NCBI RefSeq assembly: GCF_014132355.1
Contig: NZ_BLZO01000032.1
Span: 1 to 50,678 of the forward strand
Origin: Okeania sp. KiyG1
GTDB taxonomy: Bacteria > Cyanobacteriota > Cyanobacteriia > Cyanobacteriales > Microcoleaceae
Reading direction: 5' to 3'
Length of the DNA: 50,678 nt
Below the pieces are notes generated by a model. The model saw nothing but the letters and a program-made list of their open reading frames with translations. It made no database searches and was not told the origin of the DNA. Both the position numbers and the translations under genes were made by a program. Position 1 is the stretch's first letter. Every line of letters starts with the position of its first letter. This document shows, piece after piece, positions 1 through 50,678 of this stretch.

Positions 1-713
1 CCGAATCAAATCTTTCCATATATTCCTTCTCCATCAAAAACACCTCATCCAGTCATTACCTGAAGCGCATAACTTCCGAATCAAATCTTTCCATATATTC
101 CTTCTCCATCAAAAACACCTCACCCAGTAGTCATTACCTGAAGCGCATAACTTCCGAATCAAATCTTTCCATATATTCCTTCTCCATCAAAAACACCTCA
201 CCCAGTCATTACCTGAAGCGCATAACTTCCGAATCAAATCTTTCCATATATTCCTTCTCCATAGAAAACACCTCACCCAATCATTTCCTGAAGCGCATAA
301 CTTCCGAATCAAATCTTTCCATATATTCCTTCTCCATCAAAAACACCTCATCAAGTCATTACCTGAAGCGCATAACTTCCGAATCAAATCTTTCCATATA
401 TTCCTTCTCCATAGAAAACACCTCACCCAGTCATTACCTGAAGCGCATAACTTCCGCATCAAATATTTCCATATATTCCTTCTCCATAGAAAACACCTCA
501 CCCAGTCATTACCTGAAGCGCATAACTTCCGAATCAAATCTTTCCATATATTCCTTCTCCATCAAAAACACCTCATCAAGTCATTACCTGAAGCGCATAA
601 CTTCCGAATCAAATCTTTCCATATATTCCTTCTCCATAAAAAACACCTCATCAAGTCATTACCTGAAGCGCATAACTTCCGAATCAAATCTTTCCATATA
701 TTCCTCATCATTG
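1..713. repeat. 75-bp direct tandem repeat array, about 9.5 copies
   Basis: The motif CCGAATCAAATCTTTCC recurs at 1, 76, 154, 229, 304, 379, 454, 529, 604 and 679. The period is exactly 75 bp except for one 78-bp unit carrying an extra TAG near 129. The last copy breaks down after about 713. The array runs off the left edge, so its full length is unknown. The period is a multiple of three and one minus-strand frame stays open for 66 codons (537 to 337), but most units carry stops in every frame, so I read it as non-coding minisatellite DNA. Confidence 0.95.
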
Positions 714-1141
714 GAAAATCTCCCACATTTTCATTCTGTGAAGCTCAAAAAAAATCCCGCCTCAAAGGTTTCATCCTCCCTTAAATTCTGATACCATAGT
801 ATTTAAATGGAGTTGCTTATATCTACGCATGACTTTTTATTCAACTAAAGATAGTATGATTTTGAGCGCGATAGAACTCCGTTCCACTCCGCGATCGCTA
901 AGGTTGTAGAAAGGAAAATCAATGTAAAAGGTACTAAATGGGTTCTATATAGAAGTCCTATCAAATAAATTTTTACAGCTTTTTACTGATTCAATATAGG
1001 AGTTTAACCTCTAAACCGCTTTCAAGAGTTAGTTGTAATAATTTAATTAATAACTGCATTTTTCTGACTTTTTCCAAATTTTCATCTCTAGAGGTATGGT
1101 CTCCAAACTCCCCTCAAAGGTTCGTTTTAATCAGAAATATT
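714..1141. other. Intergenic, no gene seen
   Basis: This stretch separates the 75-bp array from the 3' end of the decayed helicase. It is AT-rich, holds one CGCGATCGC (HIP1-type) site near 891, and shows no ORF with family resemblance and no clear terminator. Confidence 0.5.
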
Positions 1142-4022
1142 TCATTTTATAAATTTACCGGACTTAAGTCGAAAGCAAACTTTACTACTATCAATATATT
1201 CAATTAAATCTGTAAACTGATTAGGAATATTACGAGGAGTTTTTCCTTCATAAGCCATATTATCATTGCCAACTATAATTAATAACTGTCTAGCACGGGA
1301 TAAAGCAACATTTAATCTGCGATAGTCGGAAGTAAAACCCAATATTTTCTTAGAATTACTCCTAACTAAATCATAAATAATAATATCTCTTTCTCCACCT
1401 TGAAAAGCATCAACTGTATGAATCACAATATGTAAATTTTTCCACAACTGCTTATTGTTAGGAGCAATAGTCGATTCTAAAATACTAATTTGTGAACGAT
1501 AAGCAGAAATAACACCGACCTCTTTTGATAAATTATTCGACTCACAATTTTCTTGAATTTTTGCCAAAACTCCCTTAATAACTTTAGCCTCATAAAGATT
1601 ACTAAAACTTTTTCCTATTTGTTTTTCTTGAGATTTTTCTCGTGGAACATCGCTAGTAGATATCCAAGAAATATTGTGATTAAATTCTCTCAAACCGTGT
1701 TTTTTTTCCTTAACATTAACAAACTGACTAGAAACCAGACTTTCGTAAAATAATGTACTAACCAAATCACCAATATCTGGGTGCATTCTATATTGATTAG
1801 TCAGAGTTATCTTATTATTATCCGGCAACTTTTCATAAAGATACTCGAACAAACTTATCTCCAGAATTCTTTTTTCAATCTGTTGTTCATTCCACGCTTT
1901 TTCCTGAACTTCCCTATCAATAATTGGCGGTAACTGTTGATGGTCTCCCACTAAAATAATTTTCTTACCTTTCGACATTGGCACAAAACTTTCCGGTGCA
2001 GTAGAGCGAGCAGCTTCATCAATTATTACCCAATCAAAATTACGGTCTTTAAATCTTGCTACCCCTAAACAAGTTGCCCCTACAACATTTATTTCATCTA
2101 TAAATATAGACATCAAATCTTGTTGTTTTCTCTGCAATTTTTCATTCCATTCTTTATTTAATTTCTGTAAATTGATGAAATTCTGATAATTTTGTTGATT
2201 ATCGCCCAGAAGACTCTCTAAGAATTTTGATTCTCGATCTATCCAAATTGAAAGTTGTTTTTGTTCTGGATATTCGATGCCAAATTTAGCAGTATCTTTT
2301 TCTATAGATTCTAATATTTTTCGTTCTAACTCTAGCTTTTCATAAATTAGCTCCAAGACAATATCCGAAAATTCTATAGATGCTAAATTCTCTGGTTCAA
2401 TAACCAATTCCGAATTAAGTCTGGCAATTGTTTTTGTTAATTTTGCTGCCAAACTTTTCAACTCTTGATTTTTATCTTTAATCTCTTCTAGCTCAGAAAT
2501 CTTTTTCACCCCTGATAAAAGTTGCTGATTTTTCTCCTGATACTCCTGCCAATAAGCAACAGATTTTTCACTAATATATTTTTGCCAGTTAATAATAGCC
2601 TTCCCCACTTCAAACTGTTTAGCACTTTCTTCTATTTTTTCTTCTCTACCAATTCTAATACACTTAATTTCTTCACCTTCCACGCCAGATATTCTCGTCA
2701 AAACATTATCCACTGCCACATTAGACTGAGAATAAATCAAAATTTTATCATTAGGATATTGGTTGAGAATTTGCCGAATAATTTCAGTAATTACAGAAGT
2801 TTTTCCAGTTCCCGGAGGTCCTTGAATTAAAAATATTTCCTCAGTAGCTAAAGCTTTATCGAATAATTAATAATTAATAATTAATAATTAAATAATTCAG
2901 GTTAAAATCCTCTCCTTTCAAAGGGGAAAAAAGAAATAATATTTCCTTATATTTAATCTGATGATTTTAACCAGAAGTAATTATCCATTATCCATTATCC
3001 ATTATCCATTAATGAAATACAGCTTTTTGTTGTGACTCATCCAATTGTTGGTTAAAAAATTGTCTATGTCTAATTAATATAGGTTCAATTGGTTTAACAT
3101 TAGATGGATTAACTATAACCTGACATAATTCTGGATTTTCTGAATCACCATATCTAATTTCTCTTAAAGCTTTACGTCTTTTTTCAATTTCAGATTATTG
3201 GTCTTGTAAATTTGTTTCGATTTTTCCTGCATCTGATATAGACTGAATAATTTCATCAGGGCAAAAATCTCCAATACTAATATGTAGTTTTTCAATTAAT
3301 TCTCCATTACTAGATTTTTCCCCGTCAACAATATCTCCAATAGGCAACTGTTTTGATTTTTTTCGAGTAGAAGATGATTGTTTTGTGGTGGAAATAGTTA
3401 CAGGTAATGGAGGAGCTGTAATTTTTTCCAAATCTTCAACAGAGATGGTTTCTGTTAAACTTAAAATTACAATTTGTCTTTGCTGGTCATAGAATTTTTG
3501 TCGGTATTGAAAAGTTAGTTTTTGGTCTTTAATAATCTCTTTTTCAATATCAATTACAGATTGCCATTGTTCAAACGTTGCTGCTAATACTTGATTATTT
3601 TCTCTTTCATTTTTAACCTCTTCTTCTTTCTCCCAAATTTTGTATATCAAGTCAGTTAAATCACTCTTTCGCCTTAAATTAGAATCTATTTCAACAATAG
3701 GATATACTTTTATTTCCACTGCATTTTCAACAATTATTTCTTGTGTCTGAGGAGCGACAGATATTAGCTCTTTACGAAGAACAATATAATCAGGTTCGTC
3801 TAACTCAATAAAACCTTGATAAATTTTAGCTGAACTTTCTATAAAAATTTCTACATTTAGCCTATTTTATTTTTCTTCCGGCGTATTTTTTTGAATGTGT
3901 TTTTAATATATAAAGTTCCTGAATTAGATTTTAACTCTGATTCAATATGCCTTTTAACTCTTAAACCTTGTCCTTGATAATTATTGCTTTTATCTACTTT
4001 TTCTCTGAGTCCAGGAGTCACC
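1142..4022 (-). pseudogene. Decayed SF1 (UPF1/DNA2-like) helicase, split by a repeat insertion
   Basis: Read from 4022 down, this was one helicase gene of roughly 900 codons. The C-terminal 532 codons (2740-1142) carry a Walker B with DEAA, GDHQQLPP, QYRMHP, a VDAFQGGERD motif and a DYRRLNVALSRAR motif VI. Walker A (GPPGTGKT) lies just upstream, at about 2810-2830, in the same frame. Between about 2867 and 3012 a repeat element interrupts the text QQKAV / FDKALATEE. Further upstream, codons 3719-3195 are in the same protein but end in a premature TAA before SEIEKRRKAL, and a frameshift plus stops occur at about 3850-3890. The frame then continues to the kinase stop, so the two genes were probably co-transcribed. 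Such helicases remodel or unwind nucleic acid, but this one is unlikely to be functional. The partner or substrate cannot be told. Confidence 0.85.
2867..3012. mobile_element. Short dispersed repeat element inserted in the helicase gene
   Basis: About 146 bp bounded by AT-rich repeats (TAATTAATAATTAA on the left, a heptamer ATTATCC series on the right). It contains the phrases AATAATTCAGGTTAAA and CCTCTCCTTTCAAAGGGG. The same phrases recur near 5440, 10075, 13230, 21238, 21966, 22141, 24930, 26815 and 29400, so it belongs to the commonest dispersed family in the window. Removing it restores helicase codons on both sides. Confidence 0.8.
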
Positions 4023-4029
4023 CTAAATA

Positions 4030-4866
4030 CTATATTTTTGTTTCAGATAATATTTCTAAAAAATCTGCAACAACCTTTCTCAAAACATCAAGCCTAGGGC
4101 GTTTTTCACGCTCCTTTTCTGTCGCACTTTTAAATTTTTCTATTAAATCTTGAGAATTTTCATAACCATTTAAAACCTCTTTAGCAGACTGATAAAGAAT
4201 ATTTTTATGTCTTTTATCTTGAAATCTAATTCGCTCCGACTGAGTTGATAATAAATATAAAAAAGTCATCCCCAAAGAATAAACATCCGAATCCCTAGAA
4301 ACTCCCTCAAGATTAATTTGCTCCGGTGCAGAAAATAAAGGTGTATGATAACTCCTAATCGTATTTGTTAACAAAGTAGTAGTAATAATAGCTATCCCAA
4401 AATCTAAAACTTTTGCTTCCGGTTCCTCATCAATATCTACCACCTTAATATTATCTGGCTTAATATCCCGATGAATAATATCCTTTCCATGAGCATGACT
4501 AATTCCGTCAATAATCTGCAAAAATAAACTCAACTTTGTTTTTAAATCAATCCCACCATCAAAATAACTTTTAATATCTTGACCATCCAAATATTCCAAC
4601 ACTAAATAAACCAGTCTATGATCCTCTTCATAACCATAATCTATAAACTTTACAATATGAGGATGATTAAGACGTTTTAAAGTATCAATTTCTCTTTCCA
4701 ACAATTTAATTGCATTTTTTTCATCCGTAGAAAGTGTTTTAATAGCATAACGTTCATTGCTATTTAACTTTTTAGCCAAATAAACAACACTACTTCCACC
4801 TGCTCCAATCTTCGCACGAAAATCATACTTCCCACCAATAATTTCACCGATAAAAGAATCAGACAT
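4030..4866 (-). CDS. Soluble Ser/Thr protein kinase (Hanks type)
   Basis: A 278-residue protein that is essentially only the kinase domain. The glycine loop is GAGGSSVVYLA, the ATP lysine is in YAIKTL, the catalytic loop is HRDIKPDNI, the metal site is DFGIA and the activation segment ends in SAPEQ, so all catalytic residues are present. There is no membrane helix and no sensor domain. I chose the ATG at 4866 (MSDSFIGEIIGGKY). The longer frame to 4920 adds a low-complexity leader that does not fit the family. The decayed helicase follows directly on the same strand, with frames nearly touching, which suggests an original kinase-helicase operon. Its upstream region from about 4905 to 4980 recurs at 15262-15350, and a miniature element sits in the leader at 4981. 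Confidence 0.9.
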   Translation of the reverse strand: MSDSFIGEIIGGKYDFRAKIGAGGSSVVYLAKKLNSNERYAIKTLSTDEKNAIKLLEREIDTLKRLNHPHIVKFIDYGYEEDHRLVYLVLEYLDGQDIKSYFDGGIDLKTKLSLFLQIIDGISHAHGKDIIHRDIKPDNIKVVDIDEEPEAKVLDFGIAIITTTLLTNTIRSYHTPLFSAPEQINLEGVSRDSDVYSLGMTFLYLLSTQSERIRFQDKRHKNILYQSAKEVLNGYENSQDLIEKFKSATEKEREKRPRLDVLRKVVADFLEILSETKI

Positions 4867-4980
4867 AATTATTTTTAACTTATTTATAGTGTTTTTCTTA
4901 ACATAAAATACAGCTATCAAGTCTGTAATTTATCAAACTTTAAACATACTTATATTTTTCTGTAGTCTACCTTTGTGAAA

Positions 4981-5107
4981 GGGTGCATCTCAATGCGTGA
5001 ATAAAACAAAAAATTTATCGCTTTTAGGGAACAGGGAACACTTAACTGGGAACACTTAACTGGGAATATATAGGAAAAAAGTATTTTTGCAAATATGAGA
5101 TGCACCC
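4981..5107. mobile_element. Miniature inverted-repeat element, 127 bp, with 8-bp target duplication
   Basis: Terminal inverted repeats GGGTGCATCTCA and TGAGATGCACCC enclose a body with no ORF. The flanks repeat TTGTGAAA exactly (4973-4980 and 5108-5115). A second copy, in the opposite orientation, lies at 41162-41301 and shares the inner phrases CGCTTTTAGG and ATATATAGGAAAAAAGTA. A related sequence at 15262-15350 lacks the element and preserves the empty site. Confidence 0.9.
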
Positions 5108-5297
5108 TTGTGAAAACCTCTATAAAATTAATATAATTAATAGAAAAAAATTATACTATTAAAATAATGAACAAAGAAAAAAAATTCCCTACCGCGTCAA
5201 TACTCTTCTTTTCAAGGAGAGGTAATTGTTAATGATTAATTATTAATTGTTGAACCGTATTTCCATTAATAGCTAATTAAATAAACAAAATTTTAAA

Positions 5298-5395
5298 TAT
5301 AGCAGTCAAAGGAAAAATTAGGGCGTATTAAAAGCTTAAAACTCAGACAACGCAAGATTTTTTATTCTTCCTTCTTCCTTCTTCCTTCTGCTATA
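5298..5395. mobile_element. Miniature element, TATAGCAG family
   Basis: TATAGCAGTCAAAGGAA at the left and TTCCTTCTGCTATA at the right form imperfect terminal inverted repeats. The interior has AAGCTTAAAACTCAGACAA and a CTTCCTT heptamer run. Close relatives are at 45630-45727 and, interrupted by a second element, at 7672-7946. Confidence 0.75.
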
Positions 5396-5439
5396 TGTTT
5401 GAACTAGGCGATCGCCACTTTACCGAAAAATTCAGGTAT

Positions 5440-5700
5440 AAAGCCTCTCCATTAATGGAGAAAAAAGCGGTCGTTTGCGGAGCATTCCGTAGGATGGGAT
5501 GGCGTTTGCTAACGCACAACTACGTTAACGCGTAGCGTCCCGGAGGGAACGGTCCCCTCGCCATATCCATGAGACCAAGAGAAGAAGAAAAATCCTTTGA
5601 TCCAATCCTCTTATTTATAAGATTTATAAGAAGAGGTAATTCTAAATTCTAAATTCTAAATTCTAAATTCTAAATTCTAAATTCTAAATTCTAAATTCTT
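5440..5700. repeat. Dispersed palindromic element with heptamer run
   Basis: This starts with the GAAAAATTCAGG phrase of the common family and includes the short palindrome TTTGCGGAGCATTCCGTAGG at 5486-5505. It also holds the phrase CTCGCCATATCC shared with 10160, 21710, 25115 and 29490, and ends in eight or so copies of the heptamer AAATTCT (5639-5700). It is non-coding. Confidence 0.7.
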
Positions 5701-5774
5701 GAACATCTACAATCTAAATGACCTTGAAATACCTGGTTAATGGTTATTATTTCAATCATCTTTAACTTAATATT

Positions 5775-6110
5775 GAATTAGGGCTTGCTGATTAAATATA
5801 AAAGCATTGAAATATAAATAATTTAGCCTTTTTGGGGTCGAATTGCAGTACCTATTATCACGTCTAAAACGCTCATGCATGGGGCGTATTTTAGGCTCAT
5901 AGTTGGGCAGAAAAATCATTCTTACAATTCTTACTCCTGCTTCCTCCCTAATTCCCCATTCCTCCTGTCTTCCCCTCCTGGGAGGGGTTAGGGGTGGGTT
6001 GTCTTCCCCTCCTGGGAGGGTTAGGGGTGGGTTGTCTTCCCTCCTGGGAGGGTTAGGGGTGGGTTGTCTCCTACCCCACCAAAAAGACTTTCCATCAGCA
6101 AACCCTAATT
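5775..6110. mobile_element. Miniature element with AATTAGGGCTTGCTGA ends
   Basis: The left end reads TTAGGGCTTGCTGA (about 5778) and the right end TCAGCAAACCCTAATT (about 6092), which are inverted repeats. The interior carries a segment (5830-5930) that recurs at 13105-13220, followed by three direct repeats of a GGGAGGGTTAGGGGTGGG unit of about 29 bp (5975-6066). A plus-strand frame through the G-rich repeats is fortuitous. Confidence 0.65.
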
Positions 6111-6291
6111 ACAACTTATAACTGATAACTAACAGGGTCATTTCATTCTAGATATTAGCAATGAATTTATTTATTTTCAGACAGCAAAAGATAAATTTAC
6201 TCAAGCTTGAAATAACATGGTTTAGTCAATGCATAAAATGGCAAAGTTTAGAATAAAACAGCCCTGGATAACTGACAATTGATAACTGAAA

Positions 6292-7437
6292 TTACCCTTG
6301 ATTAACTTCTTCAATAATCCAATGAAAAGTTTCCATTACTTGCTCTAACGCTACATCATCTTGTAATGTTGATAAACGTAAACTAGGCGCTCTAAATTCC
6401 TCTGAATTTCCTGGTAAAGCTAGACCAATTGAACTAAGTTTAGCTCTCAATTCCAACCATTTAGTATTGTTATTAAATGGAGGTTGACAACTATATTTAT
6501 TCGAGTAAATTTCTAGACGACCTGAAATATCAATACTAAATAACTCCAGACTCTTTTTTCCTGGTTGATTAACAATTATACTAAAACCACCATAAACATC
6601 CCCTGTCCCCCATTGAATTGAAACTATAGGTTCTTGGTTTTTAGCCCACTCATGAATTTTTCTGAGTATTGCTGCCTCATCAGCGCCCCACCTAGTTTGA
6701 AACTCTTGAAAGAAAGATATTTCGTCCCACCTTCTTCTTTCACGAGTTGTGCTTGATTTTTTCAGTTGTGCTTCAGTCGTTTGACCAATTACTCTTGGAA
6801 CTAAAGTTCTTAAACCTTCTTGACTAACATACTGTTTAATTTCTAATGCCAAAACTTCTACTGGGTCTATCTGCTCGTTCAGAAATTCTACTACTCTTCG
6901 TAATTCTGCCGGAATATTATCTGCCACAAATACTAAGCGAATTTTATTTGCTTGTAAATTCGTTTTCACTTTTTGCCAAAACTTTTCTTCGTCAGCATCT
7001 AGACCCAGAAATTTTTCAAATACTTGTTCTGGATCGCGACCATGTTCCCGACAGTTGACTTCAAACTGAGCAATAATTGACTCTAGAGGCCAATAAACCC
7101 CTACATTAGCAGCATAATCAATCATTTGACCTACTACTGTTTGACGAATTTCTGCTTTGTCAGCACCTTTAACTATTACTAACGTCGGAATTGCTTCTTG
7201 GTCAAGAAATAAATGAGATAATGCCCATTGTTGTGTGATATCTTCCTCTGTCGATATTGCTATTTCCCGTGATATTAATAACCATCTTCTGGGAGTAGCT
7301 CTGTCTATATCATCTCCCGCAAGTAGGTTAGGATAAGTTTCTATAAACTCTTGTAGTTGATCTTCAGACTCATAAGCTTGTTCTGTCATTTCCACAAGTT
7401 GATCGTTGTCACGAATTAAGTAAATACCTCCGCCCAT
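6292..7437 (-). CDS. Conserved hypothetical protein, possible degenerate PD-(D/E)XK-like domain
   Basis: A 381-residue soluble protein of no family I can name with certainty. The N-terminal 130 residues follow a pattern seen in DUF91/DUF4263-like nuclease folds. A helix-rich start (LQEFIETYPNLL) is followed by a strand with IPTLVIVKGAD, then EIRQTVVGQMIDYAANV. In active nucleases that strand normally reads E-x-K followed by a Q...dYa helix. Here the acidic residue is Val, so catalysis is doubtful. The C-terminal half (about 240-381) holds a second domain with a conserved-looking GTGDVYGGFSI turn. Start: ATG at 7437, directly upstream of which is an AT-rich leader. It stands alone between repeat clusters. 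Confidence 0.75.
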   Translation of the reverse strand: MGGGIYLIRDNDQLVEMTEQAYESEDQLQEFIETYPNLLAGDDIDRATPRRWLLISREIAISTEEDITQQWALSHLFLDQEAIPTLVIVKGADKAEIRQTVVGQMIDYAANVGVYWPLESIIAQFEVNCREHGRDPEQVFEKFLGLDADEEKFWQKVKTNLQANKIRLVFVADNIPAELRRVVEFLNEQIDPVEVLALEIKQYVSQEGLRTLVPRVIGQTTEAQLKKSSTTRERRRWDEISFFQEFQTRWGADEAAILRKIHEWAKNQEPIVSIQWGTGDVYGGFSIIVNQPGKKSLELFSIDISGRLEIYSNKYSCQPPFNNNTKWLELRAKLSSIGLALPGNSEEFRAPSLRLSTLQDDVALEQVMETFHWIIEEVNQG

Positions 7438-7671
7438 GAATATACCTCTATTTTTAAGTCAAAATTCCCAGTCAAAAGCAATATAACTTTTAATTTTTAT
7501 CTATAGCAGTTTGCGCAGACAACAGCGAACAGGCAACAGACAATAGTGGGAATAAAAAGCCTATTTTATCAGACTTTTAGCTATTGGCTAATTCCTACAA
7601 TTTGTCAATATACCAGCGCGCACTGCCATAAAAGTTATTCTAAGTATTGAAAATAGTACAGCTAATTTTTT

Positions 7672-7946
7672 TATAGCAGTCGAAGGAAAGGTCATTTTAG
7701 TTATCAGTTAGCCTCCTATGGTCGTAACTGCGTTAACAGTTATCAGTTATCAGTACCTCTGCAATAAGGAGGCTTGAAATCTGAAATATTCTCTTTTTTT
7801 ATCCCCTTAAAAGGGGAGGCTTTAGACCAGAATTTTTCGGTAAGGACATATCAGAAGCTAAAAACTTAGACAAAGTCAGATTTTTCCTTCTTCCTTCTTC
7901 CTTCTTCCTTCTTCCTTCTTCCTTCTTCTTTCTTCCTTTTTCTATA
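7672..7946. mobile_element. TATAGCAG-family element carrying a nested insertion
   Basis: The ends TATAGCAGTCGAAGGAAAGG (7672) and CTTCCTTTTTCTATA (7946) match the 98-bp copies at 5298 and 45630. The middle is broken by about 155 bp (roughly 7695-7850) that contains CAGTACCTCTGCAATAAGG and ends in TTTTTCGGTAA, a block also present at 25057-25200. The CTTCCTT heptamer run is at 7885-7930. Confidence 0.75.
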
Positions 7947-8007
7947 AAACTAATTTTGAAATAGTCAAAAAATTAATTTTAAACAATTACCAATCTCTAC
8001 ATTTCTA

Positions 8008-8859
8008 TCAATTCATTATTGATTCATTAATAACTCCTGTAAATACTTTTTCTGCTGGTCCAGTCATATAAACTGTTTGGTCTGTGGTTGACCATTCAAT
8101 CTCCAAACAACCTCCAGGTAGTTCAACTGTAACTTTATTCTCGCTTCTTTGAGTTAAAACCCCTGCCACTACTGATGCACAAGCACCCGTACCACAAGCT
8201 AATGTTGCACCAGCACCTCTTTCCCATACTCTCATTTTCACATAATTTGGGCTAATAACTTGAATAAATTCTGTATTAGTGCGTTCTGGAAATACTGAGT
8301 GATGCTCAAATTGAGGACCTACTATTTCTAGAGCTATATCAGCAACATTCTCTACAAAAGTTATACAGTGTGGGTTCCCCATATTGACACAGGTAACAGA
8401 CCAAGATTTTCCAGCCACTTCTAAAGTTTGATTAACAATTTTCTCATCAGCATTACCAAGAGTTGTGGGTATTTCCGATGCCAATAGTTTTGGTTGTCCC
8501 ATATCAACTTTTACTTGGCCATCAGGTTGTAATTCGATTCCGAGCAGACCTGCACCAGTATAAATTTTATATTGAGTTTTATTATCATTATCTATTTCAG
8601 CAATAAATTTAGCTAAACATCTAATCCCATTACCGCACATTTCTGACTCTGAACCATCAGAGTTAAATATCCGCATGGTATAATCAGCTTGCTCTTGTCT
8701 AGGCAGAGCAAAAATCACACCATTTGCACCAATACCAAAATTGCGATCGCACAATTTTATCGCCTGTTCTGGTGTTACTATAGGTTGCGGGAGGTGGCGA
8801 TTATCAATCAAAATAAAATCGTTGCCCAGGCCATGATACTTGGTGAATGATACTGTCAT
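8008..8859 (-). CDS. dapF: Diaminopimelate epimerase
   Basis: DapF interconverts LL- and meso-diaminopimelate in lysine and peptidoglycan synthesis. The 283-residue length is normal. Both catalytic cysteine motifs are present: [10 protein letters not shown] in the first half and [10 protein letters not shown] in the second. The opening [11 protein letters not shown] is diagnostic. The start ATG at 8859 gives [10 protein letters not shown]. It diverges from hfq across a 76-bp spacer, an arrangement known from other cyanobacteria. No damage is seen. Confidence 0.97.
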
Positions 8860-8935
8860 GATGATGCTCCAGTAATTAAGTTGAAATTTACTTTTAAATG
8901 AAAAGATTACGTGGGAAATATATTGAATAATTATT

Positions 8936-9238
8936 ATGTCTGATTTTGATACCAGTTTACCCAGTGTTCGCCAGATTCAAACTTATATCACAGATAAGAA
9001 AGAAGTAGAGCTAAAACTAATTACCAATGACCTCCATGTAGGAAAAGTTTTCTGGCAAGACCCCAATTGTATTTGCCTCTTAGACCAATATGATTTACCA
9101 ATTATAATTTGGCGACAAGCTATTGTTTATCTCAAACCAAAAACTAATCCTAATTTTTTCAAGGAAATTTTTCTACCTTCTTCTTATTTTAAGTTAATCA
9201 TAAATAGAAAATTCCAGAAAAGAGGGAGTAGGCAGTAG
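8936..9238 (+). CDS. hfq: Cyanobacterial Hfq-like Sm protein with extended tail
   Basis: The first 68 residues match the divergent cyanobacterial Hfq: [11 protein letters not shown], then [23 protein letters not shown] and [14 protein letters not shown]. This is a hexameric Sm-fold protein. In cyanobacteria it acts mainly with the type IV pilus machinery rather than as a general sRNA chaperone (family knowledge). Usual length is about 70-75 residues. Here the frame runs on to 100 residues with an aromatic and basic tail ([13 protein letters not shown], then KFQKRGSRQ) that ends inside repeat-like DNA. The tail looks like loss of the original stop. It is divergent from dapF. Confidence 0.9.
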
Positions 9239-9343
9239 GAAGTAGGGATCGGAGGAAAATAATTGATAATTTATCTACGATAATTGATTTTATTTTTTAT
9301 TATTTGAGATGTCTAATAGACAATTTCAGAATAATGATGTAAC

Positions 9344-9897
9344 TACAAAATTTGTGGCCCAGTCACATAAGGCAAATGTAGCGCTACGCGCAAAAAGGTT
9401 TTGTCAGCATACTCTACTTCAGATATCATTAGACCCGCCACAAAAGCACCAATCTCAATGGAAAAACCCAAGTGTTCTTTCATTAATTGATAATTGATAA
9501 TGGATAATTGATAATTACCTCAGGTTTTAACTGTTACGGAATTGAATATAAGGAAATATTATTTCTTTTCTTGGTCGATGGTCGGACAGCGAGGAGACCT
9601 CGCCATCCCACCCTACGGGAAGCTGCGCTACGACTGCTGTCTTGGTCGATTGGATATGGGGAGGGGACCTCGCCATCCCTCGACCGCTTTTTTCCCCTTA
9701 AAAGGGGAGGGTTCAAGGCACGAATTATTTAATTATTAATTATTAATTATTAATTATTAATTATATAGACCTATTTGCAGAAGCGATCGCCCCACCGTAA
9801 TACCAATAATTTCTGGTGGCTGATTTAAAGCATGTAAAACTGCTAACATTAATAACTTCTGTAGAGGCGATTCGCCAATCGTCCCTACAGACTTCTG
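9344..9897 (-). pseudogene. Relic of a Kef-type cation:proton antiporter
   Basis: Two in-order minus-strand fragments of a KefB-like membrane antiporter survive. The upstream one (about 9897-9766) reads PLQKLLMLAVLHAL and PEIIGITVGRSLLQIG. The downstream one (about 9495-9344) reads LGFSIEIGAFVAGLMISE and then VEYADKTF. About 60 codons that normally lie between them are missing and a dispersed repeat element occupies the gap. No other part of the gene is present. The family identification rests on remembered family motifs and is moderately secure. Confidence 0.6.
9490..9765. mobile_element. Dispersed repeat element inside the antiporter relic
   Basis: This is bounded by TAATTGATAATGG-type and TTATTAATTA-type AT repeats. 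It contains GGAAATATTATTTCTTTTC, a CTCGCCATCC/GGTCGAT segment and TTTTTCCCCTTAAAAGG. It has the same order and orientation as 21605-21800. Small ORFs on both strands inside it are by-products of the repeat. Confidence 0.75.
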
Positions 9898-9904
9898 ACT
9901 TCGT

Positions 9905-10410
9905 TAAGGAGTTGGTTGCATCTGAATCCTCTAAAATTTAATATAATAGACATCTCCTCCAAAAGAGGGAATAAGGAACATAGAATAGGGAATAGGGAAC
10001 CCACCCCTAACCCCTCCTGGGAGGGAATAATTGATAATTTATAGATAATAATTGATTTGATTTTTGATTTTTACCGAAAAATTGTGGGTATGCGCCTCCC
10101 CTTTTAAGGGGATAATAAGCGGTCGTTTGCGGAGCAGTCCGTTAGATGGGATGGCGAGGTCTCCTCGCCATATCCAATCGACCAAGAGAAGAAAAATTTT
10201 CATGAATTTGTCAATCCTCTTCTTTCAAGGAGAGGTAATTATTCATTATTCATTATTCATTATTAATTGTTGAACAGATGTCTAATACCTAAAAACTAAG
10301 ACCTCAAACCTTCTTCAAGTAAATTATTCCTCAGATGAGGATATTGTTAATTGAAATCTACAAATATAATTTAGTCATTAATTAATCGGAAAAATATTAA
10401 CTAAAAACTA
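9905..10410. repeat. Intergenic repeats upstream of the M23 peptidase gene
   Basis: No gene is seen. 9960-10030 holds a GAATAGGGAA heptamer-like run and CCCACCCCTAACCCCTCC. 10060-10276 is a full copy of the common dispersed family with a CCTCCCCTTTTAAGGGG stem, the palindrome TTTGCGGAGCAGTCCG (10126) and an ATTATTC heptamer run (10235-10265). The 130 bp before 10411 are AT-rich and would contain the promoter. Confidence 0.6.
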
Positions 10411-11287
10411 ATGTTTTGGTCTATCAAAATTAAACAGTTTATCCCTAACTTAATCTTAACTATAGTTACAACAATACTGGTAATAGCTAGCCCTGGACTT
10501 AGCCAAACTGTACAAATAACTCCTACTAACCCACAACTTGGAGACACTTTATCAGTTGTAATTCAGGAATCAATTAGCGGAGCAACTCCCAAAGTTAATA
10601 TGGATGGAAAAACTTATCCATTCTTTTCAATTGGACAAAATAAATTGAGGGCATTATTACCAACTACCCCTTTAGACCGACCAGGTACACGACAGCTTCA
10701 AATTACCACTGAAGCAGGCGTGCAGAATGTAAATGTAAATCTGCAAGGTCGCTCCTTTCCCACTCAATCTATTTGGCTACCTCCTGGCAAAGATTCTCTC
10801 AAAGGAACAGACTTAGAATTTGACAGAGTGGGAGCATTTAAAAAAACTTGCCACTCCACAGAAATTTTGGAATGGTCCATTTCTTCGACCTAACCAAGGT
10901 CCTGTAAGTACAATTTATGGGGTACGACGGTATTACAATGGAGAGTTTGCTGAAAACTATTATCATCGTGGGGTAGATTATGCAGATTATAATGGCTCTC
11001 CTGTAGTAGCTCCTGCTGCTGGTCGTGTCGCTCTAGTGGGATTAGAATCTCAGGGTTTTGAAATTCATGGTAATACTGTGGGTATCGATCATGGTCAAGG
11101 GGTAACAAGCATTTTTATCCATTTGAGTCGTATTAATGTTCAAGAAGGCGATTTTGTGAAAGCTGGCCAGTTAATCGGTGCTGTAGGATCTACGGGGGCA
11201 TCTACAGGTCCTCATCTACATTGGGGATTATATGTATCTGGTCAAGCAGTCGATCCTGTTCCTTGGCGATATCAAGGTATTGAATAA
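10411..11287 (+). pseudogene. M23 (LytM) peptidase with N-terminal signal, single frameshift
   Basis: An exported murein endopeptidase-type protein. The N-terminus has a signal sequence (FIPNLILTIVTTILVIA, then SPGLSQ), followed by an Ig-like stretch (VQITPTNPQLGDTLSVVIQE). The M23 domain lies in the second frame: RPNQGPVSTIYGVRRYYNG, YYHRGVDYA with the first zinc ligands, and GPHLHWGLYV with the last. The first frame ends at 10893 and the second is read from at least 10820. The join is the A7 run at about 10845-10851, where removing one A gives a continuous protein of about 292 residues. Apart from this the gene looks healthy, so either a recent frameshift or a base-calling error is possible. 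Confidence 0.88.
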
Positions 11288-11700
11288 GACTTTTGTGACA
11301 GCTCCCGTCCCTAAACTCTTGCGAGCTATAGCGTGGGCTTGGAGTTGACTCCCGGCAACCCGTCGGACATTTCATGTTCGCGCAGCGACTCCGCAGGAGA
11401 GACTTTGGTTTTACTTAACCCTGCTGCCCCACCACAGAAGGAGTAGAGAATTTCTCGCTCTACCTATTTTCCTTGAAAGTTTTACATACAAGGGACAGCT
11501 GCAATTTCTGCACAATTCCTTGTAAAACCCCATACTTTCAGTTGTCTAGGTTAAGTTTGTAAGCGGATGGTCGCTCTTGTATTTAACTTTACCTACATTA
11601 ATTATTTTACTGGCAATTCATCCCATCGTCAAATCGGAGATTATGACGTGCGGCTTCTCGCCCGAACAGCTAAATAAATGTATCAAGACTCAGAAAATTT
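11288..11700 (-). pseudogene. Right end and C-terminal scrap of an IS200/IS605 tnpB
   Basis: Just after the peptidase stop, GTGACAGCTCCCGTCCCTAAA resembles the right-end hairpin of the local IS200/IS605 elements. Read on the minus strand, about 11400-11330 encodes SDGLPGVNSKPTL and a stop, a tail often seen on cyanobacterial TnpB. Further upstream on the minus strand no convincing TnpB codons remain. Most of 11420-11700 is unassigned, with an inverted pair TTTTACA...AAGG and CCTTGTAAAA around 11480-11530. Confidence 0.5.
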
Positions 11701-11707
11701 GTTTTAT

Positions 11708-12170
11708 TTGACTTCTCACCCGACTGAAGTACGGGTGATTCTAAGGAGTTGTTCCAAATCGGTTTAAAAACACGATTCGTCACACCTACTAGCTGTCACT
11801 GGACTTAATTTTCCCAGTGGTGGTAGCTCATATACCACCTACAGACTCAGATATGCTGACAAAAATGCCACACACATTGCCTTTACTTTTTTAGTTTTAT
11901 TTTCAGAGTGGTTTTACACTTATGAGTGAGCCATAAATCCCTATCTCTGCTGCCTACTTGCCTGTGCCAAGCGTCTTGATAGAACAGTGCTATTAGTTTC
12001 TTACTGGCGGGAGTTTCACCTCTACAAGCATTGAGTCTATGGGACAAACCTTATTCCTACTCGTATTCATTGACTATTATCCCACATTTTGGGATACTTG
12101 GGAATAAATTCCCACAACTTGTTTTCATCCAAGGGCTAAAGCCACTTGGCTTTCAACTGCACGTTTTTTT
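11708..12170 (+). ncRNA. Structured non-coding element, HEARO/IscB omega-RNA-like, copy 1
   Basis: About 463 bp that recur with high identity at 27000-27469. The element opens with the hairpin CTCACCCG...ACGGGTGATTCTAAG. It then has GGTGGTAGCTCATATACCACC, the motif AGTGGTTTTACACTTATGAG, and TGCTGCCTACTTGCCTGTGC. It closes with two hairpins (TCCCACATTTTGGGA, CCAAGGGCTAAAGCCACTTGG-type) and a T7 run. No ORF is shared by the copies. Inter-copy differences fall mostly outside the stems. The order and the GTGGTTTTACAC core resemble the HEARO RNA that precedes iscB genes, but no iscB follows here. The class call is from memory of the motif and is uncertain. It lies 150 bp upstream of comFB. Confidence 0.6.
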
Positions 12171-12320
12171 GTAAAAATATTATGTGGGTATTAAGTTATG
12201 TTCTGAGAAATTAAGATGATAGTAGAGCTTGACTTTGATTAACTTATAATCTTAATCTAATAAAATAAATAGTAGAAATCTCACTTTGAAAATTCTTCTG
12301 AGTCAATTTAAATAAAACTT

Positions 12321-12842
12321 ATGAGTATAGAAAAAATTGTTGAACAAGCTTTACAAGATGGTTATTTAACACCTTCTATGGAAGCAGAAGTAGGACTAAT
12401 TTGTAACACTGCTTCTGAATTATCAATTGAGGAATATATGGCTCTTGACCGTTTAATGGGAGCTTTATTGACAGGAGAAGTTGTTGTTTTACCTCGTAAA
12501 CAATTTATTAATGTGATGGAAGAATTAGTCCTGTCTGAAGCGATCGCACGAGTGGCAGAAATTGAGGCAAGTAGCGACAAAACTCTTGATGTGGGCGATA
12601 TTGCCGCTTATGCTTTAAATAGACTTCCTCCTTTATATGCTACTACAGAGGAGGGCGCTCAGTTTCAAAGGTCTAAGGCTAAAGATGAACTTCAAAATCT
12701 AATTTCTCAGCAGGTAAATGAAGCTATTGTTCAAAATATAGACCGACAACCAATTAACCCTACACCTTTTGGTACTTCTCCTGATGTTGGTTCACAACTT
12801 AGTGAATTACTTAAATCTTATGCTCCACAGTATGAACAATAG
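12321..12842 (+). CDS. ComFB family cyclic-dinucleotide receptor-like protein
   Basis: A 173-residue soluble protein. The core matches the late-competence ComFB family: EKIVEQALQDGYLTPSMEAEV at the start, then a four-helix region, and the signature DIAAYALNRLPPLYATTEEG at about residues 90-110. Cyanobacterial ComFB/CdgR proteins bind c-di-GMP or c-di-AMP and influence cell size and natural competence (family knowledge). The C-terminal 40 residues are polar and Pro-rich. The ATG at 12321 gives the family-typical N-terminus. The structured element 11708-12170 is just upstream and may contribute to or separate its promoter. Confidence 0.85.
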   Translation: MSIEKIVEQALQDGYLTPSMEAEVGLICNTASELSIEEYMALDRLMGALLTGEVVVLPRKQFINVMEELVLSEAIARVAEIEASSDKTLDVGDIAAYALNRLPPLYATTEEGAQFQRSKAKDELQNLISQQVNEAIVQNIDRQPINPTPFGTSPDVGSQLSELLKSYAPQYEQ

Positions 12843-13533
12843 TACTATCTATCTTTAAATTATTCTTACTAGATAGAAAAATAAAGGTTGTTTGTTCTTA
12901 GGATAAAAATTATTGTTATAGAAAAATTTTTTGATTTGTATTAGTATTTATGAAGTATTCTAAATTTTTATTGGCTCAATACATAGTATTTTTAAAATAA
13001 AAAATTGACAATCTTAGATCATTATCAACAAGTGGGCTACATTTTATAAATACTATCTATGAAATAATTAGGGCGTGGCCGATATAAGTCTAAATGCATT
13101 GACATATAAAGACAAGTGCCTTTTTGGATCCTTTAAAAAGTGCCTGGTATCACGTCTAAAATGCTCAAATTTGAGCGTATTTTAGGCTCATAGTTGTGCA
13201 GAAAAATAACTCTGACAATCCTTACGGAATAGAATAATTAAGGTAAAAATCCTCTCCTTGACTGCGTCGCTAGCTGTCGCTCTACAAGGAGAAACAAGAA
13301 AAATTTTTCATTATTATTCAATCAATTCCGTTTTCTTTTGAGAGGTAATAATTAATAATTAATAATTAATTATTAATTATTGAATCCTACCTCCTCGATC
13401 ATTCCCCGCTCCTCCTATATTCCCCTCCTGGGAGGGTTAGGGGTGGGTATTCCCTCCTGGGAGGGGAGGGGCGAGGGTGGGTTATCTCCTGTCTCCTTCC
13501 CTACTAAAAACTTTTGAGCGCAAACCCTAATTA
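12843..13533. repeat. Intergenic repeat cluster between comFB and psb29
   Basis: No gene is seen. 13066-13225 repeats the segment found at 5780-5935 (GTATCACGTCTAAAA, TATTTTAGGCTCATAGTTG). 13230-13390 is a copy of the common dispersed family ending in TAATAATTAATAATTAA runs. 13425-13480 holds CCCCTCCTGGGAGGG palindromes with TTAGGGGTGGG. 13515-13533 ends CGCAAACCCTAATTA, matching the right end of the element at 5775-6110. Confidence 0.7.
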
Positions 13534-13565
13534 GAGTAGGAGATGTGTTAACACATCTCCTACTC
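13534..13565. terminator. Perfect 32-bp palindrome, possible bidirectional terminator
   Basis: GAGTAGGAGATGTGTT is followed directly by its exact reverse complement, with no loop bases. An A6 tract follows on the plus strand, giving a T run after the hairpin for minus-strand reading. It lies 120 bp beyond the psb29 stop, in the right place to end that transcript. Lack of a loop makes a pure terminator role uncertain. Confidence 0.5.
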
Positions 13566-13685
13566 AAAAAATTAAATTGAAATAACAGCAAGGATAATGT
13601 TTAACGAGCCAGTAAATAGTATTTGAAAAAATACAGTCAGTCAAAATACTAAATATTAAATAATTCAATCTTTAACTATTGATAT

Positions 13686-14405
13686 TTAATTACTATTGTT
13701 TGAAGTCTTACTAGCAGAAGTAGGCATATTCCCTTTTTCCAAGCTACGTTTCTCTCGTTTTTTCTTAGCTGCCATCAGAGTATCTTCCATAGCACTACGA
13801 GCTTGGGTTATTCTCTCTAAATTGCTACGATACATATCTATATCTTTTAATAATTTTTCTTCTGGCAAGTTTAAAGCCTGAGAAATTTCCTTGATAGCTT
13901 CCGTACGCTGCTGTTGTTCCTTGACTAAATCTGGATCTGCTATTTCTAGTAAAGTGAATAAACCTATAGCAAATAAGCGATTATACTTAAATTTATAACC
14001 ATCGGAAATAGCTCTTAAATTATCTTGCAAATGTTGAGCATCATCTCTATCTGTTGATAAGCAAATCCACGATAGCATATCCTTTCCAGACATTTGTTTA
14101 GCTAAATCTTCTAATCCTTTAGCATCCGCACGATATTTATCTGGTTCCTCTGCTTGTGCTTGAATTAAAGCATTAAAAATAGAAACTTTGTCCTGTTCAG
14201 GAGAATATCCCTCCATAAAACGGTCAAAAGCTGTAACTATACCCAAAGCATAAAATGGATTATAGCTATAATTAGCATTGACGGAAATCAGGTGCATTTC
14301 CACTAGCAGCTCTTCAACAACTCTATTGTATATGGAGTTAATTGGACGGGTGTGAGAATTATAAAAAGCTTTCTTAGTATCTGAAACAGTACGAATATTA
14401 TTCAC
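13686..14405 (-). CDS. psb29: Photosystem II biogenesis protein Psb29/Thf1
   Basis: A 239-residue thylakoid-associated protein needed for normal FtsH turnover of photosystem II, called Thf1 in plants. The N-terminus [31 protein letters not shown] is split here only for citation: [14 protein letters not shown] then [15 protein letters not shown] are the family hallmark. [19 protein letters not shown] is also conserved. The C-terminal third is a coiled coil with a basic KKKREKRS tail and a Ser/Asn-rich end. The start is GTG at 14405, since the conserved N-terminus begins there with no closer ATG. No damage is seen. Confidence 0.95.
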
Positions 14406-14567
14406 CTGGTGTTCTAATTCTTCTATAATCCCATCCCTGTCAGATTTTGATTTCCTACTAGGTCAGCTTGAAAGCATATAGTACTGGAAAAACAGGGTGG
14501 GTTTGACTTGGTGGAGTACCTACCTTGATAATTAAACTGTAATATCTGGCAGACTACCTTGTATTTC

Positions 14568-14670
14568 GTGACATACTCCCACACTGATTACAAAATCAGA
14601 TGTGGGCTTCTCAGCGACTCTACTTTGTAGACATTGACTGAGCTACCAAGGGATGTCCCACCTCTACAAT
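14568..14670. mobile_element. Orphan IS200/IS605 right end
   Basis: GTGACATACTCCCAC begins at 14568 and is followed by a hairpin ending GTGGGCTTCTC, as at 16315 and 35589 where it marks the right end of a TnpB element. Only the end is left. About 50 bp further on a weak TnpB-like flank (GGGATGTCCCACCTCTAC) is visible but no coding text. Confidence 0.6.
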
Positions 14671-15261
14671 TAACAATTAATAATAAAATATTTGCCTTTG
14701 AATTATTAATTATAAATTACATTATATTGCTTTTCAGACAGCGAAAGATAAATTTCCTCAACCTTGAAATAACATGGTGTCGTAAATAGATAAAATGGCA
14801 CAGTTTAGAATGAAACACCCTCGATCATTTTCAGTGTGGGGCTTCTGCTAAAAAAAACTAATAATTCCTTTGAGGAACTGTGCTGACAAAACTTAGTATA
14901 AACAAGGTAATTGTTTGTCTGACAAATCAGAGCGTCGTCCCTTATGGATAGATATAGACTACATTCTACAACTTTACTATAGCCAATGCTTTAAAAGTTG
15001 CCGTTCCCAATATTTATATTATGATAATTCAATTAATCATAGCACAAGTAGGGATTACAAATAGAATTATAATTTATTTTGTTTGATTTGAAAGTTAAAA
15101 ATAGTCTTCAGCCTTCAAGATTACGTAAGACTCTGAAACAACTGCAAGTCAGGGTATATTTGACCAAAACTCTATAGGAATTAAGTAGATAGATTTTGCT
15201 TACTGTTGGCAATTCGGAAAAAAATTATGACCACTACATAACTGAAAGCTATTGATAGCGT
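14671..15261. other. Intergenic, no gene seen
   Basis: This holds an AT-rich repeat (14660-14720) and a segment (14730-14815) resembling 6178-6260, with the phrase CAGCAAAGATAAATTT-like CAGCGAAAGATAAATTTCC and CTTGAAATAACATGGT. Beyond that, no ORF of note and no RNA gene is recognised. Confidence 0.5.
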
Positions 15262-15350
15262 TTTTCGCAAAGGTAGACTACAGAACAAATATAAGTATGT
15301 TTAAAGTTTGATAAGTTACAGACTTGATGACTGTATTCTACGTTGTTAAT
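15262..15350. repeat. Second copy of the kinase upstream region, lacking the miniature element
   Basis: CAAAGGTAGACTACAGAA, TATAAGTATGTTTAAAG and TTACAGACTTGAT follow one another here on the plus strand and on the minus strand from about 4980 to 4905, upstream of the kinase gene. In the kinase copy an element of 127 bp plus an 8-bp duplication interrupts the sequence exactly at CACAA/AGG. Here TTTTTCGCAAAGG runs on uninterrupted. Confidence 0.85.
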
Positions 15351-15409
15351 GACCACTATTAATAATTAGGTAATCTGTGTAATCATTTTAATCAAAATTG
15401 ACAATAAAT

Positions 15410-15940
15410 ATGAATTTTTCTCCAGAGTTAATATCTTTAGCTAAATATCTTGCTGGTGAATTTGATAATTCTACCCAGGCGATCGCCGACCCCGCATGGT
15501 ATGTTCAGCTCCGACTATGGCACAGACCTATCCCTATTACTCTTTTTCCAGAACCTAGCATTGCTCTATTTGCCGAACAAGCAAATATTCTCAAATTAGA
15601 CCAACCATATCGACCAAGAGTTATGCAACTTCGACAATTATCAGATAGTCCCATATCTTTACAAATTCAGTACTATTTACCAAAAGATGTACCTTCTATT
15701 CTCGGATCGGGGAGAAACCCAGACATCCTTAAACAGCTTAAACCTAGCCAACTGGAGTTTTTACCTGGTTGTACTCTAGAGGTGATAAATCACAACCATA
15801 GTCAAAGTAATGAATATTTTCAAGCTACTCTAGCTCCTGGTAAAGTTTGTGGCTTTACCTATCAAGGTCAATATTACCAGGTTGAACTAGGTTTTGAAGT
15901 TAATGCCCAAGAGTTCCTCAGTTATCTCAACGTTGGTTGA
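15410..15940 (+). CDS. CpcT/CpeT-type phycobilin lyase, 3' part displaced by an insertion
   Basis: Members of this family attach phycocyanobilin or phycoerythrobilin to Cys of phycobiliprotein beta subunits. The frame shows the typical opening (LAKYLAGEFDN, then WYVQLRLWHRPIP), the FAEQANILKLDQPYRPRVMQL core, FLPGCTLEV and VCGFTYQGQYYQVELGFEV. The usual last 35-40 residues are missing from this frame. The true codons resume at 16202 (DKGIDPQTGQGIWG). The last few residues before the stop at 15940 come from inserted DNA. I prefer the ATG at 15410 over an in-frame TTG at 15398. A copy of the kinase upstream region ends 60 bp before the start. Confidence 0.88.
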   Translation: MNFSPELISLAKYLAGEFDNSTQAIADPAWYVQLRLWHRPIPITLFPEPSIALFAEQANILKLDQPYRPRVMQLRQLSDSPISLQIQYYLPKDVPSILGSGRNPDILKQLKPSQLEFLPGCTLEVINHNHSQSNEYFQATLAPGKVCGFTYQGQYYQVELGFEVNAQEFLSYLNVG

Positions 15941-16201
15941 AGACCCGCGCTCTCCCGAAGGGGAGCGTCGGGATGTTTGCGCAGCATTCCGCAGGAAAAC
16001 CAATCAATTTTGCGGCGCATGTCAATAGTGTGTTAGACTTAGAAATATGGCTGCTGGGCTAGCAGTGTCAGTCTGTGGAGCGACTGTAAGACCGAAAAGA
16101 GGCTCGACCTTGGAGGCTGGTGCATTGAAGCAGAAAGGCCTAATCAGCGATGGTTAGGAATCCCGCGCTGTACCGTCAGGTCAGCGTCGGGAGGATGTCA
16201 A
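15926..16201 (+). mobile_element. Internally deleted IS200/IS605 derivative inside the cpcT-like gene
   Basis: 276 bp separate AGTTAT (Ser-Tyr) from GACAAAGGT (Asp-Lys-Gly) of the lyase. The right end, AGCGTCGGGAGGATGTCAA, is the same as at 20914-20932 and, in reverse, at 49225. A hairpin-rich segment with AATCCCGCGCTGTACCG precedes it, in the position of a TnpB guide-RNA scaffold. The short palindrome TTTGCGCAGCATTCCGCAGG sits at about 15974. No transposase or tnpB ORF is left. Confidence 0.75.
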
Positions 16202-16306
16202 GACAAAGGTATAGATCCGCAAACTGGTCAAGGTATTTGGGGTGCTTTAATGGGACCGTACAAATTTATGAAATGTTGTAGCTTTAGTTCAGAACTGATT
16301 TTATAA
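16202..16306 (+). pseudogene. Displaced C-terminal end of the CpcT/CpeT lyase
   Basis: Codons read DKGIDPQTGQGIWGALMG, then PYKFMKCCSFSSELIL and stop, which is the standard family ending (D-P-T-G-x-x-x-W-G, GP-F). It belongs to the gene starting at 15410. Without removal of the 276-bp insertion it has no start. Confidence 0.8.
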
Positions 16307-16314
16307 GTATTGCA

Positions 16315-16835
16315 GTGACATACTCCCACGCCAACCTTAAGGTATGGCGTGGGCTTCTCGTTTCTCAGTCCCGGTACCCCGTCGGACTCCACGAAGCTTT
16401 AACAACGGAATGCCCTACCGCCCTATTTTTAATATTTATTGCTGCATTTCCTACGGAATGCTCCGCAAACAAATCGCGGTCAATAATAACACAGCAATTG
16501 GCACAAGAATGAGTTCTTTCTGGTAATTTTTTGGGGACTTTTTAACCACAATTTGAACAATTTTGGCTCTGTTTTTGAGGATTCACAACTATAGTCTTCA
16601 CCTCCAGCATTTTCAGCTTTGACAATTAAAATAGTTAGAAATTGTCCCCATCCAGTTGATTTCCCAAGTTTTAGGCTTGATTTCTGCTAGAATAACAGAA
16701 ATTTTTAGATAATGGTGAAAAACTCCAGAATGGTATTGTAAATCAATTGGACATCGAATCCAATTGATTTACCACCGATTCATCTCACGCCAATTTTTCA
16801 AATATGGCGTGAGTCTCAAGGGCGATGTAGCTAAA
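16315..16835 (-). mobile_element. Internally deleted copy of the TnpB insertion sequence
   Basis: The right end (GTGACATACTCCCACGCC at 16315) and left end (CTCACGCCAATTTTTCAAATA to GATGTAGCTAAA at 16835) match the full element at 35589-37036. Only the C-terminal tnpB codons survive on the minus strand: NCSNCG and ERTHSCANC zinc-finger text, then DRD and [15 protein letters not shown]. The coding text is broken by the palindrome CCTACGGAATGCTCCGCAAAC (16449-16469). The N-terminal two thirds are gone. Confidence 0.85.
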
Positions 16836-16911
16836 ATAATTACAATTTACGATAACTAACTTACAATAATCTTGTCAGCTATATGCTTTTACTGTATTGT
16901 GACTGGTCTTG

Positions 16912-17210
16912 TTGACTACTCCCCGCAACTGTTGCCGAGGGGATTCTAAGTTGATACTACGCAACACCGATAAATCCTTGTTGCTTCGTTTCTCATGATT
17001 CTGACCAAAGATTATATGTTCTTTGGGGACGATGATCATTGTGCCCCTACACAGTCGGCTTAAGTCTAAACTTAGCTTTCTGCTTACTTTTGTTTAAACG
17101 TTTGTACATCCAGATACATAGCACCGGACAACTAAAGTTGTCTAGTCTAAACGACTCGCTTGTTTTCATCCCCCGGTTAAAACACGGAGGTTTTCAACGT
17201 CGCTTTTCGG
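16912..17210 (+). ncRNA. Structured non-coding element related by its ends to the HEARO-like copies
   Basis: The 5' end is TTGACTACTCCCCG, then a stem closing with GGGGATTCTAAG, the same plan as at 11708 and 27000 (hairpin plus GATTCTAAG). The 3' end, CTTGTTTTCATCCCCCGG to TTTTCAAC, corresponds to CTTGTTTTCATCCAAG to TTTCAAC there. The interior differs and lacks the GTGGTTTTACAC core, with stems such as GGACAACTAAAGTTGTC. A plus-strand 69-codon frame across it has no family resemblance. It could be another TnpB or IscB guide RNA or only a non-autonomous element. Confidence 0.45.
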
Positions 17211-17305
17211 TAATCCCATTTCAATCTAATTTGAATTTATTAAAGTAAGGATTCTGCTGGACAGTTTGTTCAGATATAAAATTGATTAGTCCTACTTTAG
17301 TACTA

Positions 17306-17680
17306 TTAAGCTCTGTTACTTTCATGAACTTCATCATAATTAAGAGCTTCTTCTTCTGTTTCAAAAATCTCAAACACAGAATCCATCATAGTTACTTCAA
17401 ATACCAGTTTAGCTTCTGGATGAACACTACAAATGCGGAAACTACCCTTAACTTTGTCAGCATCTCGCATCCCTGCTACCAGAGATGTAAGTCCAGAACT
17501 ATCAATAAAGTTAACCTGACCTAAATTGACTACTACATGACGACTCAGTTTAGAGATACATTCCTGCAACTTGAGGCGAAACTGCCAAGCTGTTGTGATA
17601 TCCAAACGTCCAGTTGGTGCTAGAACGATGACTGTTGTGCCGGCCGGAGTTTTGTGGGTTTTTTGCTCAATATGAATCAC
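17306..17680 (-). CDS. STAS-domain anti-sigma factor antagonist-like protein
   Basis: A 124-residue single STAS domain. PTGRLDITTAWQFRLKL gives the first strand and helix. VVVNLGQVNFIDSSGLTSLV carries the phosphoacceptor-type Ser in the DSSGL motif, so switch-protein phosphorylation by a partner kinase is plausible. It is the second gene of a minus-strand pair, 59 bp after hemF, and may be co-transcribed with it. No anti-sigma kinase lies in the window. Start: ATG at 17680, with an alternative start not evident. Confidence 0.88.
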   Translation of the reverse strand: MIHIEQKTHKTPAGTTVIVLAPTGRLDITTAWQFRLKLQECISKLSRHVVVNLGQVNFIDSSGLTSLVAGMRDADKVKGSFRICSVHPEAKLVFEVTMMDSVFEIFETEEEALNYDEVHESNRA

Positions 17681-17739
17681 TGACCCTTCCCTCGGGATGA
17701 TATTAGTTATGGTGGTTGCCCATCTGACTGTAGTTTAAC

Positions 17740-18783
17740 TTAGACTAAGTGGGTATTTGGTGTCCAGTTAGCCCAATCATAAGGTTTTAAGAATACTTCA
17801 TACAGTTGAGCTTCTGGTGTATTGGGTTCTGGACTGTAGCCATATTCCCAGCGAACCAAAGGTGGTAAAGACATCAAAATTGATTCTGTACGTCCATTAG
17901 TTTGCAATCCAAAAATTGTACCTCTGTCATATACTAGATTAAATTCAACATAACGGCCACGTCGGTAAAGCTGAAAGTTACGTTCCCGATCGCCATACTC
18001 TGTGGGTTGCCGTCGCTCTACTATTGGAGTATAAGCTGGCAAGAATGATTTACCACAATCTTGTACAAACTTGAACAAAGACTCCCAATTACGAGTTTCA
18101 GGAACTCCTAACTGCTGACTATAGATTGCTGCTGGTCCTTGGCTGTCTGGACCTTTGTATAATTCTCCTTGACCATCTTGATAATCAAAGAAGATACCTC
18201 CTACACCTCGCATTTCTTGACGATGCTTTAAGTAAAAATACTCATCACACCATCTTTTAAATACAGGATAATACTCTTTATTGCTTTTGTCACAGGCTGC
18301 TTTAATAGTTTGATGAAAGTGATTTGCGTCTTCAGCATAGGGATAGTAAGGTGTTAAATCTATACCTCCACCAAACCACCATACAGGTCCTGCTTCAAAA
18401 TATCGATAATTAAGATGAACTGTTGGTACATAAGGACTTTTAGGATGCAGTACCATTGATGTCCCTGTCGCATAGAAACCATGACCTTCGGCTTCTGGTC
18501 TTTGTGCTAGTATACTTGGTGGTAGTTTGTCTCCCCACACTTCTGAAAAATTCACTCCTCCCTGTTCAAAAACCGCACCGTCTCTAATTACGCGAGACCT
18601 TCCTCCACCACCACCTGGACGTTCCCAACTGTCTTCTTTGAATTTGCCTATTCCATCTAATTGCTCCAGTCCTTGACAAATTTCGTCTTGTAGGTCCTGC
18701 ATAAATTTACTGACTCGACCTTGGGTACTACTCATTGATAGAGATAGAGATGTTGTTTTTTTGGTTTCAGTGGAAGCTGTCAT
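17740..18783 (-). CDS. hemF: Oxygen-dependent coproporphyrinogen III oxidase
   Basis: HemF converts coproporphyrinogen III to protoporphyrinogen IX with O2, a shared step of heme and chlorophyll synthesis. The 347-residue frame is full length. It contains [58 protein letters not shown] and a C-terminal [11 protein letters not shown], all typical of the family. The N-terminal 25 residues are Ser/Thr-rich and variable. Start: ATG at 18783. Its promoter must lie between 18784 and about 18940. Confidence 0.97.
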
Positions 18784-18941
18784 AGGTACAATATATGTCT
18801 CAAATTGGCTAAAAATTATAAATATCTTTCCAGGCTTTTTATCCTACCACGTTCTTGATCGTCTAGTAAAATTTTCCTGTTTGTTCCAGCTTTTCTTGAG
18901 TAAATCCACCTATCTTGTCATATAGCAATTCCCAAGAAGTG

Positions 18942-19040
18942 TGAGGTACAACCATTCGTTGGTTTTAGGGAACAGGGAACAGGGAACAGGGAATAGAATA
19001 CAAATCTAAAAAATAGAAAGAAAAGAATAGGTGTACCTCA
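18942..19040. mobile_element. Possible miniature inverted-repeat element
   Basis: TGAGGTACA at 18942 and TGTACCTCA at 19032 are inverted, about 80 bp apart, and frame a GGGAACA heptamer run (18967-18992). A possible outer pair, TATAG (18921) and CTATAG (19056), was also seen. The heptamer body resembles the interior of the element at 4981. I found no clear target duplication. Confidence 0.5.
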
Positions 19041-19049
19041 TTAGACTGA

Positions 19050-19426
19050 GACACCCTATAGATATATCAAGTACTCAACTATGATTCTTAATTACTGAAT
19101 TAGTCTTGCCTATTAATTTACATCTAAATTATATGATTATGATATGGTAGACCTTAATTTACTTATGAATTACCAAAATTTTATAGCTAGTTATTCTAGT
19201 TATTATTGATTCTTTAATACTAATTATTAAATTTAATTTTTAATCTCATCGATAATCATTTATGTAGACTACCTAAATTGTATTAATTTTTTGGGTTAAA
19301 GTTAACTATTTTTAACAAAAACATCAAATTAATAATGAATTAACTTAATTATTAGACATCTCCAATAGCCAAAAATAAAGTCAATTATCGCACTCCTGAT
19401 TAATCTAATCAAATTTTTCCCCCTAC
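19050..19426. other. AT-rich intergenic stretch, no gene seen
   Basis: This stretch is very AT-rich, with no ORF, no repeat matching other parts of the window and no RNA gene recognised. It may hold the hemF promoter at its left side. Confidence 0.5.
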
Positions 19427-19545
19427 TGGACTGTTTCATCTAAAATAGTGCGTTAATTTTTGGTTGTGGCAAGACAAGGAAGACAAGGAAGACAAGGAAG
19501 ACAAGGGAGAAAAATCTATTGCAACATTTAAGATGAAACAGTCCA
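19427..19545. mobile_element. Miniature element with TGGACTGTTTCATCT ends
   Basis: TGGACTGTTTCATCTAAAAT at 19427 and its near-exact inverse ending at 19545 form inverted repeats of 20 bp with one difference. A run of GACAAGGAA nonamers (19470-19506) lies inside. It abuts a related element at 19548. Confidence 0.85.
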
Positions 19546-19547
19546 CT

Positions 19548-19661
19548 AGACTGACACAGCTAAAAATGTGCATTAGAAAATGGGGGGTGGGGGAATTTAA
19601 TGACGGGGTGATGGGGTGATTATCAAAAAGGCTAATGCACTATTTAAGGTGTGTCATTCCA
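19548..19661. mobile_element. Second, adjacent miniature element
   Basis: GACTGACACAGCTAAAAATG...GCATTAG on the left faces CTAATGCACTATTTAAGG...GTGTCATTCC on the right, an imperfect inverted repeat of about 28 bp. The interior has GGGGTGATGGGGTGAT. Its end resembles those of the 19427 element and the isolated sequence TTTTAGGTGTGCCACGCCAC at 48471. Confidence 0.75.
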
Positions 19662-19789
19662 CTACTCCCTACTCGCTACTCCCTATTTTCTGGAGATGTC
19701 TATTAGTAATTAAGTCCAGAAAGTGTTTAACATTACTTTGTAAATAACAGATATAATCTAAGAAAATTTTAATTTTTGCAGAATACTAT

Positions 19790-20860
19790 ATGTCCACTAT
19801 ACCCGATACTCAATCTATTTTAGATGTTTTACGACCAGTACAAGACCCCGAACTACAAAAGAGTTTGGTAGAACTAAATATGATTCGCAATATTAAAGTT
19901 AATGATGGACAAGTTGAGTTCACTTTAGTATTGACAACTCCAGCTTGTCCATTACGAGAATTTATTGTCGAAGACTGTCAAAAAGCTGTCAAGCAACTAC
20001 CCGGGGTTAAGGAAGTAATAGTAGATGTCACAGCAGAGACTCCTCAGCAGAAAACTATACCTGACCGCCAAGGTATTGATGGAGTGAAAAATATTATTGC
20101 TGTTTCTAGTGGTAAAGGTGGAGTGGGTAAAAGCACAGTAGCAGTGAATGTAGCTGTGGCATTAGCTCAAATGGGCGCTAAAGTGGGTTTGATTGATGCT
20201 GATATTTATGGTCCTAACGACCCAACGATGTTAGGTCTAGCAGATGCTAAAGTTATGGTACAAGCAGGACAATCTGGAGAAGTCCTGGAACCAGCTTTTA
20301 ATCATGGAGTAAAGTTGGTTTCTATGGCTTTTTTAATTGATAAAGATCAACCTGTAATTTGGCGTGGTCCAATGTTGAATGGAATTATCCGACAATTTTT
20401 GTACCAAGTGCAATGGGGCGATTTAGATTATTTGTTGGTAGACTTGCCTCCTGGTACTGGTGATGCTCAATTAACATTAGCTCAAGCTGTTCCTATGTCT
20501 GGAGTGGTAATTGTGACTACACCTCAAACAGTGGCATTATTGGACTCTCGCAAAGGTCTAAAAATGTTTCAGCAGTTAGGGGTTTCTGTGTTAGGAATAG
20601 TTGAAAATATGAGTTATTTTGTCCCTCCAGATATGCCAGAGAAAAAGTATGACATTTTTGGTTCTGGTGGTGGTCAAAGAACAGCGGAGGAATTAGGTGT
20701 ACCACTACTTGGAGGTGTTCCTTTGGAAATGCCTGTTAGAGAAGGTGGAGATAATGGAGTTCCTATTGTAGTTGGCGCTCCTAACTCTAGTTCTGCTCAA
20801 GAGTTGAAAGCGATCGCTCAAAAAATTGCTGGTAGAGTTTCTGTTGTGGCCTTGGCTTAA
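19790..20860 (+). CDS. mrp: Mrp/NBP35-type ATP-binding Fe-S carrier
   Basis: A 356-residue P-loop ATPase implicated in Fe-S cluster assembly or delivery. Residues about 8-85 form the N-terminal DUF59/MIP18-like domain (VLRPVQDPELQKSLVEL, TTPACPLREF). The deviant Walker A is SSGKGGVGKSTVAVN at about 107-121, then LIDADIYGPNDPTMLG, DYLLVDLPPGTGDAQL and ENMSYFVPPDMPEKKYDIFG. The C-terminal CxxC of many bacterial Mrp proteins is absent, which I believe is normal for the cyanobacterial/HCF101-like branch. A Cys remains in TPACPL. Start: ATG at 19790. It is monocistronic and followed by an AGAAGTC heptamer run. Confidence 0.95.
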   Translation: MSTIPDTQSILDVLRPVQDPELQKSLVELNMIRNIKVNDGQVEFTLVLTTPACPLREFIVEDCQKAVKQLPGVKEVIVDVTAETPQQKTIPDRQGIDGVKNIIAVSSGKGGVGKSTVAVNVAVALAQMGAKVGLIDADIYGPNDPTMLGLADAKVMVQAGQSGEVLEPAFNHGVKLVSMAFLIDKDQPVIWRGPMLNGIIRQFLYQVQWGDLDYLLVDLPPGTGDAQLTLAQAVPMSGVVIVTTPQTVALLDSRKGLKMFQQLGVSVLGIVENMSYFVPPDMPEKKYDIFGSGGGQRTAEELGVPLLGGVPLEMPVREGGDNGVPIVVGAPNSSSAQELKAIAQKIAGRVSVVALA

Positions 20861-20864
20861 CGAA

Positions 20865-20932
20865 GTCAGAAGTCAGAAGTCAGAAGTCAGAAGTTATTTT
20901 TGCAACTTAGGGGAGTGTCGGGAGGATGTCAA
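20865..20932. repeat. Heptamer run and IS200/IS605 right-end remnant
   Basis: Four to five copies of AGAAGTC (20865-20895) are followed by GGGAGTGTCGGGAGGATGTCAA at 20911-20932, split as GGGAGTGTCGGGAGG plus ATGTCAA, which matches the right ends at 16201 and 49225. No associated gene is left. Confidence 0.65.
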
Positions 20933-21008
20933 ATATGCCAAAAATATTACAATAAAACAGCTTTCAATTTCCTAAAATTAAGAAAATTTTTGATAGGAGT
21001 AGAAAACT

Positions 21009-21203
21009 ATGATTTTACCTGGTGTAGCAGTTCGAGTTAAAAATATTAGTGATACTTATTATGGATTTCAAGGACAAGTTCAACGAGTAAGTGATGGTAA
21101 AGCTGCTGTATTATTTGAAGGTGGAAATTGGGACAAATTAGTAACATTTAGACTCTCAGAATTAGAGTTAGTAGATGCAACGGCAGGTCGCAAGAAAAAA
21201 TAA
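21009..21203 (+). CDS. ndhS: NAD(P)H dehydrogenase-like complex subunit NdhS
   Basis: A 64-residue SH3-like subunit at the ferredoxin docking site of the photosynthetic NDH-1 complex (family knowledge). [32 protein letters not shown] and [20 protein letters not shown] match the family closely, with a basic GRKKK end. The ribosome site AGGAG lies 10-12 bp before the ATG at 21009. Its last codons and about 180 bp of downstream DNA are duplicated at 21532-22115. Confidence 0.9.
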
Positions 21204-21531
21204 TTCAGTTAGTAAATAGTAGATGGTTTTTTATAGCTGAATAATTCAGGTTTAAAGTCTTTGATGTCAACAATAAATAAAGACAAAAATTCTGGTTACC
21301 AACTCTATAATTTTCAGGAGAGGTAATTATTAATTGTTGAAATAAATCAAGAATTGTGTGAGGTTTTGGGTTAAATATTATAGCGGTTTTCACTCATGTT
21401 GACTACAAAGATTCTGCCCTCTGTCTTTAAGCCAAAATCTCTGTGTTCTATGAAACATGAAAACCGCTATAATTATCTACCACCTACAACTTACAATAGG
21501 CAACATACGACCTTCTTAAATACTTTGAGAT
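21204..21531. repeat. Repeat-rich region after ndhS
   Basis: No gene is seen. 21238-21350 is a copy of the common dispersed family (AATAATTCAGGTTTAAAG, then AGGAGAGGTAATTATTAAT). TATAGCGGTTTTCA (21380) and AAAACCGCTATAA (21459) form an inverted pair around 80 bp and may be another small element. Confidence 0.6.
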
Positions 21532-22115
21532 AAGTTAGTAACATTTAGACTTTCAGAATTAGAGTTAGTATAGTAGTCGCCACTATAGTTAGGACATCGG
21601 TTCATTAATTGATAATGGATAATGGATAATGGATAATTGATAATTACCTCTGGTTAAAACCGCTCTTGATTGAATATAAGGAAATATTATTTCTTTTCTT
21701 GCTCGATTGGATATGGCGAGGTCTCCTCGCCATCCCTCGACCGCTTTTTCCCCTTAAAAGGAGGCTTCAAGGCGCGAATTATTTAATTATTAATTATTAA
21801 TTATTCGGTAATTATGATGATTTATGACGGGAGTAATATGCATGATTTTATGACGCGAGCAAGATGCTCGTACTAATTGTCAAACACCAACCTGGGGGTT
21901 GCTATAGATGCTACGGCAGGTAACAAGAAAAATAATTTATCTAGTCAATAGTAGATGGTTTTTTATAGCCAAATAATTCAGGTTTAAAGTCTTTGATGTC
22001 AACAATAAATAAAGACAAAAAATTATGCTTACCAACTCTATAATTTTAAGGAGAGGTAATTATTAATTGTTGAAAAAATCAAGAATAGTATGAGGTTTTA
22101 AGTGAAATATTAATT
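21532..22115. repeat. Partial duplication of the ndhS 3' end and its downstream DNA, itself interrupted
   Basis: 21532-21570 repeats ndhS codons (AAGTTAGTAACATTTAGAC, CAGAATTAGAGTTAGTA). The text resumes at 21907 with GATGCTACGGCAGGTAACAAG and continues through AATAGTAGATGGTTTTTTATAG, TTTGATGTCAACAATAAAT and CCAACTCTATAATTTT to about 22115, matching 21172-21380. The middle (21571-21906) is inserted DNA. No start or N-terminal codons are duplicated, so this is a pseudogene fragment. Confidence 0.9.
21571..21906. mobile_element. Composite insertion inside the ndhS duplicate
   Basis: About 336 bp sit between TTAGTA and GATGCT, which are adjacent in the intact ndhS. The insertion begins TAGTAGTCGCCACTATAG and ends GGGGTTGCTATA, compatible with the TATAG-type ends seen elsewhere. 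Its interior (21605-21800) repeats the element found at 9490-9765. Confidence 0.75.
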
Positions 22116-22439
22116 ATCTACCAACTAAAACCTACAACTTACCGAATAATTAAGGTTTAAAGCCTCTCCTTTCAAGGATAAGCAAGAAAAAATTTTCCTT
22201 TGAGTCAATCCTCTCCTTTTCAAGGATAGGTAATAATTATTAACTATTAACTGGAGAGTACAAAGTCCTGTCAAAAAAGGATTTGTTTTGAAAAGTGAAA
22301 GTCTTACGGGAAAAGGCTTGAAGTAATTACAGCTCTGAATAAAGAGTTTTTAACCTTTAGATCGCTGAAAGCGTTAGCTAGCAATAGTTATTCCAAGAAC
22401 TTTGTACTGTCTAATTATTAATTATTAATTATCTACATT
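22116..22439. repeat. Repeat copy and upstream region
   Basis: 22141-22260 is a degenerate copy of the common dispersed family (CCGAATAATTAAGG, GCCTCTCCTTTCAAGG). The next 180 bp show no repeat or RNA gene and presumably contain the promoter of the gene at 22440. Confidence 0.6.
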
Positions 22440-23105
22440 ATGCGTCTTCCTTTACCCCAGTTTGCTAATACAAATCGCCAGAATAATTACATAGCTGAAG
22501 TAATAGAAACAGCAACAACAGAATTTTTGGCTCAATGTTTAGAACCAGAAGAGTTAGATTTTCCGATGATGCCTGCTTTTGGTACTTGGGTAAAATCTAA
22601 GGATGAACAATCAGGAAATGAGATTTATGGAGTGGTTTATTATGCAACTACTTTACCTATTGATTCAGTACATAGAGCAAGAGCTTTGGGAATGTCTTTA
22701 GCTCAGTTACGGGAACAACAACCACAAATTTTTGCTATGTTGAAGACAGAATTTAGGGCAGCAATAGTAGGTTTTAAATCTCAAGAAGAATTAAATGGTT
22801 CTACTGCAGAAAATGACAGAATTTACCAATATCTTCCACCACGTCCACCTCAAATTCATCAAGCAGTTTATTTATGTGAACCAGAAGAAATAATTAGGTT
22901 TAGTGAAAAGTTAGATTTTTTGCGGACTTTATTACAGTTATTTAATGCTCCTGTTGATGCTTTAGTAGCTGCTACTATTAGAGAGATTTATCAACTGAGA
23001 AAAGCAGACCGTAATTGGTTAGTTCAGGCAGGTAGAAATATGAGTGTTTTGTTGAGAGATGATTATGACCGTTTAAAAATAATATTAGGGCAAATACATC
23101 CTTAA
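22440..23105 (+). CDS. Conserved cyanobacterial protein, HAS-barrel-like
   Basis: A 221-residue soluble protein that I recognise as conserved across cyanobacteria but without an experimentally known role. The N-terminal part (EVIETATTEFLAQCLEPEEL, then FGTWVKS, IYGVVYYATTLPIDSVHRAR) is a beta-rich module often labelled HAS-barrel, by analogy with HerA-associated proteins. The C-terminal half is helical (FLRTLLQLFN, NWLVQAGRNMSVLLRDDYDR). ATG at 22440 follows an AT-rich leader. The stop is followed immediately by GAAGGAA heptamers. Confidence 0.7.
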   Translation: MRLPLPQFANTNRQNNYIAEVIETATTEFLAQCLEPEELDFPMMPAFGTWVKSKDEQSGNEIYGVVYYATTLPIDSVHRARALGMSLAQLREQQPQIFAMLKTEFRAAIVGFKSQEELNGSTAENDRIYQYLPPRPPQIHQAVYLCEPEEIIRFSEKLDFLRTLLQLFNAPVDALVAATIREIYQLRKADRNWLVQAGRNMSVLLRDDYDRLKIILGQIHP

Positions 23106-23180
23106 GAAGGAAGAAGGAAGAAGAAAGAAGGAATAAGGAAGAGGGAAGAAGGAAGAGGGAAGAAGGCTGAAAGGAAGAAA
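23104..23180. repeat. GAAGGAA heptamer run
   Basis: Purine-only heptamers (AAGAAGG and variants) run for about 75 bp right after the stop codon. Equivalent runs follow tsf (28166-28215) and the EAL regulator gene (43039-43116). Confidence 0.85.
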
Positions 23181-23309
23181 AAAACTTAAATTTCTTTCTT
23201 ATATATTCATGGTTGGGCTTACACCAACGCACCCCAAAAGACATGATATTAAAAGTCAAATAACTAAAGTAAATACAGAGTCATTTCGGATAAAATTTAT
23301 AACTCAAAA

Positions 23310-24776
23310 ATGATGATTAAACGAAAAGTATTTTACATATCCTTGCTTCTACTGTATCTAGTACTAGCAATTATAATAGTACCTATGATTGTTCCCTTAA
23401 AGGAGGAATTCCAACTCAATTTTGATGAAGGACTTCAATTAATGAAGGCTTCACTTTATATGGAAGGTGACTCACCGCATATCGAAATTTGGAGCGATTA
23501 TCCTTTCATTTTTACAGCAATACTTTCATTCTGGTTCAGCATAGTTGGGAAATCTGTTTTTTCGCGCGCCTTTTGACCGTAACTTTCTCGGCATTACTAA
23601 TATGGTTTTTCTTTGAAACTATTCGTATTTCTTTAGGAATATTGCCTGCTCTTATTGGAGCAATATCATTGGCTGCTTCATCAGGGTTTATTAGATTTAG
23701 TAGTACTGTTATGATCGGAATTCCTTCATTATCTTTAACCGTAATTTCTATCTATTTTTTATTTCTGTACAAAAGAAGTCAGCAAAAATATTTATTGATT
23801 ATTTCCGGTGTTCTTTTTGCATTGTCTTTAAAAATTAAATTTTTTACAGTTTTTTTAAGCCCAATAATTTTACTTTTTATCCTTGATATCAAGAAAATTA
23901 ATTTTGAATCAAATCAGAAGCTAAGAAGTAAATTGATTTACCCTTTATTACTTTGGATAATAAGTTTAGTTGTTATTTTCTTGATTGTTTCATTATTATT
24001 TAATGAGTTAAGCTACGATCAGCTTTTTGGTACTCATTTTGGAGGGGAGATTAAAACGGCATTCGTCAAAGATGGTTTTGAAAGGCTAAGTAAAGTGATC
24101 ATCAATAAAGATTACGATCTATTTTATTTAGCTATTTTCGGTATATTAGTAGTTTTTGTCAGGCATCAATGGGAAGGTCTATTTCCAGTTGCATGGCTAG
24201 GAACAGGAACATTGCTTCTTTTAAATCATAGACCAGTATGGCCACATCATTATTGTCTCATTGCTATTCCTATGGCTTGGTTGGCAGCTTATGCATCTGT
24301 TCCATTATTTGACTTTTTCACCAACGAGAATTTAGATTAAGAAATTATTTTTGGGCAAGTATTTCATTAATTTTAATGATATTTGCATTATTGACATTAA
24401 AACCTAAAGTTTCAAAAGATATTCCTAGTCTTCAAAAAACTATGAATCACAATTTGCAGTTATAAATCGTTTAATAGAACATAAAAGTTCAACAAAATGG
24501 CTATTTACAGATGTTCCAATTTATGGTTTTTATGCAGATTTACTTGTTCCTCCGGAAATTGCGGTGTTCTCTACTAAGCGCATAAAGACAGGCCAACTGA
24601 GTCAAGATGAAATATATGAATTACTTGTAAAATACCGCCCTGAACAAATTTTAATCGGTAGATTTAAAGGTTTTATATATACATCCAGCGATGTTGACTC
24701 ATACATAAATAAATTCTATTCAAAAAGCAATGATATTTCTGTTGTTGATCACTATGTTTTAAAGTCTTTAAAATAA
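23310..24776 (+). pseudogene. GT-C membrane glycosyltransferase (ArnT/PMT-like), three frameshifts
   Basis: This was an integral-membrane transferase that uses polyprenyl-phosphate sugars. The first frame (23310-23576) has a signal-anchor helix and the catalytic-type NFDEGLQLMKA motif. The second (to 24340) has at least seven hydrophobic helices. The third piece (24440-24776) is the soluble C-terminal domain (WLFTDVPIYGFYADLL). Frames change near 23568 (SVFS/ARLLTVTF), near 24332 (ENL/RLRNYFW) and near 24433 (S/SSKNYESQFAV). Each break is explained by one missing or extra base. The total would be about 485 residues. It stands alone, without neighbouring envelope genes. Confidence 0.8.
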
Positions 24777-25260
24777 GCTTTTTAATTTGCCAAGCAACCA
24801 TTAAGTTTTTTCAGATTGGAATGTTAGTAGTATTGGTAGGAATATATATGACATCAAATTCGGTGGAATTGGAAATAAAAAAAAATCTCCAATCGTTATT
24901 TCAGTTATCAGTTATTAGTTACCGAATAGTTACCGAAAAATTCTGGTCTAAAGCCTCTCCTTTAAAGGAGAAACAAGAAAAAAATTTTCATGATTAGTTA
25001 ATCCTATCCGTTTTCAAGGAGAGGTAATTGTTAATTATTAATTATTAATTGTTGAACAGTACCTCTGCAATAAGGAACCTTGACATAAGGAATATTCTCT
25101 TTTCTCTTGGTCGATTAAATATGGCGAGGTTTCCTAGCCATCTCTCGACCGCTTTTTATCCCCTTGAAAGGGGAGACTTGAGACCAAAGTTTTTCGGTCA
25201 TAACTACACTTATCAAAGTGATTATCTGTACTCCTGATTCCTGATTCCTGACTCCTAAAG
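24777..25260. repeat. Repeat cluster upstream of rpsB
   Basis: 24905-25056 is a copy of the common dispersed family (CCGAAAAATTCTGG to AGGAGAGGTAATTGTTAATT). 25057-25200 is the block CAGTACCTCTGCAATAAGG to TTTTTCGGTCA that is nested inside the element at 7672. A CTGATTCCTGATTCCTGA run lies at 25233-25257. No gene is seen. Confidence 0.75.
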
Positions 25261-25295
25261 ACTTAACCATTCCATAACTGTTTAACTGGATTTGA

Positions 25296-25415
25296 TATGA
25301 TACACTAGAAAAGTTGTCTAAAATCGCACATCTGGGTAGTCGGGTGTTCTGTAGATTAAAAATCTATGAGAATGCACCTGGATGGAGGATTAAACCCGAA
25401 TAGGAGATTATAATT
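25296..25415 (+). promoter_or_regulatory. rpsB promoter element and structured leader
   Basis: TATGAT at 25296-25301 is a good -10 candidate, with no clear -35. The leader contains a long imperfect hairpin: GGGTGTTCT pairs with AGAATGCACC, and the inner TAGATT pairs with AATCTA across an AAA loop (about 25343-25381). The ribosome site AGGAG is at 25402, 10 bp before the ATG. A leader of this kind may allow feedback by S2 or transcription control, but that is inference. Confidence 0.5.
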
Positions 25416-26237
25416 ATGCCAGTTGTTAGTTTGGCTCAATTGTTAGAGTCAGGAGTCCACTTTGGGCATCAGACCCGTCGCTGGAATCCAAGAATGTCCC
25501 AGTATATTTTTACAGAGCGTAACGGCGTTCATATTATCGACCTTGTTCAGACAGCTCAATTAATGGAAGAAGCTTATGACTATATCAGAACTTCCTCTGA
25601 ACAAGGAAAAAAATTCTTATTTGTTGGTACGAAGCGTCAAGCTGCTGGTATTATCGCTCAAGAGGCTAGTAGATGTGGAGCTTATTATATTAACCAACGT
25701 TGGTTGGGTGGGATGCTCACTAACTGGACTACTATTAAAACTCGGGTAGAAAGACTCAAGGACTTAGAGCGTCGTGAAGCAAATGGGGCACTAGATTTAC
25801 TCCCGAAAAAAGAAGCTTCGGTTCTCCGTCGTGAAATGGCTAAGTTACAAAAATATCTGGGGGGTATTAAAAATATGCGTCGCTTGCCAGATGGGGTTGT
25901 AATGGTAGACCAGCGACGAGAGTATAATGCTGTTCAAGAATGTCAGAAGTTGGATATTCCTATAGTTTCTTTGTTGGATACGAATTGTGACCCGACTCAA
26001 GTTGATATTCCAATTCCAGCTAATGATGATGCTATTCGCTCAATCAAACTTATAGTAGGTAAGTTGGCTGATGCTATCTATGAAGGTCGTCATGGTCAAC
26101 TAGAAACTCTGGATCAAGAAGATTATGATAGCTATGAAGAATATGAAGAAGATTATGATTATGATGGAGCGGAAGAAGAATTTAATGTAAGTGATGATGA
26201 GGAAGAGTCATCAGTAGAAAATAATGAAGAAGAATAA
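25416..26237 (+). CDS. rpsB: 30S ribosomal protein S2
   Basis: A 273-residue S2, bound on the head-body junction of the 30S subunit. The family text is intact: [28 protein letters not shown]-type [31 protein letters not shown] and [12 protein letters not shown]. The usual S2 ends at about residue 230. Here a further 40 residues are strongly acidic and Tyr-rich ([17 protein letters not shown]), a tail seen in some cyanobacteria. It is followed by a 223-bp miniature element and other insertions that push tsf 1.26 kb away. Confidence 0.97.
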
Positions 26238-26247
26238 AAAATTCTAG

Positions 26248-26470
26248 GTAAGCATTCAGCCGTCAGTTATTAGCTATCAGCTATTAATTCTGAGTATAGG
26301 TAAAAGCAACTTTTAAAATTTAAAAAGAATAAAAAGTTACTGTTATGGGTCCTGGGACCAAACCTTAGAAGTAATTATTCATTACTAATTGCTGAAGAGC
26401 GTAGTTCCTCCGGAGGAGGCTAGCTGACTGCTGATATCTGTTTGCGCAGCATTCCGCAGGAAATGCTTAG
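26248..26470. mobile_element. 223-bp miniature element with GTAA ends and 8-bp target duplication
   Basis: GTAAGCATT at the left and AATGCTTAG at the right are inverted. AATTCTAG flanks both sides exactly (26240-26247 and 26471-26478). A sister copy is at 37890-38095. GTAA termini and 8-bp duplications are the rule for IS66-family elements, so an IS66-driven non-autonomous element is a fair guess. The palindrome TTTGCGCAGCATTCCGCAGG is inside at about 26442. Confidence 0.88.
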
Positions 26471-26621
26471 AATTCTAGTAATATTGTTGAGTAGTATGAG
26501 GTGGCGGTAAATACAGAAGGGAAAAACTTATCTAAAGTTCATCAAACTTACTCATAACTATAGCTATCAAACTAAAATGAGTAAGTCTATCCATTGAGTC
26601 GTTATCAGTTACAATTAAGAT

Positions 26622-26789
26622 ATGAAGCTAGTTGAACGTCATGTTATTACCAAATCACATAATTTGTGGTTAGAAATTGACCAAAAGGCTTTTTTGTCAA
26701 AAAATCTGTTCAATTTAGCTAATTATTATTATCGCCAATATTTCTTTGAAAACAAAAAGAAATTAAATTTTAATGATAAGTTTAGTTGA
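26622..26789 (+). pseudogene. N-terminal fragment of an IS200/IS605 tnpB
   Basis: The fragment encodes MKLVERHVITKSHNLWLEID, then AFLSKNLFNLANYYYRQYFF and a premature stop (55 codons). This is the typical start of one cyanobacterial TnpB subgroup. The remainder of the gene is absent, and a dispersed repeat begins shortly after. A middle fragment of a similar subgroup is at 43650-44036. Confidence 0.8.
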
Positions 26790-26809
26790 GCGGTTTTTAG
26801 GGGTAAAAT

Positions 26810-26945
26810 ACAGGTTCAATAATTAAGAATTTAGAATTACCTCTTCTTATAATTAAAAGGATTGGTTAAATTTTTTTTTCTCTTCTTTCTCCATGAATGG
26901 AGAGGCTTTATATCTGAATTTTGCGGTAAATTTTTTCTAAAAAGC
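26810..26945. repeat. Reverse copy of the common dispersed family
   Basis: TTCAATAATTAAGAATTTAG to AATTACCTCTTC opens the element and GGAGAGGC to GAATTTTGCGGTAAA closes it, the reverse order of the copies at 24930 and 10075. It is non-coding. Confidence 0.75.
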
Positions 26946-26999
26946 TTATCTTAAATTAAGAAGCTAAAGTAGGATTAATTCCTAAATAATAAAGTTGTA

Positions 27000-27469
27000 T
27001 TGACTTCTCACCCGACTAAAGTACGGGTGATTCTAAGCAGTTCCATCCGAATCGGTTTAAAAACACGATTCTGAAAAGCTACTAGCTGTCACTGGACTTG
27101 ATTAAATTTTTTCCAGTGGTGGTAGCTCATATACCACCTACAGACCCAAAGTGTGCTGACTCCGAATGTCGCATACATCGCCCTTACTTTTGTCTGACTT
27201 TCAGAGTGGTTTTACACTTATGAGTGAGCTATAAATCCCTATCCTTGCTGCCTGCTTGTCTGTGCCAAGCGTCTTGGTAGAACTATGCTACTAGTTTCTT
27301 CCCGACAGGAGTTTCACCCCTACTAGCAAAGAGTCTATGGGACAAACCTTGTTCCTACTTACATCTATTAGTATTATCCCACATTTTTGGGATACTTGGG
27401 AATAAATTCCCACAACTTGTTTTGATCCAAGAGCTAAAGCCACTTGGCTTTCAACTGCACGTTTTTTTT
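27000..27469 (+). ncRNA. Structured non-coding element, HEARO/IscB omega-RNA-like, copy 2
   Basis: This 470-bp relative of 11708-12170 has the same 5' hairpin and GATTCTAAG, the GGTGGTAGCTCATATACCACC stem, GAGTGGTTTTACACTTATGAG, ATAAATCCCTATC, GGAGTTTCACC and GAGTCTATGGGACAAACC, and ends with GCACGTTTTTTTT. Divergence is concentrated in loops. The CCAAGAGCTAAAGCCACTTGG hairpin is kept although the bases differ from copy 1. It separates rpsB from tsf and ends 27 bp before the tsf start, so it could act on tsf expression. A minus-strand 83-codon frame here is not coding-like. Confidence 0.6.
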
Positions 27470-27496
27470 GTAAAGTTAAATTGGAGAATAAAAAAT

Positions 27497-28156
27497 ATGC
27501 CGGAAATATCTGCAAAGTTAGTTCAAGAATTGCGTAAAGCAACAGGCGCAGGCATGATGGACTGCAAAAAAGCTCTCGAGCAAAATAATGGTGATATTAC
27601 TAAGGCTACAGAATGGCTAAGACAAAAAGGTATTGCTTCGGCAGGAAAACTTGAGGGTAAAGTAGCAGCAGAAGGACTGGTTGAAAGTTATATTCATACA
27701 GGTAGCAGAATTGGCGTTTTAGTAGAAGTAAATTGTCAGACAGATTTTGTTGCCCGGAATGAGGCATTCAAAGAGTTAGTGAAAAATATTGCTATGCAAA
27801 TAGCAGCTTGTCCACAGGTAGAATATATTTCAGTTGATGATATTCCTAGGGAATTTGTGGAGAGTGAAAAATCTATAGAAATGGGTAGAGAAGACCTTAG
27901 TAATAAGCCGGAAAATATAAGGGAAAGGATAGTTCAGGGAAGAATAGAAAAGCGAGTTAAAGAATTATCGTTAATGGATCAACCTTATATTAAAGACCAA
28001 AATATCACAGTGGCAGAGTTGGTTAAAGAAACTAGCGCTCAGTTAGGTGAAAAAGTACAAGTACGTCGTTTTACACGATTTGTTTTGGGAGAGGGAATTG
28101 AGAAAAAAGAGGAGAATTTTGCTGAAGAAGTAGCAGCACAAATGGCAAAGGAATAA
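27497..28156 (+). CDS. tsf: Translation elongation factor Ts
   Basis: EF-Ts is the GDP-GTP exchange factor for EF-Tu. The 219-residue frame starts [27 protein letters not shown], cited here as [17 protein letters not shown] and [10 protein letters not shown]. It continues with [35 protein letters not shown] and a C-terminal [20 protein letters not shown]. The ATG at 27497 has GGAG 11 bp upstream. The frame is open back to 27422, but those codons belong to the structured element. The length is normal for a cyanobacterium. Confidence 0.97.
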
Positions 28157-28376
28157 TTGATAAATCTTGAAGAAGGAAGAAGTAAGAAAGAAGAAGGAAG
28201 AAGGAAAAAGAAAAAAGTTGATGGGGACTCAAACCCGAACAAATTCTAAACACCGTGTAGACGGTGGGGTATTAAACCTATAAGGGAAAAGATAATCAGA
28301 ATTAAAAATTAAAAGTAGCAGAGATAATCTGTTTATTTTTAATTTTTAATTGTGGATAGATAGAAAATAATTTACT
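28157..28376. repeat. Heptamer run and hairpin after tsf
   Basis: GAAGGAA-type purine heptamers occupy 28166-28218. CACCGTGTAGACGGTG at 28252-28267 is a short hairpin but is not followed by a T run, so it is a weak terminator candidate. AATTTTTAATT repeats lie near 28300-28350. Confidence 0.55.
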
Positions 28377-29369
28377 ATGGTGGGAGCAGCAAGACAAGTA
28401 GAGGAAAAATTGAAAGAAATAGAAGTAGCGATCGCTGAAATTGCCAAGGAATTTTATGGTACTTATGAAGGTTATTTCAAAGTATTAGGTGAAGGGATAG
28501 GTCAACAATTAATTTTTGCTAGTTATCATATATGTACTCAGGGATATCCAGAAGCTTTTCTTAATTTATCGTTTTCTCAGCGACAAAAAATGCAGTCTGA
28601 GTTGCGAGATATAGCAAAATTACCAGTTAGAGAATTAGAAGAATTATTAGAACAAATTCCAGAAGAACAGGAAAATTCAGATGAGACTTCAGCACCAGAA
28701 TTAATTATGAGTCTTTTGAATGAAGGAGATGGGGAGGAGCAAGAAGTAACATCTCTACTAAAAGACGAAAAGACAAATATAGAATTTGATTCTGCTGTAT
28801 TATTTTCAACTAAAACATCTGATAATGAGGAGAAAAAACTGGTAGATAGGATAGAAGAAAGTCTGAATAAAATTGAAAGAGAAGAAATAGAAAATTCCCC
28901 AGAAAATATTATTGATAAATTAGAGAATTTAGAGATATTAATATCTTGGCAAGAGAATATAGAAAAGCAAATACCTGAAATCCTCAAAAAAGTTTCCGAC
29001 CGGGCAAACTCCATCCTTCAAAATGCAGAAATACTACCAAATAAAATACCGAAAAAAGTTTTAGAAGCTGCGACAAAAATGGAATCAGGCGATACTCCTT
29101 TGGGTGGAAAACCTAATTTATTAAATTTATTAATTGAAGCAGAAGATCCAGAAGAGGAAAAAAAACCTAGAGTTACTAAAGTTATTGCAGTAAATCTCAG
29201 GTTATCTGAAATAGAATTTACTGATATTAATGTTAGTGCCTGGCGTAATAAAATTCGTAACCTTTTAGGAAGACTTAATCAACTGCAACGAGAATATCGT
29301 AAAAAGCAACGCGAACGAGCTGTAATAGAAGCAGAGTCAGCATGGCGTTCTAGTTGGTATGAAGAATAA
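28377..29369 (+). CDS. Hypothetical protein between tsf and recG
   Basis: A 330-residue soluble protein of no recognised family. The N-terminal 100 residues are helical (VEEKLKEIEVAIAEIAKEFY, then LIFASYHICTQGYPEAFLNL, SFSQRQKMQSELRDIAKLP). The middle (about 110-200) is Glu/Ser-rich and probably disordered. The C-terminal 60 residues are basic and helical (RNLLGRLNQLQREYRKKQRE, AWRSSWYEE). I recall proteins of similar ends encoded between tsf and recG in other filamentous cyanobacteria, so conserved context rather than sequence is the best lead. Start: ATG at 28377 after an AT-rich leader. Confidence 0.8.
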   Translation: MVGAARQVEEKLKEIEVAIAEIAKEFYGTYEGYFKVLGEGIGQQLIFASYHICTQGYPEAFLNLSFSQRQKMQSELRDIAKLPVRELEELLEQIPEEQENSDETSAPELIMSLLNEGDGEEQEVTSLLKDEKTNIEFDSAVLFSTKTSDNEEKKLVDRIEESLNKIEREEIENSPENIIDKLENLEILISWQENIEKQIPEILKKVSDRANSILQNAEILPNKIPKKVLEAATKMESGDTPLGGKPNLLNLLIEAEDPEEEKKPRVTKVIAVNLRLSEIEFTDINVSAWRNKIRNLLGRLNQLQREYRKKQRERAVIEAESAWRSSWYEE

Positions 29370-29605
29370 TGAATAATGAATAATGAATAATTAATAATTA
29401 AGAGTTGATAGTTAATAATTATTCATTCAACAATTTACGCCTTGAAGCTGACCCTTTTAAGGGGATAAAGCGGTCGAGGGATGGATGGGTTTCCTCGCCA
29501 TATCCAATCGACCAAGAGAATCAAAAAAAAATCCTTTTAGTCAATCCTATCCGTTTTAAGAAGAGGTAATTATTAATTATTAATTATTAATTGTTAATTG
29601 CTGAA
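29370..29605. repeat. Dispersed repeat copy after the hypothetical gene
   Basis: ATGAATAATGAATAATGAA heptamers at the stop codon lead into a copy of the common family (ACGCCTTGAAGC, CCTTTTAAGGGG, CTCGCCATATCC, AAGAGGTAATTATTAATT). It is non-coding. Confidence 0.75.
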
Positions 29606-30062
<457 letters not shown>

Positions 30063-30123
30063 AGTTATTCGATAAAATTTGTGGTAAATATAGCAGTCGC
30101 TATTACTGTATTTGACATATATA

Positions 30124-30216
30124 TATAGTGCTACGCAGATAGGTTAGGATATTCCCCTGTTCCCTGTTCCCTTACAACCTAAATTTATTGTCCTAACTAA
30201 AAGACGTAGTGCTATA
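30124..30216. mobile_element. 93-bp miniature element with TATAG ends
   Basis: TATAGTGCTACG (30124) faces CGTAGTGCTATA (30216), with inner TTAGGA and TCCTAA pairing and a CCTGTTCCCTGTTCCC heptamer body. It lies inside remains of a TATAGCAG-family element: TATAGCAGTCGC at 30089 and AAGCTTCAAACTCAGACAA at 30220. Confidence 0.75.
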
Positions 30217-30604
30217 AAAAGCTTCAAACTCAGACAATGCAATATTTTTCTTTCCTAGATAACTAATCACCTAGATAACTAATTTCTACTATACATTAAG
30301 ATTATATAGGCTAAAAATTTTCACACTAAAGTAATTTGAGGACAGAAGTAATACTAATTATCATGGATTAATTCTACAAAAAGGTAATTGGAAAATCATA
30401 CCTAAAAGGAGTTTTTTCCTGAATTTTTCTTACTTCTTCATTAATTCCTTAGATAATACTAATTTTATGTGAGTTGACACAGAATTAGGTGTTAGGTGAT
30501 TAGATATTGAGCGTTATACCAATTTTATGTGAGATAGTACAGAATTATAAAATTTATTAACTTGTCTATCTCGATCTACAGTCAACTCTAATTAAAAGAT
30601 TATT
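30217..30604. other. Intergenic stretch before the recG-leader array
   Basis: There is no gene. TTTTATGTGAGTTGACACAGAATTA (30462) and TTTTATGTGAGATAGTACAGAATTA (30522) are a short direct repeat, cited here as TTTTATGTGAG plus ACAGAATTA, about 60 bp apart. Otherwise nothing is recognised. Confidence 0.5.
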
Positions 30605-32854
30605 CTATATATTAATTAGATAGATCAATGGGTTTCCTCAAAGAAAGTAAAATAAAAGAAGTCAAAAAATTTAATGCTGATATTGATTGAAGTGTGAATT
30701 TCTATAAATGAGCGACTAAGAAAATATTACATAAAATAATATCCTATGAATAACGAAAAAGAAAAGATAGACTGGGAAAGACTACAAAAAGCTTTGTCAG
30801 TATAAGTACAATATGGATTTCAAAATATCCAGGGAAAACAATATATATTTAATGAATTTATTAATTATATAGATAAATTGGTTTCCTCAAAGAAAGCAAA
30901 ATAAAAGAAATAAAAAAAACTGGGCGTTGCTGAATCAAGGGATGAATCTTTTGGAACAGGTAAATCTCATCTTTAATACTTCATACTTATTTTTTATCCA
31001 AGGCTACAATTAATCCCACAAATATGCAACGCCAAAAACTGAATGCTGATATTTATTGAAGTGTGAATTTCTCTAAATGAGCGACTAAGAAAATATCACA
31101 TAAAATCAGATGCTATGAATAACGAAAAAGAAAAGATAGACTGGGAAAGACTACAAAAAGCTTTGTCAGTAGAAGTACAATATAGATTTCAAAATATCCA
31201 GGGAAAACAATATATATTTAATGAATTTATTAATTATATAAATAAATGGGTTTCCTCAAAGAAAGCAAAATAAAAGAAGTCAAAAAACTGAATGCTGATA
31301 TTTATTGAAGTGTGAATTTCTCTAAATGAGCGACTAATAAAATATTACAGAAATAATCTGCCATGAATAACGAAAAAGAAAAAGTAGACTAGGAAAGACT
31401 ACAAAAAACTTTGTCAGTAGAAGTAGAATACGGTTTTCAAAATATCCAATGAGCGACTAAGAAAATATTACATAAAATCAGATGCTATGAATAACGAAAA
31501 AGAAAAAGTAGACTGGGAAAGACTACAAAAAACTTTGTCAGTAGAAGTAGAATACGGTTTTCAAAATATCCAGGGAAAACAATATATATTTAATGAATTT
31601 ATTAATTATATAGATAAATTGGTTTCCTCAAAGAAAGCAAAATAAAAGAAGTCAAAAAACTGAATGCTGATATTTATTGAAGTGTGAATTTCTCTAAATG
31701 AGCGACTAAAAAATATTATTATATAAATAATCTGCCATGAATAACGAAAAAGAAAAGATAGACTGGGAAAGACTACAAAAAGCTTTGTCAGTAGAAGTAC
31801 AATATAGATTTCAAAATATCCAGGGAAAACAATATATATTTAATGAATTTATTAATTATATAGATAAATTGGTTTCCTCAAAGAAAGCAAAATAAAAGAA
31901 GTCAAAAAACTGAATGCTGATATTTATTGAAGTATGACTTTCTCTAAATGAGCGACTAAGAAAATATTACATAAAATAATATGCTATGAATAACGAAAAA
32001 GAAAAAGTAGACTGGGAAAGACTACAAAAAACTTTGTCAGTAGAAGTAGAATACGGTTTTCAAAATATCCAATGAGCGACTAAGAAAATATTACATAAAA
32101 TAATATGCTATGAATAACGAAAAAGAAAAAGTAGACTGGGAAAGACTACAAAAAACTTTGTCAGTAGAAGTAGAATACGGTTTTCAAAATATCCAGGAAA
32201 ACAATTTATCTATTTAATGAATTTATTAATTAAATATATAAATGGGTTTCCTCAAAGGAAGCAAAATAAAAGAAGTCAAAAAACTGAATGCTGATATTTA
32301 TTTAACTATGCTTTCTCTAAATGAGCGACTAAAAAATATTATTATATAAATAATCTGCCATGAATAACGAAAAAGAAAAGATAGACTGGGGAAGACTACA
32401 AAAAGCTTTGTCAGTAGAAGTACAATATAGATTTCAAAATATCCAGGGAAAACAATATATATTTAATGAATTTATTAATTATATAGATAAATGGGTTTCC
32501 TCAAAGAAAGCAAAATAAAAGAAGTCAAAAAACTGAATGCTGATATTTATTGAAGTATGACTTTCTATAAATGAGCGACTAATAAAATATTACAGAAATA
32601 ATCTGCCATGAATAACGAAAAAGAAAAAATAGACTGGGAAAGACTACAAAAAGCCTTGTCAGTAGAAGTACAATATGGATTTCAAAATATCCAGGAAAAC
32701 AATATATATTTAATGAATTTATTAATTATATAGATAAATGGGTTTCCTCAAAGAAAGCAAAATAAAAGAAGTCAAAAAACTGAATGCTGATATTTATTGA
32801 AGTATGACTTTCTATAAATGAGCGACTAATAAAATATTACAGAAATAATCTGCC
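30605..32854 (+). repeat. Nine partial tandem copies of the recG 5' end
   Basis: Copies of the recG start (MNNEKEKIDWERLQKALSVE) with about 100 bp of leader occur at ATG positions 30746, 31115, 31363, 31487, 31737, 31986, 32110, 32360 and 32608. The intact start follows at 32855. Spacing is 247-250 bp, or exactly 124 bp where half a unit has been deleted (31363-31487, 31986-32110). The first interval is longer because of an inserted element. In most full-length copies the recG text stops after about 36 codons and continues as EFINYIDKLVSSKKAK and a stop, so each could encode a peptide of about 52 residues. Copies 1 and 3 have internal stops. The copies share their upstream sequence with recG, so they may share its promoter. 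Confidence 0.95.
30923..31033. mobile_element. 111-bp miniature element with 8-bp target duplication inside the recG-leader array
   Basis: GGCGTTGCTGAATCAAGGG at the left faces GGGATTAA-type and GCAACGCC at the right. AAAAACTG is present on both sides (30915-30922, 31034-31041). The other units of the array read AAAAAACTGAATGCTG without interruption and so give several empty sites. Confidence 0.92.
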
Positions 32855-35339
32855 ATGAATAACGAAAAAGAAAAAATAGACTGGGAAAGACTACAAAAAG
32901 CCTTGTCAGTAGAAGTACAATATGGATTTCAAAATATCCAGGGAAAACAATATATATTTAATGACTTTTTAAGTATCAGTTTGAGCAAAGCACCAATAAT
33001 ATTACAAGGTTATCAAAATCAATTTCAGGATATATCTAATAAATTTGTCAGCTATCCAGAAATGACCAGAGAAGAGCGGCAAGAATTACTAGAAACAACT
33101 AAATATTTTTAGAAAAAATGCAGTATATATCTGAAGGAGTAAAGCCGGAAGAAACAATAAAAAAAGAGAGATTTACACCAGAAGAAAAAACTCAAGAAAG
33201 ACTAAAACAGAGTTCTGTTACTCCCCAAAAATATAGCGATAAACTTGATGTAGAACAACCATTAACAGAAGTCAAAGATATTAGCAAAAGAAACAGCGAT
33301 CGCCTAGCGACATTAGGATTATATACAGTACGAGAACTACTTTATTATTATCCAAGAGACCACATAGATTATGCTCGTCAAGTAAATATTCGTGACTTGG
33401 AACCTGGAGAAACTGTCACAATAATTGGCAAAGTTAAACGATTTAATTGTTTTTCTAGCCCTAAAAATAAGAAATTAACTATTCTCGAACTTACTCTCAC
33501 AGATGCTACAGGTCAAATCAAAATAAGTCGCTTTTTTGCCGGACCTAGATTTAGTAATAAAGGTTGGCAAATGCAGCAGAAAAAAATCTATCCAGTCGGT
33601 GCAACAGTAGCTGTTTCAGGTTTGGTTAAAGAAAATAAATATGGGAAAAATTTAGATAACCCAGAAATAGAAGTTCTTGATAGTGAAGGCGGTCAAATTG
33701 AATCCATGAAAGTTGGTCGTTTAGTACCAGTTTATCCCTTAACAGATGGAGTAGGTGCAGATGTTGTTAGACGAGCAATATTTACGGTTTTACCAACAGC
33801 AGAACAATTGTCAGATACATTGCCTGAAGGATTACTAAATCAATATCAATTAATAGATTTAAAAATGCTATTAAAAATATTCACTTTCCTATAGATAGAG
33901 ATTGTTTAGCAGCAGCTCGTCGTCGCTTAGTTTTTGATGAATTTTTCTACCTACAATTAGGATTATTAAAACGTCGGCAACTGCAAAAAAAAGTAGAAAC
34001 AGGAATAGCTTTACCAACTGCAGGAAAATTAATTGAGCAATTCTATAAACTCCTGCCATTTGCGTTAACTAATGCTCAAAAAAGGGTAGTTAATGAAATA
34101 CTTAATGACCTACAAAAACCTGAATCAATGAAAAGATTAGTACAAGGAGATGTAGGAGCAGGAAAAACAGTAGTAGCAGTTGTGGCGATGTTAGCAGCAA
34201 TTCAAGCAGGTTATCAAGCAGCTTTAATGGCACCAACAGAAGTATTAGCAGAACAACATTATAAAAAATTAGTTGCTTGGTTTAATCTCTTACATTTACC
34301 AGTTGAACTATTAACTGGTTCGACAAAAGTAGCAAAACGCCGAGAAATTCACTCTCAACTTGAGACCGGAGAATTACCTGTATTAGTCGGTACTCATGCC
34401 CTAATTCAAGAAGCAGTAAATTTTCACAAATTAGGTTTAGTAGTAATAGATGAACAACATAGATTTGGCGTTCAACAAAGAGCAAAATTACAACAAAAAG
34501 GTGAATCTCCCCACTTTTTGGCAATGACAGCTACTCCCATTCCTAGAACTTTAGCTCTGACATTACATGGAGATTTAGATGTTAGTCAAATAGATGAATT
34601 ACCACCAGGAAGACAACCAATTCAAACAACTACTTTGACTGGAAGGCAACGTAAAAAAGCTTACGATTTAATCCGCCGAGAAATAGTTCAAGGTAGACAA
34701 GTTTATATAGTTTTACCCTTAGTTGAAGAGTCAGAAAAATTGGATGTAAAATCCGCAGTTGAAGAACATCAAAAGTTAGCAGAAAAAGTTTTCCCAGAAT
34801 TTCAAATAGGTTTACTTCATGGCAGAATGACAAGTTTAGAAAAAGACGAAGCAATTAGTACATTTCGGGATAATAAAACTCAGATTTTAGTATCTACAAC
34901 TGTGGTGGAAGTGGGGGTTGATGTACCGAATGCCACAGTAATGTTGATTGAAAATGCAGAAAGGTTTGGTTTGTCTCAGTTACATCAGTTGCGGGGGCGA
35001 GTGGGACGTGGTGTCCATAAGTCTTATTGTTTGTTGATGAGGGGTGCGGGTTCGACAGATGCTGTGGAACGTTTGAAAGTTTTGGAGCAATCTCAGGATG
35101 GATTTTTTATTGCGGAGATGGATATGCGTTTGCGGGGTCCTGGTCAGGTTTTGGGAACGAAGCAGTCTGGGTTGCCGGATTTTGCTTTGGCCAGTTTGGT
35201 TGAGGACCAGGAGGTTTTGGAGTTGGCGCGGGGTGCTGCTTTTCGCGTGATGGAGAAGGATGAAAGTTTGAATAGTTGGCCTCTGTTGAGGAGGGAGTTG
35301 GAATGGCGGTATCAGAAGATGATGGGGGGTCGATTTTGA
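32855..35339 (+). pseudogene. recG: ATP-dependent DNA helicase RecG, two frameshifts
   Basis: RecG drives fork regression and branch migration. The cyanobacterial N-terminal extension occupies 32855-33112 (DWERLQKALSVEV to YPEMTREERQELLE). The wedge OB-fold follows (LYTVRELLYYYPRDHIDYA, ETVTIIGKVKRF). The helicase core from about 33890 has GDVGAGKTVVAVV, VVIDEQHRFGVQQR, TATPIPRTLALTLHGD, TTVVEVGVDVPNATVM and HQLRGRVGRG, all motifs intact. The frame changes at 33105-33110 (KYF/LEKMQYI, a T run) and at about 33863-33867 (DLK/NAIKNIHFPIDRD, an A run). One added base at each restores about 827 codons. It follows rpsB and tsf as elsewhere in cyanobacteria. The internal ATG at 34128 is not the start. 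It could be functional if the two indels are base-calling errors. Confidence 0.92.
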
Positions 35340-35588
35340 ATTAGGAGTGTGGGGAGTAGGGGAGTAGGGGAGTAGGGGAGTAGGGGAGTGGGGGAGTGGG
35401 GAGTGGGGGAGTGGGGAGATAGACAAATAAACAGGAAATAATTAATTAATTCAAAATCAAAAATTTATTCATCACTATTTTTCTATCACGCAATAGTAGA
35501 ATCTCGAAAGTCTAGAAAGACTCAACTCAAAGCAACCTACTTTCCCTTCTCTAGATATGGAGCGATGGCTCTAGACAAACAAACAGGA
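35340..35588. repeat. GGGGAGTA octamer run after recG
   Basis: A G-rich run of GGGGAGTA/GGGGGAGTG units covers 35350-35418, followed by about 170 bp without features. The phrase GACAAACAAACAGGAAGTGAC directly abuts the insertion sequence right end at 35589, and GACAAATAAACAGGAAATAAT (35425) is its earlier echo. The two are cited as ACAAACAAACAGGAA and ACAAATAAACAGGAA. Confidence 0.8.
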
Positions 35589-37036
35589 AGTGACATACTC
35601 CCACGCCAACCTTAAGGTATGGCGTGGGCTTCTCGTTTCCCAGTCCCGGTACCCCGTCGGACTCCACGAGCTTTAAGGACGGAATGCCCTACCGCCCTAT
35701 TTTTTATATTTATCGCCGCATTTAAGTCGCGGTCTATGACAACACCGCAATGCGGACAAGAATGAGTTCGTATGTTTAATTCTTTATCGACTTTTTCACC
35801 ACAGTTTGAGCAATCTTGGCTAGTATTTTTGGGGTTAACTCCTATGGTTTTCTGTCCAGCATTTCCAGCTTTGACAGTCAAAATAGATAGGAAATTTCCC
35901 CATCCAGCATCGTTAATTGATTTACTCAAATGAGTCTTTGCTAGTCCTTTTATGTTTAAGTTTGCCTCCGGCACGCCGCTCCGCGTCTACATGGGCGATA
36001 ACTTCTGCTTTTGATAATAATTCATTGGCTGTTTTGAAATGAAAATCTTTGCGTTTATCGGCAACCTTTTTATGTTGTTTCGCTACAGCTTTAACAGCCT
36101 TGAGCCTCCTTTTACTTCCTTTTTTCTTTCGAGATAAACGTTTCTGTAGAGTCTTTAATCGCTGTTGAGATTTTCGATAGTATTGAGGTATAGGGACAGA
36201 TTCTCCTTCACTTGTTACTAAGAATTCTTTCAGCCCCATATCAATTCCCAGAGTATTTTTTAATGTAGGTTCAACTTCAGTTGTTAAAGCTGGTACTGAT
36301 TTGTCTTCTAGGGATAAAGTTACATAATAACCATCTGCTTTACGACTAATTGTTACTGTTTTAATTTGAAAACTATCAGGTAAAGGCCGATGTTTAATTA
36401 ACTTTACCTTGCCTATTTTGGGTAAATTAATTTGATTTCCTTCTATGCAATTTAGTTTTATTTGAGGATAAGTAAAACTACGATAACGTCCTCTTCCTTT
36501 AAATCTTGGTTTTCCTAATTTATATCCATTTTTATCTGCTTTCCACCATCTATCAAAGGCAAGTTTTACTCGTTTTATGCAATCCTGTAACACCTGAGAA
36601 TGAATTAGCTTGTACTCAGGAAATTTGTCTTTGGTATTGACCAAATCTCGTTTTTGAGAGTAATAATTTGGACGATCTCTTAGTTGAGGAATTGGCATCA
36701 CTAAGGGACAGGCATTAACTGGACAACGGTTTTCTGACCACCATGAGAACCGCTCGCCTAACCTATAGTTGTACTGCCGACGCAACAATTCCAACCACAT
36801 TTCTATGGTGGCTATTTGTTCTTTGTTGGGTCTTAATTTATATTGGTAGGCAGTCCGCATGGTGGAAAATTTCTGGGGTTATTGGAATATTATCATACAA
36901 GTTTTTCTACTAGGGCGAAAGCTTGTGCTGGGATGTTGGAAAATTGAATGGGCATCGAACCTATTCAATTTGCCGCCGATTCATCTCACGCCAATTTTTC
37001 AAATATGGCGTGAGACTCAAGGGCGATGTAGCTAAA
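35589..37036 (-). mobile_element. IS200/IS605-superfamily element carrying only tnpB
   Basis: About 1.45 kb. The right end GTGACATACTCCCACGCC forms a hairpin with GGCGTGGGCTTCTC. The left end carries CTCACGCCAATTTTTC/ATATGGCGTGAG and stops at GATGTAGCTAAA, both shared with the deleted copy at 16315-16835. There is no tnpA, so transposition would need one in trans. The right end next to the tnpB stop is where the guide-RNA scaffold of TnpB normally lies. Confidence 0.88.
35612..36860 (-). pseudogene. tnpB: RNA-guided nuclease TnpB, frame broken by a short palindromic insert
   Basis: The first frame (36860-35997) starts MRTAYQYKLRPNKEQI and has the RuvC-I aspartate in LGIDMGLKEFLV. The second frame has [17 protein letters not shown], the zinc finger CSNCG...CPHCG and the Ruv[14 protein letters not shown]. 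The expected IAHEDLNIKGL, which carries the RuvC-II glutamate, is replaced: about 27 bp of GC-rich palindromic sequence (35967-35993, GCGGAGCGGCGTGCCGG) interrupts it. This removes the glutamate and shifts the frame. Without it TnpB would be about 410 residues. The tail ends [15 protein letters not shown], typical for the group. Confidence 0.9.
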
Positions 37037-37195
37037 CTAAGAGTGAGTTACTCTCCCATCAAACTATTCTGAGCAGAAGAGTAACTATACAAATTTACTT
37101 CAACAATCACCTAAAATCCCAATTTGTTAAACTTTTCCGCAAAAAGCATCTCACTTTTGATTGTTTATTTTAACCTTCGTAAAATTGCTCATATT

Positions 37196-37477
37196 TCATT
37201 TTTGAGTACGAGCTAATTTGAGCATATCAATAAGAGTATGGTGAGCATCTTCAGCATCCTTTAAAGTATGGTCAAACTCAATTCTTATAGGTAAACTTTC
37301 CCCACTAACTTCAGCAGTTAAATTCATACCTTGAGCATCAATAGAAAGCATTTTTGCTGCTGTAGAATTAGAATAACTGCCAAATTTTTGAGCATAAAGA
37401 AGTACAGCATCTGCATGGTCTTCATTCATGTGAGAACAAATGCGAGTGCTAATTTCTGAAGTAAATGAATCAGACAT
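37196..37477 (-). CDS. DUF2470-domain protein
   Basis: A 93-residue protein consisting only of the DUF2470 domain. It shows ICSHMNEDHADAVLLYAQKF, a match to the His-rich helix of the C-terminal domain of HugZ-like heme-binding proteins, then MLSIDAQGMNLTAEV and LPIRIEFDHTLKDAEDAHH. A role in heme or tetrapyrrole handling is possible by family, but not shown. Start: ATG at 37477. A truncated aldo/keto reductase gene lies upstream on the same strand. Confidence 0.85.
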   Translation of the reverse strand: MSDSFTSEISTRICSHMNEDHADAVLLYAQKFGSYSNSTAAKMLSIDAQGMNLTAEVSGESLPIRIEFDHTLKDAEDAHHTLIDMLKLARTQK

Positions 37478-37530
37478 ATTTTCAAATCCTTATTATTAAA
37501 TTTATCAATTTATCAATTCTAAATTTTAAA

Positions 37531-37761
37531 TTATATCAATTTATCAATTCTAAATTCTCTAATAAAGTCCTCTGCTGGGCTATAATGGTCTGCTAAATCC
37601 CAAGTAGTGAAACCTGCATCCATGTAGTCAAACATACTTTGGATAGCAGTTTTGGGGTCTATATGTCCGTGAATACCTGATACCTGCCACATTCCGTTTA
37701 AAATGCGACAGATGTTTAAATTATCGGTAAATTTTAATCTACTTGACTCAGGTAGTTTCAT
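37531..37761 (-). pseudogene. Aldo/keto reductase, only the N-terminal 76 codons
   Basis: The text MWQVSGIHGHIDPKTAIQSM, then DAGFTTWDLADHYSPAEDFI, is the opening of an aldo/keto reductase barrel, with the active-site Asp and Tyr (LADHY) present. The frame ends after EFRIDKLI at TAA within AT repeats (TCAATTTATCAATTC). About 250 further codons are missing from the window, so the gene has been cut, probably by deletion when the repeat arrived. Confidence 0.8.
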
Positions 37762-37889
37762 CGCCTATTTTGACTAGATTTTAGATAATTGTTCTACTTT
37801 GGCAAATATTTTAATATTTCTAGATGCCACAGACTAGGTTATAGCTTAACTATTGAAGAGCTAAAAAGTATGTGTTATAAAGTTAATAT

Positions 37890-38095
37890 GTAAGCATTTA
37901 GCTATCAGCAACGCCATTTTTGGGAAGGCAAAAGCAACCTTTGAAATTGAGTTTGAATAAAAAGTTATTGCCATGAGTCCCCTTGCCAAACCTTAGAAGT
38001 AATTATTCATTGCTAATTGCTGAATGGGAGTGCATTCCTTCAGAAGTGCTGACTGGTAATAGCTGTTTGCGCAGCATTCTGCAGGAAATGCTTAC
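37890..38095. mobile_element. 206-bp miniature element with GTAA ends, sister of 26248-26470
   Basis: Left GTAAGCATT, right AATGCTTAC, a perfect 9-bp inverted pair. The flanks GTTAATAT and CTTAATAT (37882-37889, 38096-38103) agree in seven of eight bases. The interior shares CAAACCTTAGAAGTAATTA and CTGTTTGCGCAGCATTC with the sister copy. It sits 120 bp upstream of the histidine kinase gene. Confidence 0.88.
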
Positions 38096-38217
38096 CTTAA
38101 TATATCCCAATAGGATATATAGTTAATTATTCAAAAAAACTTAAAATCAAGCTTCTTTATAGCTTAACCTCTTTATGGTTATGCTAGTTATACTATTACT
38201 ATTGTTCCCTAAAATTA

Positions 38218-41160
38218 ATGTCAATGATGTATAGTGTTGTTCAAAATTTACAGCAAAGTGTCGCTCAGTTGACAGAAGAGTTAAAAAAAGAGAAAGCAGA
38301 ACATCAATTGACTAAGAATGCTCTCCAAAAAAGTGAAGTACGTTTACGAATACTCACTAATCAAGCATCTTTAATTATTTGGGAAGTAGATAGCAAAGGT
38401 ATATTTACTTTTGTCGAAGGAGAAAAAGCAATTAAATCAGAATATTTAATTGGTAAATCAATTTTTGAGTTATACAAAAACCATCAAGAAGTATTAGATA
38501 AAACTCACTTGGCACTGACAGGTAATGAAGTTAAATGGTTTGGGGAAGCGGAAGATATAGAATATGAAACTAGAGTAATTCCCCAAATATCTGAAAGTGG
38601 TGAAACAGTAGGATTAATAGGAGTTAATATCAATGTTAATGTCAGTAAAAATACTCAACTAGAAGACCCTGAATATCAACTAAGACTAGAAGAAAAATTT
38701 GAGGAAAAAATATCTGCCTTAAGAGAATCAAATGAACTACTTATAGATGAGATTATTAAACATAAGCAAGCCAGAGAAGAATTATTATATAGGCTAAATT
38801 TTGAAGAATTAATTACTACTTTGTCAACTCACTTTATTAATTTAGCCCCAGACGAGATAGATAGTGGAATTCAAGTAGCTTTGGAATGGATAGGAACTTT
38901 TAGTGGTGTAGATCGTAGCTATATATTTTTACTGGATGAAACTTGTAGTTACATCAACAATGATTATGAGTGGTGTGCCAGTGGAATTACACCACAAATT
39001 GAGCAAAGAAAACAAATACCAATTACAGCATTAGAAGAGTGGAATGAGCAAATAAAAAACCTAGAAACAATTTATATTCCAAGTACAACTAAACTACCAA
39101 AAGAAAAGTCGATAAGTAAAAGATTGTTGCGTCTGCAATGTATAAAATCTTTGGTTGTTGTACCAATGGCATATCGTGGTATTTTTATTGGATTTTTAGG
39201 ATTCGATTCAGTTAAAGAGGAAAAAAATTGGTCAGAAGATATTATTGCTCTGCTCAGAATTATGGGAGAAATGTTTATTAATGCTCTAGAAAGAAAACGG
39301 GTAGAAATAGCTTTAGCAGAAAGTGAGAAAAAATATAGGCATCTAGTAGAAACTTCTCAAGATTTAATTTGGTCACTAGATACTGAAGGACGTTTTACTT
39401 TTGTTAATCAAGCAGCTAAACGCATTTATGGCTATGAAACAACAGAAATTATTGGTTGTTATCTAACAGATTTTATAGCTCGAGAAGAAGTAGAAAAATA
39501 TACGGCAACAAATATAAAAAATATTACGCAAATACCGATATTTACTCAAGATAATTCCTCCAGTTATCAATGGGAAACTATACATAAACGCCAAGATGGA
39601 ATACCTGTAAATCTTAACTTTAATGCCATCGCTTTACGAGATAAATTTGGAAATTTTCAAGGTGCTATAGGTACTGCTACTGATATCACTCAACGCAAAA
39701 AATCAGAAGAAGCTTTACAAAGAGCTAAAGACCAACTACAAGCAGTTTTAGATGCTGTGCCTTGGTTCGTTTCTTGGATTAGTTCGGAGTTAATATATAT
39801 AGGAGTAAATAGGCAATTAGCAGCCAGTTTTAATTTACCTCCAGAAACATTTATTGGTCAAGAAATAGGTTTTCTAGGCAGTAGTTTGTGCTTCGTTGAT
39901 TTTATTAGTGACTTTTTCTCTAGTTCGGCACAACAAATATCTCAGGAAGTTGAAACAACACTTAATGGTAGTGTTAAAAATTATTTGGTTGTAGTTCAGA
40001 AATATGCTCAAGGAAAAGCATTAGTTTCGGTTGGAATAGATATTACTGCTCGTAAACAAGCAGAGGCGATGAAAAGTAAATTAATTGCTTCACTTCAGGA
40101 ATCTGAAAAAAAATTTCGTAGCCTTTATGAAGCAACAAGTGATGCTGTTATTCTCCTAGATAAAAATGGAATTATTGATTGTAATCTTGCAACTTTAAAA
40201 ATGTTTGGTTTAAATAATAAAGAAGAGTTTTACAGTCATAACTTAGCAGATTTTTATCCTGAATCTCAGCACAATGGCAAAAAATCTGCTCAGTTAATCA
40301 AAAGATATATGGTTCAAGCAATTGTCAAAGGTAATAATTGTTTCGAGTGGATAAATCAAAGAGCAGATAAATCAGAATTTCCCACAGAAGTTTTATTAAC
40401 TGCGATGAAAACAAGTGAATATCCTCAAAAAAAATCAAGCAAAAAATCAACTAAAAATATAGTATTTCAAGTAGTAATTCGTGATATTACTGAGAGAAAA
40501 CGTGATGAAGAACAAATCAAAGAATCTTTAGCAGAAAAAGAGGTTTTACTAAAAGAAATTCATCATCGAGTCAAAAACAATCTGCAAGTAATTTCTAGTT
40601 TATTAAGACTACAATCAAGATATATTAAAGATGAAATAATTTTAGAAATGTTAAAAGAGAGCCAAAACCGAGTTAGATCCATGGCTCTTGTCCATGAACA
40701 TTTATATCAATCAAAAGACTTGTCTAAAGTTAATTTTACTGAATATATTTCCAGTCTAGCTGTTCACTTATTCCAAGCTTATGCAGTTAAAGCAAGAGGT
40801 GTAAAATTAAATATAAACGTAATTCCTATTTGCTTAAATATTGATACAGTAATTCCCTGTGGTCTGATTGTTAATGAATTGGTTTCTAATTCTCTCAAGT
40901 ATGCTTTTCCAGAAGAATTTCCAGGAGAAATTTTCATAGAATTTGATTATGACGAGGGCGACCAAAACCAATTTATTCTCAAAGTAGCTGATAATGGAAT
41001 TAGTTTTCCTCAAGATTTAGACTATCAAAACTCTGGTTCTTTAGGTCTACGTTTAGTCTGTTCATTAGTAAGACAACTTAAGGGAAATATTGAGCTAGTT
41101 AATGAAGTAGGAACAGTTTTTCAAATAACTTTTTCTAGCTTGAATTCAAGTAAATTATAA
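38218..41160 (+). CDS. Multi-PAS/GAF hybrid-type sensor histidine kinase
   Basis: A 980-residue cytoplasmic-looking sensor kinase with no obvious membrane helix. The order is: coiled start (1-40), PAS (about 43-165, [13 protein letters not shown]), GAF (about 195-360, [20 protein letters not shown]), PAS (about 371-490, [16 protein letters not shown]), PAS (about 500-620), PAS (about 635-765, [14 protein letters not shown]). A HisKA_2-type phosphoacceptor with [20 protein letters not shown] and an HATPase with [19 protein letters not shown] and ADNGISFP follow. The phosphoacceptor is the His in HHRVKNN. The regulator at 41319 is probably its partner. Start: ATG 38218, with two more ATGs at codons 3 and 4. 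Confidence 0.92.
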
Positions 41161-41161
41161 A

Positions 41162-41301
41162 GGGCGCATCTCTTATGTGCAAAAATACTTTTTTCCTATA
41201 TATTATATTGCCTATTGCCAGATGAGCTGTTGCCTATTGCCAGATGAGCTGTTGCCTAAAAGCGGTAAATTTTTTGCTTTATTCAAAATTGAGATGCACC
41301 C
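41162..41301. mobile_element. 140-bp miniature element between sensor and regulator genes
   Basis: GGGCGCATCTC and GAGATGCACCC are the ends, and the flanks ATTATAAA and ATTATAGA match in seven of eight bases. It is the second copy of the 4981-5107 family, in reverse. It begins two bases after the sensor stop codon, so the target duplication includes that stop. A GCCAGATGAGCTGTTGCC unit is repeated inside. Confidence 0.88.
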
Positions 41302-41318
41302 ATTATAGAGGAGTAAAA

Positions 41319-43037
41319 ATGTCAAAATCAAAAATTCTAATTGTCGAAGACGAAAGTATCATTGCTGAAGATTTAGCAGATAGTCTGAGAGTGATGGGTT
41401 ATACGGTTATGGATATTGTCTCTTCCGCAGAAGAAGCAATTTTAATAGCAGTAGAAAAACAACCTAATTTAATATTAATGGATGTAATGTTACAAGGAAA
41501 AATGGATGGGATAACAGCAGCAGAACAAATTCATTTAACCTCCCAAATACCAATAATCTTCTTAACAGCTTACACCGATGACAAAACATTGCAGAGAGTA
41601 AAAGCAACAAATCCTTTTGGTTATATTGTTAAACCATTTGAAGAAAGAAACTTATATTTAACTATCGAAATAGCTCTCCAAAGACACCAGTACGACCCCA
41701 TAACTCAATTACCAAATCGTTCTTTATTTACAGCTCGACTTAATGAAACTATCTCCTATCAAAATCAGAGTAGTTTAGAAAAATTATGTCATCTAAATAA
41801 ATCTCAAAACGATATATCTTTTCCAATAATACCTATCCTTTATATTAGCCTAGATAGAATTAATAGAATTAAAATAACCTTGGGGGGTAAAAATGGAGAA
41901 TTGGTACTTTGTACTGTGGCAAAAAAACTAAATAAATCTATTGATTCAATAGATATGTTAGCTCATTTAGAAGCTGCTGAATTTGGGATAATTCTCAAAC
42001 CAGTAGAAAAAAAGCAAGAAGTGGCAGATATAGCTCAATCTATATTAGATACAATTTCTCAACCAATTTTTTTAGAAGGTTATGAAATTTATATCACTGC
42101 TAGTATAGGCATTACCTTTTATCCATTAGATGATGTAGAAGCAAATGAACTACTAAAAAATGCCAATGCAGCAATGTATCATGCTCAACAAAAAGGAGGT
42201 AATAATTATCAATTTCATCAATCAGAAACAGCTTTTATTTCTTTAGAACAACTAGGTTTAGAAACTGACTTGCATAATGCTTTAAAACGCTCAGAATTTC
42301 AAGTTTATTATCAACCAAAAGTTAATATTAAGACTGGTAAAATTACTGGAGCAGAAGCTTTAGTACGTTGGTGTCACCCAAAAAGAGGTTTAGTATCACC
42401 AGCAGAATTTATTCCTTTAGCAGAAGAAACAGGTTTAATTATCCCTATAGGAGAATGGGTTTTGCGTACTGCTTGTAATCAAACAAGAATCTGGCAAGAA
42501 GTAGGTTTTGGGCTTTTAGAAATAGCAGTTAATTTATCAAGATGCCAATTTACACAAAGAAATATTCAAGAAAGAATTATTAAAATTATTCAAGAAACTG
42601 GTTTAAAGCCTAACTACTTAGAATTAGAAATAACAGAAAGTTTAGTCATGCAAAATGAAAAAGCTGCAACTCAAATTATGGAAGCATGGCAAACCTTTGG
42701 GATTAATATATCAATGGATGATTTTGGTACAGGGTATTCATCCTTAAGTTATCTCAGAGAATTTCCATTTGATGTAATTAAAATAGACCGCTGTTTTATT
42801 CGTAATATTACTGAAGATAGTAAGACAGAAGCAATTACAATTGCCATTATTCAAATGGCTCATAATTTAAACTTAAAAGTAGTTGCCGAAGGAGTAGAAA
42901 CTCAATCCGAATTAGACTTTCTTCGTAAATATGACTGTGACGAAATTCAAGGCTATTTATTCAGTGCTCCATTACCCACATCCAAGTTTGAAAATTTATT
43001 AAAAACTAATCAATTATCAAAATTTCCAAGCATTTAA
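41319..43037 (+). CDS. REC-GGDEF(degenerate)-EAL response regulator
   Basis: 573 residues from the ATG at 41319, which follows GAGGAG by about 6 bp. The frame is open to 41244, but that DNA is the miniature element. The receiver (1-120) has VEDES, LILMDVM with the phosphoacceptor Asp and VKPFEE. The GGDEF domain (about 130-315) has EAAEFG in place of GGDEF, so cyclase activity is unlikely. The EAL domain has AEALVRW, ELEITES, MDDFGTGYSSLSYL and VVAEGVETQ, all catalytic residues for c-di-GMP hydrolysis. It probably lowers c-di-GMP on a signal from the upstream kinase. The ComFB protein at 12321 is a possible receptor in the same network. Confidence 0.92.
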   Translation: MSKSKILIVEDESIIAEDLADSLRVMGYTVMDIVSSAEEAILIAVEKQPNLILMDVMLQGKMDGITAAEQIHLTSQIPIIFLTAYTDDKTLQRVKATNPFGYIVKPFEERNLYLTIEIALQRHQYDPITQLPNRSLFTARLNETISYQNQSSLEKLCHLNKSQNDISFPIIPILYISLDRINRIKITLGGKNGELVLCTVAKKLNKSIDSIDMLAHLEAAEFGIILKPVEKKQEVADIAQSILDTISQPIFLEGYEIYITASIGITFYPLDDVEANELLKNANAAMYHAQQKGGNNYQFHQSETAFISLEQLGLETDLHNALKRSEFQVYYQPKVNIKTGKITGAEALVRWCHPKRGLVSPAEFIPLAEETGLIIPIGEWVLRTACNQTRIWQEVGFGLLEIAVNLSRCQFTQRNIQERIIKIIQETGLKPNYLELEITESLVMQNEKAATQIMEAWQTFGINISMDDFGTGYSSLSYLREFPFDVIKIDRCFIRNITEDSKTEAITIAIIQMAHNLNLKVVAEGVETQSELDFLRKYDCDEIQGYLFSAPLPTSKFENLLKTNQLSKFPSI

Positions 43038-43038
43038 A

Positions 43039-43116
43039 GGTAAGGAAGAAGGAAGAAGGAAGAAGGAAGAAGGAAGAAGGAAGAAGGAAGAAGGAAGAAG
43101 GAAGAAGGAAGAAGGC
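43039..43116. repeat. GAAGGAA heptamer run
   Basis: About ten near-perfect copies of AAGAAGG follow the EAL gene stop directly. It is of the same type as at 23104 and 28166. Confidence 0.95.
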
Positions 43117-43649
43117 AGAAAAAATCATAGAAATAGGTAGTTTTTAGGATGAGAGAGCAGCTCATTATTAAAAAGTAATACCATGCATGAAAAAAGAGTT
43201 ACGAATAATAAGCACCATCGCGCATACTTTCATATAACCCGCATTTCGCACCACAAAATGTAGCATAAAAACATAAGTCAAAAGTCAGAAATCAAAAGTA
43301 AGAAATAAGAAGAAAATTATAGTGGTCAATAGTAGTCAAGGATTCAGTAAGTAGGGTTTGCTGAATATTTAACTGAGAATTTGACTCCCGATCGAGGTAA
43401 ATGAAGATAATTTATATAGTATAAATATCTAAGCAAACTACGGATTTTATACTAATTTTTATGTTACAAATTGAAGTGCGGAATGTGGGATATAAAGTCT
43501 ATTTGACGAAGCGGTGCGACCCCAAGACGACACCAGCTCCCTTGCGGAACGCGCACCAAGACAAAAAGATAATTTACAACATCAAAAATGGTATTAAATC
43601 TATTAATTCATAATTCAGACTTCAGCAATTCTGTTTGCGGAGCATTCCG
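43117..43649. other. Intergenic stretch with short palindromes
   Basis: No gene is seen. 43508-43562 (AAGCGGTGCGACCCC to GGAACGCGCACCAAGA) is a short palindromic repeat also found inside the tnpB at 49754-49808. TTTGCGGAGCATTCCGTAG is at 43634. Upstream of these, AT-rich DNA at 43400-43460 could be a promoter but no gene follows. Confidence 0.6.
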
Positions 43650-44036
43650 TAGAAAATTCTTACCAAAAATCAACGGGACCTTGTTGGGAATCAAATCAGA
43701 ATTCCTCTGGGAACAACCATAAAACGATGGTTTAAATTAGACAGCTTTTTAATACCAATGCCATCTAATCTACAGTTTGTAGTTCTCAAAGAATTGCGGA
43801 TACTACCACGTAATCAATGTTTCTATGTTGAGTTTGTCTACAACAAAGAGGTTGCACCTCAACATGAATTAAATCCTAAAAATGTTTTGGGAATCGACCC
43901 TGGTATTAATAATTGGTTAAGTTGCGTTTCTAACGTTGGTACTAGCTTGATTATTGATGGATGCAAGGTGAAAAGCCTGAATCAGTGGTATAACAAACGA
44001 GTTTCTACTTTGAAAGAAGGTAAGCCACAAAGTAGC
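43650..44036 (+). pseudogene. Middle fragment of an IS200/IS605 tnpB
   Basis: In-frame text reads IRIPLGTTIKRWFKLDS, FVVLKELRILPRNQCFYVEF and VLGIDPGINNWLSCVSN, the last carrying the RuvC-I aspartate, then VKSLNQWYNKRV. It then runs into tandem repeats instead of the C-terminal half. The N-terminus is missing too. The subgroup fits the N-terminal fragment at 26622, but the two are 17 kb apart. Confidence 0.8.
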
Positions 44037-44044
44037 GTTCTTAA

Positions 44045-44292
44045 CATCCATTCCACAGCTATATCGCTCTGTTTAGCGATTATTGATATTCTATTCATCT
44101 ATTGTCCAATAGTTATTGCTCTGCTGAGAAAGCGTACGCTCTGTTTCGCGATTATTGATATTCTATTCATCTATTGTCCAATAGTTATTGCTGTGCTGAT
44201 TAAGCCTCAAAGGTTTTACAGGTAAAAGTTTCAGCCTTTTTCACCTCAAACATTGATGTTCTATTGATCTATTGTCCAATAGTTACAGCAGT
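44045..44292. repeat. Three short direct repeats replacing the end of tnpB
   Basis: ATTGATATTCTATTCATCTA with ATTGTCCAATAGTTA recurs at 44082, 44153 and 44252, 71 and 99 bp apart. ATTGTCCAAT is itself near-palindromic (ATTG...CAAT). GCGTACGCTCTGTTTCGCG occurs between the first two. It is non-coding beyond a fortuitous extension of the tnpB frame. Confidence 0.85.
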
Positions 44293-44427
44293 TTCCGCGC
44301 ATTATGAAGTACATATGCGGAGCAAGTGTGGCAGCACTTTCATGCAACAAAGCCACAAACATTTATCAATTTTGTATAACATCACCTGAAAGTAGAAGGG
44401 AAAGAGCAAAACTGAAGAAGTCATAAA

Positions 44428-45576
44428 TCAAACTATACTTGTGGAAAGCCACCACCCAAAACCTAAACCTAATCCAGAAATAATAGCTAAAATCAAAAAA
44501 GTAGAAAATCCATTAAACAACTCTATTAATTTTTCTCCCGCAACCATTTGAGAAACCACTCCTGCCACAATACCAATAGCTACCCATAACCCAACAATAA
44601 TATTAGGGCCAGCACTAGCCAAAGCGATCGCCACATTTTTAGACCGAGCAGAATTCCAAGCAGCAGACCAAGCTCCAACCCAAGCTCCCAAAATAAACCC
44701 AAGCATACTACCAACACCAGTACCATTCTTCAAACCAATCACAGCATCCACTATTGTCCCAAAAATAAATCCAGCAGCAGACCAAATAATAGAACCAACA
44801 ATCACCAATAAAACATTTTCAGCCCCATTACCAGCCAAAAATCCCCCCAAAGCAATTACTCCATCAATAGTTACCACAGCAGCAACTGTTCTGGCCTGGG
44901 GTTCAGTGCCAGCAATTAACCCTAAACTACATCCAACTATCGCCCATGCTAAAGCAGTGATTATACCTCCCACAGAATTTCCAGCTATCCAACCTGCTCC
45001 CCCTCCAGCACCTAATAAGGCGATCGCCCAACATTTTTGAGAACCGGTTCCTTCAATTGCCAAAACAGTCATTCCCATCCATGCCACACCCTCAACTACG
45101 GCCCAACTCCAGACAGGAGCTTTGGAAATAACTAATACCCAGGCAGTCAAAGCATAAAACAGGAAAGTAGCAATTAAACTACCCCAAGGAATGCCAGAAG
45201 TTGTTGAATGTGTTTGATGAGTGTGAACAGAGAACTGTTGAAAATGATTATTAGCGTTAGAATTTTCTGGCCTTTGAGGAGAAGGGGTAGGCTGAGGAGA
45301 GGGTGGACGACGAGGTGATGATTGTTGTGTTTGAGTGGGAGTTTTTCGTTTCGGAACAGTTTGTGGTTGAGAATCATTCAAAAAATACCGTAATTTTCGG
45401 TAAGCTTCATTAATCTCTTTGAGACGAATTTGAGCTTTTGCTTGGAGACGAGTATTTTGGGCAAAGCGGTCTGGATGCCATACAAAGGCTAAATCTCGGT
45501 AAGCTTGTTTCACTTGATCTAGAGAAGCACCAGGTTCAAGTTCTAGAATTTTATAGTATTGATTTATCTCATCCAC
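44428..45576 (-). CDS. DnaJ-domain membrane protein
   Basis: A 382-residue protein. The N-terminal J domain (about 5-68, YYKILELEPGASLDQVKQAY, WHPDRF with the HPD motif, EINEAYRKLR) would stimulate an Hsp70. A Pro/Gln/Ser-rich linker follows (about 75-125). From about 130 to the end there are eight or more Gly/Ala-rich hydrophobic segments (IIVGLWVAIGIVAGVVSQM, LILAIISGLGLGFGWWL), so the rest is embedded in a membrane. This layout tethers DnaK activity to the membrane. Start: ATG at 45576. The terminal T of the gene is at 44428. No frameshift is seen. Confidence 0.88.
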   Translation of the reverse strand: MDEINQYYKILELEPGASLDQVKQAYRDLAFVWHPDRFAQNTRLQAKAQIRLKEINEAYRKLRYFLNDSQPQTVPKRKTPTQTQQSSPRRPPSPQPTPSPQRPENSNANNHFQQFSVHTHQTHSTTSGIPWGSLIATFLFYALTAWVLVISKAPVWSWAVVEGVAWMGMTVLAIEGTGSQKCWAIALLGAGGGAGWIAGNSVGGIITALAWAIVGCSLGLIAGTEPQARTVAAVVTIDGVIALGGFLAGNGAENVLLVIVGSIIWSAAGFIFGTIVDAVIGLKNGTGVGSMLGFILGAWVGAWSAAWNSARSKNVAIALASAGPNIIVGLWVAIGIVAGVVSQMVAGEKLIELFNGFSTFLILAIISGLGLGFGWWLSTSIV

Positions 45577-45999
45577 ATTAGAAAAATAATTCAGTAATTA
45601 GGGCAGTTAGGAATTTAGTGGTTTGACGTTATAGCAGTGGAAGGAAAGCTTAGGAAAGATCGAGAGCTTAAAATTCAGGCAACGTAAGATTTTTCCTTCT
45701 TCCTTCTTTCTTCTTCCTTCTGCTATATCGAAAGTCTTATTTTTTAGGTTGGTATTATATGGCAGGGAGAAGGTGGGCTAGAAGAGTGGGAAAAATATTT
45801 CCTCTTTGATTCATCATTACTCTATGTCCTAAGCAACTCAATATTTGATATATAAAACAAAACCAACAGATAGTTAGTTCCATTTTGACCTCAAAGTAAG
45901 AAAAATGCCATATCACTCTTGTGAGTTTACAGCCTCAAAAAACTGTAGCGCTAGATATTTGCCTCTGTTTTTCTCAGATATAAAGGTAATTCTAAAAAT
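45577..45999. other. Intergenic, one TATAGCAG-family element (45630-45727)
   Basis: TATAGCAGTGGAAGGAAAGC at 45630 and CTTCCTTCTGCTATA at 45727 mark a copy of the 5298-5395 element with the same AAGC/CAGGCAACGTAAGATTTTTCC interior, cited as GGCAACGTAAGATTTTT. The remaining 270 bp hold a degenerate first unit of the following array (around 45945) and no gene. Confidence 0.75.
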
Positions 46000-48356
46000 A
46001 TTTCTTCCCCCTACCTAGACTACTGAGAGTAAAAATCTCCATTGCCAAATTCAAATCTTTATCTGACAAAAAACTATAACGTTACAGATTTGCCTCTACT
46101 TCCCTAAGATGGAAAAGTAAGTCTTTGAAAGATTTTCTCTACTTACACTCAAAATCTCAATTCAAAAATCAATATCAATATCTGGGAACAAAACTATAAC
46201 GTTACAGATTTGCCTCTACTTCCCTGAGATGGAAAAGTAAGTCTGAGAAGATTTTCTCTAATTACACTCAAAATCTCAATTCAAAAATCAATATCTGGGA
46301 AAAAAACTATAACGTTACAAATTTGCCTCTACTTCCCTGAGATGGAAAAGTAAGTCTGAGAAGATTTTCTCTAATTACACTCAAAATCTCAATTCAAAAA
46401 TCAATATCTGGGAAAAAAACTATAACGTTATAGATTCACCTCTACTTCCTGAAGATGGAAAAGTAAATCTGAGAAGATTTTCTCTAATTGCACTCAAAAT
46501 CTCAATTCAAAAATCAATATCAATATCTGGGAACAAAACTATAACGTTACAGATTTTTCTCTACTTCCCTGAGATGGAAAAGTAAGTCTGAGAAGATTTT
46601 CTCTAATTACACTCAAAATCTCAATTCAAAAATCAATATCAATTATCTGGGAAAAACTATAACGTTATAGATTTGCCTCTACTTCCCGAAGATGGAAAAG
46701 TAAATCTGAGAAGATTTTCTCTAATTGCACTCAAAATCTCAATTCAAAAATCAATATCAATTATCTGGGAAAAAACTATAACGTTATAGATTTGCCTCTA
46801 CTTCCCGAAGATGGAAAAGTAAATCTGAGAAGATTTTCTCTACTTAACACTCAAAATCTCAATTCAAAAATCAATATCAATATCTGGGAAAAAAACTGTA
46901 ACGTTATAGATTTCTCTCTACTTCCCTGAGATGGAAAAGTAAGTCTGAGAAGATTTTCTCTAATTACACTCAAAATCTCAATTCAAAAATCAATATCAAT
47001 ATCTGGGAAAAAAACTGTAACGTTACAGATTTTTCTCTACTTCCCTGAGATGGAAAAGTAAGTCTGAGAAGATTTTCTCTAATTACACTCAAAATCTCAA
47101 TTCAAAAATCAATATCAATATCTGGGAACAAAACTATAACGTTATAGATTTGCCTCTACTTCCCTGAGATGGAAAAGTAAGTCTGAGAAGATTTCTTCTA
47201 CTTACACTCAAAATCTCAATTCAAAAATCAATATCAATTATCTGGGAAAAAAACTATAACGTTATAAATTTGCGTCTACTTCCCTGAGATGGAAAAGTAA
47301 GTCTGAGAAGATTTTCTCTAATTACACTCAAAATCTCAATTCAAAAATCAATATCAATTATCTGGGAAAAAAACTATAACGTTATAAATTCACCTCTACT
47401 TCCCTGAGATGGAAAAGTAAGTCTGAGAAGATTTTCTCTAATTACACTCAAAATCTCAATTCAAAAATCAATATCAATTATCTGGGAAAAAAACTATAAC
47501 GTTATAAATTTGCGTCTACTTCCCGAAGATGGAAAGATAAGTCTCGGAAGATTTCTTCTACTTACACTCAAAATCTCAATTCAAAAATCAATATCAATTA
47601 TCTGGGAAAAAAACTATAACGTTATAGATTTCTCTCTACTTCCCTGAGATGGAAAAGTAAGTCTCGGAAGATTTCTTCTACTTACACTCAAAATCTCAAT
47701 TCAAAAATCAATATCAATTATCTGGGAAAAAAACTATAACGTTATAGATTTCTCTCTACTTCCCTGAGATGGAAAAGTAAGTCTCGGAAGATTTCTTCTA
47801 CTTACACTCAAAATCTCAATTCAAAAATCAATATCAATTATCTGGGAAAAAAACTATAACCTTACAGATTTCTCTCTACTTCCCTGAGATGGAAAAGTAA
47901 GTCTGAGAAGATTTCTTCTACTTACACTCAAAATCTCAATTCAAAAATCAATATCAATTATCTGGGGAAAAACTATAACCTTACAGATTTCTCTCTACTT
48001 CCCTGAGATGGAAAAGTAAGTCTCGGAAGATTTCTTCTACTTACACTCAAAATCTCAATTCAAAAATCAATATCAATTATCTGGGAAAAAACTATAACCT
48101 TACAGATTTCTCTCTACTTCCCTGAGATGGAAAAGTAAGTCTGAGAAGATTTCTTCTACTTACACTCAAAATCTCAATTCAAAAATCAATATCAATTATC
48201 TGGGGAAAAACTATAACCTTACAGATTTCTCTCTACTTCCCTGAGATGGAAAAGTAAGTCTCGGAAGATTTTCTCTAATTACACTCAAAATCTCAATTCA
48301 AAAATCAATATCAATTATCTGGGAAAAAAACTATAACGTTATAAATTTGCTTTTAC
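46000..48356. repeat. Tandem array, 20 copies of about 118 bp
   Basis: The palindrome CTATAACGTTATAG or a variant occurs at about 46074, 46194, 46309, 46422, 46540 and on to 48326, every 114-120 bp. Each unit also has CTACTTCCCTGAGATGG, AAAAGTAAGTCTGAG, GAGAAGATTTTCTC (a second palindrome) and ACTCAAAATCTCAATTC. In one unit (47003) both arms have changed together to CTGTAACGTTACAG. Several late units have CTATAACCTTACAG, which breaks the palindrome. There is no ORF. It ends 180 bp before polA. Confidence 0.95.
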
Positions 48357-48536
48357 GAAAATTAACAGACCCCAATATTCATTCCTACTAGATTATCGGT
48401 GCGGGGGGCGGGTTCACGCCCGTTGTGGGTAAAACCATTAACTTAACGCGGAACCCGCCCCTACCCATCATTTTAGGTGTGCCACGCCACTACCTACTCG
48501 CTAAAATAAACCAACATCTCAAAATATCAATATCAA
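48357..48536. other. polA upstream region with a GC-rich inverted repeat
   Basis: GGGGCGGGTTC (48405) and GAACCCGCCCC (48451) form an inverted pair around a 35-base spacer. They may be a small mobile hairpin. TTTTAGGTGTGCCACGCCAC at 48471 matches the end of the element at 19548-19661. Confidence 0.6.
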
Positions 48537-49340
48537 ATGTCTGCTAACCCTCCTACTGCTGTCCTCGTTGATGGCCATTCCCTTGCCTTTCGTTCCTACT
48601 ATGCTTTTGGCAAAAGTCGTAGTGGAGGCTTAAAAACTTCTACGGGCATCCCCACCAGTGTTTGTTTTGGTTTTCTGAAGTCTTTGTTAGAAGTTATGGA
48701 GACTCAAAAGCCAGAATATTTAGCGATCGCTTTTGATTTAGGACAACCTACATTTCGCCATGAAGCTGACAAAAACTATAAAGCAAATAGACAAGAAGCA
48801 CCTGACGATTTAATTGTTGATGTGGGAAATTTGAAGGACATTCTTAAAGCTTTTAATATATCTATAATTACTGTTGCTGGTTATGAAGCGGATGATGTAT
48901 TAGGAGCTTTAGCGCAAAAAGCTAGTGCTGCTGGTTTTCGGGTCAAAATTCTTTCGGGCGACCAAGATTTATTTCAATTAATAGATGTGGAAAAAGGTAT
49001 TAGTGTTTTACATTTAGCAGCAGGTAAAGGTAGCACTCCTAAAGAGTTTGGTCCTGAAGAAGTTAAGGAAAAATTGGGTATTTTACCGAATCAAGTTGTT
49101 GATTATAAAGCTCTTTGTGGAGATGCTTCTGATAATATTTCTGGTGTTAGGGGTATTGGGAAAAAGACAGCAGTTAAGTTGTTGAATGAATATGGTTCTT
49201 TAGCAGAAATTTATAGTTCTCTGATTGACATCCTCCCGACGCTGCACTTGCGTGACAGCAGGGGATTCCCTAGCATCACTGTTAGAGACTTTCTGTTTCA
49301 ATGCACCCGCCTTTCCTACGGAATGCTCCGCAAACGGTGA
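48537..49340 (+). CDS. polA: DNA polymerase I, 5' nuclease region only, truncated by an insertion sequence
   Basis: The frame encodes the PIN/FEN-type 5'-3' exonuclease of polymerase I. It has TAVLVDGHSLAFRSYYAF, TSVCFGFLKSLL, AIAFDLGQPTFRHE, YEADDVLGALA, ILSGDQDLFQLI and DASDNISGVRGIGKKTAVKL, which carry the metal-binding acidic residues. True codons stop at EIYSSL (49224). From 49225 the reading enters an IS200/IS605 right end, adding about 38 foreign residues. The 3'-5' exonuclease-like and polymerase domains are not in the window and must lie beyond 50678 if present. The truncated protein could still be an active flap nuclease. Confidence 0.9.
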   Translation: MSANPPTAVLVDGHSLAFRSYYAFGKSRSGGLKTSTGIPTSVCFGFLKSLLEVMETQKPEYLAIAFDLGQPTFRHEADKNYKANRQEAPDDLIVDVGNLKDILKAFNISIITVAGYEADDVLGALAQKASAAGFRVKILSGDQDLFQLIDVEKGISVLHLAAGKGSTPKEFGPEEVKEKLGILPNQVVDYKALCGDASDNISGVRGIGKKTAVKLLNEYGSLAEIYSSLIDILPTLHLRDSRGFPSITVRDFLFQCTRLSYGMLRKR

Positions 49341-49423
49341 TTTACTCTCCTCGGGTCTAAAAGCGCGCTCCACAGACTGACACTGCTCCTCCCGCAGCCT
49401 TCTTGGTGGGCGTTCCCTTGCGT

Positions 49424-50393
49424 CTAGCCTCCTCCGGAGGAGCTAAAGCTAACGCCGACGCGGGTTCCCATCCGCAAAATATTTATACTTGCATTGATGT
49501 CCCGGTCATGGTGACTACCACATTCAGGACAATCCCACTCTCTAATATTTAGAGGTAATTTTTCCACTACATAACCACAATTAGAACAACGTTTTGTTAG
49601 CGTTTGCGAAGCATTCCGATAGGAAAGCTCCTCTGAAAGAGGCACTAGGAAAATATCTATCAATCTTGATTAATTCCCGTCCATACCATTCTGCTTTGTA
49701 TTCTAATTGTCTAAGTAATTCTCCCCAGTTGGCATCTGATATAGCTCTTGCTAATTTGTGGTCTCTTGGTGCGCGTTCCGCAAGCGAGCTGGCGTCGTCG
49801 CGGGGTCGCACCGCTTTTTGACCATGTTCTTAACTGCCAAATCCTCAACTACTATCGTTTGGTTTTCTCTAATTAGTTGGGTTGTCAGTTTGTGAGTATA
49901 GTCAAATCTTGAATCTTTAATCTTGGCGTGTGTCCTAGCTACCTTTAGCCTAGCCTTTTGATAGTTATTAGATCCCTTGGTTTTTCTCGATAGAGACTTT
50001 TGAGTTAATCTCAGCTTTTTGTGTAATTTGTTTATATTCTTTGGGTTAGCAATTTTTTCTCCATTACTGGTAGTAACTAAACTGGTAATTCCGCGCGTCA
50101 ATACCTATTTGTTTCTGGACTGGCTTAAGTTTTAAATCTCTGGTATCATTGACTCTCAAAGATATAGACCATCTACTACTGGGGTCAAGTTTCACTGTTA
50201 TTGTTGTTGGCACACAGTCTTGCGGTAGTTGTCTACTCCATCTAATAGGTAACGGTTCAGAGCCCGATCGCTAAATAGACTTGACCATCTTTCCACTTAA
50301 ATGCCGACTTCGTAAATTCAGCACTACCACCCCATACGTTTTTTCTTAAAGTTGGGATATTTAGTCCGTCCACTAAAAAAGTTAGTGAAGGCT
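49424..50393 (-). pseudogene. tnpB: tnpB broken by two short palindromes, stop codons and a larger insertion
   Basis: Minus-strand text in order: NFFSGRTKYPNFKKKR, SAEFTKSAFKWKDGQVYLAI (50390-50270), SISLRVNDTRDLKLKP (about 50165-50115), ITSLVTTSNGEKI, KKLRLTQKSLSRKTKGSNNY, VVEDLAVKNMVK with the RuvC-II Glu, then HKLARAISDANWGELLRQLE, CSNCGYVVEKL...CPECGSH and DRDINASINIL. Insert one (49754-49808) sits between NMVK and DHKLARAI. Insert two (about 49600-49650, with TTTGCGAAGCATTCCGATAGG) sits between DRYFPS and CSNCG. At the upstream side the gene stops at AF/TNFF where the element at 50394 begins. Confidence 0.88.
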
Positions 50394-50678
50394 TTGACAT
50401 CTCCAGGGGTTGAAACACCCTGGATTCTGTGGTTAGTCCACCCCCATTTGGGATAAATCCACATTTGCTTAAAGCCTGTCAACAGACTCCTGAACTCCTC
50501 GGCATAGACAGAAATCTAGCTGTGAGTTTACTTTTTTTTATTAGCTTTCACGAGTGGTTTTACTCGCACTGGTTGGAGCAATCTTCTCGCTGCTCTAGCT
50601 GCCTACTTGCTTTTCGGTGCCGAATGCGGAGCTAACAGCCGTCGTAGGAAGTTAATTCCCCGTCTCCTGTCCACCGGA
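50394..50678 (+). ncRNA. Structured non-coding element, HEARO/IscB omega-RNA-like, copy 4, partial
   Basis: It starts TTGACATCTCCAGGG, loop, CCCTGGATTCTG, the same 5' hairpin plan as copies 1-3. Further in, CACGAGTGGTTTTACTCG and GCTGCCTACTTGCTTTTCGG match the core GAGTGGTTTTACACTTATGAG and GCTGCCTACTTGCCTGTGCC of copies 1 and 2. The stem around GTGGTTTTAC has changed on both arms (CACGAG/CTCGCACTGG). The window ends before any following ORF, so an iscB gene could lie beyond. Confidence 0.5.

Follow-up and report, generated by a model that had tools for sequence, protein, structure and literature searches.

The contig examined here raises the question of what a DNA segment of some 460 to 470 bp is when it recurs at full length and encodes no protein. 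The window, by which we mean the whole stretch of 50,678 nucleotides of contig NZ_BLZO01000032.1 (our C32) from Okeania sp. KiyG1, holds four related segments, termed A to D. An initial annotation had taken them for orphan structured RNAs resembling the HEARO/IscB omegaRNA, read from the plus strand, which might be either guide-RNA elements mobilized in trans or RNAs with a role for the host. The gene names rpsB, tsf and comFB are taken over from that annotation.

Extent and coding content of the elements

Elements A (11708 to 12170, minus strand) and B (27000 to 27469, minus strand) align end to end with 86% identity. On the plus strand each starts with TTGAC (from 11708 and 27000, respectively) and gives way to a flank that starts with GTAA (from 12171 and 27470). 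Neither contains an internal open reading frame (ORF) of at least 100 aa, and the annotation of two copies of this size lacking a conserved frame was exact, coordinates included. One frame, opening at 27422 (TTG), takes in the end of B and continues into the next gene, the one called tsf, to which the RNA strand of B is antisense. Counting A itself and fragments, 12 places match A in the genome (11 Mb, 198 contigs).

The other two segments are of different make. Element C (16912 to 17209, minus strand) shares just its ends with A, as had been noted, and carries between them the 3′ end of a tnpB gene (TnpB residues 381–432, at 17123–16974; 48% identity, E 1.9e-7). It is a tnpB 3′ remnant distinct from A, a deletion derivative that consists of a left end, the tnpB 3′ end, a guide scaffold and a right end; a second copy on contig C24 is 90% identical. 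Element D (50394 to 50678, minus strand), annotated as a partial and diverged copy, does begin at 50394 and is cut off by the contig end. It is a diverged, truncated member of the family, 67–88% identical to its relatives in the fetched loci, and it is inserted in a broken tnpB (49227 to 50385, minus strand; tblastn fragments and a PF01385 match).

Two 238-aa ORFs upstream of two D-type copies, RplA- and GrpE-like on reading, were set aside as coincidence. A D-type element at L155:6950-7595 stands directly before a match to the ribosomal L10 leader (59.9 bits, 7449-7595).

Transposon ends, target and empty sites

On the minus strand, A and B sit after TTAC and terminate in TCAA, with the left end of A at 12170 and its right end at 11708. 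We aligned 32 copies from six genomes (TTAC was located by string search and the boundary was seen in the printed alignment). The terminus GTCAA is present in 32/32 copies and TTAC adjoins the left boundary in 30 of them. GAAT precedes the right-end hairpin in 30 copies and AAAT in the other two, while 23/32 match AAAG before the left-end hairpin; in A this hairpin, with AAAG on its 5′ side, is read at 12129 to 12149 (minus strand). These are the motifs of IS608, with TTAC and TCAA as the left and right cleavage sites (CL, CR) and AAAG and GAAT as the respective guides GL and GR (PMC5934647). TTAC is given for IS608 in PMC8612924 as well; the excerpt of PMC6006769 gives neither TTAC nor TCAA. 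With insertion at TTAC, a TCAA end, no target duplication and subterminal hairpins flanked by AAAG and GAAT, A and B are non-autonomous elements of the IS608 type (family IS200/IS605). Presumably, they are moved by TnpA in trans, for which the genome offers 24 Y1_Tnp stretches, some of them broken.

Within the same alignment, short blocks flip between two states (TTTGCTA/AATGCTT and GGA/TCC), mixed across the copies. These are possibly loop changes by template switching.

The B site was compared across six genomes of the genus. The element is present in G000, G006 and G028 (the last with a different left flank) and absent from G013, G019 and G024, and two of the latter, G013 and G024, carry the exact pre-insertion junction. 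In minus-strand terms the empty site reads TTAC joined directly to the 3′ flank of the right end, which is the arrangement of a TAM plus guide. For A, the right-end string GATTCTAA is absent from the 900 nt upstream of comFB in all three relatives in which the gene-start string was found (G028, G024, G006; G013 gave just a 29-base match, and G019 was left out). These comparisons speak to the proposal that the elements are host regulatory RNAs or leaders of comFB and tsf. The location of A and B, and nothing else, favors such a role. An element that is missing from its site in half of the genomes, whose counterpart is missing before comFB in three relatives, and that is antisense to the gene it would regulate is a most improbable leader, and we do not retain regulation from position.

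A TnpB-type guide scaffold at the right end

The plus strand of each element opens with a hairpin and GATTCTAAG. The end pattern GACTNCTC...GATTCTAAG occurs 36 times in the genome at up to three mismatches, compared to no occurrence of the reversed pattern, and so is more frequent than chance. Thirty of these loci were fetched, of which seven are A-type. Among nine non-A loci, two (L050 and L061) have, on the opposite strand, open frames (432 and 411 aa, respectively) that end at the hairpin; L056 has a broken frame ending there, and some others have shorter pieces only. The L050 product, with which the L061 frame shares 60% identity, is a TnpB (PF01385, 61 bits against a cut-off of 30.5). In most loci, tblastn with TnpB proteins of other clades had overlooked the tnpB beside the end pattern, which reading of the loci revealed. 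What had seemed the start, the hairpin with GATTCTAAG, is thus the right end of IS200/IS605 elements seen in reverse, and the guide RNA is accordingly placed on the minus strand. The annotation was correct in that all four segments share one orientation; the RNA strand is most likely the minus strand, supported though not proven, and the supposed 5′ hairpin would be the 3′ end of the RNA.

A model of this region, R1, was built from the right ends (~147 nt) of 22 of 23 non-A loci (L072, too diverged, was left out), A and B not being included. It matches A on the minus strand over all 147 positions (73.4 bits, E 4.1e-12; 26 sources), and B (64.5 bits, E 2.2e-10) and C (116.4 bits, at 16912–17066) are likewise matched along the entire model on that strand. 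The match to D is not significant (18.8 bits, E 0.18). At E ≤ 0.01, R1 is found where tnpB has its 3′ end in 16 of 20 loci fetched for relatives of the L050 TnpB, and in 0/12 other tnpB loci of the genomes G168, G329, G026 and G011. In this genome it matches none of 41 control loci (0/30 other tnpB, 0/11 iscB/HEARO). The guide scaffold in A and B is thus that of a single TnpB clade, of which full-length open frames of 432, 444 and 439 aa reside in the same genome. By this homology A, B and C, and not D, are assigned putatively to the TnpB guide RNAs (reRNA/omegaRNA). The predicted scaffold, with the right-end hairpin and the terminal TCAA, spans 11708 to 11858 in A and 27000 to 27157 in B (both minus strand). 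Following the logic of TnpB guides (PMC8612924), the putative guide segment of A would be the 20 nt that immediately adjoin the right end on its 3′ side, at 11688 to 11707 (minus strand; length assumed).

TnpB of the L050 type was detected at E ≤ 1e-60 in 10 of 12 genomes. Two that carry elements with the inner domain R2 described below, G168 and G329, have no relative of it at that threshold; they hold 10 and 16 TnpB stretches, respectively, and R1 matched 0/6 of their tested TnpB loci. Considering that R1 matches are weak or absent in D-type copies, these may depend on a different TnpB, or on no TnpB at all.

Weighing a HEARO/IscB identity

One rival reading, which develops the initial annotation, takes the elements for orphan HEARO guide RNAs of IscB (or IsrB) that lie on the plus strand, with the 5′ flank as guide and an IscB acting in trans. 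Stand-alone omegaRNAs of this kind are known for IscB; in Ktedonobacter many orphan guide RNAs lie away from a nuclease gene. The search for iscB that the annotation had suggested succeeded for the genome, with 18 RRXRR stretches, and failed for the contig of the window, where there is none; HEARO itself occurs at 13 places in the genome, none of which is an element of the A–D type. The covariance search does not bear the assignment out. Rfam has no match in the window at the gathering threshold and four at E ≤ 10, none of them HEARO (RF02033) and none inside A–D. Seven further loci (five A-type and two D-type; less sequence) likewise gave no HEARO and no intron match at E ≤ 10. Neither R1 nor R2 matches the tested iscB/HEARO loci (for R2, L013–L015, L017, L018, L031 and L036), and neither a covariance match nor an association with iscB or isrB was found. 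With the right ends homologous to those of TnpB elements, and wobble pairs pointing to the minus strand (below), a HEARO identity is already contradicted, and we give it hardly any credence. The broader description of an orphan structured RNA family, with conserved R2 helices and no protein gene in A and B, stands.

One locus (L018:1426-2691) encodes an IsrB-like RRXRR protein of 421 aa, with PF14239 alone in Pfam and no adjoining HEARO match. Its candidacy as partner of the orphan RNA was dropped; about 200 nt free upstream of it could accommodate a local RNA.

A conserved structured domain in place of tnpB

Between the guide scaffold and a −10-like box lies a conserved region of ~157 nt, which we term R2. 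It occupies 11906 to 12062 in A and 27204 to 27360 in B (both minus strand), scoring 159 and 170.3 bits with the R2 model, of which both are training members; D matches at 50552–50678, where the contig end truncates it (40.4 bits), and C has no match. Neither have any of 32 tnpB loci, nor L050 and L061. The scaffold homology appears to extend to the last tnpB codons (AAAAGTAAGC), and R2 thus occupies the place of the ORF. The possibility that R2 is decayed tnpB coding DNA was rejected, as its local alignment to the tnpB ORF was no better than that of shuffles.

The fold was derived with RNAalifold from 22 copies (18 A-type, 4 D-type) and comprises a GGTTT/AAACC + GTCCC/GGGAT helix, UGCU/AGCA and a small hairpin. 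The inner strings GTGGTTTTACAC and ATAAATCCC, once read as reminiscent of the IscB guide RNA, contain the 3′ strands of the conserved R2 helix (AAACC and GGGAT) when read on the minus strand. We examined the helices on held-out copies: from 65 R2 segments, 22 near the training set and four near each other were dropped, the remaining 39 were aligned by sequence (MAFFT --add), and 17 of the 19 pairs were tested. Canonical pairs fill 629 of 658 cells (95.6%), compared to 28–58% in six slid controls, and both sides have changed in 9 of the 17 pairs, compared to 1–3 when slid; the test is not fully independent, because the copies are bounded by matches to the R2 model. Wobble pairs are GU in 49 cases and AC in 3 (21 and 3 without pair 18-150), an excess of GU that favors the minus strand.

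By folding energy, the whole-element alignment does almost equally well on the plus strand. Against column shuffles the z-score of the whole element is −8.4 on the minus strand and −7.5 on the plus strand (15 shuffles), and that of the R1 set is −7.3 and −4.1. For R2 it is only −2.1 (minus) and −0.9 (plus), and the lowest of 60 shuffles fell below the true value; folding energy is thus a weaker witness for R2 than pair conservation. A blind search for covarying columns in close copies returned no stacked pairs, clade structure dominating the signal. R2 is a conserved structured RNA domain, new here, whose helices are supported. Among the matches listed in a literature search, titles and abstract openings described nothing like R2 or orphan TnpB guide RNAs.

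A structured RNA on IS605-type ends brings to mind the IStrons, which combine group I introns with IS elements (PMC4227781), and the elements could likewise be self-splicing or self-cleaving ribozymes that make the insertion harmless. R2 is indeed a structured RNA, and D lies in sense inside its broken tnpB, as, by reading, a copy on contig C87 seems to do. Yet B is antisense to the next gene, no listed ORF other than the frame at 27422 reaches into A or B, and Rfam returned no group I or group II intron at E ≤ 10, where a very diverged intron might still escape. We consider a ribozyme function quite improbable.

A promoter-like box upstream of R2

In A, the −10-like hexamer GATAAT is read at 12076 to 12081 (minus strand), 13 nt upstream of R2. 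Of 65 loci, 60 carry a hexamer with at most one mismatch to TATAAT in the interval 4–14 nt upstream of R2, compared to 14.5% of shuffles; among the 39 held-out copies 36 do so, compared to 11.6%. Within 45 nt such a hexamer is present in 70 of 75 copies (43% of shuffles). As the copies are related, these counts are not independent events. They support, short of proof, a predicted internal promoter of the R2 elements.

Distribution across cyanobacteria

The elements are a feature of marine cyanobacteria. With strict filters and E ≤ 0.001, the R2 model finds 5 of 292 cyanobacterial genomes, this one included. Two belong to other families (G168, 109.7 bits; G329, 46 bits), and partial matches were seen in G026 and G011, from another genus of the same family. 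A DNA pattern derived from R2 itself was scanned across a collection of 84,980 species genomes and returned 69 loci, 66 of them cyanobacterial and three others. The R2 model matches exactly the 66 cyanobacterial loci, many of which are Okeania copies of the training set; the loci come from Okeania, Moorena, Hydrocoleum, Prochloron, Prochloraceae, Xenococcaceae and Microcoleaceae. At 36 of the 66, R1 (E ≤ 0.01) lies within ~240 nt on the 3′ side of R2.

The right end was sought in 65 R2 loci. GTCAA was found in 51 by a strict regular expression, after removal of five false hits (L181, L219, L222, L256 and L257); reading added GTCAA at L219, L240, L256 and L257 and TCAA at L202 and L207. No right end was found on reading L222, and at L220, L203, L214 and L199 the sequence ends first. 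Open frames of at least 110 aa touch 8 of the 65 loci, three of them overlapping R2 on the opposite strand (L190, L208 and L228).

This recurrence bears on a simpler account, in which A and B are plain MITEs or PATEs, ends-only IS608 derivatives moved by TnpA, the inner part being passenger DNA and the RNA inactive. The ends, the target and the empty site fit such elements completely, MITEs of this kind move without any guide RNA, and an ends-only IS605 sequence has been reported from Halanaerobium (PMC7290912). Passenger DNA is expected to decay, however, whereas the layout, the R2 helices with their compensatory changes and the −10-like box recur in Okeania, Moorena, Hydrocoleum, Prochloron, Prochloraceae and Xenococcaceae. 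An ends-only element accounts for the ends and not for the conserved R2, and we regard it as unlikely.

Other features of the window

At 49290-49376 (minus strand), close to where the broken tnpB has its 3′ end, Rfam gives a match to RAGATH-18 that stays below threshold (25.4 bits, gathering 44.9, E 1.6); RNAs derived from RAGATH-18 accompany IS607 TnpBs (PMC11061315). The window also contains a long array of ~119–120-bp repeats in two interleaved families (46026-48342), an array of some ten copies of a 75-bp repeat (1-878), ~124-bp repeats at irregular multiples of the period (30610-32968), and a short repeat family (TCTTGGTCGATTGGATATGG...) at 9640-9707, 21697-21764 and 25105-25172, with 79–85% identity to its reference copy.

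A guide RNA as the probable sole gene of a transposon

The explanation that we consider probable, and favor with fair assurance, is that A and B, with D as a more distant relative, belong to the non-autonomous IS200/IS605 (IS608-type) transposons and have a guide RNA, served in trans, as their sole gene. The annotation's suggestion of a guide-RNA element mobilized in trans is probably right. The sequences show the ends, the target, the empty B site, the homology of the A, B and C scaffolds to TnpB right ends and the conserved R2 helices. On the minus strand, the order would be TTAC target, left-end hairpin, small promoter, R2, TnpB-type scaffold, right-end hairpin, TCAA and a flank serving as guide. 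An IS608-type TnpA encoded elsewhere would excise and insert the single strand. Transcription would start at the internal promoter and run through the right end into the flank, and the RNA would be loaded by a TnpB of the clade that shares the scaffold, encoded elsewhere in the genome. In ISDra2, the donor joint (target plus 3′ flank) becomes the target of TnpB–reRNA (PMC8612924). Here the complex might similarly cleave the donor site once it is empty and reads TTAC plus guide, and repair from the sister copy would restore the element. Binding of TnpB and guided cutting by these RNAs are putative and suggested by the configuration of TTAC plus guide at the empty site. R2, which would replace the tnpB ORF, probably stabilizes the orphan RNA or aids the capture of TnpB, on a speculative view.

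Known systems share parts of this design. The TnpB reRNA/omegaRNA elements ISDra2 and IS608 have the right-end scaffold, a guide from the 3′ flank and a TAM that equals the TnpA target at the left end (PMC8612924); the elements described here differ in having no tnpB, a promoter-like box of their own and the added R2. Processing of the tnpB message itself can yield TnpB guide RNAs (PMC10278001). PATEs and MITEs derived from IS605 likewise have IS608-type ends, are protein-free and multicopy and presumably move in trans, whereas here an RNA domain is conserved across families. The stand-alone IscB omegaRNAs combine a 5′ guide with HEARO, in contrast to the TnpB type and 3′ guide of this family. 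IStrons also place a structured RNA on IS605-type ends, but here there is a guide scaffold and no recognizable intron.

We give an even chance to a bolder reading, that these are RNA-only transposons in which R2, with its own promoter, replaced tnpB and became fused to the scaffold, and which spread among distant cyanobacterial families on foreign TnpA and TnpB; R2 would then have a job of its own, in TnpB capture, RNA stability or catalysis. The case lends itself to testing: the ends are defined and the target is known, the same genome encodes candidate TnpB partners, and empty sites occur naturally. If the explanation is true, R2 would be an undescribed RNA domain, and a nuclease-free, self-promoted guide RNA gene, if conserved, would show that a guide RNA can itself be a selfish element.
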